Shown here in pieces: positions 1 through 64,000 of a DNA stretch of 64,000 nt. The notes beneath the pieces were generated by a model. It saw nothing but the letters and a program-made list of their open reading frames with translations, was not told the origin of the DNA and did no database searches. Every line of letters starts with the position of its first letter. Position 1 is the stretch's first letter. A program made the position numbers and the translations under genes. Origin of the DNA: a virus; IMG/VR virus record IMGVR_UViG_3300049893_002106, positions 1-64,000 of that record; one strand, 5' to 3'.

Positions 1-358
1 TTGCCGTATAGAGATCAAAGACTAACGTCCCTAGGTTCACTTCAACTTCAACCCGGTCAACTGGCAATACTACCCCCAAAGAAGTCAAAAGCTTCTGAGT
101 CTTTTTAGTTAAAAGACCATGGAGGTGCTTGCGATTGGACTCTTTCTCGTCGCTGGCAAGGTCAGCTTCGGCCAATAGTTTGCTAACCTTGACATAAGTC
201 TCTAGTAAATCCTTAGCATCTACTTCTAGTAATTCTGGAGCAATACTAGGATCTGACTCCAATAGAGCCGCTTTAATTTCTGACTTGACACTAAACTCTC
301 CGCCAAGAAGCATAGAAGCTGGAAACTGAAATTTTTCTGATACATTAGATGTTTTCAC
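1..358 (-). CDS. Unknown protein, C-terminus cut by window edge
   Basis: An open minus-strand frame runs from a GTG at 356-358 to the left edge without a stop, giving about 119 visible residues. The GTG overlaps the TGA of the gene at 355-603 (GTGA) and is preceded by an AAAGGGG-type ribosome site, which is why I prefer it to the in-frame ATG at 311-313. The visible part is soluble, rich in Leu, Glu and Lys, probably helical, with no motif I recognise. The tight overlap implies translational coupling to the membrane protein upstream. Its function is unknown; its reality is supported by the open frame, the overlap and the ribosome site. Confidence 0.75.
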   Translation of the reverse strand, partial: MKTSNVSEKFQFPASMLLGGEFSVKSEIKAALLESDPSIAPELLEVDAKDLLETYVKVSKLLAEADLASDEKESNRKHLHGLLTKKTQKLLTSLGVVLPVDRVEVEVNLGTLVFDLYTA

Positions 359-603
359 TTGTCTTCCCCTTTAACGTCTTTGCCTTCTAAGGCTTGAATA
401 ACTTTCTCAATATCTCCATCGGGATCTTTCATAGTTGCCCAGTGTGCTGAGGCTTTTTCAACAGTGCGTCCAGCGATGTAAGTACCTACGAGAGAGGGCA
501 AGAGAAATGAAATATCAATTCCCTTGAGATAGCACAATATAAGGCTACCTAGAACAGCAGTGAATGCCAAAATAAAGCTTAACTTGGTTTTTAAAGATCC
601 CAC
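355..603 (-). CDS. Small two-helix membrane protein (holin-like shape)
   Basis: 82 residues starting at GTG, with GGAG five bases upstream. Two hydrophobic segments (about residues 6-25 and 29-50) are followed by a charged tail ending in Gly-Glu-Asp-Lys. The start lies inside the end of the gene at 591-1685 and the stop overlaps the next start, so it is part of a tight minus-strand operon. Size and topology resemble small phage holins or similar membrane proteins, but nothing diagnostic is visible and no endolysin is recognised next to it. Holin is therefore only a possibility; the membrane location is the supported part. Confidence 0.7.
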   Translation of the reverse strand: MGSLKTKLSFILAFTAVLGSLILCYLKGIDISFLLPSLVGTYIAGRTVEKASAHWATMKDPDGDIEKVIQALEGKDVKGEDK

Positions 604-1685
604 GGACTCTCCTTTTCATCTCCCTCTTCAAATGTAATATCTTTTTCAACTAAGTGCAAGATATTTCCAAAAATATACTTAGTAATAAAAATAAAATCTG
701 CTCCGCTATGGGGCTTTTCTTCACCAGAGAGATCGGGGAGCCAGTCTGGATTTTCGGTATTTGGATTAAAAAATTGACTTCTTTGCAAAACCCATTCTTC
801 TTTCCTGTCCCTATTAGTGCAAATCCCGCTATCTGGCCATAGAATATCCTCTAAAAGCAAATCACCTACAAATAAAATATCGCTATGGTATTTTTCGTAG
901 GCAAATACCATCAGTGGGTTGTTAGGGTTTTCGTATTTATATTTTTCCGTACTTTTTTTCATAGTAGAGTCAATATGTCCCATGACATCCCCTCTAAGCA
1001 AAAGATGCAAGATGTGCAGATGAGCTTGATAATCAGTTAAATTATCGGGCCACGATTGAGGGAGATTTCTTTTGATAAGATGATTTTCCCCTCCGAGCCG
1101 ATAAACAATTTCGGCAAGTGTAGCTTGAAGCCCTGGGGTCATATAGGTTCGAGAAGGATCTCCCTCTCCCATAATCCAATGATTCTTTTTGCCGTAAGCA
1201 AACAATTCTTGGGCCGTTTTTAGGTCTTTCCTATGCCAAAGGTGCCACAAAATACCTATAAACATATCCCTGGATATTGTGCTTTTTGAATGACAAGGAT
1301 AACAAGGCTCACAATATAGAGGTCGCCTATACCATCGCCCTTCCTTGTCCCTTGCCTGTAGCATGTCAACTTCCAGGCCCACAGCAGACATTAGGCCACT
1401 AAACAATACAGAATCGCATTCTGCGGTCATTATGAAGCCGGACTGGTCTGTATATTTTGAATAATTAGCGACATATTTATTTAATTTTTCTTTTAATGCT
1501 CTAGCGCCTTTTGTTAAAACATATCCTTCAAGATCTTTATGTTTCTTTTTAAAGAGAGACGCAAGGAGATTGAAGGGAGCTGCTAAGGAGGCGGCCAAAG
1601 TAACCGTATTTGCCAATATTTTTACAAGCACTGGCCGGTCTTGTAAATAATTTAAGACCTTATCTATGGTTTGCTTACTAATCAT
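591..1685 (-). CDS. Unknown 364-residue protein with N-terminal hydrophobic segment
   Basis: First gene of the leftward operon, with AGGAG seven bases before its ATG and a strong sigma-70 type promoter at 1717-1745. Residues about 18-45 are hydrophobic and may insert in a membrane or pack as a helical hairpin, followed by a Lys-rich stretch. A Cys-x-x-Cys-x-x-Cys cluster near residue 125 could bind metal. The rest is Trp- and His-rich, apparently globular and acidic at the C-terminus. I do not recognise the family. Its stop overlaps the start of the small membrane protein downstream by 13 bases, suggesting coupled expression and perhaps a shared role at the envelope. Confidence 0.8.
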   Translation of the reverse strand: MISKQTIDKVLNYLQDRPVLVKILANTVTLAASLAAPFNLLASLFKKKHKDLEGYVLTKGARALKEKLNKYVANYSKYTDQSGFIMTAECDSVLFSGLMSAVGLEVDMLQARDKEGRWYRRPLYCEPCYPCHSKSTISRDMFIGILWHLWHRKDLKTAQELFAYGKKNHWIMGEGDPSRTYMTPGLQATLAEIVYRLGGENHLIKRNLPQSWPDNLTDYQAHLHILHLLLRGDVMGHIDSTMKKSTEKYKYENPNNPLMVFAYEKYHSDILFVGDLLLEDILWPDSGICTNRDRKEEWVLQRSQFFNPNTENPDWLPDLSGEEKPHSGADFIFITKYIFGNILHLVEKDITFEEGDEKESPWDL

Positions 1686-1697
1686 CTCAATCTCCTA

Positions 1698-1726
1698 TTG
1701 ACTTCACCCGAAGACAATAATATTAT
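1698..1726 (+). promoter_or_regulatory. Sigma-70 type promoter for the AAA+ operon
   Basis: On the plus strand TTGACT (1698-1703), a 17-base spacer and TATTAT (1721-1726). The two -10 boxes of the divergent promoters overlap at 1721-1722, so polymerase binding at one should exclude the other. The leader holds AATAGGAGA ahead of the ATG at 1757. Confidence 0.7.
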
Positions 1727-1745
1727 GATATTGAGGCTTTGTCAA
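1717..1745 (-). promoter_or_regulatory. Sigma-70 type promoter for the 591-1685 gene
   Basis: On the minus strand TTGACA (1745-1740), a 17-base spacer and TATTAT (1722-1717) form a near-consensus promoter. The expected start near 1710 gives a leader of about 25 bases carrying AATAGGAGA before the ATG at 1685. It overlaps the opposing plus-strand promoter. Confidence 0.75.
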
Positions 1746-1756
1746 TAGGAGAAAAC

Positions 1757-2749
1757 ATGAAATATACTACATTAAAAATCAATAAAATCATAGACCTAGA
1801 AGAAGGAGCTTCCCTTCCGTTACTGTCCGGTCAATTCCAGTTCATTGATGGTAAGATTGTCACATACGATTTCAATGTTGATAGTCTCGAAGAAGCTCCT
1901 ACTCCAGAGATCGAAGACTCATTAAAAGAAATATTAAAAGAACAAGAAAAGGCTCGACAAGTAGAAGAGCAAGAGTTTATTAATAAGTTTCAGATCAGGC
2001 CGGGTCAGTGGCTTTTCAGGAAAGAGAATGGTCTTTCTAATTTACCAGTTGTGGAAGAGAAGTTTTACGAAACAGACACTTCAAAAGCCATGAAGTCTCT
2101 TTTTAATAATTTCTTTCAAAAATCAGAAAAAATTAATAGTAAATACAAGAAAAATAAAAGAGCCTACTTGCTTTATAGCGAACCTGGAATGGGGAAGTCT
2201 GCCCTTATTAGACATTTTTGCCGGGAAACCCTAAAGACCAAGGGAACCGCAGTATTGCAAGTAGACGGAGACGTTGATTTTGCAAAATTAACCGAAATCT
2301 TCTTAAAGCCATATGCCGAAGAAGTAGAAAGAATTATTTTAATAATTGAGGATTTTGGACGCAAAGACTACGCAAACAATACAAACTTATTTAACTCTTC
2401 CTGCTTAAATTTCTTAGACGGGGTGGCGGGCTTATTTAGAGTTCCAACCCTTATTATTTGTACGACTAACTTTATTAAAGAGCTTGGGCCTCAACTCACC
2501 AATCGTCCTGGGCGCTTTAGCAAACTGATTAAAGTAGTCCCCCCATCTGACAACGAAGCCTTCGACTTAATCGAGAATGTGTCTGGTATCCAACTTACGG
2601 ATATGCAAAAAGAGGTTTTCCGTGGTCTTGAAATGTCTCCAGACCATATATTAGAAGCCCTCATTCGTCATGAGCTAGAAAATATCCCACTAGAGCTTGC
2701 CGCTCAAGAAGTTATGCAAGAAAGAATGGGGATTAACCCTTTGTCCTGA
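1757..2749 (+). CDS. AAA+ ATPase
   Basis: 330 residues from the ATG at 1757, chosen over an upstream TTG because AGGAG lies seven bases before it. A Walker A motif with GMGKS is near residue 145, a Walker B motif with IEDFG near 196, a sensor-1 Asn in CTTN near 236 and an Asn-Arg-Pro-Gly-Arg-Phe sequence near 248 typical of AAA+ proteins of the FtsH/BCS1/proteasome-ATPase type. The first 130 residues are acidic and probably serve substrate binding or assembly. Such proteins remodel or unfold other proteins using ATP. It leads a four-gene plus-strand operon; the partner is unknown. The ATPase call is firm, the biological role is not. Confidence 0.9.
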   Translation: MKYTTLKINKIIDLEEGASLPLLSGQFQFIDGKIVTYDFNVDSLEEAPTPEIEDSLKEILKEQEKARQVEEQEFINKFQIRPGQWLFRKENGLSNLPVVEEKFYETDTSKAMKSLFNNFFQKSEKINSKYKKNKRAYLLYSEPGMGKSALIRHFCRETLKTKGTAVLQVDGDVDFAKLTEIFLKPYAEEVERIILIIEDFGRKDYANNTNLFNSSCLNFLDGVAGLFRVPTLIICTTNFIKELGPQLTNRPGRFSKLIKVVPPSDNEAFDLIENVSGIQLTDMQKEVFRGLEMSPDHILEALIRHELENIPLELAAQEVMQERMGINPLS

Positions 2750-2768
2750 TAAAAAAGACAAATAATCT

Positions 2769-2957
2769 ATGTGCAACGTACTGTCCATCAAAGAATACAA
2801 AAATAAGAAAGCTATAGATAAGCTAAAGATTAAGCTAAATGCTTTGCCGAGCTGGAGAAAAGCAGACCATCTAAGTAGAGCATCTCAATTTAGAACTCTA
2901 ACCTATGAAGAGCTTTCCTTTCTTAAGGAATATAAATCAGGAGAATTGATCCGATGA
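2769..2957 (+). CDS. Small basic unknown protein
   Basis: 62 residues, Lys- and Leu-rich, probably helical, with no membrane segment or known motif. It begins 20 bases after the AAA+ gene and its TGA overlaps the next ATG (ATGA), so it is translated from the same message. No strong ribosome site is visible and expression may depend on coupling. The function is unknown; it may act with the AAA+ protein. Confidence 0.65.
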   Translation: MCNVLSIKEYKNKKAIDKLKIKLNALPSWRKADHLSRASQFRTLTYEELSFLKEYKSGELIR

Positions 2958-3409
2958 GCAATAGAAAACCGCTTGATACAAGCGTCCAGATTAACGATAC
3001 GGTATGGCCAAACCCAGAAGATCCAAGCGAATTAGAATGGAAATTAAGATATGGCCAGAGATCATTAACTGACAGCGACCTTATGTTGGCTGCCTCTTTT
3101 GTATCTGCATATAAGGAATTATTCAATAAGCCAATAAAAGATTCGTCTTTTTACTTAAAGGCAGCTAAGAAAGAAAAACAATTAGATAAGTCGCGGCCTA
3201 AATATTATCTGCCATCAGATGAGTTTCATATCTTAATTGTTGCAGGTGGCTATCAAGCCTTCTTTAAAAGAGAGGTAGAGCAATATGCAACCTATCAAAG
3301 CCCTATATATAAATACAAAAAAGATGCCTATGAGTGGTGTCATAATAATTACAACGCAAAACAAGAGCTATTAGATAAATATATTAAGTCAAATTGGAGA
3401 AAAAAATGA
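2954..3409 (+). CDS. Unknown 151-residue protein of the AAA+ operon
   Basis: Starts with ATGA overlap to the preceding gene and ends with ATGA overlap to the next. The sequence is soluble, basic and aromatic-rich (many Tyr, Lys and Trp), with a Tyr-rich C-terminal third. No catalytic motif is recognised. Position in a coupled operon with an AAA+ ATPase suggests a shared process, but this is inference only. Confidence 0.75.
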   Translation: MSNRKPLDTSVQINDTVWPNPEDPSELEWKLRYGQRSLTDSDLMLAASFVSAYKELFNKPIKDSSFYLKAAKKEKQLDKSRPKYYLPSDEFHILIVAGGYQAFFKREVEQYATYQSPIYKYKKDAYEWCHNNYNAKQELLDKYIKSNWRKK

Positions 3410-3621
3410 AAGTATATCTCAATAAAGGTGAATATTTATGGTCGGAAGAGGGCACCCATGTATTTGATAAAGATGGATTTGCTGTTATGTGCCAAGAAGA
3501 CTGTGTAGTGACGATGAAGACAAAAGAGGCATATTTGAATGCCGTTAAAATTATCGCTACAGAAAGAGCCAAGAACGGGAAGCATATTAATCTCCGTTTT
3601 CCAAAAGAAGACTTAAATTAA
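3406..3621 (+). CDS. KGEYLW small protein family, copy 1
   Basis: 71 residues from the ATG at 3406 (GGAG about six bases upstream, ATGA overlap with the gene before). It aligns along its length with the protein at 5182-5385: both begin MK, share KGEYLW near residue 7, then Gly-x-His, a Lys-Gly-Phe or Asp-Gly-Phe turn, an acidic strand and an Ala-rich helix with a Glu-Arg pair. This is a paralogous pair on opposite strands, one in the AAA+ operon and one among tail fibres. The role is unknown; a small beta-sandwich capping or chaperone function is possible. Its TAA overlaps the stop of the convergent small gene at 3618-3746. Confidence 0.75.
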   Translation: MKVYLNKGEYLWSEEGTHVFDKDGFAVMCQEDCVVTMKTKEAYLNAVKIIATERAKNGKHINLRFPKEDLN

Positions 3622-3746
3622 TCTTCTCTCTCTTCTGGCTTTTTAAAATTTTTAAAAAATATTGGAGGAAGATTCAACATAAGTGGAATTTCAATTTTTT
3701 CTGTAGGTTTTTTAAAGATTAATATCTTCCCTTTCTCTTCTTTCAT
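3618..3746 (-). CDS. 42-residue basic protein downstream of the fibre genes
   Basis: A short frame starting at the ATG on 3746-3744, overlapping the TGA of the collar fibre gene as ATGA, and stopping at 3618 inside a TTAA shared with the convergent plus-strand gene. It is Lys- and Pro-rich with a central Ile-Pro-Leu-Met-Leu segment. The exact coupling overlap and the precise filling of the space up to the opposing stop argue that it is real. The function is unknown; it would be the last gene of the tail-fibre operon. Confidence 0.55.
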   Translation of the reverse strand: MKEEKGKILIFKKPTEKIEIPLMLNLPPIFFKNFKKPEERED

Positions 3747-4441
3747 ATTTTAATAATTGCACTCACCGCTAAGTTAATTGGGCGGGTTTCGGCATCACCG
3801 GACAATGACGTTGAACCAGACCAAGACTGAGCATCCGCTGAGCCACTCAAGCTATGTCCATGATCTAGTGTTCCCGACGGAGCCGCCCTTGGATTCACTC
3901 CGTTACCCGAAAATCGACCGTAAAATCCCGTACCGCCAGCAGCCGGTTCGCGGTTTGAAACTCCAACGCCAGCAAACCCAGGGTCATCCAGGGAGTGAGT
4001 GTGGCTAAGGTTTACGCCAGAGTTTGCTGAACCAGATATGCTTGAGTTTAAGTTAGATCCAGAGGCGTTTGCGCTTAACCCATTCTTAGCCGTAGCCTGA
4101 CCCTGCGCTGAACCAGCTACTCGCCCTGTATCCCTACCGGCAGCAGCGCCACCGAACATAGAGTCATTAAACCTAGGGAAACGACCCCTAAAGTCTGGCA
4201 AGTTAAACGTAGTAGAACCATCACCTAAACCATAGGGAGATGCCACACCACCTAAAGCTGCAAACAAAGAAGCATAAGTAGTACGCGAAACTGCCGAGCC
4301 GTCACAGGCCAGCCAACCACTAGGAGCTGCTGAGCCAGCAAAAGGAAGTACAACGCCAGTAGGCATAACAAGAGTTGCCGCTCCAGCCGTTTGGCTTGCT
4401 GATAAGTCTGCCGATGTTTGTAGTATTGGTTTATTTGCCAT
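3743..4441 (-). CDS. Short tail fibre with phage collar domain, copy 1
   Basis: 232 residues. Residues about 28-95 match the phage tail collar domain: SGWLACDG, then Ser-Arg-x-x-Tyr, a GDGSTTFN stretch and LPDFRGRF. The rest is Gly-, Ser- and Asn-rich with several histidines, as in trimeric fibre tips, and the end has Thr-Arg-Pro-Ile-Asn before a hydrophobic Ile-Ile-Lys tail. The gene is paralogous to those at 4453 and 5392. The protein probably attaches to the baseplate or to the long fibres and contributes to receptor contact. Ala and Gly richness is high compared with non-fibre genes here. Confidence 0.85.
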   Translation of the reverse strand: MANKPILQTSADLSASQTAGAATLVMPTGVVLPFAGSAAPSGWLACDGSAVSRTTYASLFAALGGVASPYGLGDGSTTFNLPDFRGRFPRFNDSMFGGAAAGRDTGRVAGSAQGQATAKNGLSANASGSNLNSSISGSANSGVNLSHTHSLDDPGFAGVGVSNREPAAGGTGFYGRFSGNGVNPRAAPSGTLDHGHSLSGSADAQSWSGSTSLSGDAETRPINLAVSAIIKI

Positions 4442-4452
4442 AATATTCTCTT

Positions 4453-5172
4453 TTAAGTTTTAATTATATAGTTAAGAGACAATGCCGCAGGAGTCGTTTC
4501 GGTGTCGCCAGCTATAGTGGTTGTACCCGACCAAGACTGGGCACCTGCCGAGCCAGAAGCATTAAAGGTTGCTGCGCCAAAAGACCAGGAATGAAAATGG
4601 TTTGTGTCGGTTGAACTTATTCCACCAGCATAACGAAACTGACTGCCGCCTCCGGCATATAAACCTCCGGTAAGGAAACCTCCACCGTTAATCATCACGG
4701 GATTGGATGTAGAGTCAGTAAACCCATGACTGTGAGAACTGTTGGCAGACATATTGCCGGTACTGCCGTCCATTTGGCTTTTATTGCCGGAAACCGATAC
4801 ACCTGAGCTTCCGTTGGACCCAGAGGCGCTGGCGCTTAAACCGTTCTTAGCTGTTTTTTGCCCCACTTTAGTAGCTAAAGACCCTCCGGCAGGAGTATGC
4901 CCGGTTACACCACCATAATTGGCTGTGCCATTTGTTCCAGCTCCACGGGCATATACTCCGCGCATATCGGGCACGTTAAAAGAAGTGCTTCCGTCTCCAC
5001 TTCCATAAGTAGTTAATAGCACTTGATATAGCCTTGAATATACAGACCTGCTAACTGGAGCGCCATCGCACAATAGCCATCCTTCGGGAACAGAGCCTCC
5101 GCTAAACGGGACTATTGTGCCGGGTGGCATTGGAGCCGAAAATGTCGATGGAGTAAATGCTGAACTTGCCAT
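4453..5172 (-). CDS. Short tail fibre with phage collar domain, copy 2
   Basis: 239 residues with the collar domain at about 15-85: EGWLLCDG, Ser-Arg-Ser-Val-Tyr, GDGSTSFN and VPDMRGVY. A Gly/Ser/Asn-rich middle with several His-Ser and His-Phe pairs follows, then a C-terminus closing with AQSWSGTTT and a Tyr-Ile-Ile-Lys-Thr end shared with copy 3. It also shares the AKNGLSASASGSN segment with its neighbours. Likely a trimeric receptor-binding or accessory fibre. The three copies have diverged most in the His/Gly-rich tip, as expected for host-range evolution. Confidence 0.85.
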   Translation of the reverse strand: MASSAFTPSTFSAPMPPGTIVPFSGGSVPEGWLLCDGAPVSRSVYSRLYQVLLTTYGSGDGSTSFNVPDMRGVYARGAGTNGTANYGGVTGHTPAGGSLATKVGQKTAKNGLSASASGSNGSSGVSVSGNKSQMDGSTGNMSANSSHSHGFTDSTSNPVMINGGGFLTGGLYAGGGSQFRYAGGISSTDTNHFHSWSFGAATFNASGSAGAQSWSGTTTIAGDTETTPAALSLNYIIKT

Positions 5173-5181
5173 AAATAATCC

Positions 5182-5385
5182 TTATTCTGAAGCGCCTGTT
5201 TCTGGGTCTGCTCCTCTAGCTGATCGTTCTGCTTCTATGACCGCTAGAGCATTTTCCGCAAGCGAATCTTCCATTTCAATTTCAACGTCTTCGGTAGCTA
5301 CTTTAACAAACCCTTTACTATCAATATCGTGACTTCCGTTGGAAGTCCACAAATATTCACCTTTTCTTATAATAATTTTCATCAT
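5182..5385 (-). CDS. KGEYLW small protein family, copy 2
   Basis: 67 residues, acidic. The first of two adjacent ATGs follows AAGGAATT. It is clearly related to the product of 3406-3621 (shared KGEYLW, Gly-Ser/Thr-His, Lys-Gly-Phe or Asp-Gly-Phe, Glu-Arg near the end). It is wedged between two collar-fibre genes and co-oriented with them, so it may be a fibre assembly chaperone or a small fibre-associated subunit. No motif of known function is visible. Confidence 0.75.
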   Translation of the reverse strand: MMKIIIRKGEYLWTSNGSHDIDSKGFVKVATEDVEIEMEDSLAENALAVIEAERSARGADPETGASE

Positions 5386-5391
5386 AATTCC

Positions 5392-6024
5392 TTAAGTCTT
5401 AATAATATAGTTTACGTTGGCATTAATTGGGCGGGTTTCATTGTTTCCAGCCCCTATTGCAATAGTTTGAGCGTCTGCCGATAGGCTATGGCCATGGGCA
5501 TGTGCTAGGCTACCACTAAGGTCTGTTACTGTACTCCCAAGCGAAGCATTAACTGCACACCAGCCGGTATTACCAATACCGGCATTAGGTTGTGTTTGTG
5601 CGCCAGAGAGAGTAGTGTAGAATACTCCGTGATTATGAGACAGTGTTCCACTGTTAGATATTCCACCTGATATTGAGCTGGTTGATGCGCTCGCAGTTAA
5701 ACCATTCTTAGCCGTCGCATTAATCTGAACGCTGCCAACATTATCTCCAGTGTTCCCTCCGCTATTAGCCGCAGTTCTACCTGCTTTATCTGGGTCTCTT
5801 CCAGCAGTACCATCTCTTCCTCTCAAGAACCTTCCTCTAAGGTCAGGCAAATGAAATGAAGTGGAGCCGTCTCCACTGCCCCATGCCGTAGAGATTGCCG
5901 CAAAAAGAGCCGCATAAGAAGTTCGGCTTACTGGATTTCCATCGCAAAGAAGCCAACCTTCTGGAATGGTTCCACCTCCAAAAGGCATAATAGTTCCTGG
6001 AGGGACAAATGCAGAATAAGCCAT
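5392..6024 (-). CDS. Short tail fibre with phage collar domain, copy 3
   Basis: 210 residues, collar domain at about 8-75 with EGWLLCDG, Ser-Arg-Thr-Ser-Tyr, GDGSTSFH and LPDLRGRF. After a Gly/Asn/Ser-rich middle it ends with ETRPINANVNYIIKT, close to the ends of the two sister genes. Its start overlaps the stop of the giant fibre gene upstream by one base, so it is probably co-translated with that fibre and may cap or extend it. Confidence 0.85.
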   Translation of the reverse strand: MAYSAFVPPGTIMPFGGGTIPEGWLLCDGNPVSRTSYAALFAAISTAWGSGDGSTSFHLPDLRGRFLRGRDGTAGRDPDKAGRTAANSGGNTGDNVGSVQINATAKNGLTASASTSSISGGISNSGTLSHNHGVFYTTLSGAQTQPNAGIGNTGWCAVNASLGSTVTDLSGSLAHAHGHSLSADAQTIAIGAGNNETRPINANVNYIIKT

Positions 6025-9000
6025 TAGAAGATCTCCCAGTTTGAGCCGTTACTAATAAGTTGAACGGACTCGTATTTAGACAGAGACTTTACTAATGCTC
6101 CGTCGATAGTTTGCGAGGAAGTAGTATCAATATTTACTAAAACCCCAAGGTTCATATTGCTCTTAATAATATATACTCTTCCGGCAATACCAGTGGCCGA
6201 AGGCAGAGTAATATTGAATGCTGTGCCACCAATCGCAGATACATAATAATTGTCTGTAGAGAGGGTGGTAGCCGTGCTTACCGTGGTATAAGGCAGATTT
6301 ACTAAGGTAGCACTAATATTAAGAGGAAACACAGCTCCGATAGCTGGAGAATTGATAGAGTAATTGATATTAGCCCCAACAAACCCAGCAATAGAAGGCA
6401 AAGTAACATTAATAAGCCCTGCCGAAGTAATAGACATGGCAAATCCAACGGGAGGAACATCGCCCATAAACTGAGGAGAAATGTTCCAGTCGGTGTTTGC
6501 GCCATTTCTAGCAAAAGGAGCGCTAAAGTGGAATCTATAGTCAGTGGTTCCGTCTATAGAAATCCAACCAGACATAGTGCCAGCTTGCATGCCTGAAACA
6601 TCTTGAACCAATACTGTGTTGTTGTTCGTAAGAGGAAGAGAGGTGGTGGCGTTAGTGCCTCCAACAATAATTCCGCGCTTAATATCTACAGCTAAGGTGG
6701 TAGACGAAGTGGCAACGCCAACTGGAACACTAATATTAGTAATAGTTGAAGGCGAAGTTGCCGTTAAAGATCCAGCCGTGTCTGCACTTAAGAAATAGGC
6801 CGAGCCTGCTGTAAGAGAAGAAAGGCCACTAACTTCACCGGAGAAAGTTATTTCAAACCTGTTAGTATCTAACACTTCACTAACAATACCTACAACTTCA
6901 GAAGTGTTTTCGGATGTAGCTATAGCCTTGGCGTAAGCAGATCCGGTGTAATACAAGATATTACCAAGAGAAAACCCGTGAGAAGCCTGAGTCACTACTT
7001 TTGAATTTGACTGTGGCTTAGAAATTAAAGTCCAGTTAGTTGTACTGCCACTGTCTTCTTTCTTATAGATTCCGTTTGGAATAGATGACGGAGGGGTGTA
7101 TTTAGCTAAATACGGATAAGAAGAACCATTTATTGTAGTGAAATATCCGCCAAAAAGAATATTTCCTTGGTATTTTAATACCTTAGCGATTGAATTATTT
7201 GGACCTGTTCCCAGTGCCGACCAGGTTGAGCCGTTCCATTTGGCTATTCTGTTGGCAGAAACACCTCCGGCAGTTGAGAAGTTACCTCCAATGATAAGAT
7301 TATTATCATAATCCAGTTCAAAGTCGTAGGCTATTCCAGCAGGGTCTAAGCCTGTTCCAAGAGCAGACCAGGCCGAACCGTTCCATTTAACTATTCTGTT
7401 GGCAGAAACGCCTCCGGCAGTTGTAAATGGGCCGCTCGCATAAAGATCTCCAGAAGAGGTGATTTTCAGATGCCAAGCATGACCATTCAGGCCAGAACCC
7501 AAAGCGGAGAAAGTTGAGCCGTTCCATTTGGCAAGACCTGTAATAGAAACGCCACCTGCCGTTGAAAACTGTCCAGCTACATATACATTATTAGATGAAT
7601 CAATAGCAAGCTCAAGCCCATTTCCGTCTAAACCCGTCCCAAGAGCAGACCAAGTTGAGCCGTTCCATTTGGCTATTTTATTGGCGGAAACGCCATCTAC
7701 AGAAGTGAAATATCCAGCGATATATACGTTGCCAGCGCTATCTATTTTTACATCTTGAGGATCACTGTTAGCACCGACTCCAGATCCTACAGCAGACCAA
7801 GATGATCCGTTCCATTTAGCTATTTTATTGACGGAAACGCCTCCGGCAGTTGTAAACGATCCGACAACATATATATTGTTAGATGAGTCTATTGCCAATG
7901 AGTTTGCGCCACTATCTAAACCAGTTCCAAGAGCAGACCAAGCTGATCCGTTCCATTTGGCTATTCTGTTGGCAGAGACACCATCAACAGCAGTAAAAAA
8001 TCCTACGACATAGAGATTGCCGAGAGAATCAATTGCTGCCTGCTGAATAAGTCCGTTGAGAGGGGTAGTTGCCATCGCCCCCCAAGCCTCTGGGACACTT
8101 GATCCAGGCTTCAAATAAAGCGAAGAAGAAGTAGCATCCGTAGCTACAAGCCTAGGATCTGATGTTCCGGCTATAATATTTGAAACATCGTTAATGTTAA
8201 TATTTGAGCGATTAACTTTAGCTTTATTGGAAATAACTTCAACGGCTGGGATATTTTTGACATACTGCGGGGAATTTGTGATAACAAGATTTCCGCCAGT
8301 CCTATCCACAGAGGCCAAGTGTATATATCTAGTCCTGTCGGTATTTTCTGGAGTAGTTGTGAGAGTGACAATATTTGCAGAAGTAATTGGATATACAACA
8401 GCCGCGCTATCCGTGATGGCTATAGTTGAGCTTAAGGTATTGAGATCAAGATATAAATAAACATCGCTCGGTGATCCGGCAGCTACCGTATAGTTAATAT
8501 CTATTTCAAAAGAAGCGGCTGTAGTACCTGATCCATTATGAGTAGATAATATCCTGCCATCGGAGAGATACATTGAACCACCGGCTAAAGTAGCTGTTAA
8601 GCCGGAGGATTTCACCACAGAAAGGGCCTCGGCAGATCTAACCTGTCTCCATCCCTTAGTTAATCCATTGTCAGTTTTGCGATACAGTCCAGATGGAGTA
8701 GAGGTATCTAATGAATAAGCAGGAGAATATTCAAAGGTTCTTGGTATAGTCGTCCCATTGACCTCTATGTAATTATCCGAAGTAATAGCGAGAACAGTTC
8801 TACCTCCCGCAAGCTTATTAGAAATCACCGGCCTATTAAGATTATTGCCGAAAGTATTGATAACTCCAGCGGCTATTTCTATAGAAGCAGAAGTGGAATA
8901 TTTTATTAACTTAGTATTAGAAGTATCAGACACTAATAGCCAAACTAAACCGTCTTGATCTACATTTAAACCGTAAACAGGAAGCGACGAAGACGCTGCC

Positions 9001-9917
9001 GCAAACCCTGTTAAGTTTGTCCAAACAGACCCATCCCATTTTGCTGCACGATCTACAGAAATTCCACCGATAACGGTAAAAAGCCCGCCAACATAAAGAT
9101 TACCAGCACTGTCGTGATCCAAAGAGCGAGGCTCATTATTGGGGGCACCTGTCCCTACCGCTGACCAAGTTGAACCATTCCACTTAGCTAGATAGTTTAT
9201 TGAAACGCCACCGATTTGACTGATCATTCCACAGACATAAAGATCGCCAGTAATCGGATTAAAAGACATAGAATAGGCAACATTACCAAAGAAAGAGGAA
9301 GCTCCTATTGAAACCCAAGTTGAACCGTCCCACTTAGCAATGTAATTAGATGATCCAGAGTTATTTACCTGTCCAAAAGAACCACCGATATATAACTCAC
9401 CGCTAAGAGGATGGATCGCCATACAGTTAATACTAGCAGAAGGGCTTGTCGTATTAACTCCAAGTTGAGTCCAGGCAGAGCCGTTCCACTTATAGACTCC
9501 TCCTGCACTATCTCCAACATATACGTTTTCATTGCTATCTACTATTACAGACCTGCCGCTATTGGCAAGGCCAGACCCTAAAGCCGACCAAGTTGAGCCG
9601 TTCCACTTAGCGACTCTATTGGCCGGAGTGCCTCCAATCGTTGTAAACGCTCCTACTACATATAAATGTCCAGACGGCCCATATGCCGATTGGATAACTA
9701 CATTATTAGTAAGAACGCTTCCCAAATATCCATACACAGAAGATACTGGAGTTGAAGACTCTACTCTACTTCTTAAATAAAGCGACCCAGAGGGTGCGTC
9801 TATTGCCGTCGAGGTTGGATCTGTAGTTCCGGTTAATAAATAAGAATTGTCTTGTAAGTTTAAATTACCCTTAAGTAATTTTACAAATTGACCTGCGAAT
9901 ATTGCTGCATTTCCCAT
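6024..9917 (-). CDS. Giant tail fibre with two seven-bladed propellers
   Basis: 1297 residues. Two propeller domains (about residues 60-345 and 610-940) are built of roughly 45-residue blades ending in AKWNGSxWSALG-type strands with Gly-Gly turns. Each is preceded by a Ser-Leu-Tyr-Leu segment and followed by a Gly-Leu-Tyr-Arg-Lys or Gly-Ile-Tyr-Lys-Lys segment, so the whole module is duplicated. The last 90 residues resemble the C-terminal domain of the 10376-16270 fibre (ITLPSA, Ile-Ile-Lys, TIDG). Propellers of this kind usually bind ligands or surfaces, so receptor recognition is likely. It sits directly before the collar fibres in the same operon. Confidence 0.85.
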   Translation of the reverse strand: MGNAAIFAGQFVKLLKGNLNLQDNSYLLTGTTDPTSTAIDAPSGSLYLRSRVESSTPVSSVYGYLGSVLTNNVVIQSAYGPSGHLYVVGAFTTIGGTPANRVAKWNGSTWSALGSGLANSGRSVIVDSNENVYVGDSAGGVYKWNGSAWTQLGVNTTSPSASINCMAIHPLSGELYIGGSFGQVNNSGSSNYIAKWDGSTWVSIGASSFFGNVAYSMSFNPITGDLYVCGMISQIGGVSINYLAKWNGSTWSAVGTGAPNNEPRSLDHDSAGNLYVGGLFTVIGGISVDRAAKWDGSVWTNLTGFAAASSSLPVYGLNVDQDGLVWLLVSDTSNTKLIKYSTSASIEIAAGVINTFGNNLNRPVISNKLAGGRTVLAITSDNYIEVNGTTIPRTFEYSPAYSLDTSTPSGLYRKTDNGLTKGWRQVRSAEALSVVKSSGLTATLAGGSMYLSDGRILSTHNGSGTTAASFEIDINYTVAAGSPSDVYLYLDLNTLSSTIAITDSAAVVYPITSANIVTLTTTPENTDRTRYIHLASVDRTGGNLVITNSPQYVKNIPAVEVISNKAKVNRSNININDVSNIIAGTSDPRLVATDATSSSLYLKPGSSVPEAWGAMATTPLNGLIQQAAIDSLGNLYVVGFFTAVDGVSANRIAKWNGSAWSALGTGLDSGANSLAIDSSNNIYVVGSFTTAGGVSVNKIAKWNGSSWSAVGSGVGANSDPQDVKIDSAGNVYIAGYFTSVDGVSANKIAKWNGSTWSALGTGLDGNGLELAIDSSNNVYVAGQFSTAGGVSITGLAKWNGSTFSALGSGLNGHAWHLKITSSGDLYASGPFTTAGGVSANRIVKWNGSAWSALGTGLDPAGIAYDFELDYDNNLIIGGNFSTAGGVSANRIAKWNGSTWSALGTGPNNSIAKVLKYQGNILFGGYFTTINGSSYPYLAKYTPPSSIPNGIYKKEDSGSTTNWTLISKPQSNSKVVTQASHGFSLGNILYYTGSAYAKAIATSENTSEVVGIVSEVLDTNRFEITFSGEVSGLSSLTAGSAYFLSADTAGSLTATSPSTITNISVPVGVATSSTTLAVDIKRGIIVGGTNATTSLPLTNNNTVLVQDVSGMQAGTMSGWISIDGTTDYRFHFSAPFARNGANTDWNISPQFMGDVPPVGFAMSITSAGLINVTLPSIAGFVGANINYSINSPAIGAVFPLNISATLVNLPYTTVSTATTLSTDNYYVSAIGGTAFNITLPSATGIAGRVYIIKSNMNLGVLVNIDTTSSQTIDGALVKSLSKYESVQLISNGSNWEIF
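7095..8090 (-). repeat. Second propeller: seven tandem blade repeats
   Basis: Seven coding repeats of about 141-150 bases encode blades that share Val-Tyr-Val-Gly/Ala, FTTAGGVSAN and KWNGSxWSALG. They are much more alike than the blades of the first propeller, suggesting recent amplification or homogenisation. Confidence 0.85.
8890..9740 (-). repeat. First propeller: about seven divergent blade repeats
   Basis: Five clear blades end in Lys-Trp-Asn/Asp-Gly-Ser-x-Trp followed by Gly; two further, more diverged blades complete a probable seven-bladed ring. The same architecture recurs at 7095-8090. Confidence 0.7.
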
Positions 9918-9982
9918 TTATTATCCCTTAATCGCAAAGCGAGTGGCAAAAAAGCCAGTAAAGAACTATTAATATTGTAACA

Positions 9983-10366
9983 TTAGTCCCAAAAGTTTAT
10001 TGAAATTTCCGCGCCAACAGATGGCGCTACCAATGGTCTTAGAGAAAGCCTAGATCCAGCAGCTATTTGAACTGGAATATGGCCGTTACCGCCCGGAAGA
10101 TCAAGGAAAAGATCCGCTTCAGCACCACCGCTGCCGATACCAAATCTCGCAGTGTTACCCGTAGAGTCGAACAATTCAATAAAATTAATCACTTGTGGAG
10201 TAGAGTTTATAAGCTCCAACCAACTTGAAGAAGCAAAAGTAACCGTGGTAGGTGTTGCGCTATTAAGATATAGCGAAGCATTGTTGGTTGGGTTAGCGTT
10301 AATAATTACTACCCTGACCGTGGGAGCGGCCTTATTCCTGCCTCTAGGGATTCCCATATAACTCAT
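9983..10366 (-). CDS. Small structural protein between giant fibres
   Basis: 127 residues, with GGAG before the ATG. Predominantly beta: alternating hydrophobic strands, many Asn, Ser and Thr, ending Ile-Asn-Phe-Trp-Asp. No signal or catalytic motif. It lies between the two giant fibre genes, nine bases after the larger one, so it probably belongs to the fibre or baseplate periphery, perhaps as a connector or capping subunit. The family is not recognised. Confidence 0.75.
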   Translation of the reverse strand: MSYMGIPRGRNKAAPTVRVVIINANPTNNASLYLNSATPTTVTFASSSWLELINSTPQVINFIELFDSTGNTARFGIGSGGAEADLFLDLPGGNGHIPVQIAAGSRLSLRPLVAPSVGAEISINFWD

Positions 10367-10375
10367 AAACTCTCC

Positions 10376-13300
10376 TTAGATAATCATCCATCCAGAGGAC
10401 GATGCGATAAAAGTTAAACTGAAATTAGAAATTGTCATTGCTATAGGAGTCAAGCTGCCGTCAATCGTATTCGCACCACTAGGAGCGATAATAATTGCCT
10501 TATTGAGCAAGTTGGCTGCGCCACCAACGTCCTTAATAATTATCATCTGTCCTACGTTAGCACCACTAATCAATGGCAGCGTAACTGTCAAGTCAGATAT
10601 TGAGCTGGTGGTATTGACTGGAATTACACAATCAGAAACGGTGGCGGCATAGTTTGCTGTCTTGACTGAACCCACACTAACAGCTAAAGCGCCTCCGATA
10701 GAGAAAGTTCCGCCAATAATAAAACTACCGTCGGTTTTTAGCGTGTCAGATGCCGACCTATAAAGATTAGAAAGACCAGTTCCAAACAATATTCCATCTG
10801 TCGCTGTTGTGCCAGTCGCCAAATGGAGTCTATTTGTTGGAGAAGCGACTCCAAGCCCTAGCCTGTCTGTAGACTCATCGACCACTACTTGAGAGCCTAA
10901 AATAATTTGGCCTTTGGTGGCATTAGAAGTGGACTTTAAGGTTAATGTTCCGCCAGCATTAACAGCGCCATAGGCTGTTTGGCCAGATGTTCTACCTGCC
11001 AACAATAAATATTGCAAGTGGTCGTCATCGGAGAGTCCAGATAGGTTTCCGTGATCGTTTGGTTGATATGAACTAGATAGTTGAGTATCAACCCCGCGCC
11101 TATAGTCTGTAATATCATGTAAAGCTGCATTGAAATTATTGGCGTAAGCGCTATTGGTTTTATAAATTAACCTATAGAGAAGTTTAAATTCTTGATATGG
11201 AAAGTTTCCAAACTGATTACTTTCCGGCAAAGCATCCCCTTGAGCTTCTGTCAGAGAGTCGTATTGTCCTTGTCCCATAATAGATACTATTGGGGTTCTA
11301 ACGTCATTAGTAGCGTATATCCAATAGGCTACAAATTTGTCATCTGCGGTGGCATCGACCGCTGCCCAAGCAGAGGATGGCAATGAAGGATCTGTCCAAG
11401 TAGCTCCATCGGAAGACCATATCTTGCCGCCACCGTTATTGTGGCTACATGCGTAAAGTTTGCCACCATATGAAACTAATTTAGTGGCGGAATTATTTGA
11501 AACTGGCCATGAAATGCTTGTATTAGTCCAGGCAGAACCATTATACGACCAAACTTGACCAGAGGAGTCTCCAGAGCCTAGATAGAGATTTGAGCCAAAA
11601 GAAGCTAGAGAAAACGCATACGTTCCAATATATGGGAGTGAGGTATTAGCCCAAGTGACTCCATCGTATGACCAAACTTGGCCACCGCTTCCATTGTAGC
11701 TACTGATATATAATTTAGCACTATAAATCTCCATAGATAGTGCCTGTTGATTGCCAGCAGACCATGAAACTGAGGCATTGGTCCAAGTGACTCCATCGTA
11801 TGACCAAACTTGGCTGCCGCTTCCGTTATAGGTAGCTGCATACAATTTCCCGCCAAAAGAGGCCATACAAGAAGACATCAGATTGGAGCTAGACCACGAA
11901 GCATTAGTATTAGCCCAAGTGACTCCATCGTATGACCAAACTTGGCCACCGCTTCCATTGTAGCTACCTACATATAGTTTGCCACCAAAAACAGCCATCG
12001 ACATAGTATACTGATTACCAGAAGACCATGGAATGTTTGCGTTAGCCCAAGTGACTCCATCGTATGACCAAACTTGGCCACCGCTTCCATTTACGCTTCC
12101 AACATATAGTTTGCCTCCAAATGAAGCCATAGATGTTGCGAAATTATTAGATGAAGACCACGGAATATTAGTATTAATCCAGGAAGATCCGTTGAGCGCC
12201 CAAACTTCTGCCGCCCCGCCAGTATTCTGACTGCCAACATACATAATTCCCCCATGGACAATCGCGGAGCGTGTATCCACGTTGGAAGACGACCATGGAA
12301 TGGGGCCAGCAGAAGTTAAATAAGTGTTATACTGAAGTCTTGATGCTCCTAGCTTTGCCGGAGCATTAACCGGCAGGTCTTTTTGCCAATCTCCATTGCT
12401 ACCAACCCTATAGGCCACGGGAACTTGCGCCACCGGAGAGAGGGTTTGCTCAAAGAAATCATCCGGCACTGCCGCATTAGTAATAGTATGGAGCAAGTCT
12501 TCATCACGAATGCTACCATTTCCAATATCTACTTGAACCTCTGCATCTGTAGCTCCTGAGCCGCCCATAGCAGCTAACGGAGTAATGGCAAATCCGCTTA
12601 CATAGCGAGTTCCAAAAGTAGTATGTAAATACGAATGAGTGTTTGCATCCATGGTTACGCCATGGCGCTCCTCACCCAGAAGCTCTGCCTTGGAGGTGGC
12701 TGCATTCCAATATACATTCGCAACATATGCGTATTGAGTTAATATTGAAGGACTAAAGACGTTAGTATAAGTAAGAGCGCCAGAACTATCTAAATAGAAG
12801 AAGTAAGTTCCTGTAGTATTGGGAATAATAGCAGCTAAAGGAGAGGTAGAGCGATAGCGAACTCCAGCAATAAGCCAGTCAAAATGGGGGCCAACGGGAC
12901 TTAAAGTAAAAGTTCTAGTTCCATCATTGAAGCTAAAAGTAGAAAGAGAAAGATCTGGGAATCCAGTGGCTTCACTTGTAAAATCGGAATTATCTGTAGG
13001 GCGATAGTCATATCCATCATGGAATTTTAGCCTACGAGAGTCATTATCGAAATATAAGTCCCCTGCAATAGAAGAAGATGGTTCCGCTATTGAAGGTAAA
13101 TTAACAGCCCGATTGTCTCTGGCAGTTAAAACAATATCCCCATCTACAGTGAGATTTATCTCGCCAATCCCCTCTGCTCTAATCTCAAGGTTTTGATCCA
13201 AATATCCCTTGAGAAGAGGAGTAGTAATACTTACTACTACCTCTTCGGTTCCATCGACCTTCAGGTGAGTATTAGCATTGTCCCAAGTTAAATTGGCGGA

Positions 13301-16270
13301 ATAGTCAAGAGTAGAGTCAACTCCAGACGGGCCAGCATTGTCGTCATTAACGAATGGGATTCTGGTGGCTTCCATATTAACAGAGTTGGAAGTAGCTACA
13401 ATGCCATAGCCAGCTACAGGGGTTAGCGTGACGGTTTGGTTTACATTTTTTACTCTAAATGCCCAAGAGTCCATGCCAGAAAGATCGCCACTTGAATCCG
13501 ACATTCTAATCCAAGAAGGGGACAACCATGTAGAGCCATAGGTGGTTCCGCCTATAACCTTAGTCTCATTAGACGTAGCGGTTTCGGTAGTCCAAATTCT
13601 CAAGGTATTTGGGTCGATAATTTCCGCATCACCGGCTACCAAACCAGATGCCACGATCTTGTAATTACCACTGATCATTCCAGAGGTGATCTCACCTGCA
13701 TCGTCCGATACCCTTACGCCTACTTCGTCGCCTAAAGAATATCCGTGAGTAGAAGCATATTCCAAGTCAATATAGATTTGGCTTGTAATTGCTGAATATT
13801 GAGCTAAAGATTGGGTATTATCTGCAACTTCAATTCCGCTTCCACCGCCACCATTAAGAAGATTTCCAATACCTATAGTAATAGTTGGATCTTCTGCTTG
13901 AAGGGTTTTAGTAGATACAGAGAGGGTGTCTCCGTCGATTTGGACGTTGCCCCTGATTCTAATGGTAGATTGGGCGCTACCAATAAAAAGTGTATTGTTG
14001 CCGAGATTTGGGAGCCAGTCTTGATCTGTAGGGGTAGCGAGAGTCCAATAATTAGTGCCAATTCGGTTGTTAATTAGTCCAAGCTCTGGGATCATTTTGT
14101 CATAGAAGAAGTTGGCATTATCTTCATCAATCCTGCCGCCAACATCAGTAAACAATACCGACAGAGGACTCTTAGTTTCCAAGAAAACATCCATAGCAAA
14201 AGTAGCATCGCCCTGGACATCTAAGTGATTATTGATAGTTTGACCATACTCATTAAGTACGGTTCCGTCGATAAATACTAAACAAACTTGACCGGCAATA
14301 GTAGCTCTGCGAGCAACTAAATATACGTCCCTATTGTCAAAATTACGCAACGGGTTGTCTGCTGGAGATCTAACTTCCCAGACATTAGTATTAAGAGATT
14401 CATTATTCTCTTCATCTACAGGCGAATTTTCACTTACGGAACCATTAGTCAAAGCTCCGCCAGTAGAGTCACTCAATTTAACCCAAAGACCGTAACCATC
14501 GGCAGCAAATCCAGTTACAGGAGCGTCTATAGTATAGGTTAGGCTTGCCCCAGAGTTATCACCGGCTGAAGGAGTTTCGGTTAAATTATCTCTCTTGCGA
14601 CGACGAATAGTTATAAGAGTAGTCGTAGCATCGTCTTTTAATTTGTATTCGCCTGAGGCTGTCGAAACTGCGCCAAAAGCTTGTTCAAGAATTAATGTAT
14701 TGTTAGTTCCGCTACTAAAGGAATCTTCACCGACGCGAGACTCTTCTCCTGCCTGAAGAACACCATAATTACGCAAATAAAAAAGATCTGCCGTTCTACG
14801 ACCAAGCCAATAATAAACAATATCTTGATAAGGATGAAGACCGACTGGATCTACAATAATATCGGCATTGCTATAGTTGGAGCGCCAAAACCTAAGAGAT
14901 TCTTGACCAACTCCAGAGGCAATGTCGGCTTCGACTTCCAAGCCCACAATTGAGCTATCCGCAATGGAAGCATCTGCCGTGATAACGGAAGTTCCCGTAG
15001 AGAGTTTAACTACTTTATAGTAACGGCTATAGCCTTCTGAGAATTTACGGATATAGTCACCGACTGCGATGCCAATAAAGTCACCAGCAACACCGGAAAC
15101 TGCACGAGTCTGCAAGAGATTTGACATGTCAACCGAGTTATCTGCCCAACTAACTGCGTTGCCCGAACCTTTTTGAACATCTCTCTCAAGAAGAAGATAT
15201 ACGTTAGATCCGTCTGGAACAACAGCAGATTCAAATTTAGCGTCAGAGTAAGTACGCAATCCGCCAGGAGAATTGTTGGTGAATGATCCGCCAAGTTTCC
15301 ACTTAATACCAGAATAGTTCAACTGCCAAGCTACCGGCTCTGTTCCTTCGCTTCTTAGCTTATTGTCAGAAGCTTTGCTCCAGGCAATAGAGGAAGTCCA
15401 GGCAGGCTGGATGCTATGGCCGCCTTCACTATCAAGGAAGATGGTATTAGTATTTAAATTTTTAATATAATTTTGAGAAAGACCATTTGCATACCAAATA
15501 GTAGAGCCAGTAATCTCCGTAATACGGGTCATTACTGCATCCATCCATTCTTTCTGCGAACGAATGCCCTTATCGTTAATAATACCGGAAGCATCTCTTG
15601 ACCGGAAAGAAGAAGTAACTGCGTTGCCAGTTCCCTGTCCGGTTACTACTGGCTCCATTCGGCCATTAGAGAAGGGGAACTTATGTGATGGATCTGGAGC
15701 AATACCGCCCGTCCCTAGACGGTATACCAGTTCCCTTGCATCGGTAATTTCAAGAATAGAAGAAGAGTCGGTCTTGGCAGTGTATAGCTTAATATAGCCC
15801 GGTGTAAACCCGACCGTATTAACTGTGACTTGAAGCTTAAGAATATTTTGAGAATTAGTAGACGCACCAAACTCATTACCGGCTACATCGTCCCCAGAGA
15901 GAGCTAGGGGGTTCCAGAAAGCCGTATTGACCGGGGCAGCCGTCTCGTTAATAAACCTAGCTTCGATAAAAATATTGGATTGTTCGGCTGGCAGCTCAAC
16001 TATTTGGTCAAGGTCGGATGGCAGTCCAACATAAAAAGATCCGCTACTATCACCAGGATTCAATACCATTGAATCGGCTACTGATACGGTCAATGAGAGG
16101 GCCGACTTCCCTACGACTTCAAAGCCCCTTACAATATAAGCCTTGTCATATCCAGTAATAAATCCGATTAACGCCCTAAAATCATAAGCAGTAAACGAAT
16201 CCATAGACAGTAAATGCTGAAGGTCGAGTCGCTGCTGTGCTACAAGGTTTGCTCTTGATAATACTGACAT
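10376..16270 (-). CDS. 1964-residue tail fibre with seven-bladed propeller
   Basis: An ordered multidomain fibre. The N-terminal about 300 residues carry a baseplate-binding-like region, the middle is a long Ser/Asp/Thr-rich beta shaft, and a propeller at about residues 1320-1625 is made of 44-residue blades with FGGKLYVGS and WSYDGVTW. The C-terminal region (about 1740-1964) contains an RLGLG-type tip segment and a final domain shared with the 6024-9917 fibre. This is the probable main long tail fibre. A sigma-70-like promoter precedes it at 16303-16331, so the fibre set may be separately transcribed. Length is far above the common 500-1000 residues. Confidence 0.85.
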   Translation of the reverse strand: MSVLSRANLVAQQRLDLQHLLSMDSFTAYDFRALIGFITGYDKAYIVRGFEVVGKSALSLTVSVADSMVLNPGDSSGSFYVGLPSDLDQIVELPAEQSNIFIEARFINETAAPVNTAFWNPLALSGDDVAGNEFGASTNSQNILKLQVTVNTVGFTPGYIKLYTAKTDSSSILEITDARELVYRLGTGGIAPDPSHKFPFSNGRMEPVVTGQGTGNAVTSSFRSRDASGIINDKGIRSQKEWMDAVMTRITEITGSTIWYANGLSQNYIKNLNTNTIFLDSEGGHSIQPAWTSSIAWSKASDNKLRSEGTEPVAWQLNYSGIKWKLGGSFTNNSPGGLRTYSDAKFESAVVPDGSNVYLLLERDVQKGSGNAVSWADNSVDMSNLLQTRAVSGVAGDFIGIAVGDYIRKFSEGYSRYYKVVKLSTGTSVITADASIADSSIVGLEVEADIASGVGQESLRFWRSNYSNADIIVDPVGLHPYQDIVYYWLGRRTADLFYLRNYGVLQAGEESRVGEDSFSSGTNNTLILEQAFGAVSTASGEYKLKDDATTTLITIRRRKRDNLTETPSAGDNSGASLTYTIDAPVTGFAADGYGLWVKLSDSTGGALTNGSVSENSPVDEENNESLNTNVWEVRSPADNPLRNFDNRDVYLVARRATIAGQVCLVFIDGTVLNEYGQTINNHLDVQGDATFAMDVFLETKSPLSVLFTDVGGRIDEDNANFFYDKMIPELGLINNRIGTNYWTLATPTDQDWLPNLGNNTLFIGSAQSTIRIRGNVQIDGDTLSVSTKTLQAEDPTITIGIGNLLNGGGGSGIEVADNTQSLAQYSAITSQIYIDLEYASTHGYSLGDEVGVRVSDDAGEITSGMISGNYKIVASGLVAGDAEIIDPNTLRIWTTETATSNETKVIGGTTYGSTWLSPSWIRMSDSSGDLSGMDSWAFRVKNVNQTVTLTPVAGYGIVATSNSVNMEATRIPFVNDDNAGPSGVDSTLDYSANLTWDNANTHLKVDGTEEVVVSITTPLLKGYLDQNLEIRAEGIGEINLTVDGDIVLTARDNRAVNLPSIAEPSSSIAGDLYFDNDSRRLKFHDGYDYRPTDNSDFTSEATGFPDLSLSTFSFNDGTRTFTLSPVGPHFDWLIAGVRYRSTSPLAAIIPNTTGTYFFYLDSSGALTYTNVFSPSILTQYAYVANVYWNAATSKAELLGEERHGVTMDANTHSYLHTTFGTRYVSGFAITPLAAMGGSGATDAEVQVDIGNGSIRDEDLLHTITNAAVPDDFFEQTLSPVAQVPVAYRVGSNGDWQKDLPVNAPAKLGASRLQYNTYLTSAGPIPWSSSNVDTRSAIVHGGIMYVGSQNTGGAAEVWALNGSSWINTNIPWSSSNNFATSMASFGGKLYVGSVNGSGGQVWSYDGVTWANANIPWSSGNQYTMSMAVFGGKLYVGSYNGSGGQVWSYDGVTWANTNASWSSSNLMSSCMASFGGKLYAATYNGSGSQVWSYDGVTWTNASVSWSAGNQQALSMEIYSAKLYISSYNGSGGQVWSYDGVTWANTSLPYIGTYAFSLASFGSNLYLGSGDSSGQVWSYNGSAWTNTSISWPVSNNSATKLVSYGGKLYACSHNNGGGKIWSSDGATWTDPSLPSSAWAAVDATADDKFVAYWIYATNDVRTPIVSIMGQGQYDSLTEAQGDALPESNQFGNFPYQEFKLLYRLIYKTNSAYANNFNAALHDITDYRRGVDTQLSSSYQPNDHGNLSGLSDDDHLQYLLLAGRTSGQTAYGAVNAGGTLTLKSTSNATKGQIILGSQVVVDESTDRLGLGVASPTNRLHLATGTTATDGILFGTGLSNLYRSASDTLKTDGSFIIGGTFSIGGALAVSVGSVKTANYAATVSDCVIPVNTTSSISDLTVTLPLISGANVGQMIIIKDVGGAANLLNKAIIIAPSGANTIDGSLTPIAMTISNFSLTFIASSSGWMII
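11397..12310 (-). repeat. 132-bp tandem repeats encoding a seven-bladed propeller
   Basis: A conserved block containing CCAAGTGACTCCATCGTATG recurs at 11651, 11783, 11915 and 12047, an exact 132-base (44-residue) period, with diverged units on both sides to make seven. It is coding throughout. The near-identity of the central four units makes this a recombination-prone segment. Confidence 0.9.
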
Positions 16271-16302
16271 TAGATCCTCAATAAATCGAATTGCCCATTA
16301 CG

Positions 16303-16331
16303 ATTTTACACCAATGCCAATAACTTTACAA
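16303..16331 (-). promoter_or_regulatory. Sigma-70 type promoter before the giant fibre gene
   Basis: Minus strand TTGTAA (16331-16326), 17-base spacer, TAAAAT (16308-16303), followed by a short leader with TTGAGGATC before the ATG at 16270. Confidence 0.5.
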
Positions 16332-16334
16332 GCA

Positions 16335-18779
16335 TTACTCGTAAGGATCTATAGCCGGGTCTCTATATTTAAGGCTTGGGAAAAGTACATTAAATTCCAA
16401 GAAAACACCAACCGCAACTATAAGTTTTAGTAGTTCTTTCAACGTGTTGCGGGCATTCGCAGTGCCAGTAATATAAATAGGGAAATCCTTACCGTCACCA
16501 CCTGGAGCAAAAGGGGCAAGCTTATGTATATATTGGACTTGAGCATTTTCAAAGTGGCTCTTTTTAAATCTATATGCAGGATCTAAAATTATTTGAGAGT
16601 CGCCTGAATTATTATTAATAATTGACTGGAAGAAGATCGGCCCCTCTTGCTTATCAGTTCCATAATCTACAATTAAATATCCGTTGGTTGGCCATCCATC
16701 TACGCTACTAACTACGAGAGATATAGGGGAATCTCCCTTGAGTACGGGTTCAGTTGTCTTGGCGAGAGTTCCAGAGACGGTATATGGAGTGTACTCGCCA
16801 ATAGGGTCATAGAGAAAGCTTCCTACATAATTCTCATTAACTGATGGAGTATAAGACATAAAACAAGCAGACAGATCTCGCATCACAACAGCTTCATTGT
16901 GGGGAGAAGTTTTTTCCAAATAATAATTGACTTGACCGCCAAAGTGAGCTGCGCGTCTGCCATTTACACCAGAAATAACGAGTCCACCAACTCCAACATC
17001 GAAACCAGTAAAAACATTAACAATATTCCCAGATATGCTCTTGACAATCATTTTTGCATACCTCAGTCTGTCCGGGAAATACGGTTCAATATCGGTGCCA
17101 GTCATATTGTCGAGCTTAACAACCGCCCCTACCGTTAACCCACTTGCTAACACTGCTGCCGGAGAGGGAAATTGAAAATAGAAATCACTTTCATCTACTT
17201 GCACCGTGCTATGGCGATAAACATCAAAAGTGCCAGTAGAAACACCGGAAAACCTGACGGCCACCGGCCCATTAAATATCTTAAATATTATTTTATTTCT
17301 TGAAGGAACAGACTCTACGATGTGTTCCTGGTTCAATTGAAGCAAAGAAATATTGCCAGCTCCATTTGCTGCGGAAATATTAAAACCCCAAGTCGCGTTT
17401 AGGCCGTGACTGAAATTTGGAAAATTTAAAGTTAAAAAATCATCATCGGGTTCGCCATATATAGTGTTGGTGCCAGTAGGGGCGATAGTAGTAAAAGGCA
17501 AAACCCCGTAATCAGGATTTGAAATATCCAACAGATAAGATCTGACGATTCCCAAGTCAGAGTCTACAGAGGGGATTTGATTGCTAATTGAAAAATTGGG
17601 TCTAAGATTAGGATTACTAATTACAATTAAATTTTGCTTATCTGGAGCAATCTCACCAAAGGAGGTATCGACAGTTATGCTGGATCTAGTAAAGTCCAAC
17701 ACAGGAAGCTCTGCGCCATGAATATGGGAAGATCCAGATAGAAACCTTCTTGCCAGCGGGGGAATAGCCGGTATTGTTACCGTAGTAGTAACTGGGCCAG
17801 TCTCGGTTAAAAGGCCATACTCTTCCTGATCATAAAGACCCAACTTATCCTGAGAAGTAAATACAATCTGGTCTTCTTCCGCTAAAGAGATTGGAAGATT
17901 ATCTGTAGATAATTTTCTATTCCTAACAATAAAATAATCATATCCTACATCTTCAACAATAAAAGATCCATTAAGCTCTCCTTCCGCACCTATAAATCCC
18001 TTAATAGTAACGACATCTCTAAGGGCTACTTTATAGAGAAGGGGATTGGTTCCTAGGCCATTCCACTTAAAAGTGGTCAAATCGGAGTATGGAGCTGGCT
18101 TTGTCACTAGCCACTGGGAGCCTACTGCAATATTAGTAGGAACTATCTTGGGAAATTTAAGAGTATTCTGAAGAGATCCGCCAGACACTCTTATAAATGC
18201 GCCTGGGCCAAAAGTTTTAGGGCCGATGCGAAGATATTTCAAATTGGTCTTCAGGTCAGTAAATACCGACGCTACATAAACATCTTGTTGTGAATTAATC
18301 ACACCTGCCAATTCTTGGGCACTTACATTAGAAATATCTCCAACTTGAGTTTCAAGGATAGAGATTTCTACTGTAGCAGAATCGGTAGTGATAATTAAAT
18401 TATCGCCACTTTCTATCGAATATGGCTCTTGAAAAGAGGCAGTTACAGAAGGCTTCAGCTTATCTGTAGTGTAAAAGATTTCCAATAACTTATTTAAAGT
18501 AATGCTTACTTGCTTGGGATAAGCGACCATAGCAGGAACAAGCAGTCGAAGCGCTCTAATATCAAGGCCGCTATTGGTCGGCATTGAAAAGCCTTCTTGT
18601 TCGCCCAGATATAGCAAATACTTACCTGTGGCCGTAGCCAAGAAATTCTGATCAACGCCAGCCTCTATCATTTGCTCAAGGCGAGAAGAGCTATCCTCTA
18701 CCGACTTCAATATAGCCGCTAAGGTAGTCTTTTCGCCTGTTACAAAATGCTGAGGTATAAACGGTCTAATATTTGCCAT
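16335..18779 (-). CDS. Large baseplate or tail-fibre connector protein
   Basis: 814 residues. An N-terminal helical region (about 1-110) with a Gln-Phe-Leu-Ala-Thr-type stretch is followed by a long beta-rich body of Ser/Gly/Val segments. It lies four bases after the baseplate J gene and before the fibres, the place held by gpI or gp7-like wedge proteins in P2 and T4 type phages, so a wedge subunit linking baseplate J to the fibres is likely. No diagnostic motif was recognised; the call rests on position, size and composition. Confidence 0.65.
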   Translation of the reverse strand: MANIRPFIPQHFVTGEKTTLAAILKSVEDSSSRLEQMIEAGVDQNFLATATGKYLLYLGEQEGFSMPTNSGLDIRALRLLVPAMVAYPKQVSITLNKLLEIFYTTDKLKPSVTASFQEPYSIESGDNLIITTDSATVEISILETQVGDISNVSAQELAGVINSQQDVYVASVFTDLKTNLKYLRIGPKTFGPGAFIRVSGGSLQNTLKFPKIVPTNIAVGSQWLVTKPAPYSDLTTFKWNGLGTNPLLYKVALRDVVTIKGFIGAEGELNGSFIVEDVGYDYFIVRNRKLSTDNLPISLAEEDQIVFTSQDKLGLYDQEEYGLLTETGPVTTTVTIPAIPPLARRFLSGSSHIHGAELPVLDFTRSSITVDTSFGEIAPDKQNLIVISNPNLRPNFSISNQIPSVDSDLGIVRSYLLDISNPDYGVLPFTTIAPTGTNTIYGEPDDDFLTLNFPNFSHGLNATWGFNISAANGAGNISLLQLNQEHIVESVPSRNKIIFKIFNGPVAVRFSGVSTGTFDVYRHSTVQVDESDFYFQFPSPAAVLASGLTVGAVVKLDNMTGTDIEPYFPDRLRYAKMIVKSISGNIVNVFTGFDVGVGGLVISGVNGRRAAHFGGQVNYYLEKTSPHNEAVVMRDLSACFMSYTPSVNENYVGSFLYDPIGEYTPYTVSGTLAKTTEPVLKGDSPISLVVSSVDGWPTNGYLIVDYGTDKQEGPIFFQSIINNNSGDSQIILDPAYRFKKSHFENAQVQYIHKLAPFAPGGDGKDFPIYITGTANARNTLKELLKLIVAVGVFLEFNVLFPSLKYRDPAIDPYE

Positions 18780-18782
18780 TGA

Positions 18783-21700
18783 TTAACCCACCGAAATATC
18801 GCGGTTAGCGTCTAACACAAAAGCCTTTTCAATATCAGAAACAGGTATCCGGTCGTCGAGAGCCTGAGGTAGAGACCCTACAATTTGCACAGAGAATACG
18901 CCAGGAAGCGATTGGACAATTTTAATAATTTCAGACAACACTACTGCTCTTCCTACTCCAAGTCCATTGATATAGGAGGCTACAGAGGCCCTGATTACAT
19001 CTCCAATAGAGTTAAGAGTTACACCGTCTTTCGGTCTTACAACCAAAGAAATAGAGATAGCTTTAATTAGAGGAGGTAATATTTCAATTCTGGTTCCAGA
19101 AGCTCTTACGCCTGGATAGGTAATACTATCGACTGGCGACCCGTCAATAATCTTGTGAGACTCTTGAACCAGACCACCATAGACTTTATAGCCGTCGATG
19201 CCAGAGAATGTCCGCTGCTCATATCCAACCTTATATTGAGCAGTGATTTTTGATCCAAAGATGTCAGTAATCTTATGTGTAGATTTCTGAGGAACCATGA
19301 ACAATTCAGACTCTTCTGGATTTTGCGGGTTAGAAGATGAACCTGCGACGATTCTGAATCCTTCATATGGAGTTTTCTCGATAAACCCAATAGAGCCTAC
19401 ATTGCCCGCAAGCAAGAACGCATCTACATAATTATTCGTACTGTCGAGAATGCCACTAGGAGAATTAGGGATAGCAATATCTACAAATGGACTAATTAAA
19501 GAATTATCCAGTGTCCCGTCCGACCCATTATATGGAAGAGTGGCAGATGTAAAATCGCGGCCAATAAGACCGATCCCAGTTATTTCCCATGAGCCGAGCA
19601 TAGAAGAAGGGAACCATTGGCTGCTTGTCAATGGGGCAGAAATACGGAGACGGTCGCCAATTCTTACAGATTCGCCATCTAATACTCGAATAGGGCGAGC
19701 AGCCGTGATAGGGCCGATTCCCCATTTGCGAGTTCCATTTCCACCGCCCTCATATGTAGTGGTGTCAATAATTTCGTCTGCGCCACCGGAAGGATTATGA
19801 ACAATAATGTGATTTCTTCCGTTATGAGCAAGCAGCTTAAAGGTTCCACGATTGGCAATATTAAAGCCTTCACCTAATACAACGTAATCGTCAGAACTTA
19901 CGGACATATTAGACAAAACCATATCATCGGTGGCTTCAGCGCTGGAGTTTTGCATCCAAATAGACAGCATGTTGCCGCCAAGCTTCTTAACTAGAATATT
20001 TGCATTGCCGGAATTAGATAGGGTTTCAAAATTAATGCCCTCCTCCCGGTTGGTTCTAATGTTCTTTTCATTCCAAATCGCTGGCATAAACACGAGGTCA
20101 GTTTCAGTGGCTAATAAGTATGAACCAGGAGAGGTTATATTTGGAGCTATAACCACGACAGACTGAGCATCAATAACGTGAACTACCGGGTATCCCCAAT
20201 ATTCAGGATTCGCTGGGTCTGAAATACCGTCCATATCGAGTGCTTTACATTGATAAGTGGAAGGAAAGAAAGATCCAACTTGAGGACGTATATACATCAT
20301 GTCGCCAGTTCTTGCAGACAATACTCCAGCAGCTACGGTGGCGGTTACTTGGACGAGTCCATTTCCTAGGGGAGTTAAATTAATATATTCCCCTGGATTT
20401 AAAAACTCACTTTGACCTGGGCCGATTCCGTTTCGCAGGAAAATTAATCTTGCGGTATTTAAACCTGTCTTAATGTAGCGAATCGCTGTTGTATTTCTAA
20501 AATACGGAGAAATATCTTCGGTGTTTGCAGGGGTAACGCTGCTTCCAGTCGGAAGAGTACGATAAGCCCTTTGAATCTCTGAAGCTACTGAATTTTCAAC
20601 CTTAATAAGGCTGCCTACAGGGATAGATTTAGCGTCCGAAAACAATATTTTCGCCTTAGAAGCGTCTCCATCCAATACTGCATTACCAAGAACAAAAGAC
20701 TCAACAGAATTAGCTGTAACTCCAGTTATTTTAACTGCGCCTAAAGCCCCATCTTGCTTGGAAGAAATTTGAACCTTATTCAATCCATCAATAATTTCAA
20801 TATTAGACAATACAGAGGCAGAAGATACAGCCGTAAAGTTTAACCACCTTTCCAGGGTAATGGAATTGGAAGGAACGATCACAACATCTTCATTAATCGG
20901 AGAATAAGTAGTGCCAGCGGCATCCGTCAGGTTAGGGAAAATACTATCGCTAGTCTGGACAAGAGCTTTAATATTATTAAGAGCCGGATTGAATGAATCA
21001 TATTGGAAAATCCCGGCAGAGCCAGAGTGCTTACACTCAAAGGAGTGATAATCAAAGGCTTCCGTCATTTTTGAGCCTAAATACGGAGCAAATAGGTTTT
21101 CCGAAGAAATATAAGTAGGATTGCTAATATAGTAGGTATTAAGTCCAGTGCCTAAAGCCTCTGCTGTAGCCACGGGATTCTCTGGGCTATAGTCGTTAAT
21201 GGCCGTAACAATTGCGCCTAAAGTAGTATTTGGCAGGCTAAAACTACGAAGCGGGTTTTCAGAGGCATCGTAGTTAACTGGGGTAACAAAGTCAATCCCC
21301 GGTGCCAATACCTCTACTAAGCCGGATGCAGCGTAGGTGATCTTGTACGAGCCTGCTAAAGCTCCAGAGCCGGATACGTTTAGAATGTTTCCAGCAACAT
21401 ATTGGCTACTTGGATTTAAACCGACAGCAGAAAACCTTAATTTAGTCAAATTATTCGACTGGATAGATTCGACTGTGTAAAATCCAGCATCAAAGGTAGA
21501 GCCGGAAAGAGTTGAACTCGTGGGTAGATTTACAAGTAAAGTAGTCCGAGCAACACCGTCTCTGTAGGAGTTAATATGGCTTACTTTAACTTGAGAAACA
21601 GAAGGTTCGGTGCCATATCTAATTGACATGCGGAGCTTGGATTTTGCTCCGTAAGATACAGAGCGAAGCACTATGGCCTTGTCGCTATAAGCTATATCTG

Positions 21701-24700
21701 TTCCGCCAGCCATTCCAGAAGGGGAAAGAGTCTGGCCGTTGGATATTGACTGGGCAATAGAATTATTGCCTAGAGTTCCGGGATTATTGTTTACGAGATC
21801 AATAGCCATTCCCGCCCCAGAAGCAGCGGAAATATTCAAAGTAGCTCCAACTGAATTAATCGCAGACACCATAGCTGCTTTGATGGTGGAAGGAGAAGAA
21901 GTATCAACTCCACCTGCCATTCCAGATGGGGTCAGTGTGCTGGAATTAGAAATTGTCTCGGTAATTGTATTTCCAAAATTACCATACTCAGAATTTTCAA
22001 GGTCAATGACCATGCCCGCTCCAGGAGTAGCGGAAATATTAAGAGATGGAGCAGAATTAATCGCAGAGATAATTGCGGCTTTAATTGCGGCACTGTCTGG
22101 CCATTCTAAGCCCCCGGCCATATCTATCGGAGTAAGAGTAACTCCAACATTGGCAAAACTTTCAGCAATTGGGCCAGTATTCCCAACTAAACCATAGCTA
22201 TCATTAGATAGCTGGATAAGATCTCCAGAGCCAGAAGCAGCGGAAATATTGAGGGATGGAGCTGAATTAATAGCGGAGATAATAAGCGCCTTAATTACAG
22301 AAGCGGTTTCCACAGAAGAAATCGCTACGGGGTAGTTCCCTGGAGTTACTGTAGAGTCTGTATCAAATTCAAATACAGTGGGAGGATTAATTCCATCATC
22401 TAAAGTAAAAGTATCTCCGTCTGCTATTCCGGTTGAAGGATCAGCAGCAACAGCCGTGAGGGAACCAACAGCTTTTAATCCAGCGACAAAAGACACTGGG
22501 ACATTAGAGCCAAGAACAAAAGAATCACTGTCAAACTCAAAAGTGGTTGGCAGGTTAATGCCGTCATTTAAGGTAAAAGTATTTCCTTCTTCGATGGACA
22601 CACCAGGAACAGCGGAAATTGCTGTGAGGGAGCCAGTTTCCTTAACCGCCAAAGGGAAAGAAACTGGTATATTGCCAGAAACTACAGAAGAATTATCGTC
22701 GAACTCAAATACAGTGGGAGGATTAATTCCATCATCTAAAGTAAAAGTATCTCCATCTTCAATTGACACCCCAGGAATGGCAGAGATTGCCGTCAATGAT
22801 CCGCGAGCAGAAACATTAGCTCCTGTAGAGTCTTTATATATACCAATGCTTTTAGCCAGAAGCTTAAAGTCATTGAAGTTAAAATTACGATATACCGAAG
22901 TAGGATCAAAGAATGGTCTAGGGAGATTAGAGTTGCTTGGATCTAAGTCTTCGGGGTCTTTAAGCCTAAAGCTAACTACTTGCCCTTGTCCGTCGCCAGT
23001 AATGGCATCTATGTCTTGAATCTGCGCCTTCTTATACATAGGAACAGCAACGGTCTTATCTACTTGATTTTGATCAAGCTCCACAACAAGCTTATCGAAC
23101 TCGGTCAATGGAATATCGTTAAGGCGCAAGCTAATATTTGAATATTGATTCAAAGTATTTGGAGAGGTTTGAGTGGAACCAGAAGACTGGAGAGGCTTGA
23201 TAGCATCTTCACTTCTCATGAATCCCGCATATGGGAAGGTAGAGGAATTATTATAAACTCGACCAGTTAGACCATATTGCTTACCAGTAATCCAGGTGTT
23301 TTGAAACCCTACTGGATAGTTAACGGAAAATGAAGACGCTTCAATTGTAGGATTAGATCCCGTGCCAGTAATCTCTGTTAGATCTTTATCTACAATTAAA
23401 TACGACCTAGTTGCAAAACCTTCTTCTGGCTCAGAACCCACAACCAACCCTGTCACTACAGGAAAACCGCCCTGAACATAGTTAGAGGAAGAAAATCCCA
23501 CATGAGGCTGAATACTAGAGGAGACCGCTTTCTGGAATACGGATTCTCCATTGCCAATAATGGCCAAAACAGCCGAAGTGCCGCCAGCAAAAGAATTGGA
23601 GCGGATTACTAGAGAAGTTGGGTCTAGCTTAGAAGCAGTGCCTCCCTTGATTTGAGAATTAACAATAGAGACAATATCATCTACTGTCACAGAAGACACG
23701 CTGCCAAAATCCACGACTTGAGGGATAGAGGTGCTTTTAAATAAAGAAACCATCCATTGAGCAATAGACTGAGGGGCAAGCAATAAAGAAGACCAGTCTA
23801 CTAATTGCTGATCAGACACTTCAAATTCAATCCAAGCGTCTGGATGGTAAGTAATTGTATCTACATTCCCGGTAGAGTCGAAGGTAGCTGGAGAAGCCAT
23901 CGTATAAGTGTAATTATCATTATCTATTACAGTGATAGTAGCAAAAGACGCGGCTACACTAACTCCACCTATAGTCCCAATGTCTGCCACAGAAATTTGT
24001 GCGCCAGTTTTAAAGCCATGGCCAACTTGATTAACCGTAACCACCGAAGAGCCATTCTCGACCGAAACATCTACAGAACTATACGCCTGTGCCGTTGCAG
24101 CCCCATTGACTCCTACCCTCTTAAGGAGATAAAGACCTTCAATATTATTTCCCCAAGAAGGAGAAACAACTGAGTCTTTTACGATATAAATATAGTCACC
24201 AGTAGCAGCTCCCCTAAAAAGAACCGTATCGTTAGATGTCAGGCGAATAATATTCGATGCGCCAACCGGGTCGGGCTGAGAAGGAGTAAAAGCTGCCGTT
24301 GAAGAAATAACATTATCTCTTACGGCAAATTCTCCATCAAAAGATACTACTATTTTAGAGTTGCCAATTCCAGGGACGATTGGGGATAAAGTAAATTGTC
24401 CGCTAGGGGTTTTTAGAGACCTAACTGCTGCTCGCGTTGAGCGGGAGCCAATCTCAATTGTATCGCCCGCATCTGGCTTATTAATAAGACGAATCTGGCC
24501 GCTAAATCTATTGAGTTCATAGTCCTGAGTAGATCCAACGTCTTTCAATATTCCGCCAGACTCTTCGGATTCCCATATCTTAGAGGCACCAATCCAGGTG
24601 GCTTGAGCGCCACTTGCTTTTTCTTTTAATATTTCAAGCGATCCCTTTTCAGAAAATTGCTGAAAAGTTTTCCATACAATAATATTACCAACTACCGTAA

Positions 24701-26369
24701 ATTGAACACCGGCAATTTTCTTAGAAAACACCTCTGCCCATTGAGTGAGTGAGGCCGAAGCCACAGTTGTTGCATATTCTGCAAAATCTGAATCAGTAAT
24801 AGAAAATTCCTGAATAATCCCGTCTACAGCGACTCTTACATTCGACAGATCAGAAGGAATTAATGACCATGGATATGGGGAGGTCGAAAGAGTAGCGCTA
24901 CGTCCACGGAAAGAAAGAATCTTTGAATTTTTATAAAGATAAATTGACCTAATATCAATATCGGAAACTAAACCGAGAATCTTTTGAAGATCGGACGCTT
25001 CCACTCGAATAGTTTCAGCTTCACCAGAAAGGTCGAAAGCCACTACTCGATTGCCACCATCTGCCGTCCTCCATCCAATAAGACTGGATTGACTATTAAA
25101 GTCCCGTACTATCTCAAAAGCAGAAGCAGAATTGACACTAATATAATTTCTTGCAGTTACAGTATAAGTCTCTGCAACACCATCAACTACCACGGTAAGG
25201 CTCTGGCCGCCCTGAATTGAAAACGGGCCAAATTCCGCGCCAATAGCTACTGGTGCAGTAATAGGGAATTGAGCAGATCTAAATTGAGTCTCTTGACCAG
25301 AGGCAGACTTCAGAAGAAGTTCATATGGTTGAGAATTGAATGTCGGCTCCAAACCAGTGCTATCGTCGATATATACCTTGCTTGAGTCCCCTGGGGTCAC
25401 TGGCTCAATGATACTAGCAGAAGTAATCGTGCGACCAGTTCCGGGGTCTCTTGCTCCTTGCAAAGCAGCAAGAATGGCGCTCTTAGTTCCACGAGATAAA
25501 GTAGAAGGATAATTTTTAATCCTCCTTCTTAGGTCTTCGTCTGATTCAGTAGATCTGCCATTAATAAACGAGGTTGGGTTAGTAACAGTTGCTCCGGTAA
25601 ATGGAGAGCTACTGAATTGCTTAATAGCGCCAGCCAGTGCGTTACCTGATTCTCCAAAAACGGAACAAGCTACCGATACGGTGCCTTCGGATTCGCCATC
25701 TTCGATTGTTAAAGCAAAGCTAGTCGTAAATGTAATAGCCGGAGAATTTGAACTAGCAGGAACAATTACGGCTGTTCCTGCTGGAATTAAGCGATCACCG
25801 CCTTGAGCCATAACTACCAAATCACTGTGAGGATGCGATTTAGTTAGAGGAGAAGCAAGTTCTACCGTCCAGAAGGAGCCGCTATTAGTTACAGAAAGAT
25901 AGTCGATTGGGCCTTCAAATCGGTCAGGGGTTCCACGACCGATATAAATTTTGCCAGTAGGATTAAATCCCGATGCGTTTTCCAAATAAAGCCGCTTAGA
26001 GCCTTGGAAAGGAGCTGGCTTACCAGCATATGGCTTTGAGGATACTTTAGAAAAGCCAGAGCCAATTCTTACGGTTCCAGAAGCGGGGGAGGCCGGAATA
26101 CGGCCAGAGCCACCTATGGTATTTGGCAGGCCGATAGACTGGGCTTTCTTATCAAGAGAAACACCGATTAGCGATTCAATATTGCTGCTCTCAAGAATCT
26201 TAAGAACACTCATCTGGATTTGAAATTCCAGGGAAGCGATTGCTTCGATAAGAGTAGCAAGCGATGACCCTGGGGCAATATCTGTGAGATCTGAGTTTAC
26301 TAGGATTGTTCGGAAAAGATCCCCGGCTATCTGCTCTCTACTTTTTAATTCTAATGGATTCGACATCAT
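18783..26369 (-). CDS. Giant baseplate J-like protein
   Basis: 2528 residues. The N-terminus matches the baseplate J family: a helical start with LFRTI and GSSLATLIEA, a Gly-rich strand region, then ESDEDLRRRI and a Ser-Arg-Gly-Thr-Lys-Ser-Ala motif near residue 290. The C-terminus has the family's Val-Asn-Gly/Ile-Asn-Gly-Leu helix, a Val-Val-Leu-Ser-Glu-Ile-Ile segment and a Leu-Pro-Gly-Val turn. Between them about 1900 residues of beta-rich inserts include tandem repeats at 21700-22803. Typical members have 300-700 residues. It would form the baseplate wedge ring. Two adjacent ATGs exist; the second, at 26366, has the better spacing from GAGG. Confidence 0.9.
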   Translation of the reverse strand: MMSNPLELKSREQIAGDLFRTILVNSDLTDIAPGSSLATLIEAIASLEFQIQMSVLKILESSNIESLIGVSLDKKAQSIGLPNTIGGSGRIPASPASGTVRIGSGFSKVSSKPYAGKPAPFQGSKRLYLENASGFNPTGKIYIGRGTPDRFEGPIDYLSVTNSGSFWTVELASPLTKSHPHSDLVVMAQGGDRLIPAGTAVIVPASSNSPAITFTTSFALTIEDGESEGTVSVACSVFGESGNALAGAIKQFSSSPFTGATVTNPTSFINGRSTESDEDLRRRIKNYPSTLSRGTKSAILAALQGARDPGTGRTITSASIIEPVTPGDSSKVYIDDSTGLEPTFNSQPYELLLKSASGQETQFRSAQFPITAPVAIGAEFGPFSIQGGQSLTVVVDGVAETYTVTARNYISVNSASAFEIVRDFNSQSSLIGWRTADGGNRVVAFDLSGEAETIRVEASDLQKILGLVSDIDIRSIYLYKNSKILSFRGRSATLSTSPYPWSLIPSDLSNVRVAVDGIIQEFSITDSDFAEYATTVASASLTQWAEVFSKKIAGVQFTVVGNIIVWKTFQQFSEKGSLEILKEKASGAQATWIGASKIWESEESGGILKDVGSTQDYELNRFSGQIRLINKPDAGDTIEIGSRSTRAAVRSLKTPSGQFTLSPIVPGIGNSKIVVSFDGEFAVRDNVISSTAAFTPSQPDPVGASNIIRLTSNDTVLFRGAATGDYIYIVKDSVVSPSWGNNIEGLYLLKRVGVNGAATAQAYSSVDVSVENGSSVVTVNQVGHGFKTGAQISVADIGTIGGVSVAASFATITVIDNDNYTYTMASPATFDSTGNVDTITYHPDAWIEFEVSDQQLVDWSSLLLAPQSIAQWMVSLFKSTSIPQVVDFGSVSSVTVDDIVSIVNSQIKGGTASKLDPTSLVIRSNSFAGGTSAVLAIIGNGESVFQKAVSSSIQPHVGFSSSNYVQGGFPVVTGLVVGSEPEEGFATRSYLIVDKDLTEITGTGSNPTIEASSFSVNYPVGFQNTWITGKQYGLTGRVYNNSSTFPYAGFMRSEDAIKPLQSSGSTQTSPNTLNQYSNISLRLNDIPLTEFDKLVVELDQNQVDKTVAVPMYKKAQIQDIDAITGDGQGQVVSFRLKDPEDLDPSNSNLPRPFFDPTSVYRNFNFNDFKLLAKSIGIYKDSTGANVSARGSLTAISAIPGVSIEDGDTFTLDDGINPPTVFEFDDNSSVVSGNIPVSFPLAVKETGSLTAISAVPGVSIEEGNTFTLNDGINLPTTFEFDSDSFVLGSNVPVSFVAGLKAVGSLTAVAADPSTGIADGDTFTLDDGINPPTVFEFDTDSTVTPGNYPVAISSVETASVIKALIISAINSAPSLNISAASGSGDLIQLSNDSYGLVGNTGPIAESFANVGVTLTPIDMAGGLEWPDSAAIKAAIISAINSAPSLNISATPGAGMVIDLENSEYGNFGNTITETISNSSTLTPSGMAGGVDTSSPSTIKAAMVSAINSVGATLNISAASGAGMAIDLVNNNPGTLGNNSIAQSISNGQTLSPSGMAGGTDIAYSDKAIVLRSVSYGAKSKLRMSIRYGTEPSVSQVKVSHINSYRDGVARTTLLVNLPTSSTLSGSTFDAGFYTVESIQSNNLTKLRFSAVGLNPSSQYVAGNILNVSGSGALAGSYKITYAASGLVEVLAPGIDFVTPVNYDASENPLRSFSLPNTTLGAIVTAINDYSPENPVATAEALGTGLNTYYISNPTYISSENLFAPYLGSKMTEAFDYHSFECKHSGSAGIFQYDSFNPALNNIKALVQTSDSIFPNLTDAAGTTYSPINEDVVIVPSNSITLERWLNFTAVSSASVLSNIEIIDGLNKVQISSKQDGALGAVKITGVTANSVESFVLGNAVLDGDASKAKILFSDAKSIPVGSLIKVENSVASEIQRAYRTLPTGSSVTPANTEDISPYFRNTTAIRYIKTGLNTARLIFLRNGIGPGQSEFLNPGEYINLTPLGNGLVQVTATVAAGVLSARTGDMMYIRPQVGSFFPSTYQCKALDMDGISDPANPEYWGYPVVHVIDAQSVVVIAPNITSPGSYLLATETDLVFMPAIWNEKNIRTNREEGINFETLSNSGNANILVKKLGGNMLSIWMQNSSAEATDDMVLSNMSVSSDDYVVLGEGFNIANRGTFKLLAHNGRNHIIVHNPSGGADEIIDTTTYEGGGNGTRKWGIGPITAARPIRVLDGESVRIGDRLRISAPLTSSQWFPSSMLGSWEITGIGLIGRDFTSATLPYNGSDGTLDNSLISPFVDIAIPNSPSGILDSTNNYVDAFLLAGNVGSIGFIEKTPYEGFRIVAGSSSNPQNPEESELFMVPQKSTHKITDIFGSKITAQYKVGYEQRTFSGIDGYKVYGGLVQESHKIIDGSPVDSITYPGVRASGTRIEILPPLIKAISISLVVRPKDGVTLNSIGDVIRASVASYINGLGVGRAVVLSEIIKIVQSLPGVFSVQIVGSLPQALDDRIPVSDIEKAFVLDANRDISVG
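21700..22803 (-). repeat. Tandem domain repeats inside baseplate J
   Basis: In coding order three units begin GSLTA and contain DGDTFTLDDGINPP and FEFD, then three units contain AAIISAINSAPSLNISA and end in GMAGG. The order is A-A-A-B-B-B. One A-unit block (about 22371-22418) is repeated almost base for base near 22708-22755. Confidence 0.85.
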
Positions 26370-26396
26370 TTCCTCTTCGGAGGTGTAAACATCAGT

Positions 26397-26405
26397 ATTT
26401 TATCA
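26397..26405 (-). promoter_or_regulatory. Extended -10 promoter candidate for baseplate J
   Basis: Minus strand TGATAAAAT is a TGn-extended -10 element 30 bases before the ATG. A matching -35 is weak (TTGTGT, 15-base spacing). The intergenic gap is divergent, so some promoter is expected here. Confidence 0.4.
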
Positions 26406-26470
26406 TTTTTACGGAAAACACAAGGGACACATCTATACCACAAATGATATTCTATTATATAGGGAGCATT

Positions 26471-26731
26471 ATGACAAGTTTAAAGCCTCTATTATTAAAA
26501 TTCATTCAATCTCAAGTAGACTTAGAGGATGCTGAAGCCCTGTATAATCACTTGCCTACCCTGAGCCATAAATTAAAAATGGTTGCCGCATTTGATAAGT
26601 ATCAAAGATTATTAGAAGATTTGTCTGATTTTTCGGAAGACCCTAATTTCACTGAACTTATTAGGGCCGGAGCCAATCTCCATAGAGCTATAGAACAATA
26701 TGAAATTAATATTCACGAAAATAATTCTTGA
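26471..26731 (+). CDS. Small helical unknown protein
   Basis: 86 residues from the ATG at 26471, preceded by AGGGAG, chosen over a longer frame that would overlap the baseplate J start antisense. Composition is Leu-, Glu- and His-containing, almost certainly all helical (LSHKLKMVAAFDKY region), with an acidic C-terminal half. One of two plus-strand genes set inside the minus-strand structural block. It may be an early-expressed accessory gene. Function unknown. Confidence 0.7.
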   Translation: MTSLKPLLLKFIQSQVDLEDAEALYNHLPTLSHKLKMVAAFDKYQRLLEDLSDFSEDPNFTELIRAGANLHRAIEQYEINIHENNS

Positions 26732-26790
26732 AATATTTATTTTAAAAATATATCTTTTCTTAAGGTTCTTCTATAAAGAAAGGGAACATT

Positions 26791-27171
26791 ATGAAAATTA
26801 TTATTTTAATCTCGACGCTACTAACTAGCTGCGTAACGGCTAACCTGAGATATGATAAGAAATTTTTGCCTGGAGAGTGTCTTACATATAAGAACCCAGA
26901 AAACGCATTCCAAGAAAAAGCAGTCAAAGAAGGGGCTTATTTCTTTATAGTCGGAGTTACGAAAAGGGAATACGTCGGCTATTCCTGCGTTGCCAGTAAG
27001 AACAGGTGTATTGCCGTACTTCTGTCGGTGGAAGCGAAAAGTGCTGAGCAAAATACAAAGACAGTAGAGTGTCCGCCTCCAGAGACCATTGAGCTTGTGA
27101 AGCCTCAAGATGTCAAGCCAGACTCTATGGTGCAAAGCTCAGCGGAATCGGAGAGTCAGAGCCTTCTATAA
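26791..27171 (+). CDS. Predicted phage lipoprotein
   Basis: 126 residues with a short type II signal: a hydrophobic stretch then Leu-Thr-Ser-Cys, so cleavage would leave Cys14 for lipid attachment. The mature part has a four-Cys core (Cys29, Cys68, Cys75, Cys95) and a Pro/Glu/Ser-rich tail. AAGGGAACATT before the ATG closely resembles the ribosome site of the preceding gene. Phage lipoproteins often act in superinfection exclusion or lysis at the outer membrane (spanin-type), but neither is demonstrated here. The 3' end overlaps the gp25-like gene tail-to-tail by 47 bases. Confidence 0.75.
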   Translation: MKIIILISTLLTSCVTANLRYDKKFLPGECLTYKNPENAFQEKAVKEGAYFFIVGVTKREYVGYSCVASKNRCIAVLLSVEAKSAEQNTKTVECPPPETIELVKPQDVKPDSMVQSSAESESQSLL

Positions 27172-28672
27172 GAACTTCCATAGTAACTGACATCGAAGTT
27201 CCACCGAATTTAATGTCAGTTACTTTAATGTCTTTATATCTATTATCGCTCTTAAGACTATCTATAAGAATATTGCTAAAAAGAACAGCTTCATCTTGGG
27301 AGCCGTAATATACATCTCCAATATTTAAAATAATTCCATAAGAATTTTGATGAAAAGGCAGCTCTCCCCGTGTGGTGCGGACAGCATAGTGTATAGCCTG
27401 TCTAATATTATCCATACCTACAGACAATTGGAAGTTACCTGACTGGTCAATAAGAATATCATTAGTGGCCAGATCTCTTTTAATATCAATCCCGAAAGAA
27501 ACAAGTGCCTTATCTAGTCTCCTTAAACTATCTTTCTTTGGTGAAACAACTCCGGCCACTGGAGATCTGACATCGCTAGGTATCATAATAAAAGACCCAC
27601 TATTGACCGTATGAGGCTTAAATACACGAACATACGCCTGATCTTTTGGCAATAAAGAAGATAGATTTTGAGTGCCAGACAGAAACAGAGTTATAGTCCC
27701 ATCTCCATTCGTGATTTTCTTTTCAATAACTCTTCGCTCTTCCTTGAATTTCAAAGACCCTACAGCGACGGATTGAGCGACTGGAATATCCATAGATCTA
27801 ATATCTGGAATAGTAACACTGCCCGAAGAGCCTGGGGACACCAAATTAAATTTCTCCCCAAACTCATCAACAAAAGGAGGCTGTAAATTATTTACCGTTA
27901 CAAGCTCATACCACTTGGTTCTGTCGCCTAAGTGCTTTTGAGCCATATGCTCAAGAGATATTGAAAAAGGAACGGAAGTTACAGATCTATAGGCCGTATT
28001 AACCGAAACAGAAGAGCCTGGTGCAATATTTTTATTTGAAATTTCTAGTAAATTTGGAGGTCTATCTTCTTTTTGCATGAGGTCGAAAATTACACCCTCA
28101 ATGATTTGCTGAAGAGCTATGACTCTTTCCATTTGTTCAAAGTCTTGAAAAGTAGATTGTCTTTTGGCTTTCTGAGGCTCTACCCCAAATAACTTGCCCC
28201 CGTCAACATCTCCCTTTCCAATCAATGAAGAAGCCTGTGCAGCACCCGTCCTTAAATAGAGGATCATAGATCTGAAGTCTGGAATACTGAATTTTAATAT
28301 TCGGCTATTTTCCCTGTCTACAAGCTCCTTCTCGCCCTTAACTAGACTAAGTTCAGTTAAAGTGATTTGACGCATAAAAGGAAGAAATGATACAAATTTC
28401 GCATTATCTTCAAAAGGATTTTGATTACTGCCAAGCTTATAGGCAAGTATTGTTCTGTCTAATTCGGTTAAAGCCGCCCTTACAACTTGGTCGCCCCCTA
28501 CATTATCATTAAATCTTTTATAGAGTTTAACCCAATTATCTACAAACCACTTGAACCTATTCTTAGATAAAGAAGGATACATATCTAAGGTCAATGGCTG
28601 GCCTAGCCTAAGAGCCATATATAAGCTAAAGTCAGTAGTTAATTCAAGTAAGTTTGTGTAATTTTTTGCCAT
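27125..28672 (-). CDS. Baseplate wedge: LysM-like plus gp25-like fusion
   Basis: 515 residues. The C-terminal 120 residues match the gp25/GPW wedge family (SVGMDNIRQAIHYAVRTTRG followed by Gly-Glu-Leu-Pro and a Tyr-Gly segment). Around residues 225-290 there is a LysM-like stretch (VPFSISLEHMAQKHLGDRT, Trp-Tyr-Glu-Leu, then Asn-Asn-Leu-x-Pro). The N-terminal helical part is unassigned. In T4, gp25 and the LysM-carrying gp53 are separate wedge proteins, so this appears to be a fusion of the two roles. One-base overlap with the gene upstream (TAATG). Confidence 0.8.
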   Translation of the reverse strand: MAKNYTNLLELTTDFSLYMALRLGQPLTLDMYPSLSKNRFKWFVDNWVKLYKRFNDNVGGDQVVRAALTELDRTILAYKLGSNQNPFEDNAKFVSFLPFMRQITLTELSLVKGEKELVDRENSRILKFSIPDFRSMILYLRTGAAQASSLIGKGDVDGGKLFGVEPQKAKRQSTFQDFEQMERVIALQQIIEGVIFDLMQKEDRPPNLLEISNKNIAPGSSVSVNTAYRSVTSVPFSISLEHMAQKHLGDRTKWYELVTVNNLQPPFVDEFGEKFNLVSPGSSGSVTIPDIRSMDIPVAQSVAVGSLKFKEERRVIEKKITNGDGTITLFLSGTQNLSSLLPKDQAYVRVFKPHTVNSGSFIMIPSDVRSPVAGVVSPKKDSLRRLDKALVSFGIDIKRDLATNDILIDQSGNFQLSVGMDNIRQAIHYAVRTTRGELPFHQNSYGIILNIGDVYYGSQDEAVLFSNILIDSLKSDNRYKDIKVTDIKFGGTSMSVTMEVLIEGSDSPIPLSFAP

Positions 28673-29682
28673 TATATCACCGGAGGTATTACGCCAAGTG
28701 CGCCAGCAATGTTTTTAGGGCCGCCCTGAATTGTTCCAAGTAATTTACCCGCTGCCGATGCCATGCCAGTTATGGTCAGGGTATTGACAGATTTCAAGTC
28801 TCCTTTATATCTATCTGTAGGAGCGCCAAGTTTAGGGTCAGGCTTTGTTGGCTCCCATCCTTGGAAAGCGATTCTATATCTATATAAGTATGGCTCAGAA
28901 ACGGATTTTTGCCAAGAAAAATCCCTTAATGAAACCTGAAGCTGCTGCTGATCTTTGTGATTAATAAAGTACATCTTATATTTAGACGGGTTTTGCTCTC
29001 TCAAAGCAGCATAAGCATATAAGAACTTTTGAAGCTCATGAAGTTCAGTATAGCCGTTGGTATTTTTGCCGCCTTGAACGGCAGATCTTGCATATGGCAA
29101 TTGAGGTAAAGCAGCGGCACCTGCTATAGTGCCAATATTGCCGGTTCCTACAGCTCCCAATACATTTCTTACCTTATTGAATGCTCCTGCAATAGCTGCA
29201 TTAGCTCCAGCTAAAAGACCAGTAGTAGAAATATAGTCCCTAAATACTGAAGCTGGAACCGTTCTGTCTGGCTCATCTTCTCCCGACCTAGTAACTGCCA
29301 TGCCAGTAGTTCCGGCAATATTAATTGACCAAAATACGGTAGCAGATACTTCCTCAACCACCCCGCCTATAGTGGCAGACACATTAGAGGCAGGGATCAT
29401 TCTATAGGAAAGAGATTCTGGAGGTATGGGCAGAGTATATACAAAGCGATGTGGAGGCTTAGTGGCAGATAAGCCGCCTAATATACCTAACGAAGCGCTG
29501 TCATCGAAAGATACCACGATCTGATATGGAAATGTTTTATACCAAGCGCTGGGCTGAACCGAACCCCACTCCATTCCAAGTTCAGACTCTTTGCCGGAAT
29601 ACATATCCTGAGAGGAAGAGTTAGCTCCACCTATAGAAAACATATCCCCAGCTTTTTCTTTGGCAAAATCAAATAATCCCAC
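28672..29682 (-). CDS. Baseplate or tail-tube adaptor candidate
   Basis: 336 residues. The N-terminal 30 residues are Gly/Ser-rich; a beta domain follows with Phe-Pro-Tyr-Gln-Ile, then an Ala/Gly-rich helix pair (about 145-205) and a C-terminal domain with KFLYAYAALREQNP, Phe-Ile-Asn-His-Lys and YRYRIAFQGWEP. This pattern is found in phage proteins that adapt the tube to the baseplate hub or bind the peptidoglycan-piercing hub. Context between the gp25-like and spike genes fits. The exact counterpart in T4 or Mu is not certain. Confidence 0.6.
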   Translation of the reverse strand: MGLFDFAKEKAGDMFSIGGANSSSQDMYSGKESELGMEWGSVQPSAWYKTFPYQIVVSFDDSASLGILGGLSATKPPHRFVYTLPIPPESLSYRMIPASNVSATIGGVVEEVSATVFWSINIAGTTGMAVTRSGEDEPDRTVPASVFRDYISTTGLLAGANAAIAGAFNKVRNVLGAVGTGNIGTIAGAAALPQLPYARSAVQGGKNTNGYTELHELQKFLYAYAALREQNPSKYKMYFINHKDQQQLQVSLRDFSWQKSVSEPYLYRYRIAFQGWEPTKPDPKLGAPTDRYKGDLKSVNTLTITGMASAAGKLLGTIQGGPKNIAGALGVIPPVI

Positions 29683-29703
29683 TTTAATCCCTCCTTAGTT
29701 ATT

Positions 29704-30258
29704 CTACAATACAGGAAGAAAAGGAGCATTGAGAGGGGTAGGGCCAGCCGGTGGGGGTATAGAATTTATCCCGATCACCGAAACAGTCAATAATTTAAAA
29801 GCCTTAAGTATTGCTGGGCCGATAGCAGCGTCCATAGAATTTTGAACAGGGGCGCTTGCTGTGAGCATTGCGACAATAATTTGAGATCCGGCAGCTATTG
29901 ATGGAGGATCAATAAGGCTCGATATTACTACTGAAAATATAGTAGGAGGCGAAGGTGCCCCTACCGAAGACCCCGGAGCCACTACCACTGTAGAGACCGC
30001 TGTAGCTGATTGCCAAGCCGAAGCTATTACCTGTGCGCCAGAGGCCGTTGTCGGTGACGGAGCCATAGTTTTTAAAATATTTTCAAAAATAGCCTTTTGC
30101 CAAGTAAAAGTCACTTGTCCGGTAATCCCGGAAATCTGAAGTTTATTGGTAACTCTTTGATCAACAATATTTGCAATATTAGTTGGCCACTCCATCTTGC
30201 TATCTGGGGCTAAACTAGCAAACTGCTGTTTCCATATCGGTTCTGGATCTATGGGCAT
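29704..30258 (-). CDS. Unknown baseplate-region protein
   Basis: 184 residues, hydrophobic-rich but without a convincing membrane topology: long Ala/Ile/Val/Ser runs and many prolines, ending Phe-Leu-Pro-Val-Leu. It is separated by one base from the spike gene and by about 20 from the adaptor gene. Possibly a small hub or inner-baseplate subunit. No family recognised. Confidence 0.65.
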   Translation of the reverse strand: MPIDPEPIWKQQFASLAPDSKMEWPTNIANIVDQRVTNKLQISGITGQVTFTWQKAIFENILKTMAPSPTTASGAQVIASAWQSATAVSTVVVAPGSSVGAPSPPTIFSVVISSLIDPPSIAAGSQIIVAMLTASAPVQNSMDAAIGPAILKAFKLLTVSVIGINSIPPPAGPTPLNAPFLPVL

Positions 30259-30259
30259 A

Positions 30260-31648
30260 CTACCCCTTCATCCCGTTAATTTTAACTTTAATGGCGGCAA
30301 AGGCAGCCGCATTAATGGGAGGCCCAGACGGGCCAACGCCAGTGGGGACTGTTAATTGGGAGATTGCATCTATAGCCTCAATAATTAATGCCAGTAATTC
30401 GCCAGTAGCGCCTTTGATGGCTACTTTACCGCTTTTCATAGTTATGCTGGCTACGGCCTCTTTAATTTCCCATCCGCTTATAGCCGACATAGCACCGCTG
30501 CCCTTAGAGTCTAGTGAATAGTCCCCAGTAACATCGAACGATGCAGCCCCGGTAATTGAAAACGAAGTGTCTCCAGTTACACTAACTGTATAGTTGCCTG
30601 TAATGTCTGAAGTTAAATCACCGGAGACAGTGACAGACATATCGCCAGATACGCTTCCCGTATAGTTACCGGAAATCGTATCTTCTGCATCACCGCCTAT
30701 AGTTACTGTCCTATCCCCATCAATAGATATTTCATGGTCGCCAGTAATAGAGTCGGTTTTACTTCCGCCTACCGTATATTCTTCGTCTCCCTCTATAGAT
30801 ACAGTATTGTCTCCAGTGGCCGATACTTCTATGTCTCCCTCAGAAACTACCGATATTAATTCGGTAGCGCCTATCTCCAGCATTCCTTCACCAGAATCTA
30901 AGAGTAGATATTCTCCGTCACTGGAAGATAGAGAAGCGCCCAAACTCTCAATAGTCTTTTTGCCCGCATTTGTAAGCTTAATTATTCCTTCTGTGCGATC
31001 CATGAGGAACTGCTGTCCATCGTAGTCATATACTGTAAATACCCCATCATCTAAAAATTCCATGATGGTTATACCTTCTTCTGGAGCAGGCTCTACCGCT
31101 GGATTAGATTTGGTAGCATTACTTTCTTTTCCCGTAAGGCTGCCAAGATCTGGAATGGCAAACCCAGAAGCTTTCTTTATAGTTGGCGCTCCACGGTGAA
31201 TAATTTTTAGCTGACCTGTTTCGTCAACAAAAAACTCCATCCCTAGATATATTAATTTAGATTGGGGCTTAAGGCTATCGTGCCCCTTAAAGTGATTAGT
31301 TTCTTTTGGATGGGGAAGATAGCCAATAATCAATGGCCTTCTAATGTCTCCACCTAAAAAACAAACAACAACCCTATCTCCAACATTTGTTTCGTTTTCT
31401 TTCTCATCCGAAGAAAAGTCAATAGTCTCTTCGTCATCTGTCCCTCTAAGTCTGCCTTGGAATTGATCCGCAATGCCGCCAAATATAGAAGCCTGCAAAA
31501 CCTTGCTTACAACAGACCGAGACCCATTTGGGAAAGTAACCAATACATCGTAATATATTGAAGAAGCTCCGCCCTTGCCAGATCCTTTTGAGACCTTCAA
31601 TACTTCACCGTCAAGTAAATATGGCATAGTTATAGATGCAGGTATCAT
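30260..31648 (-). CDS. gp5-like central spike with octad beta-helix
   Basis: 462 residues. Residues 1-115 look like the gp5/VgrG OB-fold (GDRVVVCFLGGD then RRPLIIGYLP). Residues about 271-382 form 14 uninterrupted octads of the type Gly-Asp/Asn-x-x-x-Val/Ile-x-x, the repeat that folds into the triple-stranded beta-helix needle of T4 gp5. No lysozyme domain is visible between them. The trimer should be the membrane-piercing tip of the tail. The start overlaps the hub gene stop as ATGA. Confidence 0.9.
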   Translation of the reverse strand: MIPASITMPYLLDGEVLKVSKGSGKGGASSIYYDVLVTFPNGSRSVVSKVLQASIFGGIADQFQGRLRGTDDEETIDFSSDEKENETNVGDRVVVCFLGGDIRRPLIIGYLPHPKETNHFKGHDSLKPQSKLIYLGMEFFVDETGQLKIIHRGAPTIKKASGFAIPDLGSLTGKESNATKSNPAVEPAPEEGITIMEFLDDGVFTVYDYDGQQFLMDRTEGIIKLTNAGKKTIESLGASLSSSDGEYLLLDSGEGMLEIGATELISVVSEGDIEVSATGDNTVSIEGDEEYTVGGSKTDSITGDHEISIDGDRTVTIGGDAEDTISGNYTGSVSGDMSVTVSGDLTSDITGNYTVSVTGDTSFSITGAASFDVTGDYSLDSKGSGAMSAISGWEIKEAVASITMKSGKVAIKGATGELLALIIEAIDAISQLTVPTGVGPSGPPINAAAFAAIKVKINGMKG

Positions 31649-33726
31649 GCGATTATGCCTCTATCTTTCACTCTCTGATAATCTATTGCATCTTGAATGC
31701 CCTCTTTACCTTCATCGTTTACGGCTTTTATAGAATTGCGAATCTCTTTGCCATGAATTACGTTGGTAAGCTCATATGGCTCCATAGGGACAAGATCATT
31801 ATCTCCGCCAACATCGCCTAAAGTAGGTCCAACAAACCCAGTTAAAGAAGACAATACGCCCTCTTTGCTTCCCTTGGTTTTAGTGATACGATCCAGGGAA
31901 ATTGTTACCGATGTTGATTCAAGTCCGGTGTTTTGAACACTAAAATCAAAATTAAGACTATTAACATGGCCTACAAGATCCATATCGCCAATCCTAAAAA
32001 TAATATTCATGCCCACCGCCAAAGGAAGATTACAGTCCTTAATTGATAGGCTGCCGGTCGGGGTTTTATAATATTCTCCCCACCAAATATCTAGCATATC
32101 TCTAACTTGAATAAACCACGCAGAATTATCTGCACCCCCTGTAAAATCCAGGTCGCCAAGTGCCTGAGACTGAGTAGCAATAGACGTTGGATCTAGGCTG
32201 CCCTTATTAAAGTCTTGCCCAATAAATTGAACCTGAGGAAAATATTCCATCCCTCCAAATCTTAATATTTCTTTCTTTCTTGACCTTACGGTTCCATATG
32301 CCCTAGATAAAGTAGATTCAGCTCCAGACTTTAACAGGCCGCCTGTGTATTCCAATCGAATATAGTTAAATGACCCTGCCGTAGTAGGATTCATTGAAAA
32401 GGATTGAATAAATTCTGCCGGAATCCTAATCCTAGGAAGATCATCGTATTTAGTCCATTCAGCGCTGGAGAGACTTGGCTTTGCATCAAATAAAGATCTA
32501 AGGGCAAAGGGCTTATCTCTTAGTACGATAACGGGCTTAGCTATAATTCGCTTTTTATCAGATGAAAGCTCATACCAAATATCGGTAAATAATTCATTAA
32601 ATTCTGGATCACTATATTGCGATGCAAGTTCCCATGCAGAAAATCCTTGCGTGAATAAAAGCTGCATACCAAAAGTATTTGGCCTGTTTTTTGGCTTAGG
32701 ATTCATAATCGGGCCAGATAGCAGAGAGGAAGTGATCTCCTTCAAAGAAGAAAGAACGCTTGGCCCTCCAATGCCACCTGAAGTAACCCAGGAATTTGAA
32801 ATTTCATCTTCTCCAAATAGTCCATCCCAGCTTCCGTCATTGTGGGCGGCCTTTGTCTGGGTGCCAGTTACAATACTAACAAACCCAGAAGTAAACGGGT
32901 CTTTATTATCAACTCCATCAAGCCCGATAGAAGTTAATAGAGCTTTAGGTATTGCTGGCATCCGAACAGATACATCTGAGAGTTTGAGATCTTGAAATTC
33001 TTCAATTTTAGAGTAAGTTACACTTGTATTAGTAACTCCAATTAATTGAAAAATTAAATGAACATATTCAAACGGATTCAACACGACTTCATGAAGACGA
33101 TTCATCGCCTCTTTAGTGAGAGCAGAATTGGCAATCATGCCAAGAGCTGCCTCCGGCTGGGCAGCGTGAATAATTGAGAGATCGTCAAACCTAATAGCGG
33201 CCATGAGCATTGCGCCCCAAGACCTCACCATAACCGTAGTCTGCTGAGACAGCAGGCCGGTCGAAGGGTCTTTTGTATATGAAATACTCATATCAGTAAT
33301 CATTCCAATGAACCTTGGAACGCCAAGAGCCGCTATTTTTGTCAAAGAAGGTATCTCCGCTTCACCTTCCTGCGCCATAAGATTTGCAGTAGATCTTAAT
33401 ACGACCCAACTACCTAATACTACAGACCTGTCCACTGGGCCACGAATAACAAATCGCATGAAATTATCTGGAGCGCCTTTCTTCCGATTAAAAGAAATAG
33501 CAGTGACTCCAGTTAAAATAACCGCCTCTCCATCTGGATCTGGCTCAGGAAAAGATCCGTCTCCAGCAACAGAAGAGAGCATGGAAGAAAATCCAGATAG
33601 TGCGCCTGCGGCTGCCGAAGGAGATGGAATACCATCAGCAAAAGGGGAGGGGGAACCGCCTGGATATAGAGGCTCCCAAGGGAACACCTCTACTGACCAC
33701 CTTACTGATGAAATTGCGTTTCCCAT
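31645..33726 (-). CDS. Tail hub protein (gp27-like)
   Basis: 693 residues directly upstream of and coupled to the spike gene. The sequence has four-region hub features: an N-terminal strand region (Val-Arg-Trp-Ser-Val-Glu-Val), a Phe-Ile-Gly-Met-Ile-Thr-Asp beta segment, an Ala-rich middle and a late SVTISLDRIT stretch. In contractile phages the hub trimer (gp27 or gpD) carries the spike and joins it to the tube. Gene order tape measure-hub-spike is conserved. No single signature residue set is seen, so the identity rests on order, size and general character. Confidence 0.7.
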   Translation of the reverse strand: MGNAISSVRWSVEVFPWEPLYPGGSPSPFADGIPSPSAAAGALSGFSSMLSSVAGDGSFPEPDPDGEAVILTGVTAISFNRKKGAPDNFMRFVIRGPVDRSVVLGSWVVLRSTANLMAQEGEAEIPSLTKIAALGVPRFIGMITDMSISYTKDPSTGLLSQQTTVMVRSWGAMLMAAIRFDDLSIIHAAQPEAALGMIANSALTKEAMNRLHEVVLNPFEYVHLIFQLIGVTNTSVTYSKIEEFQDLKLSDVSVRMPAIPKALLTSIGLDGVDNKDPFTSGFVSIVTGTQTKAAHNDGSWDGLFGEDEISNSWVTSGGIGGPSVLSSLKEITSSLLSGPIMNPKPKNRPNTFGMQLLFTQGFSAWELASQYSDPEFNELFTDIWYELSSDKKRIIAKPVIVLRDKPFALRSLFDAKPSLSSAEWTKYDDLPRIRIPAEFIQSFSMNPTTAGSFNYIRLEYTGGLLKSGAESTLSRAYGTVRSRKKEILRFGGMEYFPQVQFIGQDFNKGSLDPTSIATQSQALGDLDFTGGADNSAWFIQVRDMLDIWWGEYYKTPTGSLSIKDCNLPLAVGMNIIFRIGDMDLVGHVNSLNFDFSVQNTGLESTSVTISLDRITKTKGSKEGVLSSLTGFVGPTLGDVGGDNDLVPMEPYELTNVIHGKEIRNSIKAVNDEGKEGIQDAIDYQRVKDRGIIA

Positions 33727-33734
33727 TTAATTCC

Positions 33735-36700
33735 CTAATTTGTTTTGCCGTTTCTTGGAGCCGGTGCCTCTCCACGGTGGGAGAGTTTTCCGCCAAGCTT
33801 AGTAGTTGCATTATCTATCGCAGTTACTAGATCTGTCAAGGCAGATTTAAAATTCTGAGACGATCCGGTTAAATTATTTTTAATTTCATCGGCAGACATT
33901 TGAAGAGTCTTTTTAAAGTCCATCTGACTTTCAGTAACATTCTGAATATGCGGTCTGTCTAAAGCAGCCTGAACATCTCTTGCTTCTGCGCTTCCTTTAT
34001 ATTTCGCATCAGACGCAAGCCGTTTAGTATGGGCTTCGTAGACATCTCTTGTGATTTTTCTGCCTTTATCTGAAGTGATAAACCCAGAATCTCCCAGTTG
34101 ATTAAAAAGGGCTTCAGGATCAGAAACGGATGTCGCCTTGAGCGATGCGCTAATAGATTCTTGAGATTTTGCCCTATTGACATTTACAGCGACATCTCTG
34201 CCCGAATCTGCTAGATTATTATATGCTTGCATATTGGGAGTGAAAGTTTTAATCCCGGCTTGACGTAGCATATCGTAACCCATGAGCATTCCAGATTGAG
34301 CTGTTTGGCCTCTCATGGTAGATCCAACCTCAGCCCACCTAGCAGTAAAGTTACTAATCATTTCGCGCTTTTTCTTGGTGTCGGTTTCAGCGGAAATCGC
34401 TTTAATTTCGTCGGAAGCAGACTTACCAGTTACAAACTGATACATAGCTTTAGAAACAGAGGACTGGCCCTTGCTCACTGAAGATAGTTTCTCTTTTGCT
34501 TTGGCGATTTTTTCAGCGTCCGTAGATCCTTCAGAGAGTCTGACGATATTTTGGAGATTAATATCGGTAATATCATCCAAGCTTTTTGCTGAAGACAAAG
34601 TTTCAAGGTGTTCTCCTACTTGCTGAGAAGAAAGACCCATCATTTGGCCTAAACCACCTCCAAATCTAGCTCCAACTCCCATGGCTCCAACAAACTTAGC
34701 CGCTCCTGTTAATCCTCCTGTTTGAGAAGTTTCAGCAGCTACATTTGCGGCAGCTCCCATTGCCATAGACATGGAGCGCAAATCACCCCTTCCGGTCGTA
34801 CTCATAAATTGAGTAGCTCCGGCCAAATACTCTGAAGCTCTATTGGTATTCACTAGAGAATTTGACATGGCAAATTGCATGGAAGAATCGGTAAATCTTT
34901 GGCGGTCTAAAGCAGATTCCCAACCTAAGGAATTGGCGTTAGCGTACATATTTTGCAAGCTTTGGAAATTATTATTTCCACCACGAATAGCATTTAATTG
35001 TACGAGCCTAGAAACATTCTGGTCAAAAGAGCCAAAACCAGCGAACTCCATATCTATCATGCGGTTAACTCCGCCAAGACCAGTCATTTTATATCCTGGG
35101 CCAGCAGCGGCATGAAATAAGTTCATCTTGTCCGTATAAGCAGCGAGGGACATTCCTCTTTCTGCGGCAGCAGAAGATTTATACTCTCCCGACAACGGAT
35201 CAATACCGGCCATCGCCCTATTGATAGCGGTTGCACTAGCTGCATCCTGCTTCATCTTGCTATCGGTTTTAGCGCCACGGGTTAGATTATTTAATTGTTT
35301 ATTTGCCGCATCAAACTTATCAATTAACTCGTTAGGTATAAAAGCATCTTCGCCAAGAACCGACCACTTTCTGCCCGTAACCGGATCTATCGAAGTCAAA
35401 GATCCAGCGTCTCTTGCCTGAACAGCCCTCATTCTCTCTGCCCTAAGATCTACTGACTGCCTGACTATAGAACGAGAAGCCATACCTGCGGCCAATGCGC
35501 CACCCTGTATAATCACTTCATTATCCGCTGCTGTATATGTTCCACCGGCAGACATTATCTGAGCTGCTTTTTTTGCCTCAGGAAGTCCAAGCCTATGAAT
35601 AAGATCAATAGCATCCCCACGGGATAGTGAACCTCCAGAAGCGCTTACTACAGAGTGGGACTGAGGGGCGTATTCACTTTTGATAACGTGTTTAAGAAAT
35701 TTTTCTTGACCTGCCGGAGTATTAAATTGCGCTGCCGTAATACCAGCTTTTGCAAAGTTTTCTGGAGTAGTCCAAGCGTTGGTAAACTGAAAAGCTCCCC
35801 TAGCAGAGGAGGTGGAAGACTGGGCCGCTGCCGCCTCTTCCATAGACATTCCAGTAGTTTCGCCAGCCTTAATGCCAGCCATAATGCCGCCAAGATTCAT
35901 TCCATCTACAAACTCATTCCCATATTTCTTTCTAAAATATGCAGTAGTTGCAGAGGTTTGCTCTTTCATGATATTTTTATTATAAGCCTGTGCGCTTCTA
36001 GTGCTTTGACCTATCTGGCGCATTTGATCTTGTTTTTCTGAAATTTCCTTGCCAACTAACACCTCATTCCAGGCGTTATGTGACAATGCCCCTAAAAGTC
36101 TTTTGCCGCGACCTTGAGCCTGCACTACATCGAGATAGTCTCTTCCGCCAACCAATTCCATCTGACGGCTTTGCACTTCAAGATCTTGAAGTTCATTTGC
36201 GGTTCCGAGAATATCCCTGCCTGCCATTTTAGTGGCAAGCATTTTATTTTCAGCGGCCATAAGAGCTTGTTGCTTATCAGTTAATCCAAAATTAAGCCAT
36301 CCCGCAATGCCGCCAACTGACCCACCCTGACGCAACATTTCAGATCTTGAATTAAGAGAGCCTGAAATATCAGATATTCCGCTGGCTGTAAGGCCAGCCG
36401 CAGAAGAAGCTAAAATTGCCGATACAGGGGGAGCCACCGAACTATATGTCGCGCCAACGGCTGACGCAGCAGCTCCGGCCAGTTTTGCTGCTCCGGTTAT
36501 TTTCCCCCATAAAGAATCATTTTCAGATATTCTTAAATTTTGGGAAAACTCTCTTAAAGATTCCATGCGAGCATTAGCTTCGCCCTTCGCTCCAATAAAC
36601 TGACCTTCACCAGTAGCAAGGCTGATTGGGCCTCTATATTTCAATACATTTTCAATATTGGTCATATCTCCAGCCCCAAGCCTTCTGCTCATGAGCAATT

Positions 36701-38012
36701 GAGATATTTCTGAGTCTACTGCCAAGGATTTTCTTACTGCACCTTCGTTAGTACGAAGCATACCCTGATGAATATTAAATCCCGCTGCCGCCAAAGGAGC
36801 CATACCAGCGATGGCACCTTTAAGTCCATTAATCATCTCCTTGAGATTACTCTTAAAGGAGCCACCATCTCCATCTCCTCCGCCACCACCAAAATTCTTT
36901 TGAATTTCGTTATTGCGCTCTATAGTATTATTTAACTTTTCAGTGGAGCGCCTTAGATCCTGCACGGCCTTATCATAAGCAACATCTCCTGGGCCTTTAC
37001 CAGAGGCTCTAACTTCGGCAAGGCGCTTATCGGCCTCTAATGATTTTTCTCTAAACTCCCTTAACTCAGAAGCTATCTGGCTTAAGGCGCGAGCAGCTTC
37101 TTGGTCTGCACCGGAGGCGCTTTTTGCCAGTCTTTGAGCAGTAGATGTAGCTGTGGCTGCCATCTGTGCCGTATCAGTTTGCATAGTCCTTTTAATGTCG
37201 CCAAAAGAAAGGCCAAGCGAAGGATCTTTCAATAGAGATGCCTTAACAGACTGACTCGCCCTGTCTGATTCGCTAAAGAACAAAGGAGATGACGAATGTG
37301 CCTCTTTTATAGCCTGTCTAGCAGTTCTTTTTTCATTCTCTAGGGAAATAGTCCTCTGAAGGTCTTCTTCTGGAAGACCAGCCATCCTGACTGCCATCTG
37401 GATAGATGAATCTTTGGATAGATTTTTAATTCCAGATAAGTGGGCGCGGTTTAAAGACTTCATCTCCAAGCCCAATTGACTTGGAGTAGCTCCCTCTTCT
37501 AGCCTTCTCATTGCGGCATTGAGAACATCTACCGATGTAGCGCCACCTGGATCTAAAGATGTAACTCCAGAAGAGCTTCTCATATAGGCCAATGCGGAGC
37601 GGTGAGCTTCTGGGCCGAACTTATTTCTTACTGCGTTTCGGTCGATATGAAGGAAATTCTCTGAGCGCTGACGCTCCATCATTTCTACTGCGCCTCTAGT
37701 ATTAGCATCTAGTTTGGCGCGGTTTTCCATTTCTGCTTGGTGCGCTGATCTACTCAGCTCAGCCTGAATATGGGCCTGAAGCGGGTTAGAAGCTCCAGAC
37801 ATCGACTGGAAAGTTGAAGCCCCTTGAGGCGTAGTAAAACTCAGACCTTGAGAGTTAGCTGTTCCGGCAGCGCTTCCCATTGAGCCAAGGCTTTGAGATA
37901 CTGCTCTGCCCGCTGTCGTTATCGTCTCGGACAACGAAGAAATCATGTTTTTCAGTTCGCCTAAGCTGCGAATCTGATCATTAAGATTAAGGGAAATTCT
38001 TTTATCTGCCAT
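33735..38012 (-). CDS. Tape measure protein with lysozyme-like insert
   Basis: 1425 residues, Ala-, Gln-, Ser- and Met-rich helical protein with coiled-coil stretches (about residues 300-370) and a hydrophobic Gly/Ala region (about 385-580). Around residues 715-790 there is a soluble lytic transglycosylase-like segment: a Gly-Glu-Thr-Thr-Gly candidate for the catalytic Glu, then SSARGAFQFTNAW. It sets tail length, travels in the tube lumen and probably opens peptidoglycan. TTGAGGATTTC precedes the ATG, and a promoter lies at 38036-38064. Confidence 0.88.
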   Translation of the reverse strand: MADKRISLNLNDQIRSLGELKNMISSLSETITTAGRAVSQSLGSMGSAAGTANSQGLSFTTPQGASTFQSMSGASNPLQAHIQAELSRSAHQAEMENRAKLDANTRGAVEMMERQRSENFLHIDRNAVRNKFGPEAHRSALAYMRSSSGVTSLDPGGATSVDVLNAAMRRLEEGATPSQLGLEMKSLNRAHLSGIKNLSKDSSIQMAVRMAGLPEEDLQRTISLENEKRTARQAIKEAHSSSPLFFSESDRASQSVKASLLKDPSLGLSFGDIKRTMQTDTAQMAATATSTAQRLAKSASGADQEAARALSQIASELREFREKSLEADKRLAEVRASGKGPGDVAYDKAVQDLRRSTEKLNNTIERNNEIQKNFGGGGGDGDGGSFKSNLKEMINGLKGAIAGMAPLAAAGFNIHQGMLRTNEGAVRKSLAVDSEISQLLMSRRLGAGDMTNIENVLKYRGPISLATGEGQFIGAKGEANARMESLREFSQNLRISENDSLWGKITGAAKLAGAAASAVGATYSSVAPPVSAILASSAAGLTASGISDISGSLNSRSEMLRQGGSVGGIAGWLNFGLTDKQQALMAAENKMLATKMAGRDILGTANELQDLEVQSRQMELVGGRDYLDVVQAQGRGKRLLGALSHNAWNEVLVGKEISEKQDQMRQIGQSTRSAQAYNKNIMKEQTSATTAYFRKKYGNEFVDGMNLGGIMAGIKAGETTGMSMEEAAAAQSSTSSARGAFQFTNAWTTPENFAKAGITAAQFNTPAGQEKFLKHVIKSEYAPQSHSVVSASGGSLSRGDAIDLIHRLGLPEAKKAAQIMSAGGTYTAADNEVIIQGGALAAGMASRSIVRQSVDLRAERMRAVQARDAGSLTSIDPVTGRKWSVLGEDAFIPNELIDKFDAANKQLNNLTRGAKTDSKMKQDAASATAINRAMAGIDPLSGEYKSSAAAERGMSLAAYTDKMNLFHAAAGPGYKMTGLGGVNRMIDMEFAGFGSFDQNVSRLVQLNAIRGGNNNFQSLQNMYANANSLGWESALDRQRFTDSSMQFAMSNSLVNTNRASEYLAGATQFMSTTGRGDLRSMSMAMGAAANVAAETSQTGGLTGAAKFVGAMGVGARFGGGLGQMMGLSSQQVGEHLETLSSAKSLDDITDINLQNIVRLSEGSTDAEKIAKAKEKLSSVSKGQSSVSKAMYQFVTGKSASDEIKAISAETDTKKKREMISNFTARWAEVGSTMRGQTAQSGMLMGYDMLRQAGIKTFTPNMQAYNNLADSGRDVAVNVNRAKSQESISASLKATSVSDPEALFNQLGDSGFITSDKGRKITRDVYEAHTKRLASDAKYKGSAEARDVQAALDRPHIQNVTESQMDFKKTLQMSADEIKNNLTGSSQNFKSALTDLVTAIDNATTKLGGKLSHRGEAPAPRNGKTN

Positions 38013-38035
38013 GAAATCCTCAACAAATCTATTCT

Positions 38036-38064
38036 ATTTTATCAGAAATAGATAGGGTTGGCAA
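38036..38064 (-). promoter_or_regulatory. Sigma-70 type promoter for the tape measure gene
   Basis: Minus strand TTGCCA (38064-38059), 17-base spacer ending in TGA, TAAAAT (38041-38036): five of six -35 matches, an extended -10 and ideal spacing. The leader is about 16 bases. The rest of the 38013-38166 gap holds no convincing gene. Confidence 0.65.
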
Positions 38065-38166
38065 GGAAGGCTATATCAAGGTGGAATAATTTTGGAAGAT
38101 AATAATAGGTGGGAATATCGAAGACTTACAAGAAAATTAGACAATATAGCCCTTAATTATTTTACC

Positions 38167-38598
38167 CTACTGACGATAAGCCAATAGACTATTCCTAGTG
38201 GCTGCACAAGTAATTTTAATTTTCTCGCCAGAAGAGTGCCATTTCTTGGCGTATGCCCCTTGGCACTTAATTCCTGGCATTTCACATAAAATTAACCTAG
38301 GCTTTTCAAAAATAACCTCAGAGCCTACTACATGCTCTTCAAAAGCATTAATATCTTTAATTAAATGGCAAGCAAATTCAGCCTCACGAACATGATCATC
38401 GAAAATATTTGAGCTTAAAGTAGGTATTTTTGCCAATAATTTCTTATGTATAGAGATTAGCTTCTTTTTCGCTTGCTTCTGAGTCTCCCAGAAAGCTACG
38501 ACATCTACCGACTCCTCTGAGTCTGGATAAATAAATACATCGGACACGGTATAAATAATTCCGTTCGAGACAAAAGAAATAGTATATAAATCAGTCAT
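38167..38598 (-). CDS. Unknown 143-residue protein
   Basis: The start overlaps the preceding stop as ATGA. Mixed alpha/beta composition with four Cys in the C-terminal half (Cys-His-Leu, Cys-Glu-Met, Lys-Cys-Gln and Cys-Ala) that could form disulphides or bind a metal. No signal peptide or membrane segment. Last gene of a three-gene coupled set upstream of the tape measure. Family not recognised. Confidence 0.7.
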   Translation of the reverse strand: MTDLYTISFVSNGIIYTVSDVFIYPDSEESVDVVAFWETQKQAKKKLISIHKKLLAKIPTLSSNIFDDHVREAEFACHLIKDINAFEEHVVGSEVIFEKPRLILCEMPGIKCQGAYAKKWHSSGEKIKITCAATRNSLLAYRQ

Positions 38599-38993
38599 TT
38601 GTACCCCGCAAGCATAGCATCGTACTCATTTCTATCCATATCTCTGGAGCCTTTACGGGCTAGACCGAGCTTTGCTAAGTTAGCATCACTTAAATCTGCC
38701 AAAGAGCCTGAAGGCAACATGGCAATATAATCACCGCCCAATATCTTAAGGATGGCTTCTGCCTCTTCTCTAGTATATTGACGCTCAGATCCCTGAATAA
38801 CCCACACTGTCTTATCGTCAGCCCGAACAATCTTAATGCCTTCGATAGCTACTTTAAGTGCTTGAGCTAAACTCCCAATCTCTTTTTCCTGATCCTTAAT
38901 CTTGTCTTTTAGCGCCTCTCTAGTGAAGTCAGAGAAATCGTCGCTAAAATCGTCGTCCTCATCTTCATTGTAAGTGTAATTATACGGGAACAT
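38595..38993 (-). CDS. Unknown acidic-to-mixed 132-residue protein
   Basis: Begins with an extremely acidic Asn/Glu/Asp/Ser stretch (residues about 5-25), then a helical Lys/Glu coiled segment, a beta hairpin with Val-Trp-Val-Ile-Gln-Gly and a final Asp/Lys-rich helix. TAATG overlap with the upstream gene and ATGA overlap with the downstream gene. Tape-measure chaperones often occupy this location, but no slippery frameshift site or shared N-terminus is seen. Function unknown. Confidence 0.7.
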   Translation of the reverse strand: MFPYNYTYNEDEDDDFSDDFSDFTREALKDKIKDQEKEIGSLAQALKVAIEGIKIVRADDKTVWVIQGSERQYTREEAEAILKILGGDYIAMLPSGSLADLSDANLAKLGLARKGSRDMDRNEYDAMLAGYK

Positions 38994-39349
38994 TATGGAG
39001 TCTCCACAAATTCTAGCCCACCTGCCGGTAGCGCAACTGGCGTATTTTCACCGTCCTTTTTAACTAAAGCAATAACTGTCAATGCACCCTGTCCGACAGG
39101 GACGGCTGAGGTTCCAATTAAGTAACCAAATTTTTCCACGGGAACGCTTCCAGTAATCAGCCCAGAATCGGTTTCGCCTTCTTTCCACTTGACTCTCATG
39201 TGTCCAGAATGTATTCCGCTGGCGAGTCGAGATTTAAGCCACTTGCCACAAGCTTCCAGATTCTCATATTCAGAATCAGAGAGGAGCAAAGATTTTGTTG
39301 AAACTACATTATCTATTAGGTTGCAAAGTGCTATGAAATCCGGCTTCAT
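38993..39349 (-). CDS. Unknown 118-residue protein
   Basis: A helical N-terminal half with an acidic patch and a beta-rich C-terminal half (Val-Thr-Gly-Ser-Val and Leu-Thr-Val-Ile-Ala-Leu strands). Coupled by a one-base overlap to the next gene. No signal peptide, metal motif or known domain. It may belong with the two genes downstream. Confidence 0.7.
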   Translation of the reverse strand: MKPDFIALCNLIDNVVSTKSLLLSDSEYENLEACGKWLKSRLASGIHSGHMRVKWKEGETDSGLITGSVPVEKFGYLIGTSAVPVGQGALTVIALVKKDGENTPVALPAGGLEFVETP

Positions 39350-39359
39350 ATATCCCCGC

Positions 39360-39815
39360 TTAAGCTGCGAATAAGGTATTTAAGTGTTTTTCCCAGTCAA
39401 GGAAAAAGGTATCTGGATTATCCAAATAAGTGTTCATTATTTTCAAGCCATCATTTTCATGTTCCTTGTTAAGGATGCAATGACCGGCTTCATGGTAAAT
39501 AACAACCTTAAGCATCGCCATATCCTGGCGAAGTGCATTGTTCAGTAATATGCGTCTTGAATTTGGAACATTGTCTATTAGAGGGTTCTTTACACAAACC
39601 CCCAATATATCCTCACCGAGATCTACAAAAACAACTTCCCCTAGAATACTATCGTCGATATGTAAGCCTCTAGCTTTTCCGTCACTTAGAAAAGAGTCAA
39701 GATCAGGCTTGGCCTGAGGGTCTATATATTTAAAGATAGAAAAAGAGAAAACTACCGTCCAGACAGTCACAGCAATAAGTCTTAACAGGAGATAATTATA
39801 AAATAACGCTCTCAT
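39360..39815 (-). CDS. Membrane-anchored HExxH zincin, metzincin-like
   Basis: 151 residues. Residues 8-28 form a single membrane anchor. HEAGH (108-112) is followed by His119, giving HExxHx6H, and then by Met127 in an Ile-Met-Asn turn. Classical metzincins have HExxHxxGxxH plus a Met-turn, one residue shorter, so this is a variant or a convergent arrangement. It is paralogous to the lipoprotein zincin at 46285-46815, sharing the same spacing, a Gly-Val-Cys strand and a C-terminal Trp-x-x-Leu helix. Probably periplasmic, cleaving host or phage envelope proteins; the substrate is unknown. ATGA overlap with the gene before it. Confidence 0.8.
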   Translation of the reverse strand: MRALFYNYLLLRLIAVTVWTVVFSFSIFKYIDPQAKPDLDSFLSDGKARGLHIDDSILGEVVFVDLGEDILGVCVKNPLIDNVPNSRRILLNNALRQDMAMLKVVIYHEAGHCILNKEHENDGLKIMNTYLDNPDTFFLDWEKHLNTLFAA

Positions 39816-40189
39816 GCTTTAGATTTTTTCTTTTTTGAAGACTTATCCTGCGATTGAGCTTTTTCTTCTTTAACTTCTTCTTGAGACTCTGCCTTGGCTT
39901 CTACTTTTGGGGAAGCAGCTTCAAGTTCAAGGACGGCTTGCCAGATTGGTTTGCCGTTAAGTTTCACTTCTTTCTCTTCTCCAGTTTTGACATGACGAAC
40001 CTTTGCAACATCACCGTCTACATGAAGAACCGTCCAAGTATTTTTCATTTTATTTCCACAAATGGCACAAGATTTATCGGGAGATTTGTTGTGCCGAATA
40101 CAAATAATCTCCGCTGGCCGCATCTCTTCTGGCGGCCTACCATATATCTTGCCAGAAGTTAGGTCTAAATACAACCTTGGTGGTTTCAT
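39812..40189 (-). CDS. Possible zinc-knuckle protein with Lys-rich tail
   Basis: 125 residues. Cys30-x-x-His33 and Cys41-Ala-Ile-Cys44 could form one zinc site. The following region has Trp-Thr-Val-Leu-His and a beta-rich core, and the last about 35 residues are almost all Lys, Glu, Ser and Gln. The charged tail suggests nucleic-acid or membrane contact. It is ATGA-coupled on both sides to a small helical protein and the membrane zincin. Family not recognised. Confidence 0.7.
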   Translation of the reverse strand: MKPPRLYLDLTSGKIYGRPPEEMRPAEIICIRHNKSPDKSCAICGNKMKNTWTVLHVDGDVAKVRHVKTGEEKEVKLNGKPIWQAVLELEAASPKVEAKAESQEEVKEEKAQSQDKSSKKKKSKA

Positions 40190-40371
40190 TTTTTATTCCC
40201 TTCTTCCTCTTCTACTAAGCTCTTGAAATCATAGAGCTTTATATATCTATCATTAATTTGCCTAAGAGTCTCAATAGACATGATAGCCTTGTTTTCGGCA
40301 CTGATCTTAGCCAGCGCCTTAACTGCCTGATCTACCATTCTTTCTCTTTTTGTTAGCTTTGCCTTACTCAT
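40186..40371 (-). CDS. Small helical charged protein
   Basis: 61 residues with GAGG before the ATG. Almost wholly helical and charged, with Lys-Arg-Glu-Arg near the start and an Asp/Lys/Glu-rich end. It lies directly downstream of a strong terminator, so it may depend on read-through or on an unseen promoter. ATGA overlap couples it to the zinc-knuckle gene. Function unknown. Confidence 0.65.
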   Translation of the reverse strand: MSKAKLTKRERMVDQAVKALAKISAENKAIMSIETLRQINDRYIKLYDFKSLVEEEEGNKK

Positions 40372-40387
40372 AAGTGCCTCACCACCA

Positions 40388-40415
40388 AAAGACAGGGCAA
40401 TATTGCCCTGTCTTT
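40388..40415 (-). terminator. Intrinsic terminator after the DUF932 gene
   Basis: A perfect 28-bp palindrome with AAAGACAGGGCAA arms closing at ATAT. On the minus strand it ends in TCTTTT, so an RNA hairpin with a U tract is expected eight bases past the stop of the gene at 40424. Confidence 0.85.
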
Positions 40416-40423
40416 GAAAGAAA

Positions 40424-41395
40424 TTAAGCTGCCTTTGCCATACTAATAGCTACTTCTAAAGCATTTGCATTTTGAACTGCACCCTGACCAAACCATGTAC
40501 TGTCCATACGGATAGCGGAGTCTTTGCCCTTGTAATATTGCATATATTCAATAACTGCATTATATGCTGCCCAGTAGGTGCCTTGAATGCCCTGGAGGTT
40601 ATTTCCACGGCCAACTTCAAACAAAGGAATTACCTTTGCAAGAATTTTACTTTCTTGAATCTCACCATCTTCCAATACCTTGTCCTGTAGATTAAATACA
40701 ACCTTGATATATTTCTTAAGATCTGCCTGATTAATCTGCTTAGAAGCAAGCAGACGATATTGTTCTGCATTGGCTTCAAATTCAGCATTGGCCAGGTTCA
40801 TGATTTCACCGAGCTTCTCAAGATTTTCAACTACTTTACCGGAGTGGCGGACTCTGATAAGCTTTGAACTGTTATTGCTAATACTAGCAGATAGGGTATT
40901 TTGGCATACAACCCGGATAGGAACAAATCCTACACGGACTGCCATGGTTCCATCATGGCTATTGGAAAGCAACACATATTTATTTACAATATCATTACCC
41001 TTAATAACTAGAGGATCTCTATTGATTTTAGCCAAAACCCAAATCCTTTGGCCATCACGGAGGCTACCGGCAGTCTCAAGGGTAGCAAGACCAGCTTCAA
41101 GGAAGGGATTGAAAAACTCAAAAGCCTCAATGTTTTGAAGAGGCTTGTAACCTGTCCCAACTACCCCAAGAATACGGCCATCTGATTGGCGGTAAGTGGC
41201 TACAGCAGGAACCACTTGAGCTGTATCTACTGTCACCAGCTTTTTAACTCCAACCGACCAATCAAGGCCAGCAGCTACAATTGCCTCTCGAATACTAGGA
41301 GGATTATCTAGCTTCTGCCCAAGGCCATGCCAAGGAGCATCGCCAACATAAAACATTTGCCCTTGACCATTTTTCATTTCGATTTCGTGTGCCAT
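40424..41395 (-). CDS. DUF932 phage/plasmid-like protein
   Basis: 323 residues from the ATG at 41395 (AAGGGGGCTACC upstream), preferred over an earlier start that would begin inside the sigma-28 leader. The family is a common phage and plasmid protein of unknown function, with signature parts visible here: an early PWHGLG segment, GYKPLQN, SHDGT and a RVVCQNTL core with Arg-His-Ser. A role in DNA modification or defence evasion has been suggested for such proteins, without proof. It is transcribed from sigma-28 type site A and ends at a strong terminator, so it is a single-gene unit. Confidence 0.8.
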   Translation of the reverse strand: MAHEIEMKNGQGQMFYVGDAPWHGLGQKLDNPPSIREAIVAAGLDWSVGVKKLVTVDTAQVVPAVATYRQSDGRILGVVGTGYKPLQNIEAFEFFNPFLEAGLATLETAGSLRDGQRIWVLAKINRDPLVIKGNDIVNKYVLLSNSHDGTMAVRVGFVPIRVVCQNTLSASISNNSSKLIRVRHSGKVVENLEKLGEIMNLANAEFEANAEQYRLLASKQINQADLKKYIKVVFNLQDKVLEDGEIQESKILAKVIPLFEVGRGNNLQGIQGTYWAAYNAVIEYMQYYKGKDSAIRMDSTWFGQGAVQNANALEVAISMAKAA

Positions 41396-41412
41396 GGTAG
41401 CCCCCTTTAATT

Positions 41413-41430
41413 GACGACTTGATTGCCGTC
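41413..41430. repeat. Leader repeat of sigma-28 site A
   Basis: GACGACTTGATTGCCGTC, an 18-base block found identically at 46233-46250, 11 bases downstream of the -10 box. On the minus strand it reads GACGGC to GTCGTC and could fold into a small hairpin. Together with the promoter it forms a duplicated cassette. Confidence 0.8.
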
Positions 41431-41441
41431 TTATATATCCC

Positions 41442-41468
41442 TTATCGGCATTTTTCAAAAAAACTTTA
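41442..41468 (-). promoter_or_regulatory. Perfect sigma-28 (FliA) consensus promoter, site A
   Basis: On the minus strand TAAAGTTT, 11 bases, GCCGATAA: a 16 of 16 match to the enterobacterial FliA consensus with exact spacing. The predicted start is about 39 bases before the DUF932 ATG at 41395. Confidence 0.85.
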
Positions 41469-41498
41469 GCTCTTTTTTAAGAAAAACTTATTTATTTT

Positions 41499-41792
41499 TT
41501 AAGATACTAATTTTACTGGCTCTTTTTCGTCAGGAAAATGATCGGCAATGATGCCCACTATATTGGCCAAGAAATAATTGAGGCTATACTTACTGTCGAA
41601 AGTCATAGCCCCAGACTCTACAGCCATCATCAGGTGATCCTGGTGATAAGAAAGATAGTCCAGTATTTTTGCGCGATTGATAAATACTACAGAACCTTCC
41701 TCCTTTTCCTGCAATACTTCGTCCTTTACCCTCTTAATCAGCAAAATCAAGTCCCTGACCGTCGTTTCTTTTGTTGCATCAATAAAAGTCAT
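41499..41792 (-). CDS. Unknown 97-residue protein
   Basis: The ATG lies inside the end of the NIF3-like gene (14-base overlap) with AAGGAAG upstream. Mixed composition with Asp/Lys/His; the middle contains Asp-Tyr-Leu-Ser-Tyr-His and the end Ile-Ile-Ala-Asp-His-Phe-Pro-Asp. No known motif. Co-transcribed with the NIF3-like gene from sigma-28 site B. It lies just upstream of site A. Confidence 0.65.
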   Translation of the reverse strand: MTFIDATKETTVRDLILLIKRVKDEVLQEKEEGSVVFINRAKILDYLSYHQDHLMMAVESGAMTFDSKYSLNYFLANIVGIIADHFPDEKEPVKLVS

Positions 41793-42510
41793 TTAGTTTC
41801 TTCCTTCCTTTGAATATTTCTGTTCCAAAAACATCAATATCTAACGGTGCAATATCTACTTGAATCCCATGGGGATTTAGTATTTCCTCAAAAAGCTTCC
41901 CACCAATCCTCTCAGATAGAGTGTGGCCTATTTCTATCAAGAAATTAAACCCAGACCCTTCTGGAGAAGCAATATTTTCTCCAATAATATAGCAGTCTAC
42001 TTTACTAGACCGGGCCAAGTTAGTTACCATACCACCTAAGCCAGTGCATATAGCTATAGAAGATACGACCTCTGGAGCAGAAGGGGACTTATAGACATGG
42101 CCCTTAAGTCCACCGGCAAAATCCTTAATCTTATAAACAAGATCTTCAAAAGATATAGGCTCTATTTCCCCATAAGGGCCGAGATTGTCATTAAATCTTT
42201 TGTTTGTGACTAAACCAAGATGGTCTGCCCACATATCATTTAGTCCGCCCTTCACACAATCCAGGGCGGTATGAAATATGAGCTGTGGAACACCAGTAAT
42301 ATATGGATGATGAGATATTAAAAGATCATATCCTTGATCTTTAAAATATTTCACTACCTTAGGTGTAGGGGTTACACAATATAGAACTCTTTTTATTTCC
42401 AATTGAGGAGGGACATGAAAAGCACCATAAGGCTCTCCTTCAGTTCCACTCCAGGTATTTGTCGGTGGAATGCGCTTTAAGCACATCTCAATAACGTCTG
42501 AGGCTTTCAT
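41779..42510 (-). CDS. NIF3/DUF34-like metal-binding protein
   Basis: 243 residues from the ATG at 42510 (GGAGGGCTTAAT), chosen over an earlier in-frame ATG lying in the promoter. It shows the NIF3 layout: DLLISHHPYI in the first half, and in the second half Asp-Cys-Tyr-Ile-Ile-Gly-Glu and a Glu-Ile-Gly-His-x-x-Ser-Glu motif that together hold two metal ions. The family is conserved in cellular life, annotated as GTP cyclohydrolase I type 2-like, but its reaction is unsettled. A phage copy is unusual. Produced from sigma-28 site B with the 97-residue gene downstream. Confidence 0.8.
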   Translation of the reverse strand: MKASDVIEMCLKRIPPTNTWSGTEGEPYGAFHVPPQLEIKRVLYCVTPTPKVVKYFKDQGYDLLISHHPYITGVPQLIFHTALDCVKGGLNDMWADHLGLVTNKRFNDNLGPYGEIEPISFEDLVYKIKDFAGGLKGHVYKSPSAPEVVSSIAICTGLGGMVTNLARSSKVDCYIIGENIASPEGSGFNFLIEIGHTLSERIGGKLFEEILNPHGIQVDIAPLDIDVFGTEIFKGRKKLNDFY

Positions 42511-42533
42511 ATTAAGCCCTCCTTCCATATTCC

Positions 42534-42560
42534 TTATCGGCATATTGAAGAAAAACTTTA
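42534..42560 (-). promoter_or_regulatory. Perfect sigma-28 (FliA) consensus promoter, site B
   Basis: On the minus strand TAAAGTTT (42560-42553), 11 bases, GCCGATAA (42541-42534), 16 of 16 consensus matches. The TAA of the -35 is also the stop codon of the upstream zincin gene. It drives the NIF3-like gene. Confidence 0.85.
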
Positions 42561-43217
42561 GCTCTTTTTTAAATTATTTTTAACAATCTGCTTAATTTTA
42601 TTCCTAAGCTTCAGAGATGCCAGGAAATATTTAAAATATTCACGAGCAGATAGACCGATCTTCATATTTTTATATAAATAAGCTATTCCATCTACCAGAT
42701 ACGCTTGGGCTTCGTCGATAGCTACTGACTCGTGATAGCCAAGCTCCTGTATTTTAGTAAGATATTTACCTAAATTAGGCAAAGAATTGACAATAGAGGT
42801 AGAATATTTCCTATATTCTTCAGAAAGATAAAACGTAGCGTGAGCCATTTCATGAGGTAGCGCGGTCATATATGTTCTGGCTATAGCAATAACATAAAAC
42901 TCTTGCTCCAAGTCTATATTATTAGCTATCATATTAAGAACGTCTTTTTCATCTTCAGATAGAGGATTAAAATCTCCATCAAAAAATTTTTTCAATACAT
43001 AGCCAGGGAAGTTGTAGCCGCCCCAATCGTTATAATAAGTCCACGCCCCATTCTGTTGTTCATACCACTTACGGTATTGGTAAACGGAAAAAACCTCCCC
43101 CTTAAACCGAGGGGACTCATAATGCTCTCCAAATCGAATTAGAGAGCGACACATTTCATTTGGGGTATCGTATACCAATACGACCACTTTTCCGATCATG
43201 CTCATTTTGAAATACAC
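42558..43217 (-). CDS. HExxH zincin, gluzincin-like arrangement
   Basis: 219 residues; the start is uncertain (GTG at 43217 with GGGG upstream, or ATGs at 43205 and 43199). HEMAH at 122-126 lies in a helix (TALPHEMAHATFY) and Glu169 in an Asp-Glu-Ala-Gln helix 43 residues later could be the third ligand. There is no signal peptide or membrane anchor, so a cytoplasmic protease or an inactive zincin fold is suggested. Many aromatics precede the motif. It sits between two small basic-protein genes and sigma-28 site B. The substrate is unknown; the fold assignment rests on the motif alone. Confidence 0.7.
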   Translation of the reverse strand: MYFKMSMIGKVVVLVYDTPNEMCRSLIRFGEHYESPRFKGEVFSVYQYRKWYEQQNGAWTYYNDWGGYNFPGYVLKKFFDGDFNPLSEDEKDVLNMIANNIDLEQEFYVIAIARTYMTALPHEMAHATFYLSEEYRKYSTSIVNSLPNLGKYLTKIQELGYHESVAIDEAQAYLVDGIAYLYKNMKIGLSAREYFKYFLASLKLRNKIKQIVKNNLKKS

Positions 43218-43260
43218 GATAGACCCCGTATTAGCGGCAAATGCCCATATCGGGCATCAA

Positions 43261-43392
43261 TTAGCCGTTTGTGTTAGTAGGAGCGGTTTCTTTAGGTGTG
43301 CGAGCGCGATATTTACCGCGTTTTTGACCCTTATCCGACCGTTGCTTACGAGCTTTCTTGCCTTCTGCCTGTACTGTTGCCGTGTCTGTCAT
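43261..43392 (-). CDS. Small basic protein, 43 residues
   Basis: ATG at 43392 with a strong AAGGAGG six bases upstream, stop at 43261. The product is highly basic: Lys/Arg/Gln-rich from residue 10 to 35 with Thr, Ala and Asn at the ends. Such proteins may bind nucleic acid or ribosomes. A promoter candidate lies at 43418-43446. No family is recognised, but the ribosome site and composition support a real gene. Confidence 0.65.
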   Translation of the reverse strand: MTDTATVQAEGKKARKQRSDKGQKRGKYRARTPKETAPTNTNG

Positions 43393-43417
43393 AAGACCTC
43401 CTTTTTAATCTAAAATA

Positions 43418-43446
43418 ATTATTACATTAATTATTAAACAAGTCAA
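43418..43446 (-). promoter_or_regulatory. Sigma-70 type promoter candidate
   Basis: Minus strand TTGACT (43446-43441), 17 bases, AATAAT (43423-43418), in a very AT-rich gap before the 43-residue gene. The first box abuts the stop of the gene upstream. Confidence 0.45.
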
Positions 43447-43447
43447 G

Positions 43448-43606
43448 TTATTTTCTTTCAATAACCGGACTGGCCACCTTTTTTTTGCTTTCATAAGATC
43501 GCGGAGCCGAAGAGTCCTCTTGAGACTTAAGAGCCTCAATAGCCTTTAGATCTTTTTTGATTTTAGCTTCCATTTTTTTATACCAAGAAAATTTACGCGA
43601 AACCAT
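43448..43606 (-). CDS. Small basic helical protein, 52 residues
   Basis: ATG at 43606 after AAGGAGGGCATAAA, stop at 43448. Begins MVSRKFSWYKKM, then a Lys/Glu-rich helix, and ends in a Lys-rich tail. Basic like its neighbour at 43261-43392, but without sequence similarity. Unknown; probably a DNA- or protein-binding accessory protein. Confidence 0.65.
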   Translation of the reverse strand: MVSRKFSWYKKMEAKIKKDLKAIEALKSQEDSSAPRSYESKKKVASPVIERK

Positions 43607-43618
43607 TTTATGCCCTCC

Positions 43619-44158
43619 TTAAAAATCCTTAATTAATCTATCGTAAATATCTGAATCAATCAAGAAGTCTTTTTGATCAAGAGAAGTTTTTACTCGTTTC
43701 CCATACTTTAGAATCTCTTCGCTTACCTTCTCTGCCTCTTTAATCCACGGCCTATCCTCTGGCGGGAGTAAAGTTGAATAAAATTCCTCTTTTGAGTCTT
43801 TAGAATCTTTCCAGTGCCAGCCTATCTTTCCTCCCGGTGAAGACTTTCTAAGTCGATGGCTCAAGTATTGTTCTATATAGGTAAGGCTCTTTGCAATATG
43901 GGAGGTAAGCTCTTCATCGCTCAAGTCATCGAACAGTGTAACTATAAATCTCCTATCCGAAAAAGATACAAAAGAATTTCTATTACCTGGCTTTCCAAAT
44001 GGAGTTTTTTTAATTACGAACTGTACACGATTCTTCTTTAGAGAAGATGAAATTATCTGAGGCCATAAAGCATAGACTTTTTTTCTAACAATCTTTTTAA
44101 AGGATTCATCTGGCGAACTAAATCCAAGCCTATTCCATATATAAATCATGTCTATCAT
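43619..44158 (-). CDS. Unknown 179-residue protein
   Basis: Starts two bases after the stop of the IrrE-like gene, with AGGG eight bases before the first of two close ATGs. Basic, with a Trp-rich segment (Ile-Trp-Asn-Arg and Ile-Gly-Trp-His-Trp). No membrane or metal motif. Co-transcribed with the IrrE-like zincin from sigma-28 site C, so it may be its partner or substrate. Family not recognised. Confidence 0.7.
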   Translation of the reverse strand: MIDMIYIWNRLGFSSPDESFKKIVRKKVYALWPQIISSSLKKNRVQFVIKKTPFGKPGNRNSFVSFSDRRFIVTLFDDLSDEELTSHIAKSLTYIEQYLSHRLRKSSPGGKIGWHWKDSKDSKEEFYSTLLPPEDRPWIKEAEKVSEEILKYGKRVKTSLDQKDFLIDSDIYDRLIKDF

Positions 44159-44159
44159 A

Positions 44160-44606
44160 TTATTTACCCTTTCGTATCTTCCTGTCGAGAGACAGCTTAA
44201 CTTTAGCGATTGGATATTTACGGTGAACTAAAGTAGAATATATTCCCTCATCTTTGATTATTTTTTTAGCATAATTATCGCAATCAATCTCTGCCTTGTG
44301 CCCTATAGACAGCCTTTTTTGATATTTCGCTTCGTAGACAGAGAAGTAGTATTCTTTAAATTCACCAGTAATATAGTGCATTAAGTGGCAAAGCTCGTGG
44401 GCAAGCACGAAACACTTATCTCCTTTAGTTACCCTTTTACCGTTCGGCTTCTTGGCCGTATTAATCACGATCTCTTGCCCAAAAAAAGCAATATATCCAT
44501 ATATATGTAAGCCCTCATCTTTTTCAATTGGCCTAAAATAAACCTTAAAACCAAACCCTTTGGCTAGTTTTGTCAGTCTTTTTAGTAAATGATCAGCTTT
44601 TGACAT
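44160..44606 (-). CDS. ImmA/IrrE-type (M78-like) metallopeptidase
   Basis: 148 residues from the ATG at 44606 (GAGGGAGTCAAT), preferred over an earlier ATG that overlaps the promoter. HELCH at 70-74 is followed by a downstream Glu/Asp cluster in AEIDCDNYA (about 105-113), the layout of ImmA/IrrE peptidases that cleave phage or stress repressors. ImmA proteins control lysis-lysogeny repressors; here no repressor is seen nearby, so a host regulator may be the target. Driven by sigma-28 site C and followed by the 179-residue gene. One of four zincins in the block. Confidence 0.75.
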   Translation of the reverse strand: MSKADHLLKRLTKLAKGFGFKVYFRPIEKDEGLHIYGYIAFFGQEIVINTAKKPNGKRVTKGDKCFVLAHELCHLMHYITGEFKEYYFSVYEAKYQKRLSIGHKAEIDCDNYAKKIIKDEGIYSTLVHRKYPIAKVKLSLDRKIRKGK

Positions 44607-44631
44607 ATTGACTCCCTCATCATCCATATCC

Positions 44632-44658
44632 TTGTCGGCATTTTCTAAGAAAACTTTA
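44632..44658 (-). promoter_or_regulatory. Near-perfect sigma-28 (FliA) promoter, site C
   Basis: On the minus strand TAAAGTTT (44658-44651), 11 bases, GCCGACAA (44639-44632): 15 of 16 consensus matches with exact spacing. It lies 25 bases before the IrrE-like ATG at 44606. Confidence 0.8.
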
Positions 44659-44675
44659 GCCCTTTTTTTAAAAAA

Positions 44676-45071
44676 TCAATTAAGAGGCTGATTCTTATGG
44701 CCATTTAAGGCTCTAACGGCAGCAGTTATCTCTTCCCAGTCCTCTTCGTCCTCTACTAAAGCCGACAGAGAGATATTACTCTTAATTAATTCGAGCCTAG
44801 TTCTAGCAACTAATTGCCTCAGGCAAGTGCGAAACTCTTCTGCCTGTCTCTTATTTGCAGAGGCCATATTGGTTGCGCTAATAAGATTAGACCTGAGTCT
44901 GTCCATTTTGATTTTTTCGGAGATCAACAGATGTCTCAGCTCATTAGTATCGGAATTGGCTTCTCCTATCCGCTTAAGATAGGAAACGTGAAGTCGATGT
45001 ATTTCCAACTCTAACTCCCTTAAACGGAGCCAAGGAAGGAAAATAAGTTTTAATTTACTTAAAACCTTCAC
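44676..45071 (-). CDS. Coiled-coil unknown protein
   Basis: 131 residues from a GTG at 45071, preceded by AGGAG spanning the preceding stop; an alternative start 36 bases earlier would overlap that gene by 28 bases. After a short hydrophobic segment (LIFLPWLRL) the sequence is a heptad-like helix of Leu, Glu, Arg and Lys for most of its length, then an acidic patch with Asp-Glu-Asp-Trp-Glu-Glu. Possibly a membrane-tethered coiled coil of spanin or scaffold type; evidence is structural only. Third gene of a coupled set. Confidence 0.65.
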   Translation of the reverse strand: MKVLSKLKLIFLPWLRLRELELEIHRLHVSYLKRIGEANSDTNELRHLLISEKIKMDRLRSNLISATNMASANKRQAEEFRTCLRQLVARTRLELIKSNISLSALVEDEEDWEEITAAVRALNGHKNQPLN

Positions 45072-45079
45072 CAATACTC

Positions 45080-45619
45080 CTAGCTCAATAGTTGCGTTAC
45101 AAACCACACTCCATTGATTTGGAAAGGACTTCCATTGCTGACGTTAGAAGAGATTCTCTTGAGCTGCTCACGCTCATTAAGCGGCAAGTCATTGAGGAGG
45201 GTATTGAACTTCTCCTCTTCCTCTACTGGAACCAGAAGGGAAATGGGTGCGGAAAGAGACTTTTCCTTGAACTGTTTAGCCGCCTTAATAGCAATATCTT
45301 CATTAGACAGTGCCGCATATTCCCTAGAATCCTTAATCATAGACAGGGCATTTAGCACTTCTTCTGGAGTGGGACTGCGCCAAACCTTAACCCTAACAGT
45401 AGGGTCCGATAAGGACTCCTCAAGCTCAAAGGTAGTGCCATTATGGTGCGCCCTTGCCTGTAAGAGCTTCTTGTTTTCTTCTGTTTTCTTTCGATCTATT
45501 TCATATCCAGTTTCAATTTTGGATGTTTCCATGATCTTCTTCCACCGAGAAGAAGTGCCAAATAGCTCCAAAGAAAGAACATCTAACTTATCGCGTAAGG
45601 CGCGTGAAACTCCAGACAT
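45080..45619 (-). CDS. Unknown 179-residue soluble protein
   Basis: Helical Lys/Glu-rich N-terminal half, an acidic linker, then a mixed C-terminal domain with Pro-Ile-Ser-Leu-Leu-Val-Pro and a final Trp-Phe-Val-Thr strand. No signal peptide, metal site or known motif. It lies between the coiled-coil gene and the 130-residue gene with short gaps. Function unknown. Confidence 0.65.
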   Translation of the reverse strand: MSGVSRALRDKLDVLSLELFGTSSRWKKIMETSKIETGYEIDRKKTEENKKLLQARAHHNGTTFELEESLSDPTVRVKVWRSPTPEEVLNALSMIKDSREYAALSNEDIAIKAAKQFKEKSLSAPISLLVPVEEEEKFNTLLNDLPLNEREQLKRISSNVSNGSPFQINGVWFVTQLLS

Positions 45620-45627
45620 ATTAACTC

Positions 45628-46020
45628 CTAATTTGGCGAGTCCTTTTGAGATTCCAAGAATCTCTCTTCTTTTTCAGAGAGAGCCAAAGAAGGCTCCCTT
45701 CTTGAGAGAGTATATTCTGCGGCCTCCATACCAGTCAAGTAAAAACCGGAGTCGGTTATCTCAAAATATTCAGCCAAAGATACAGAATAATTCTGCATTA
45801 TTGCCGCAGAAACCATGGCTGCCGTATTAGGCAGAAGCGAAGATCGAAGCGATAAGAACATCCTATCTAGCTCAGGACTATAAGTAAGCTTAGCTAGAAG
45901 CATATCTTGCGCTTCGTCTTTTATAATCGCCTTATTCTGTCCAGACGGGACAAGGGACTTGCCGGAAATCTTCTTTACCGCCAATCCCAGTGCTGTCCAG
46001 TCAGGCTTATTAGGCTCCAT
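45628..46020 (-). CDS. Unknown 130-residue protein
   Basis: Starts inside the end of the small membrane-protein gene (11-base overlap) and is therefore co-transcribed with it from sigma-28 site D. Soluble, Leu/Ser/Ala-rich, helical, with a Tyr-Ser-Pro-Glu-Leu-Asp segment and an acidic C-terminus. No known family. Confidence 0.65.
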   Translation of the reverse strand: MEPNKPDWTALGLAVKKISGKSLVPSGQNKAIIKDEAQDMLLAKLTYSPELDRMFLSLRSSLLPNTAAMVSAAIMQNYSVSLAEYFEITDSGFYLTGMEAAEYTLSRREPSLALSEKEERFLESQKDSPN

Positions 46021-46219
46021 GTCCTAGCCTTTTCTTAAAAACTTTCAACAAAACAAGAGACAGAGCCAGTTCCACTCCAAGGCCAATTGTTACACCAAGA
46101 AACGGATCAATAAAAAATAGATGACTGAGACCATAAAACAAAGTAAATGATAGGAATTTATCCAGGGTGTGAGCTGCTGCTAAGGTGTGGGCATTTTTTG
46201 CATCAAAGTTAATTTTCAT
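46010..46219 (-). CDS. Small two-helix membrane protein of sigma-28 unit D
   Basis: 69 residues from the ATG at 46219 after AAGGAGGACTT. Hydrophobic segments at about 22-40 and 42-60 are separated by a short Asp-Pro turn and followed by a basic Lys-Lys-Arg end. It shows no similarity to the small membrane protein at 355-603 beyond topology. It is the first gene after a perfect sigma-28 promoter, so it may act at the cell envelope of motile hosts. Function unknown. Confidence 0.7.
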   Translation of the reverse strand: MKINFDAKNAHTLAAAHTLDKFLSFTLFYGLSHLFFIDPFLGVTIGLGVELALSLVLLKVFKKRLGHGA

Positions 46220-46232
46220 AAGTCCTCCTTGA

Positions 46233-46250
46233 GACGACTTGATTGCCGTC
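46233..46250. repeat. Leader repeat of sigma-28 site D
   Basis: An 18-base block identical to 41413-41430, located 10 bases after the -10 box. The promoter core of sites A and D is also identical over 29 bases. Confidence 0.8.
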
Positions 46251-46260
46251 CATGAATCTC

Positions 46261-46287
46261 TTATCGGCATTTTTCAAAAAAACTTTA
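46261..46287 (-). promoter_or_regulatory. Perfect sigma-28 (FliA) consensus promoter, site D
   Basis: On the minus strand TAAAGTTT (46287-46280), 11 bases, GCCGATAA (46268-46261), 16 of 16 consensus matches. Its first TAA is the stop codon of the upstream lipoprotein zincin. It drives 46010-46219 and probably the genes after it. Confidence 0.85.
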
Positions 46288-46815
46288 GGGGTCTCCGTCA
46301 TTTTTTATATAAGTCATTAATTCCTCTTGCAAATCTACCCAATTTTCTCGGCAATATTCTTCCGACATCATATAGGGATACATAATATGCCCTTCTTTCT
46401 CGGAATGAGCTTGATCAAAAAGACAATGAGTTAGCTCATGATATATTAAAGCCCTAAATTTACAAGGATATTCTTCCTGGATATTTTCTACTTCTATATA
46501 AGAAAAAGACAAGGCATTAGATCCATTGGGCATTTTTTGCCAATATCTATAGCAAACACCAATAACATCGTCATTAAAAGAATTAAACCTTATAGATCGC
46601 AAAGCATAGTCATCTCCATGTCCCAAGCCATTTTGATCTATAACAGCTAAATACTCTCTATAGTAATACTTTATCTTAGGATCTATAAACTTATTTGTAG
46701 TTACAAACGGAAGGTCTTGTTCAGGTAAAAACCTGTCTACAATTGGCGGCCTCTCTTGAGGAGCCATTTGCCCGCAAGAAACTACAAACAAGCATATCAA
46801 GAGCGCCCTAATCAT
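46285..46815 (-). CDS. Lipoprotein HExxH zincin, metzincin-like
   Basis: 176 residues from the ATG at 46815, which overlaps the previous stop as ATGA. The signal ends Val-Val-Ser-Cys, so Cys14 would be lipidated and the enzyme held in the envelope. HELTH at 126-130 is followed by His137 (HExxHx6H) and Met145 in Gly-His-Ile-Met-Tyr-Pro, a Met-turn-like element. The spacing and surrounding residues match the membrane-anchored protein at 39360-39815, so the two are paralogues. A predicted active periplasmic or outer-membrane protease; the substrate is unknown. Confidence 0.8.
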   Translation of the reverse strand: MIRALLICLFVVSCGQMAPQERPPIVDRFLPEQDLPFVTTNKFIDPKIKYYYREYLAVIDQNGLGHGDDYALRSIRFNSFNDDVIGVCYRYWQKMPNGSNALSFSYIEVENIQEEYPCKFRALIYHELTHCLFDQAHSEKEGHIMYPYMMSEEYCRENWVDLQEELMTYIKNDGDP

Positions 46816-48152
46816 TTGCAAATTACTCCTGAGCTAAAGGCCGATAGATTAGCAAATATTTCTAGCGGAACCGAAGCAGAGTAGCATATCTCCCCTGTAG
46901 ATGAAATTATCAAGTTAGTAGGGACAGAGCCATAAGAGGTTTGCCTTACTTTTGTATCTTGGCCATCAGATGATTTCCAAATAACTTGCAGTCCTCTTCC
47001 AACTATCTTACTCGCCACCCCAATAGAGCCACCGATAGATCCAGAAGATGTGGCACTTCTATTAAGTGAGACAGTAAAAGAATCTACGGTGGAGCTGATT
47101 ACTCTTTTTTCACCATAAAGATCCCCGCGAGTTATGCCTCTACCAGAGGATAACATTTCGAGTATTACAAGATCCCCAGCCACTACTCCAAGGGAGGCTC
47201 TGTGAGTTCCACTTCCAGCCGATACATAAACTACTGAAGAGCCGCCTTTAGTGAGAGAAACCTGGAACGTGTCATTTGTGGCACTTTTAATATAATAAAC
47301 CGTATTAATATTGAGACCGGAAGGGAGTGTTCCTGTGGAGCCAAACATTACCGGATCATTATTAGCAAAGCCATGGGAAGCGGAATTAATTAATAATCCC
47401 GAACCGCTGTTCGTTGCCGTAAAAGATATTGAAGATTTATTTACCGTAATGAGATTACTACCGGCAGAGGTGGTTATTGGATTACTGGGCAGCGAAATAT
47501 ATGTAGACTCACCGGACACATAGGCCAAGATTTGAGAATGGTCTGCCTTGCGCAGCAAGCTCTCGAACAGCGGGCCGCCATAAGATGATCCTTCGCCTAC
47601 TAGCACTTCTTGCACAGTTCCGCTCAATGTCCCTGAAATAGAAGATGTCAATATAACTAGATTATCTACTACACTCTGTAAAGTAGAGATGCTTGAAGCG
47701 GCTGTATTAATCTGGGATTGAAGACTAGAGATAGTGGAAGAAATATTTGCAATCTGTGCTTCGATGGAAGGCACGTTGCCATTTTTTAAATCAGCAATAT
47801 CTTCTTCGAGAGCTTCAAGTTGATTATTAAGTGCATCGCTAAATGCGGCAAGCTGTGTTTTGAGTTCCACTCTAGCCTCTACGGTTGAAGCCTGAGCAAC
47901 ATTACACATCTTCTGGATAAGGGGGTCTTGAACATTAACCCCAGAGCAAGAAGCAAAGTCGCTATAAATTAGCGCTTCTATGGAACTAGAAATATTACGC
48001 AAGGAAGCCATTTGACTTTCTAGGTCTTGAAGCTTTTGCTCCTGAGTTGGCTTATGAGTGCAGCCATCAAAACAATCGACTGGACTCCCTGGCTCTGGAT
48101 CACTACACGAAAACGCTAGAGGGAAAAGAAGCAATAAATATGTAAGCTTCAT
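46812..48152 (-). CDS. Lipoprotein with coiled coil and beta C-terminus
   Basis: 446 residues. The signal LLLLFPLAFSC gives a lipidated Cys16, followed by a Cys-rich short region (Cys27, Cys31). A coiled coil spans about 35-165, where Leu, Ile, Ser and Gln repeat in heptads, followed by Thr/Ser/Gly-rich beta segments. It has no known family signature. AAAGGACTAATAA precedes the ATG. A long, lipid-anchored, fibre-like protein may occlude receptors or span the periplasm. It is coupled to the lipoprotein zincin downstream. Confidence 0.75.
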   Translation of the reverse strand: MKLTYLLLLFPLAFSCSDPEPGSPVDCFDGCTHKPTQEQKLQDLESQMASLRNISSSIEALIYSDFASCSGVNVQDPLIQKMCNVAQASTVEARVELKTQLAAFSDALNNQLEALEEDIADLKNGNVPSIEAQIANISSTISSLQSQINTAASSISTLQSVVDNLVILTSSISGTLSGTVQEVLVGEGSSYGGPLFESLLRKADHSQILAYVSGESTYISLPSNPITTSAGSNLITVNKSSISFTATNSGSGLLINSASHGFANNDPVMFGSTGTLPSGLNINTVYYIKSATNDTFQVSLTKGGSSVVYVSAGSGTHRASLGVVAGDLVILEMLSSGRGITRGDLYGEKRVISSTVDSFTVSLNRSATSSGSIGGSIGVASKIVGRGLQVIWKSSDGQDTKVRQTSYGSVPTNLIISSTGEICYSASVPLEIFANLSAFSSGVICK

Positions 48153-48155
48153 TTA

Positions 48156-48518
48156 TTAGTCCTTTTTCTCGGCTGCCGGTTCAATTACTTTCTCTTCTTC
48201 TTGAGTTGGCTTTTGAAGCTCAAGAACCTTATCAATAAGCCACCAAACAGGGGCCGTATCTTCGAGATCTAGTCCACGGTCTCCCCACCATTTCGGTGCC
48301 TCAACAATATGGAAAGCCAGATGTGCATATGCCGAAATAAGATCCAGCATCGCGTCATCTGTTACTCCTGCGCCCAACACACCATTGAGGCGGGCAACAT
48401 CTACTTTCTCTTTAAAGACAAGATACCGCTTAACGGTAAAGCGGCCTGTGTATTTCTTTTTTGTGCGTTCCCCCTCTACATTCTCCATAGAAAGAAAGTC
48501 ATTGCTATTATTGATCAT
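48156..48518 (-). CDS. Unknown 120-residue protein
   Basis: Started at the ATG on 48518 (GGAGGATCAA upstream), inside the end of the preceding gene. Soluble, with a Trp-rich middle (Pro-Lys-Trp-Trp-Gly-Asp and Pro-Val-Trp-Trp-Leu) and an acidic, Lys-containing tail. Paired by overlap with the 142-residue gene, as tail assembly chaperones often are, but no frameshift site is evident. Function unknown. Confidence 0.65.
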   Translation of the reverse strand: MINNSNDFLSMENVEGERTKKKYTGRFTVKRYLVFKEKVDVARLNGVLGAGVTDDAMLDLISAYAHLAFHIVEAPKWWGDRGLDLEDTAPVWWLIDKVLELQKPTQEEEKVIEPAAEKKD

Positions 48519-48936
48519 TTGATCCTCCGGTTGGTTCAAATTGTCCAGTTTTCATAAATTCCTTAAACCTATCCATTTCCTGATCAGAAGGTTCTGGGAC
48601 ATCATCCCATTTTCCATCGTCGTCGTCAAATCCTTTTTCCACAATATCTGCAAGAGTATTGGCCTGTTTCTTAATCTCGTCCGATACAGTTTCTACTACT
48701 GGCGTACTTCTCTCTCGAATAAGGAAGACTTCAAAGGCCAATTGGTCTATCGTTTTGTCGTCGAAATAATTTGAAAAAAATGGAATAGAATATTTTTCGC
48801 TCAAGGACATCCTATAGACCATTTCAAGGTCTATTTCATCCTCTACAATGCCATTAGCTATGCGCCTAGCATAAGCCTTGGCAATCTCTATTCTTTTTTC
48901 GAGATACGGCTCTTTATATTTAAAGGACTTACTCAT
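48508..48936 (-). CDS. Unknown 142-residue protein
   Basis: Leads the two-gene unit downstream of the promoter at 48954-48982, with TTGGAGATATT before the ATG. N-terminal half basic and helical (Glu-Lys-Arg-Ile-Glu-Ile-Ala-Lys), C-terminal half very acidic with Asp repeats and a Glu-Pro-Thr end. Genes in this position, after tail tube genes, sometimes encode chaperones. The evidence is only positional. Confidence 0.65.
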   Translation of the reverse strand: MSKSFKYKEPYLEKRIEIAKAYARRIANGIVEDEIDLEMVYRMSLSEKYSIPFFSNYFDDKTIDQLAFEVFLIRERSTPVVETVSDEIKKQANTLADIVEKGFDDDDGKWDDVPEPSDQEMDRFKEFMKTGQFEPTGGSNDQ

Positions 48937-48953
48937 AATATCTCCAAGTTAAG

Positions 48954-48982
48954 ATATTAATAAATAACCTTTAACTTGTCAA
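48954..48982 (-). promoter_or_regulatory. Strong sigma-70 promoter at 48.9 kb
   Basis: Minus strand TTGACA (48982-48977), 17 bases, TAATAT (48959-48954), overlapping the end of the tube-like gene at 48984-49565. Leader about 10-12 bases with TTGGAG before the ATG at 48936. Confidence 0.75.
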
Positions 48983-48983
48983 A

Positions 48984-49565
48984 TTATAAAAATCCACCAG
49001 AGAATTTCTTAAGGTTTTTATATACAGAGCCTACGGCTGACTCTAGCTTACCTAAAAGCTCGCTTTCAGTATATGGCTCAAACTCTTGATATACGTTGCC
49101 TTGATACATTACCCCTTGAAAGGTAGCGTTAATACTTGAAAGCTGGCCGCGAGATATTGATCCGTTAACAGAAGTGAACATGCCTCTGGCGAAGAACAGG
49201 GTGGAGCCTGAAACATCTAGCGCCTGTATTTCCACAAAAGGCTGATGAATAACGGACTGGATAGTATGAAATAGACCTTGGCTCTCTGCCGAAGTTGAAG
49301 GATCAATAATTTGGCTCAAAGTGGCGGTAATGCTCATCTGATTCACTACAGAATCCCAAGGCAGGTGAGTATCTATAGTTCTGATCTCTGTAGCCGGAGC
49401 CGATACTTGCCATCTAAAGTCTTGGCATACAGCTAGAGGCTTGCCAGCAAGTTTGATGTAACTTCTTGCCCCCGAAGAGTGCTTAGGAAATAATTTCCCG
49501 TCATTTTTAGCGTTCTGACGCGCTGCTTCATACTGGGCTTTAATATTGTCTAGCTTGCCGGTCAT
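48984..49565 (-). CDS. Tail-tube-like protein, third paralogue
   Basis: 193 residues with GGAGAGG before the ATG. A core segment (IKLAGKPLAVCQDF) resembles IKIGGQSLAFCQAL of the 50959 gene and IDGAPVAYAIGMN of the 50292 gene: a beta-hairpin typical of tube-type proteins. The C-terminal half has Gln-Ala-Leu-Asp-Val and Ala-Arg-Gly-Met-Phe strands and ends in a helix. One gene is probably the main tube subunit; this one may be a tube terminator, initiator or minor subunit. Co-directional with the ClpP-like gene upstream. Confidence 0.7.
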   Translation of the reverse strand: MTGKLDNIKAQYEAARQNAKNDGKLFPKHSSGARSYIKLAGKPLAVCQDFRWQVSAPATEIRTIDTHLPWDSVVNQMSITATLSQIIDPSTSAESQGLFHTIQSVIHQPFVEIQALDVSGSTLFFARGMFTSVNGSISRGQLSSINATFQGVMYQGNVYQEFEPYTESELLGKLESAVGSVYKNLKKFSGGFL

Positions 49566-49601
49566 AAATACCTCTCCTTATATTTTAATACAAGGGGAGT
49601 A

Positions 49602-50219
49602 TTAGTCCTCTTCTTCGCCTAAAATTGCATCTGCAAGACCAATATCCACCGCCTCTTGAGGGCTTAAAATAGTATCAAACCTCAAAAGCTTCTTTAATTT
49701 TGCTTCTGAAAATTTTGGATCTTTTTCTCTAATGCGCTCTAACAGTATATTATTTAAGTATTTTTCATACTTTATATTCTGCTGAACCCATCTGCGAGCT
49801 ATCTGCGGGTGATTAGTAGGGACAGATTCTTCCCCATCATGTATCATTAGGACAGAACTCGGAGCCATAATTCTCTTGTCGGCTGCCTGTAATATCCAAG
49901 CTCCCATAGAACAAGCTTCAGCGTAGACGATTATATGGACAGGATTTACGCAATTACGAATGGCATCATAAATAGCCATACCCTGATAAATATCCCCGCC
50001 CGAATTATTCATATAGATAGTAATAAGTTTATCGCCCGAAGGCGCTGCCGTATCCAGGAGAGTGAGGGCTTTTATAGCTTTTTCGGCCATCTTAAAGTCG
50101 GTGCCCGTTGAGTCTCCGTCTTCGTTATAATTCCCGCCCAAATAAATAATTCTGCGATCAGGGAGTACACCATGTTCCATGAACTCGTCAACAAAATCAT
50201 TATTAATTTTCTTAGACAT
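49602..50219 (-). CDS. ClpP-like serine protease
   Basis: 205 residues. Ser104 in EACSMGAW, His127 in MIHDGEE and Asp182 in LRFDTILSPQEA correspond to the ClpP triad, with the NNSGGD oxyanion strand near 71-76. Phage ClpP-like proteins usually serve as capsid maturation proteases beside the capsid gene, but here the gene lies between tail-tube paralogues some 7 kb from the capsid gene. AGGGAATTTTC precedes the ATG. The protease call is strong; its target in head or tail is uncertain. Confidence 0.85.
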   Translation of the reverse strand: MSKKINNDFVDEFMEHGVLPDRRIIYLGGNYNEDGDSTGTDFKMAEKAIKALTLLDTAAPSGDKLITIYMNNSGGDIYQGMAIYDAIRNCVNPVHIIVYAEACSMGAWILQAADKRIMAPSSVLMIHDGEESVPTNHPQIARRWVQQNIKYEKYLNNILLERIREKDPKFSEAKLKKLLRFDTILSPQEAVDIGLADAILGEEED

Positions 50220-50229
50220 GAAAATTCCC

Positions 50230-50269
50230 TAAAAGAAAACCCCTCTATGGTATTTCTATCATAGAGGGG
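50230..50269 (-). terminator. Intrinsic terminator after the second tube-like gene
   Basis: Ten-base stem CCCCTCTATG (50240-50249) pairs with CATAGAGGGG (50260-50269). On the minus strand the hairpin is followed by TTTTCTTTT. It separates the tube gene from the ClpP-like gene. Confidence 0.85.
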
Positions 50270-50291
50270 CGATTAAAGTCAACTAAGGCAA

Positions 50292-50945
50292 TTACCCTTG
50301 AACACCGTCTTTATTTTGGGTGTCTTGTTGCTCTTGAGCCTTATCTCCCTTTTCCTTATCAATCAAGATAAGTCCTTGGAAAGACACAGGTTCATTAACA
50401 AGTTGGCCCATAGAGATATTAATATTGCTGCTAGTAATCCGGCAATCTTTGATAGTGTAAAGAGCTGCATCGTCGGCTACTGTTGAGGGATCCGAAGACG
50501 TTGCTCCTGCCACTGCATGGAACATTTTAATTTCCATGTCAAAGGTTCTTGAGAGAAGAACTCTCTCTGGGTTCAAGTGAATACCTAGGCCAGACTTACC
50601 AAGAACACTATTAGCGCTACCGCTATCAGCCGCAGCACCACGAGCTTTCAAGTATTGAGCAGTGGTAGCGTCTTGAGGTGAAGTAGAGGTGGCTGTTTTT
50701 TTAAGCTTCTCTAGTCGCTTATTGAGTTCGGTCTTAGAAACCAGCTTAATGATTTGGATAGTTCCGGTAACTACTCCATACATTAGAGGCTCAACATTTA
50801 CACTTTGGTATCCACCGAAAGCATAAACAGGCTGAACATCGACGCTAACATCTAAGTTCATACCAATAGCATAAGCTACTGGAGCGCCATCAATGACTAA
50901 GCGAATCCTGGGGGCTGATATAAAAATTGGACGAATACCTGACAT
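50292..50945 (-). CDS. Tail-tube-like protein, second paralogue
   Basis: 217 residues, GGAG before the ATG. Begins MSGIRPIF, like the MSGILPSF start of the next gene, followed by a beta-hairpin (LVIDGAPVAYAIGMN) and a strand order similar to its sister, ending in a Lys/Gln/Asp-rich tail. A strong terminator follows at once. Such a gene next to a sheath gene is the standard place for the tail tube. Confidence 0.75.
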   Translation of the reverse strand: MSGIRPIFISAPRIRLVIDGAPVAYAIGMNLDVSVDVQPVYAFGGYQSVNVEPLMYGVVTGTIQIIKLVSKTELNKRLEKLKKTATSTSPQDATTAQYLKARGAAADSGSANSVLGKSGLGIHLNPERVLLSRTFDMEIKMFHAVAGATSSDPSTVADDAALYTIKDCRITSSNINISMGQLVNEPVSFQGLILIDKEKGDKAQEQQDTQNKDGVQG

Positions 50946-50958
50946 TATTTACTCCTAA

Positions 50959-51594
50959 TTATCCTAAAGTTGAAGGTGCCGCATAGTCTGTATGAGAATG
51001 ATCCGTAACCGACCTTGCAATGAAGGTAAGAGTTTCATTCATAAGACCACCAGGACTCAATGATGTGCGCCAGCCTGTGCAGCGACAGTCTACGATTGTG
51101 TAAGTAGCCTCTGTCTGGGTGAGGTCAGCATCTTCTGTTCCAGTCGTAGCAAAACTACGGGTATAGACAGAAATATCAAATGTAGTGGAAAGGAGAAGCA
51201 TTAGGGGGTTAAAAGCCTTATACATCAATAGGCTGTTTCCGCCTTGAGTAATAGTTCCAGCGGCATTCTTGTCGTTTGTAGTGCGAGCTAAAACGCCAGG
51301 AACAGACGATACTCCTGGGGTGATCGCCCCAGTAGACAAAGGGTTTCCAGAGGTTCCTGTGGCTACACCATTCATGGCCAAAGTATCCCGTGAGTAACGG
51401 GTAACGACTAAAGAGCCTGAAGCAGAATACTGAAGAGGCTCTAGGGAGTGATACGATGCTCCTCCGATTCCCCCTACTGGGGCCGTACTCATATTATGAG
51501 AAAAGCTTAGTGCTTGGCAGAAGGCTAAGGATTGGCCGCCAATCTTTATAACCAACTGGCTTCCTGAGAGAAAACTTGGTAAGATACCTGACAT
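50959..51594 (-). CDS. Tail-tube-like protein, first paralogue
   Basis: 211 residues starting at the ATG on 51594; the equivalent MSGI start of the sister gene and GGAG upstream support this choice over a start 60 bases earlier. The core segment IKIGGQSLAFCQAL and a late Glu-Thr-Leu-Thr-Phe-Ile strand fit tube-like beta barrels. It is probably transcribed from the divergent gap before the dUTPase. Together with the other two, it makes a three-member family in 2.6 kb. Confidence 0.75.
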   Translation of the reverse strand: MSGILPSFLSGSQLVIKIGGQSLAFCQALSFSHNMSTAPVGGIGGASYHSLEPLQYSASGSLVVTRYSRDTLAMNGVATGTSGNPLSTGAITPGVSSVPGVLARTTNDKNAAGTITQGGNSLLMYKAFNPLMLLLSTTFDISVYTRSFATTGTEDADLTQTEATYTIVDCRCTGWRTSLSPGGLMNETLTFIARSVTDHSHTDYAAPSTLG

Positions 51595-51695
51595 ACTGAC
51601 TTGCTCCGTCTTTAAGTCTTTGGAGTGATAACTTCCTGCCGCCCGAACACTCAAACAGCTAGGCCACTATAAATGATTCTATCATGGAAATTGAA

Positions 51696-51724
51696 TTGAC
51701 ATTTGATGGCAAATTAAATACTGT
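51696..51724 (+). promoter_or_regulatory. Sigma-70 type promoter candidate for dUTPase
   Basis: TTGACA (51696-51701), 17 bases, TACTGT (51719-51724). A perfect -35 with a poor -10. It lies in the divergent gap between the tube-like and dUTPase genes. Confidence 0.45.
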
Positions 51725-51747
51725 TCGGGATGGAGGCTTATAAAAAT

Positions 51748-52233
51748 ATGAAAATTATTAATATTTCTAAAAATGAAGTTAAATATCAGACTCCTTACTC
51801 TGCCGGGTTTGACATCCCATGTAGCCATAACTTTACCATTGCTCCATCCCAGGTAGTGCTTGTTTGCACCGGACTATTCTTAGGAGTCGATGAATTTACA
51901 AAGCAATACAAGTGCCTGAAAATGCAGCTAAATGACTTGGAATATGAATTACAAGTAATAGAAAATCTGGAAATTAGACCAAGAAGCAGTCTGGCGTATA
52001 AATATGGAATTACGGTATTGAACTCCCCAGGAACAATAGACGAAGATTATTTACCTGTAATGGGAAGCCCAAATGAAATTAAAGTATTATTAATTAATCA
52101 CGGATCGACCACTGTAGAATTTAAAGCCGGAGATAGGATTGCTCAAGGAGTTGTCACTCTTGCTATTCCGGCAAATAATATAGAAGTAAAAAAAGAAGAT
52201 AGGTCTGGTGGCTTTGGATCTACCGGAGTTTAA
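51748..52233 (+). CDS. dut: dUTP diphosphatase
   Basis: 161 residues from the ATG at 51748; an upstream ATG at 51730 also exists. All five dUTPase motifs are present: AGFDIP, RPRSSLAYKYG, LNSPGTIDEDY, RIAQGVV and RSGGFGSTG. The enzyme hydrolyses dUTP to dUMP, keeping uracil out of DNA and feeding dTMP synthesis. A trimer with a shared active site is expected. The insertion between motifs 1 and 2 is somewhat long. It is the only nucleotide-metabolism gene in the window and lies on the opposite strand to the structural genes, so it is probably expressed earlier. Confidence 0.93.
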   Translation: MKIINISKNEVKYQTPYSAGFDIPCSHNFTIAPSQVVLVCTGLFLGVDEFTKQYKCLKMQLNDLEYELQVIENLEIRPRSSLAYKYGITVLNSPGTIDEDYLPVMGSPNEIKVLLINHGSTTVEFKAGDRIAQGVVTLAIPANNIEVKKEDRSGGFGSTGV

Positions 52234-52250
52234 TATTTAATCCATACCAA

Positions 52251-52288
52251 ATAAAAAAGCCCCGGTATTTCTACCGGGGCTTCGTTCT
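52251..52288. terminator. Bidirectional terminator between dUTPase and sheath
   Basis: Eleven-base stem AAGCCCCGGTA (52257-52267) and TACCGGGGCTT (52272-52282) with a TTTC loop. The minus-strand side ends in a long U tract (six Us); the plus side has CGTTCTTT. It stops both convergent transcripts. Confidence 0.9.
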
Positions 52289-52294
52289 TTAGGA

Positions 52295-55102
52295 TTAACC
52301 TACGTCCCTGCGAGCAAGAACATCGAGTCCGATGAACTCAAGAGCTTCTGGGAAGAAGATCGACAAAGAAACGCGGTATCCATTGCCTTCTTTAACAATC
52401 TTATCTACTGAGAAGCTAATGATAACTCCTTGATTACGGAAGGAATTAAGTGTATCGGAAACTGCCTTATTAACCGTGCTAACGCCTACATCGAGAGTGC
52501 TGCTGCCGATATAGTTGTCAAGGACAGTACGGAGAGTGTCACGAACTTCGTCTGCTGCGAACAGGACGTTTGCACGTTCCCAAACCCATCCTTGAGGATC
52601 GTTTTGACGGCTACGAGTTGTAGCGTCTGGAGACTCCAAGCGAACACCGAAACCTGGGACTGCGCGGAACACTAACAAACCAGCTTCGATAGCGCGAGTT
52701 AAAAGGCCAGAATCTTCTGGGTCAAAATCAAGGGTTAGCGTATCGTCAAGAAGCGACTTCTCACCAATATGCTTAACTGCATTCAAGTTGAATGGCTTGC
52801 GAAGCATAGGGGTAGAAGCAGAAGCCTGAACGCGGCCAGCAGTCAAAGCTACTGCGCCCATCCAAGGAGCAAACCAAGTGAGGCTTCCAGAAGCGTCCGT
52901 TGCGCGAACCATTTGGAAAGTCATTTGAGTACGCTCATAGGACTGTTCAGTTGCCTTCTGGATAGCATCTTCAAAAGAACAGTGAACGCTGATTGCGCCA
53001 AACCGCTCACGACGATTCAAGGTAGAGCTTGCGGTAGCAACGTGTGCCTTGACAGCAGCGTTAACGGAGTCAATCGTGTAGCTTGAATTTTCATCAGTTA
53101 GGCCATCTTCAATGTCGAAACGGGCATCGCGGCTAACTAGAGGACAGATAACTCGTGCGCTAACTTTAAGAGCAGCGTCAAGACCAGCTTGGAACTCTGC
53201 GTCATTTGAACTGCCGACTTCTGCACCAGAAAGGAAAGATGCGGAAGCTTCTTCATCTGGCAAGCCACACTTAAGGAGCATCGTGCCTTCAGCAAGAGCT
53301 AATAGGCCGAAGTTGTTGTCGAGAAGAGCCTTGAAGCTTGCATAGTCAGTCTTGATCCGACCGTTATAGGCAGGAGCAGAATGAACGCTCATGATGCTGA
53401 CTTCAGTTACCTTATCGAGATCTTTAGGACTAACAGACTTCAAACGACCATCAGGGATACGAGCGGAACAACCAGGGATTGTATTGAGGAAGTCTGCAAG
53501 CTCTTGAAGGGTAGAATACTTCTTAAGGTTAACAGTAATGTCGGTTCCGCCAGTCAGGTCGATTGTCATTTTATTGTTTTGGTCAATCGAGACTTTAGCT
53601 GCCGTTGCAACGCCATCATTCCATGAAAGCTCAAGGCCAACTGCTCCACCAACTTTATCTGCTGGGAAAGAAGCACCGTCTGTAGAACGGGAAGCAAGAA
53701 TCTGAACTTGACGCTCTGCCGAGCTGTCGATTCGACGGCTTGAAACAGTCGTAGAAACAAATCCTGGCTGCAATTTAACAACCGCAGTATTTCCACCGAT
53801 TTGAGTAGAGGTAACTGCTTCTACAGCGAGGCCGTTAGCGCTAACAAGAGTAATTTGCTGAGCAGAAGACTGTGTTACTACATGGCTTCCCACGTTCTTG
53901 AGCGTAGCGCCTTTGAGAGAGCTAGACTCTTCAATGCGAACAACGTCACCGACTTTAGGGATACGAGTCCAAGAAGCAGAAGAAATGCTGATTTTCAATG
54001 TAGAAGCAGCGACAACCGTAGCTGATACTGAGCCAGAAGTTGCAGCAGATTGGCTTAGAATGTCAGCCAAAGCGCCTTCTTGGTGAAGACTAGCTGCACC
54101 TGCAACGCCACCGGCAGCCTCAGCGATTTCGAGAGTAGCAGCAGAGCCGTTAACTGTAGTAGCCGTTACTTCAACAGTAACAGGCGACCAAGCTACGATG
54201 TCGCCACCAGTAGCTCCTACAACTGGAGAAATATCAAAAGCTTGAGCGTTAACTGGAGCAACTGCGCTATGGGCAACAAGCCTACGAGCAACAAGAACAG
54301 TAGTTGTAGCGCTGGTAACAATATATGCACCAGCGTTTTCATCTGATGCGCCAGCGAGAGCAGAACCAGCAGCGATAGTAAGGGTGTCGCCAGCGGCAAT
54401 TGTTCCCCATACACCAGCTCCACCAGACTTAGTTAGGGTCAGTGAGCCGTTAGCAGCCGAAAGAGCTATATCCATCGTGCCGCCAGAGATTGAGGTTTTT
54501 GCAGCTCCACCAGTAGCCAACAGTCCAGTAACGCCATTAAGAGCTGCCACGAGTTGAGCAGGGGTTCCATTGGCCGCCAAGTTAAGAGCAGCAGAAAGAA
54601 CTCCATCTACCGAAACTTTAAAAGAAGTTGCAGCAGGAGAAGGGAGGTGATTGAAGGTGACTTCTGGTTTAGACTCAGAAGTAGCTGTTTTGATTTGTGA
54701 TTTAATTTGGTTTCCAGCTTCGCCATAACGAGCTGCCACGATTGAGCCGTAGCCAGCAGGAGAAGCGATTTCTTTGCTTGCGCGAGTCGTGCTATTTGTC
54801 TTGTAGACATAAAGACGTTGAATGCTTCCACCAAAAGCAGGAGAAGGTTGGTTAGTAAAAAGTTGGCGAGCGGCATCTACAATTGGGCCGCTTTTGTAAA
54901 AATCTTGAACCGATTGATAGTCAGTAAAGTAATTCAACTGAAGATCCAGGTCTTTGCCTGGGATACCTTCTGAAGATTCGCCTAATACTACTACATTCCG
55001 ACCGGCTGGCGCAACAGCGGGAAGGCTATCTTCTACCCGGAATTTGTCGTACACGCCTGGGATTACGGCCCTGGCACCATTGATGATAAAGGGAAGAACC
55101 AT
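52295..55102 (-). CDS. Large tail sheath protein
   Basis: 935 residues. The N-terminus (GARAVIPGVYDKF then Val-Val-Leu-Gly-Glu) and the C-terminal domain (VWERANVLFAADEVRDTLR and IISFSVDKIV) fit contractile tail sheaths. T4 gp18 has 659 residues, so about 250-300 extra residues appear as Ala/Thr/Ser-rich inserted domains (about 150-470), likely exposed on the tail surface. Codon use is richer in GC than the accessory genes, as expected for an abundant protein. An extended -10 promoter candidate is at 55132-55140. Confidence 0.85.
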   Translation of the reverse strand: MVLPFIINGARAVIPGVYDKFRVEDSLPAVAPAGRNVVVLGESSEGIPGKDLDLQLNYFTDYQSVQDFYKSGPIVDAARQLFTNQPSPAFGGSIQRLYVYKTNSTTRASKEIASPAGYGSIVAARYGEAGNQIKSQIKTATSESKPEVTFNHLPSPAATSFKVSVDGVLSAALNLAANGTPAQLVAALNGVTGLLATGGAAKTSISGGTMDIALSAANGSLTLTKSGGAGVWGTIAAGDTLTIAAGSALAGASDENAGAYIVTSATTTVLVARRLVAHSAVAPVNAQAFDISPVVGATGGDIVAWSPVTVEVTATTVNGSAATLEIAEAAGGVAGAASLHQEGALADILSQSAATSGSVSATVVAASTLKISISSASWTRIPKVGDVVRIEESSSLKGATLKNVGSHVVTQSSAQQITLVSANGLAVEAVTSTQIGGNTAVVKLQPGFVSTTVSSRRIDSSAERQVQILASRSTDGASFPADKVGGAVGLELSWNDGVATAAKVSIDQNNKMTIDLTGGTDITVNLKKYSTLQELADFLNTIPGCSARIPDGRLKSVSPKDLDKVTEVSIMSVHSAPAYNGRIKTDYASFKALLDNNFGLLALAEGTMLLKCGLPDEEASASFLSGAEVGSSNDAEFQAGLDAALKVSARVICPLVSRDARFDIEDGLTDENSSYTIDSVNAAVKAHVATASSTLNRRERFGAISVHCSFEDAIQKATEQSYERTQMTFQMVRATDASGSLTWFAPWMGAVALTAGRVQASASTPMLRKPFNLNAVKHIGEKSLLDDTLTLDFDPEDSGLLTRAIEAGLLVFRAVPGFGVRLESPDATTRSRQNDPQGWVWERANVLFAADEVRDTLRTVLDNYIGSSTLDVGVSTVNKAVSDTLNSFRNQGVIISFSVDKIVKEGNGYRVSLSIFFPEALEFIGLDVLARRDVG

Positions 55103-55131
55103 TGGATACTCCTATAGAACAGTCCAAGGTT

Positions 55132-55140
55132 ATTTTAACA
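55132..55140 (-). promoter_or_regulatory. Extended -10 promoter candidate for sheath
   Basis: Minus strand TGTTAAAAT (TGn plus TAAAAT), about 30 bases before the sheath ATG. No good -35 box is seen. It lies in the 129-base gap after the endonuclease gene, which holds no other feature. Confidence 0.4.
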
Positions 55141-55231
55141 TGAAAACCTGTTTTATATTCTTTGGATAGTTTTGGCGGGGAAGGGTCTGGTAAGTAATTA
55201 ATTTTATATACATACAGTCTTTATTTTCCCA

Positions 55232-57004
55232 TCAAGGAGCGGGTATATTTTCAATTTTCGGTCTAACGTATTTTATTTGTCCGTAATCCCAAAACTTTTT
55301 AAGACCTATATCATAGCCACTATTTCCAAGATATTTTCTTCTGTTCCAGTGGAAATATCCGTCAGTCCATTCAAACCCAATATGTTCACTTGTTTTGATA
55401 AATCCCATAGCTAAAAGGTGTTTTCCACTTCCATGTCTCCTGTCAACAAAGTTAATTATATCTTTGTCTTTTGGCAATAGCTTTAAAAGCTTAGAATATC
55501 CACCAGTTACAGAATGGCCTACCAGAGAGGCAAACCTGCTTATATGGATAACACCGCTCTCTTCATAAAACCTTATGGCGCATACCAGTTTTCCATTGCT
55601 ATATAGTCCAAAAGTCTTACCCTTGCCTCTTCCCCTTAGATGATTATTGTCAAAAAAGGCATTAGATTCAGTATTGTCCACTTCTTTAATTTCACACTTT
55701 CTTGCTCTTACTATTTTAGACTTACCAAGCTTATTATTAATCATAGAATCAACAATTTCCCTCTTTTCCTTGACCTCAAATTCAGAGAATGCGAGGAGGT
55801 TGTAGCCAAGATTGTTAAAGGCTTCCCATTTTTTAAAATGATAATCTTTGCTTTTCTTTTCTTCTGAGTGGTATCTCATGCCATCTGTTTCTATTATTAA
55901 TTTTCTCTCTTCCAGTCTAATATCTGGTCTATAATTAACCCCACTTAGAGCCTTGTTATATATAGCACCTTCTATCTGGATTAATTGTTCAAAAGACTTG
56001 GTAGATATGGCAGTTTCCATAACGCCTATGCCATTTTTTATATTTCTGTAATATCTTAAATTTGGAACTCCCATCGCCTTGCATGCCTTATTTAAGGAAA
56101 TTCCACTATCTAACAAATTCTTAATACCAACTCCAATGTCTATATTTTTCATTCTTCTTACGATAGAGGAGCTTAATGCGCTTTTCCATTTTTGAGTCCA
56201 AGACTGACCTCTATAAGTCAGCCTAGCTTTGCCGTTTTCCAGCTCTTCGATTTCAAGACCTATTGTTTTTAATTTTTCTAAAAACTTTAAATGGTTAGGG
56301 TTGTCATTATTAATTTTAGGTCTAGCTATAGCCCCGTCTATCATGAACCTTCTGATTCTTATACTTCGAGAAACTCCGTCCTCCCATGATACTTGTATAA
56401 CATTGGACGGGCTGCTTAGATCTCCGCTATATGATGAGATGCCAGAGTCTTTGATAACTTTTAAAATATCGGCTTCAAAATACTTCTTAGCGTATTTAAT
56501 GGAATTTTCCCTAGCTCTTTGTTTATGTTCCGGTGATTGCGCTGCTGCCCTGACTCTATCCAGCCAGAGTCCGCCTTCTTTTCGTTTGGCGTATTTCTTT
56601 TTAAGACACTGTGGGCATTGATACGCATGTCCATACCTTTGAAGTGATTTTTGGGCATCTGTCCATGCCGGTGAACCTACAGTGTCACATCCATGGCATT
56701 TTATAGATACATGCTCATGAGCCTTAATAGACCTGGAGGTTGTATCAATAAGGTTGTGGGCTTTAAGTATCTGCTCATCATAGATGACGGCTTTTGCATC
56801 TCCGATTTTTTTCTTGAGACATTCAGGACACTGATACGCCCACCCTTTCTCTTTAAATGAGCGATTGGCCTGATCCCATTTAACTCCACGGCTATTGCTG
56901 CAACTGTGGCACTTAAACACCACTAATTCTTTTTGCTCAATTTGCCTTGTATTTATATCTATAGCCATCATAGTTTCGAGAAGTTCTCTTGATCTAGTTG
57001 GCAT
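55232..57004 (-). CDS. Composite homing-endonuclease-like protein
   Basis: 590 residues. Two tandem Cys4 zinc-finger modules (about 30-66 and 78-136, each Cys-x-x-Cys ... Cys-x-x-Cys) are followed by a helical DNA-binding region with an HTH-like stretch (about 295-330). A nuclease-like segment has VNYRPDIRLEERKLIIETDG, resembling EDxHD/Vsr-type cores, and a C-terminal region (about 440-570) has the acyltransferase-like phage fold with RFASLVGHSVTGGYSKLLK and DRRHGSGKHLL. It probably binds and cuts capsid-flanking DNA to spread. It has its own promoter (57032-57060) just past the capsid terminator. Confidence 0.75.
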   Translation of the reverse strand: MPTRSRELLETMMAIDINTRQIEQKELVVFKCHSCSNSRGVKWDQANRSFKEKGWAYQCPECLKKKIGDAKAVIYDEQILKAHNLIDTTSRSIKAHEHVSIKCHGCDTVGSPAWTDAQKSLQRYGHAYQCPQCLKKKYAKRKEGGLWLDRVRAAAQSPEHKQRARENSIKYAKKYFEADILKVIKDSGISSYSGDLSSPSNVIQVSWEDGVSRSIRIRRFMIDGAIARPKINNDNPNHLKFLEKLKTIGLEIEELENGKARLTYRGQSWTQKWKSALSSSIVRRMKNIDIGVGIKNLLDSGISLNKACKAMGVPNLRYYRNIKNGIGVMETAISTKSFEQLIQIEGAIYNKALSGVNYRPDIRLEERKLIIETDGMRYHSEEKKSKDYHFKKWEAFNNLGYNLLAFSEFEVKEKREIVDSMINNKLGKSKIVRARKCEIKEVDNTESNAFFDNNHLRGRGKGKTFGLYSNGKLVCAIRFYEESGVIHISRFASLVGHSVTGGYSKLLKLLPKDKDIINFVDRRHGSGKHLLAMGFIKTSEHIGFEWTDGYFHWNRRKYLGNSGYDIGLKKFWDYGQIKYVRPKIENIPAP

Positions 57005-57031
57005 AACTTTACCCTCCCTCTTTCCGCATCC

Positions 57032-57060
57032 ATTATCGGACGTTTCATAGGAAAAGTAAA
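57032..57060 (-). promoter_or_regulatory. Sigma-70 type promoter of the endonuclease gene
   Basis: Minus strand TTTACT (57060-57055), 17 bases, GATAAT (57037-57032). AGGG precedes the ATG at 57004. Confidence 0.6.
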
Positions 57061-57061
57061 G

Positions 57062-57100
57062 CGAAAAAATAAAAAGAAAAGGCCCGCCGAAGCGAGCCTT
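57062..57100 (-). terminator. Intrinsic terminator after the capsid gene
   Basis: Stem AAGGC (57079-57083) with GCCTT (57096-57100) plus CGC (85-87) with GCG (92-94), one mismatch. The minus-strand side continues as TTTTCTTTTTATTTTTT, a strong U tract. Confidence 0.8.
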
Positions 57101-57123
57101 AACTTACTGATTTAAATCAGATC

Positions 57124-58629
57124 TTACAGACCTTCACGTTGTTGGAACACGTTATCTGCCAAAGCAAAACTACGCGGACGATCTACAACGCAGCCAACAT
57201 AGCTTGCGTACACGGTCTCGAAAGCCAAGCCACGAACGCCAAGGTCAAGCTTGTTCAGCAAGTTACCAAGGGTAGCAAGTTTAGCCCGGTTCTTATCTTT
57301 AGGCATGAAAAGAACGCTATCAAGACCAGGAACAACTTTACCAGCGTCGCGCCATACAGTAGAAGCGCCACGGGAAGCGATTGCTTTACCGCAGAACATT
57401 TCTGTTCCAGCAGCACCGCTTGCTTCAACTGGGGTTTTGAAGATCAGGTAATGCTCAACGCCAGGGACGTTGGTGATGGTAAGGTCTACGCCTTTGCCTT
57501 CGTCACCAGCAGTCATCGTGATGGTTTGTGGTGCAGAACCTTGGGAAATACCAGAGATGTTTACAGCTTGAACACGGTAAACAGCAACGTCGCCAGCTTT
57601 AGCAGCGGTTCCAATCGAAGAACCAGTCTTAGCTGCTGCAACAGCAGGAGTAGCCGGAGCGGTTCCAACTGAACCAGTAACAGCGATTGGCTTTTGACGG
57701 AGGTATTTGAAAACAGTAGGAACGAAGTCGATAACGCCACCAACAGTTTGGATCGGCAAGCTCATTTGCTCGTCGTTCGTTACGCCAGCGCCACGGATAG
57801 CGTACAGTGCGCCAAGATCTCCACGCTCGAACGGGAAGAACGTAGCACGGAACTCAGCCAATTGGCTGGTCGTACAGTGAGCTTCTTTAACAGCTCCACG
57901 GCTATCACGAACTGCGGTAACGATTTTGTCAAGGAAAGGACGGTCAAGAACTGCACCCTTACGGTCGCTAACAACAGAACGGTTGTTGCCGTATCCGATG
58001 TAGTCACCAGGGATACCGCGCTGGCTTTGGTCGCCTTCACGGATGTTAGCTTGGATACCACGGATGTTACGAACTGGGCCATTTGGGTTAGCAGCAGTCG
58101 TGCCGTCGATTTCACCAGTCGAGTCCATGAAGTAGTCGCCACCAACATAAAGGTCACGCTCAAGTTGCTCAGCCATTGCTACAGCAGCGTTGATGTCGTT
58201 TTCTTTTTCGATGTCAAGGCTATATCCGCCAGCTTCGTTCACGAATTGAGCCATTTGAGTAATCGACTTACGAATACCGTAGACTTTCAGAACTTCAGCA
58301 ACGCGCATATATTGGCTTGCATCTTCTTGAGGAAGGAATGCTTCCCAACCAGCCAAGTCAACACCGCTACGAACAGCAGTTTTAACATTGTACTGATAAA
58401 CAGTTTGGGTTGCTTTCAGCGTAGGGATGTCTTTGGTCAACATGAAATCTTTGTCTTCCATCGTGATCGAACGGAGGACAGGATCTAGTTGCTCTGCTGC
58501 TAAAGCCGAAAGGCCGGTGCGACCAGCATTTTGAATGCCTTGGTAGCCAGCGCTGAACGACTTAGCAAGGCGGTCTAGCTTCTCGCTTACTTGCTTTAGT
58601 TGTGCTTGGTCAATTGCTTGAAATCCCAC
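57124..58629 (-). CDS. Probable major capsid protein
   Basis: 501 residues from a GTG at 58629, with AGGAG seven bases upstream. The shape fits an HK97-type capsid protein: an N-terminal helical segment (QAQLKQVSEKLDRLAKSF), an Arg/Asp-rich middle with a Gly-Gly-Asp-Tyr-Phe loop and an Ala/Gly-rich C-terminal half containing an inserted Ig-like stretch (about 320-420). Codon use is GC-rich and even, the operon ends in a strong terminator, and sheath and neck genes are neighbours. I expect about 415-535 hexamer and pentamer subunits depending on head size. A major head protein is likely; a fold test would confirm. Confidence 0.72.
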   Translation of the reverse strand: MGFQAIDQAQLKQVSEKLDRLAKSFSAGYQGIQNAGRTGLSALAAEQLDPVLRSITMEDKDFMLTKDIPTLKATQTVYQYNVKTAVRSGVDLAGWEAFLPQEDASQYMRVAEVLKVYGIRKSITQMAQFVNEAGGYSLDIEKENDINAAVAMAEQLERDLYVGGDYFMDSTGEIDGTTAANPNGPVRNIRGIQANIREGDQSQRGIPGDYIGYGNNRSVVSDRKGAVLDRPFLDKIVTAVRDSRGAVKEAHCTTSQLAEFRATFFPFERGDLGALYAIRGAGVTNDEQMSLPIQTVGGVIDFVPTVFKYLRQKPIAVTGSVGTAPATPAVAAAKTGSSIGTAAKAGDVAVYRVQAVNISGISQGSAPQTITMTAGDEGKGVDLTITNVPGVEHYLIFKTPVEASGAAGTEMFCGKAIASRGASTVWRDAGKVVPGLDSVLFMPKDKNRAKLATLGNLLNKLDLGVRGLAFETVYASYVGCVVDRPRSFALADNVFQQREGL

Positions 58630-58684
58630 GATATTTCTCCTAATAAAGATTTCATTAAAAATGGCGCGATATGCGCTATGGATT

Positions 58685-58693
58685 ATTGTAGCA
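58685..58693 (-). promoter_or_regulatory. Extended -10 promoter candidate for capsid gene
   Basis: Minus strand TGCTACAAT (TGn plus TACAAT) about 55 bases before the GTG. No convincing -35. The 5' leader contains GCGCATATCGCGC, a small hairpin that might stabilise the message. Confidence 0.45.
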
Positions 58694-58719
58694 TGTCAAG
58701 GCATAAAATTTCCTTGACA
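58694..58719. repeat. 8-bp perfect inverted repeat, operator-like
   Basis: TGTCAAGG (58694-58701) and CCTTGACA (58712-58719) with a 10-base AT-rich centre. It lies next to the capsid -10 element. Two-fold symmetry with this spacing is typical of dimeric repressor sites. Confidence 0.6.
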
Positions 58720-58731
58720 AGACAACTTTAA

Positions 58732-58773
58732 ATAATATTCAGTAACAGTCTGTTATAATATTCAGTAACAGTC
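58732..58773 (+). repeat. Two 19-bp direct repeats in a promoter
   Basis: ATAATATTCAGTAACAGTC occurs at 58732-58750 and 58755-58773 (23-base period). Between and over them TAACAG-T-CTGTTA (58743-58755) is a perfect palindrome. Confidence 0.85.
58751..58759 (+). promoter_or_regulatory. Perfect extended -10 promoter of the remnant gene
   Basis: TGTTATAAT, a consensus extended -10, sits inside the repeat pair and touches the palindrome at 58743-58755, so a protein bound there would block it. GGAGGATTT follows before the ATG at 58783. Confidence 0.7.
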
Positions 58774-58782
58774 GGAGGATTT

Positions 58783-59163
58783 ATGCCGAAAAAAACAAGT
58801 TTTTATACAAAAGAAATATTGCAAGCCCTCAATCTAAAAGATACAACCCCAAGAGCAATACACTCAAAAGATGTAATTAAAGTAATATGCTCTGGCTGTA
58901 ACTTCACTACAGATGAGCGGCAGTTTGAATCTCTTCTTAGGAAGTTTAAGTCTCGCTGGTATTCTTGGCTATGTAAAGAATGCTCTGACCGTAGAAGAGA
59001 CTATGGAGTTAAGAAGTTCTGGGGGAATAAGGAAAACAAAGAAATAGCTATCAGGAAGCATAAGAATACAATGCTAGAAAAATACGGAGTAGATAATTTT
59101 AAAAAAATTCCGGCAAATCCTGAATCTTCAGGCCAGACTCCAAAAGATTTAAAACCAGATTGA
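58783..59163 (+). pseudogene. Truncated homing-endonuclease-like remnant
   Basis: 126 residues with GGAGGATTT before the ATG. The first 70 residues align with the second zinc-finger module of the 55232-57004 protein: shared Ile-Leu-x-Ala-x-Asn-Leu, Asp-Thr-Thr, Arg-x-Ile, Cys-x-Gly-Cys and Cys-x-x-Cys. It then has a Lys-rich linker with Leu-Glu-Lys-Tyr-Gly-Val-Asp-Asn, which normally leads into a nuclease domain, but that domain is missing and the frame ends in the last 65 bases of a convergent gene. A truncated copy seems likely, though a small DNA-binding regulator cannot be excluded. Confidence 0.6.
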
Positions 59164-59290
59164 AGTCAGCCAGCGCGGGAGGTAGAGCATAAAAGTTTTC
59201 ATTCGATACGGACATCCAATAGTCAAACGCCTCACGAGATACTTCGTGCTTAACTTTGTCAAATAATATTTCAACTTGCTCAAGAGTCAT
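59099..59290 (-). CDS. Small unknown protein under operator-like promoter
   Basis: 63 residues from the ATG at 59290 (GGAGGTCATT upstream), preferred over a longer start. Helical, acidic, with Val-Ser-Arg-Glu-Ala-Phe-Asp-Tyr-Trp and a short hydrophobic C-terminus. It lies between the neck-like gene and the capsid gene. The promoter at 59307-59335 carries a perfect palindrome. Function unknown; the 65-base antisense overlap with the remnant gene is unusual. Confidence 0.65.
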   Translation of the reverse strand: MTLEQVEILFDKVKHEVSREAFDYWMSVSNENFYALPPALADFNLVLNLLESGLKIQDLPEFF

Positions 59291-59306
59291 AATGACCTCC
59301 AATGAC

Positions 59307-59335
59307 AATATAGCCTATAGGCTAATTATTGTCAA
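59307..59335 (-). promoter_or_regulatory. Sigma-70 promoter with operator-like palindrome
   Basis: Minus strand TTGACA (59335-59330), 17 bases, TATATT (59312-59307): near consensus. The spacer is largely occupied by the perfect 14-bp palindrome TAGCCTATAGGCTA (59311-59324). A repressor bound there would occlude polymerase. The leader is very short. Confidence 0.75.
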
Positions 59336-59339
59336 AAAA

Positions 59340-60191
59340 TTATGAGCCTATAGTCGTCATTTTAATGGTTCGGCCAAATACCTTGGTAAGTGCTGTAGAT
59401 AATTGCTCTTTTTTCTTCTCTAGTTCCTGTGCCCTAGTGGAGAGAAGCTGTGGAGTAATAATAGAAGCGCTTTGACTTACCGAGTCTATGCCCGTACTGA
59501 CAGAGCTATAAGGGAACATAATAGGGAGAATGTCGGTTAAAAAGCGCCAAGCCGCCCAAGTCTTAATAAGATCCGACACTACCGTAGGAACTCTATCATT
59601 CTCAAATCCTGCGGCATAGCTAACTTCAATGACGGCTGGCTGATATGCCCCACGAGCAAAGCCGGTGATGTAGCTAAAAATACCGCCTGCGCTAACTACA
59701 TTTGTAGAGTCTGTCTGAACAGATACAGCGCCATATGCTGCGATAACATTAATTCTGTTTCTTCTTAAGGAAACCCAGCCAGAGGGGATTGTATAGGTCT
59801 GGTATGGGTTAGTAACTTGAGTATGAGGGAATTTTAATTGAACAGATACAACCTTGGTGGCTGGCCATCTTTCCAATTTAAGTCCATGGAAATTAGCCTC
59901 AAACATCCCATCAATATAATCAAAAGACTGCCAATGCTGGACAGGAGTAATATTAAAACCCAGAGACATTTCGATCTCTACAATAGCTGACTCAAGGAAA
60001 GGTCTTACATGTTCAGGAGTAATTGGCTCGTTAGTCAATGGGAAAACCTTAGGCAGTCCCATAAGAGCATACTCAAACACATCTCTTGGTTGTGGAACCC
60101 CGGAAAGTCTTTTAGTAGACGGCTCAAACCCATCATCAGCGGAAAACACTGGATAGGTATTATAAACGGAGCCATATAGGGGCTTAGACAT
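59340..60191 (-). CDS. Probable neck or head-tail connector protein
   Basis: 283 residues from the ATG at 60191 (AAGG upstream), directly after the previous stop. Predicted mixed fold with a Tyr-Asn-Thr-Tyr-Pro N-terminus, an IVEIEMSLGFNITPVQHW helix and strand region, and a long C-terminal helix rich in Lys and Glu. Head-completion or connector proteins of this size lie between portal and tail genes in myoviruses. The exact family is not recognised; the call rests on order and size. Confidence 0.6.
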   Translation of the reverse strand: MSKPLYGSVYNTYPVFSADDGFEPSTKRLSGVPQPRDVFEYALMGLPKVFPLTNEPITPEHVRPFLESAIVEIEMSLGFNITPVQHWQSFDYIDGMFEANFHGLKLERWPATKVVSVQLKFPHTQVTNPYQTYTIPSGWVSLRRNRINVIAAYGAVSVQTDSTNVVSAGGIFSYITGFARGAYQPAVIEVSYAAGFENDRVPTVVSDLIKTWAAWRFLTDILPIMFPYSSVSTGIDSVSQSASIITPQLLSTRAQELEKKKEQLSTALTKVFGRTIKMTTIGS

Positions 60192-60192
60192 A

Positions 60193-60612
60193 TTAGAATC
60201 CTTGAGATGTTTGTTTTTTATTGAGCGCCCAGTTTTGGAGCCAAACCTTAGTATCTCCAGATTCGGCCAGCTCAAACCTTACCGTTCCGCTGGTAGCCAA
60301 ATCAACTTCACCTGCCGTCAAGTCAATTTTAAATAAGCTTCCGTCAGCCGGGACAGGGCACATAGCCGTCTTCGTAATAGTTTGAGGTGCAGCCTGAGTT
60401 GGCGTAGCCTGAGTATCTGCCCTTTGGAATATAACTTTAAGAACAGCTCCAGCGGCAGGCAAATACCTGCGCTGACCAAGAGTATCCTTCACCGTAAGAA
60501 TACCATAAAGAGTTTTCTTGTTACCGCCCAATACCGTCCATTGCTTGTCCTGTAAAGGAACATAGACGTTTGGGGAACTAATCATGTCGATTGGGATAAT
60601 TTCAAATTCCAT
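60193..60612 (-). CDS. Unknown structural-region protein
   Basis: 139 residues, beta-rich: Val-Tyr-Val-Pro, a TLYGILTVKD stretch, and a C-terminal half of Ser/Thr/Asp strands ending Trp-Ala-Leu-Asn-Lys. No signal or motif. One-base overlap with the GP88 protein gene and two bases from the neck-like gene, so part of the same operon. It may be a capsid decoration or neck protein. Confidence 0.6.
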   Translation of the reverse strand: MEFEIIPIDMISSPNVYVPLQDKQWTVLGGNKKTLYGILTVKDTLGQRRYLPAAGAVLKVIFQRADTQATPTQAAPQTITKTAMCPVPADGSLFKIDLTAGEVDLATSGTVRFELAESGDTKVWLQNWALNKKQTSQGF

Positions 60613-63600
60613 TAGTCTTTCCTTGGGTTTACTTGTTCACCAGCCTTAACCTTATTCGGCTCCCTAAGAGTTTTCTTAGGTGACTCCGAAGCAATCCCTT
60701 TTCCTGGGGAAGCTCCGGTTTTAGTCTTAGATACTTCTATAGCATCTTTCTTAATTTGGCGAGCGATAATTTTCTTATTCTTTTCCTCGGCCTTAGCTTC
60801 TTTCCTCTGACGAACCCGATCTTCTACCGGCTCAGTTTTAGCGTATTGTGCCTTAATTAATTTTTCGCCTTCAGTTACATGGTGGTCGCGCAGACTTCTC
60901 CATTTGTCAGCCTCTTTGCCAGAAGACTTTTCCATCTTCTCGTGGCACTCTTTAGCGAGCTTTAAATGAGACTGAATAAGACCTTTGCAGTCCGATTTTC
61001 CCATCATACCTTTAAACCCAGCAGAAATATTTTCTGCTAGTGATCCTGCTTTGGGAGTCGATGAATTTTCTGCGGCTGGGGGAGGTGGAGGAGGTGGGGG
61101 AGTTCCAAAAGCATTCGTCATAGAAGATGCCACTGCTGCCGAACGGTCTTCCTTTTTAAGTTCCTCTTTCTTCAGTGGCTTAGATGGTTCTTTTTTATTA
61201 AAAGATTTAATATCTGCCATTTTTTCAGATATACGGTTTAAGCTATTTTTAATCCTCTCCATTCTAGCCGCATGGGACTTGTCAGATGACTCTTTAGCTT
61301 TATCCGAAAAACTAGGCTTAACAGCGCTATTTTTTGTTCCAGAAGCTCCGACCCCGGCCCTCTCCTCAGCATAAGGGCTGCCAGCAGCGGCTTGTTGAGC
61401 TAGGGCGGCTTTAATTTTTTCATCCCTAGTCATATTCTTTCTATCAGTCGCGGCTGGAGCTGACTTAGCAGGCTTAGATGGCTGGGGAGCAGCTTTAGCT
61501 TTTTGCGCCTTAGCTTTAGCCCAAATAGAGTTCTCTGGAGCCGGAGCCTGTGCATTTACTCTCTTCTTTGTGGCATTAATTTTCTTGCCAGTCTTTAGAT
61601 CGACAACTTCTTTTTCTAAAGGCTCAATTTCGCCTTCTTCGCTCTTTTTCATGCCTTTAATAATTTTCAACAAAGAAGACTTTTTCACAAAATCAATATC
61701 TTTTTGTGAAAACCCTCTCTTTCTCATATAATTATCAATTAATAATTTCATATGACCATGCCACTTGTTCTTAGCATGCAACTTTGCCAATGCTCCCTTA
61801 GAAGTAGACGGATTAGTAATAAGAGCGTGGTGTGTAATAGAATCAGGCTTTGTAATGTCGATCATCTCATGAGCAACGTCATCTGGAAGAGATGGGTGAT
61901 GTGCTAAGCCAGAGGAAATCCTTGGGCTTTCTCCGTTTCTTACAAACTCTTCAAATAGAGTCCTAAAAAGCTTTGGAGAAGCTTTTGGGTGATTTGCTAA
62001 TGCTACATTAGCGTCCCAGTCTTTGCCCACCTTGGATTTAATATAGTCTAAGGTATCCGATCCAGTAGTAGGATTATCTAAAAGAGCTTTTACTACCTTT
62101 GAACTAGGAGAATTAAGTTCAGCCAATAAGTGCAAAGCAGCGGGGTGGGTATTCTGTTTTCTGGCCAACACATAATGCTCATCGCTTCCGGGCAATGAAT
62201 CTTTAACTCTCTTCAGGTGAGCTGCCTTATCTATAGAAGACTTGGGAAACTTAGGAGAATTATTTGCTGGACCGGCTGAATTATCGTCTCTTTTATTTGC
62301 GTAGGGGCTTCCGGCCTTGGCTTGCTGATCCAAGGAAGCTTTAATTTTTTGATCCCTTGTCATCTTAGAGCGATCTATTTTTGGCGCACCCTTCTTATTA
62401 GAAGGCTTAGGAGCTTTCTTGCTTTGAAGTCTACCTTCTTCTGGAACCTGCCCCTGAGCTTCTACGCGCTTTTTTGTAGCATTAATTTTCTTGCCAGTCT
62501 TTAAATCAACAACTGCCTTACTTAGCTCTTCAACTGCATCTCCAGATTTACTTAAAGTTGCTAAGCTTTTAAGCAAGCTAACGGTAGACTTTTTTATATC
62601 TTTAGACACACTTTCCTCTACCATTTTACGCTTAGAGGCACTTTTATCTTTAGGCGCAATATTTTTAGTATTGCCCTCATGGTTCCATACTACAAACCCA
62701 GACTTATCAGCCTTTGCTTCGCCCTTAGCCTTAAGACCTACAACATGGCCGCCTTTCGCATCCAAGAAGCGAAGATCGTGTTCATCACCGCTAATAACCG
62801 GCTTACCATTCCAGGTTTTAGGGAGACTGTCCCCACCAAAAACCACGGCAACATTATGGCCAGCATCTAAAAGGCGCTTAGACATAGTTTCGTTTTTACC
62901 GGAATTAGAAAATGTAATATGGTAGTTTTCGTGCTTATTTTTTAATACACGATCTGGGCGCTTAGTGTAGTCATAAAACTGAACATCTGGATGCGCTTCA
63001 AAAATATTTTTACCGCCATAATGAGGCAGCTTCAGATCTTCCCAGGCAATATCTGAAGTTCCGTTTAGTCTCACTACAGGTTTTTTACCTGAAGCTTTTG
63101 CATATTTTTTAATTTTCTCAATGTCTCCAATTAACTGGTTCATAAATTCGCCAGGATTATTAGCGAGCATTTGAGTTTTGCGAATCCTTGCTTTTTGAAT
63201 AGCGTTAATATCTTCACCGGCCTTAAACATACCACCACGGCCAGCAGTATTAAGACAGGCATCGCGGCATCCTTCGGTAGCTGCGACACAAGTATTTCCT
63301 ACTCCGGCCAAGGTAGCTGGAGCCAAATGAAGAATTGCAGAAAGAAATCCCTCATGAGCGGAGTTCTTTGCTGTTTTAGCGTTAGACTCCATTGCAGTAA
63401 GAATATTATAAGAAGGTTTGTTTCCTAGTTTACCGCCCTTAGTCGTCTTCAGGCTTAACTCACCTAAATCACGAAGTTTTTTAGCAACAGAATGCTCTAG
63501 CCGTCTCTTGGCCATTTCTTCTTCTGGGCCATCGCTCTTAGTAAGAGTTTTACCGGCAAAGTGTGATTTGAGTTTATTTTCCAAGATCGACTCAAGCTTA

Positions 63601-64000
63601 GCGTCAGAATCATGAGCTTCTTGACTGAAGAATGGGCCGTTGGCGTGGCCAAGTGTCGCGCTCAAAAGAGAATCAACAGTGTCGCTTTTACTTAAGGGTT
63701 TTTTCTTTCCAGTGGTCAGATCTACCTTGCCCTTAGTAGTAGTTCCCTTACCAATCCGCTCACGATCAGCAGCTAACTTACTCATAAACTTCATACGGTC
63801 GGCAGCGGATTTGGCTTCCCAATCTTTTTTCCAAGGCGGAGTTGGCTTAGCAGGCTCCTTCTCTTTAGAAGGCTTAACATCTACTTGATCATAAAGCAAT
63901 TTTACTGGGGGAAGACCTGGAATATCTGAGCCGCCTCCCGCTGCCGCAGGAGCGGGTTTCTTTTCTTCCTTCTTTTCTTTTTTATCGTCAGCCGTCTTCT
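60612..64000 (-). CDS. GP88-domain protein with repeats, N-terminus off window
   Basis: At least 1129 residues. The reading frame is open to the right edge, where the visible start is Lys/Glu/Pro-rich, so the true N-terminus lies outside. Around 62690-63345 there is the GP88 domain (GNTCVAATEGCRDACLNT, with a Cys-x6-Cys-x3-Cys cluster, then RLNGTSDIAWE and YDYTKRPDR). A degenerate leucine-variant or HEAT-like repeat region follows at about 61760-62190. Two copies of VVDLKTGKKINATKKRV with DRxxMTRDxKIKA frame it, and the end has an eight-proline run. Possibly fused to portal or internal head functions; unknown. Confidence 0.75.
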   Translation of the reverse strand, partial: KTADDKKEKKEEKKPAPAAAGGGSDIPGLPPVKLLYDQVDVKPSKEKEPAKPTPPWKKDWEAKSAADRMKFMSKLAADRERIGKGTTTKGKVDLTTGKKKPLSKSDTVDSLLSATLGHANGPFFSQEAHDSDAKLESILENKLKSHFAGKTLTKSDGPEEEMAKRRLEHSVAKKLRDLGELSLKTTKGGKLGNKPSYNILTAMESNAKTAKNSAHEGFLSAILHLAPATLAGVGNTCVAATEGCRDACLNTAGRGGMFKAGEDINAIQKARIRKTQMLANNPGEFMNQLIGDIEKIKKYAKASGKKPVVRLNGTSDIAWEDLKLPHYGGKNIFEAHPDVQFYDYTKRPDRVLKNKHENYHITFSNSGKNETMSKRLLDAGHNVAVVFGGDSLPKTWNGKPVISGDEHDLRFLDAKGGHVVGLKAKGEAKADKSGFVVWNHEGNTKNIAPKDKSASKRKMVEESVSKDIKKSTVSLLKSLATLSKSGDAVEELSKAVVDLKTGKKINATKKRVEAQGQVPEEGRLQSKKAPKPSNKKGAPKIDRSKMTRDQKIKASLDQQAKAGSPYANKRDDNSAGPANNSPKFPKSSIDKAAHLKRVKDSLPGSDEHYVLARKQNTHPAALHLLAELNSPSSKVVKALLDNPTTGSDTLDYIKSKVGKDWDANVALANHPKASPKLFRTLFEEFVRNGESPRISSGLAHHPSLPDDVAHEMIDITKPDSITHHALITNPSTSKGALAKLHAKNKWHGHMKLLIDNYMRKRGFSQKDIDFVKKSSLLKIIKGMKKSEEGEIEPLEKEVVDLKTGKKINATKKRVNAQAPAPENSIWAKAKAQKAKAAPQPSKPAKSAPAATDRKNMTRDEKIKAALAQQAAAGSPYAEERAGVGASGTKNSAVKPSFSDKAKESSDKSHAARMERIKNSLNRISEKMADIKSFNKKEPSKPLKKEELKKEDRSAAVASSMTNAFGTPPPPPPPPAAENSSTPKAGSLAENISAGFKGMMGKSDCKGLIQSHLKLAKECHEKMEKSSGKEADKWRSLRDHHVTEGEKLIKAQYAKTEPVEDRVRQRKEAKAEEKNKKIIARQIKKDAIEVSKTKTGASPGKGIASESPKKTLREPNKVKAGEQVNPRKD

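Follow-up and report, generated by a model that had tools for sequence, protein, structure and literature searches.

Gene Content of the Accessory Block

The stretch of DNA analyzed here (the window; 64,000 nucleotides) comprises positions 1 to 64,000 of IMG/VR record IMGVR_UViG_3300049893_002106, a linear record of 70,624 bases that is probably an incomplete fragment. The record encodes a myovirus-like tail, a baseplate, a head maturation protease and a major capsid protein, as well as a class II-type ribonucleotide reductase located outside the window, and it seems to derive from an intact tailed phage. Between the tail and head genes lies an accessory block on the minus strand (approximately 40.4–46.3 kb). 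Four sites resembling promoters of the flagellar sigma factor sigma-28 (FliA), designated A to D, head the four gene groups of this block and are found nowhere else in the 70.6-kb record.

All genes of the block discussed here are on the minus strand. The first gene after D (46010..46219) encodes a 69-aa protein with two hydrophobic stretches that has no family match and is holin-like by eye only. It is followed by genes for proteins of 130 aa (45628..46020), 179 aa (45080..45619) and 143 aa (44676..45107, charged and coiled-coil-like), none of which belongs to a recognized family. The first gene after C encodes a zincin-like metallopeptidase (44160..44606; HELCHLMHY) with weak similarity to Peptidase_M91/M78, and is followed by genes for a 179-aa protein without a family above threshold (43619..44158) and a second zincin-like protein (42558..43202; HEMAHATFYL). 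Site B precedes the gene of a DUF34/NIF3-family protein (41779..42510, longer reading 41779-42543; PF01784, 2e-27) and that of a 97-aa protein without a family (41499..41792), and site A that of a DUF932 (phage/plasmid-like) protein (40424..41395, longer reading 40424-41458; PF06067, 2e-52; phrog_1221). The preliminary description had placed zincins, a NIF3-like and a DUF932 protein under the control of the sites. This holds for the genes that follow A, B and C, but a third zincin (46285-46815) is encoded on the upstream side of D and is outside its control.

Lipoproteins are predicted at 46285-46815 and 46812-48152 (lipoboxes VVSC and AFSC), one of which is a zincin (HELTHCLFDQAH). A homing endonuclease gene (55232-57004) adjoins the capsid gene, and its best matches among isolates are from Campylobacter phages.

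Sequence and Position of the Four Sites

Sites A (41442..41468), B (42534..42560), C (44632..44658) and D (46261..46287) are all on the minus strand. A pattern search agreed at all four with the match reported earlier, TAAAGTTT-N11-GCCGATAA at 16/16 positions for A, B and D and at 15/16 for C (GCCGACAA), with exact spacing. The -35 element (core TAAAG) is complete at every site (8/8 bases), the -10 element is complete at A, B and D (8/8) and has 7/8 bases at C, and the spacer is exactly 11 nt throughout. When the search was extended over the whole record, A–D were the only matches with at most one mismatch; allowing up to three added only positions 30800 and 60413, with three mismatches each.

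Downstream of each site we identified an ATG preceded by a Shine-Dalgarno (SD) sequence. Between the last base of the -10 element and this ATG we measured 46 nt at A, 23 nt at B, 25 nt at C and 41 nt at D, a range of 23–46 nt rather than the 25–42 of the preliminary description. The stop codon of the upstream gene supplies the TAA of the -35 element at both B and D; at B, this gene is that of the second zincin-like protein. A pyrimidine-purine step, as would be expected at a transcription start, occurs exactly 8 nt past the -10 element at A, B and D, and at D this C/A step is the likely start. Site C has no such step at +8 and has one at +7.

The -35 element, the 11-nt spacer and the -10 element are identical to those of E. 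coli class 3 flagellar promoters such as that of tar, which matches the pattern at 16/16 positions, so that the pattern is genuine and experimentally anchored. In contrast to the E. coli promoters, the sites in the window precede phage accessory genes instead of flagellar or chemotaxis genes, and they have an A/T-rich spacer (T...AAAAT), a C before the -35 element and a G after the -10 element.

Comparison With Chance Expectation

Three perfect 16-base matches are not expected in 70 kb. The number of sites observed was reached by 0/100 dinucleotide shuffles. We further scored the record with a weight matrix derived from 25 E. coli FliA sites determined by ChIP-seq (PMC4203485 Table 2). The four sites have the highest scores of the whole 70.6-kb record (D and A 21.2, B 19.9 and C 18.2 bits), above the maxima of all 20 random sequences of the same length (10.9–17.6 bits) and within the range of E. 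coli's own FliA sites (8 to 29 bits). That the matches are due to chance, or that the sites are inactive relics, is very improbable: perfect 16/16 matches lie intergenically, close to gene starts and on the same strand, followed by a leader and an SD sequence, and the shuffles, the matrix scores and the reversed-pattern and site-free phage controls given below all argue against it.

Relatedness of the Sites and Leader Hairpins

Sites A and D have the same 27-bp sequence and an 18-nt leader hairpin in common, and A and B share the upstream sequence AAAAAAGAGC, which includes an A-tract and GAGC. In view of these shared flanks the four sites do not represent independent events but partly duplicated cassettes, as if one promoter cassette had been spreading through the genome.

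The hairpin, GACGGC-AATCAA-GTCGTC, is found directly after the predicted starts of D (46233..46250, minus strand; z -4.9) and A (41413..41430, minus strand; the same 18 nt), and is absent elsewhere in the window. Among 65 leaders a general rule for such leader hairpins was weak (mean z -0.4), and we therefore consider the hairpin particular to A and D.

Occurrence of FliA-Type Sites in Other Viruses

The bare consensus is found in at least 119 stretches in IMG/VR, compared to 31 for the same pattern reversed, every one of which is single. Among the matches listed, an SD sequence, a start codon and an open reading frame follow within 90 nt for 80/121 distinct sites (6/27 in the control), and a pyrimidine-purine step is located 8 nt past the -10 element at 76/119 distinct perfect sites (8/25 in the control) and at 67/89 of the gene-preceding sites. 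This bias is what a transcription start would be predicted to leave. The sites listed also show a flank bias: a C before TAAAG (74%), a T after TAAAGTTT (73%), a T before GCCGATAA (62%) and a G after GCCGATAA (59%), with a further bias to T then purine at 33/34.

Within 48 other site-bearing records, many hold 2–10 sites with at most one mismatch, the highest number being ten in one 30-kb record, and the reversed control gave 0. As these records were picked for the presence of at least one site, the extra sites alone count as evidence. A further 47 phage records, 12 of them from isolates, contained no sites.

Several kinds of genes follow perfect or one-mismatch sites in other phages. In an unrelated phage (L066), a perfect site stands directly before a DUF932 gene, the product of which is 32% identical to that of the window; other sites precede zincin-like genes (L102, L109) and genes for rIIA-like GHKL ATPases (L049, L059, L075, L108, L111), and in L059 and L075 the rIIB-like neighbor carries a FliA-type site of its own. 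The closest relative of the window DUF932 (L002, 57% identity) was searched and is without such sites. As the more distant DUF932 gene has a site and the closest has none, the promoter is not simply inherited with the gene, and the predicted association of promoter and gene would have arisen or been kept in separate lineages. No viral contigs related by the major capsid protein or by a 693-aa protein were found.

Several arrangements in these records stand out. In L061 (458-5037, plus strand), ten consecutive FliA-type sites, four perfect and six with one mismatch, often with GCCGATAT, are located within 5 kb, each followed by a separate small gene, so that this phage module is almost wholly on FliA-type promoters. 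Six prophage-like records of approximately 50% GC (L044, L064, L098, L133, L147, L150) contain the same perfect site with identical flanks and without a close gene start. In L063, L104, L113, L115 and L142 (records G021, G034, G040, G042), TTGAC(A) occurs in the 11-nt spacer with a TATAGT-like sequence approximately 17 nt later, and in this phage group a sigma-70 promoter is apparently nested in the putative FliA promoter. G021, G040 and G042 also give weak sigma-region-2 matches.

These data bear on the possibility that the sites are a phage-specific repeat, either a regulator-binding site or ordinary sigma-70 promoters, with an accidental likeness to FliA promoters. The 27 bp and hairpin common to A and D and the upstream flanks common to A and B could be expected of such a repeat, and TTGACA in the spacer of some other phages suggests an overlapping sigma-70 promoter. 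However, no TTGACA is present in the spacers of A–D, and a sigma-70 promoter scan of the region gave no excess (40 vs 33 +/- 6). Moreover, the IMG/VR sites listed vary in the spacer, constancy being confined to the -35 and -10 elements, where it is set by construction of the scan, and the reversed pattern is several-fold less frequent and shows no clustering. We therefore regard a phage-specific repeat as quite improbable. Based on their sequence, position, start signature and recurrence, the identification of A–D as sigma-28 promoters is strongly supported.

Probable Reading of the Promoters by Host FliA

The preliminary description had left the choice between the sigma factor of the host and a copy carried by the phage. 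No Sigma70_r2 or Sigma70_r4 domain was found in the 70.6-kb record, which is probably incomplete, so that an own copy is not borne out there. A Sigma70_r2 match is also absent from 43/48 other site-bearing records, including records of 78–122 kb, whereas a match resembling sigma region 2 is present in 5/48 and exceeds the curated cut-off in two of these. As no sigma domain was found in this record and no Sigma70_r2 match in the 43 others, host FliA is the simplest and likeliest reader.

A sigma-28-like factor of the phage, or a factor of another type with the same specificity, could be encoded where the genome has not been sequenced, or be too divergent for Pfam. The record is linear and its capsid resembles those of 144–170 kb phages, so that genes are probably missing, and the matches in the five records point in the same direction. 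Against this stand the 43 records without a match, and the recurrence of the exact host consensus across many unrelated phages; independent sigma factors of phages would hardly be expected to preserve it. On balance we consider a phage factor unlikely, and it is probable that A–D serve as promoters for the FliA (sigma-28) RNA polymerase of the infected host itself.

Indications for the Host

Comparison of the capsid, ribonucleotide reductase, homing endonuclease and NIF3 proteins to those of isolates gave only distant matches or none. A longer exact form of the window motif had no viral matches, and was present in two cellular genomes among those scanned (one Fibrimonadales, one Oligoflexales). 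In the phylum of the latter, the Bdellovibrionota, perfect sites were found in 19/58 genomes, concentrated in a few; as in the window, these have a T-rich AAAAT spacer, a C before and a G after, and many precede lipoprotein genes. The phage of the window encodes two lipoproteins with SC lipoboxes. The similarity of the promoters, together with these lipoproteins, makes a Bdellovibrionota-like host a lead only. No DUF932 relative was found in the 58 Bdellovibrionota genomes, and the spacer bias of the window type may also occur in phyla outside this comparison.

In a subset of the Bdellovibrionota genomes (L189-L203), the perfect FliA sites are mostly located before lipoprotein genes, which suggests that the FliA regulon of these genomes is broad and non-flagellar. 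Another record (G010) has nine sites, and its capsid protein shares 55% identity with that of Myxococcus phage Mx1, in which no FliA-type sites were found. The host of Mx1 is not known to be flagellated, and the contrast between the two phages is suggestive.

Proposed Mechanism and Relation to Known Systems

FliA is mainly present in swimming (motile or dispersal-phase) cells, and infection of such a cell would therefore lead to immediate transcription of the block. We propose that the FliA holoenzyme of the host starts four overlapping or consecutive transcripts at A–D, which would cover the block in relay: from D the protein with two transmembrane segments and three small genes, from C the zincin operon, from B the NIF3 gene and a small gene, and from A the DUF932 gene. 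The phage would contribute DNA signals only, and no phage regulator would be needed; the A and D leaders may be protected by their 5′ hairpin. As a consequence, the block would be expressed in cells swimming at the time of infection. Initiation at the sites, its FliA dependence, its timing and purpose, and the host, in which we assume FliA to be present, are what we infer here. The coupling to motility and the use of FliA as an "early switch," both raised in the preliminary description, are likewise conditional on this mechanism.

The promoter type itself is entirely known. Phages with early promoters of the sigma-70 type, for which a host sigma factor is used, are known. Like these phages, the phage of the window would use the unmodified host polymerase, but the housekeeping sigma factor would be replaced by an alternative, lifestyle-restricted one. 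FliA control of a gene located on DNA of phage origin, as predicted here, has a precedent in E. coli, where flxA of the cryptic prophage Qin is FliA-dependent (280 to 2 in a delta-fliA mutant; PMC4203485 Table 2). In contrast to the present case, with several operons in an apparently intact tailed phage, flxA is one gene of a defective prophage, with the promoter TAAAGATT...GCCGATAG. FliA as a global, non-flagellar regulator has a parallel in Bdellovibrio bacteriovorus, where it is the main attack-phase regulator and TTAAG-N16-CCGATA is found in 92/140 promoters (PMC3627812); promoters with a FliA motif were on the whole stronger in a later reporter study (PMC12622784). That regulon is cellular, whereas the one predicted here would belong to a phage.

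In the mainly open-licence literature searched, we found no description of a multi-operon phage FliA regulon. The claim of the preliminary description that no such phage regulon had been described consequently stands for a multi-gene regulon but has to be qualified for the single FliA-dependent prophage gene flxA, and tapping of the flagellar sigma factor by phages on such a scale is apparently undescribed.

Implications for Phage Gene Expression

Sigma-70-type promoters, and after them switches made by the phage, are the usual explanation for the timing of phage gene expression. As a tentative and rather speculative generalization, capture of sigma-28 may be a recurrent viral strategy, in which early or accessory genes are placed under host FliA and are expressed in motile, non-growing cells with low housekeeping transcription; the hosts would have a FliA-run swimming stage, and could include Bdellovibrio-like attack-phase predators. 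If true, phage expression would be tied to whether the cell is swimming, and phages targeting motile stages would carry a simple sequence signature, CTAAAGTTTT-N10-GCCGATAAG with a start 8 nt downstream, which is searchable in any phage collection.
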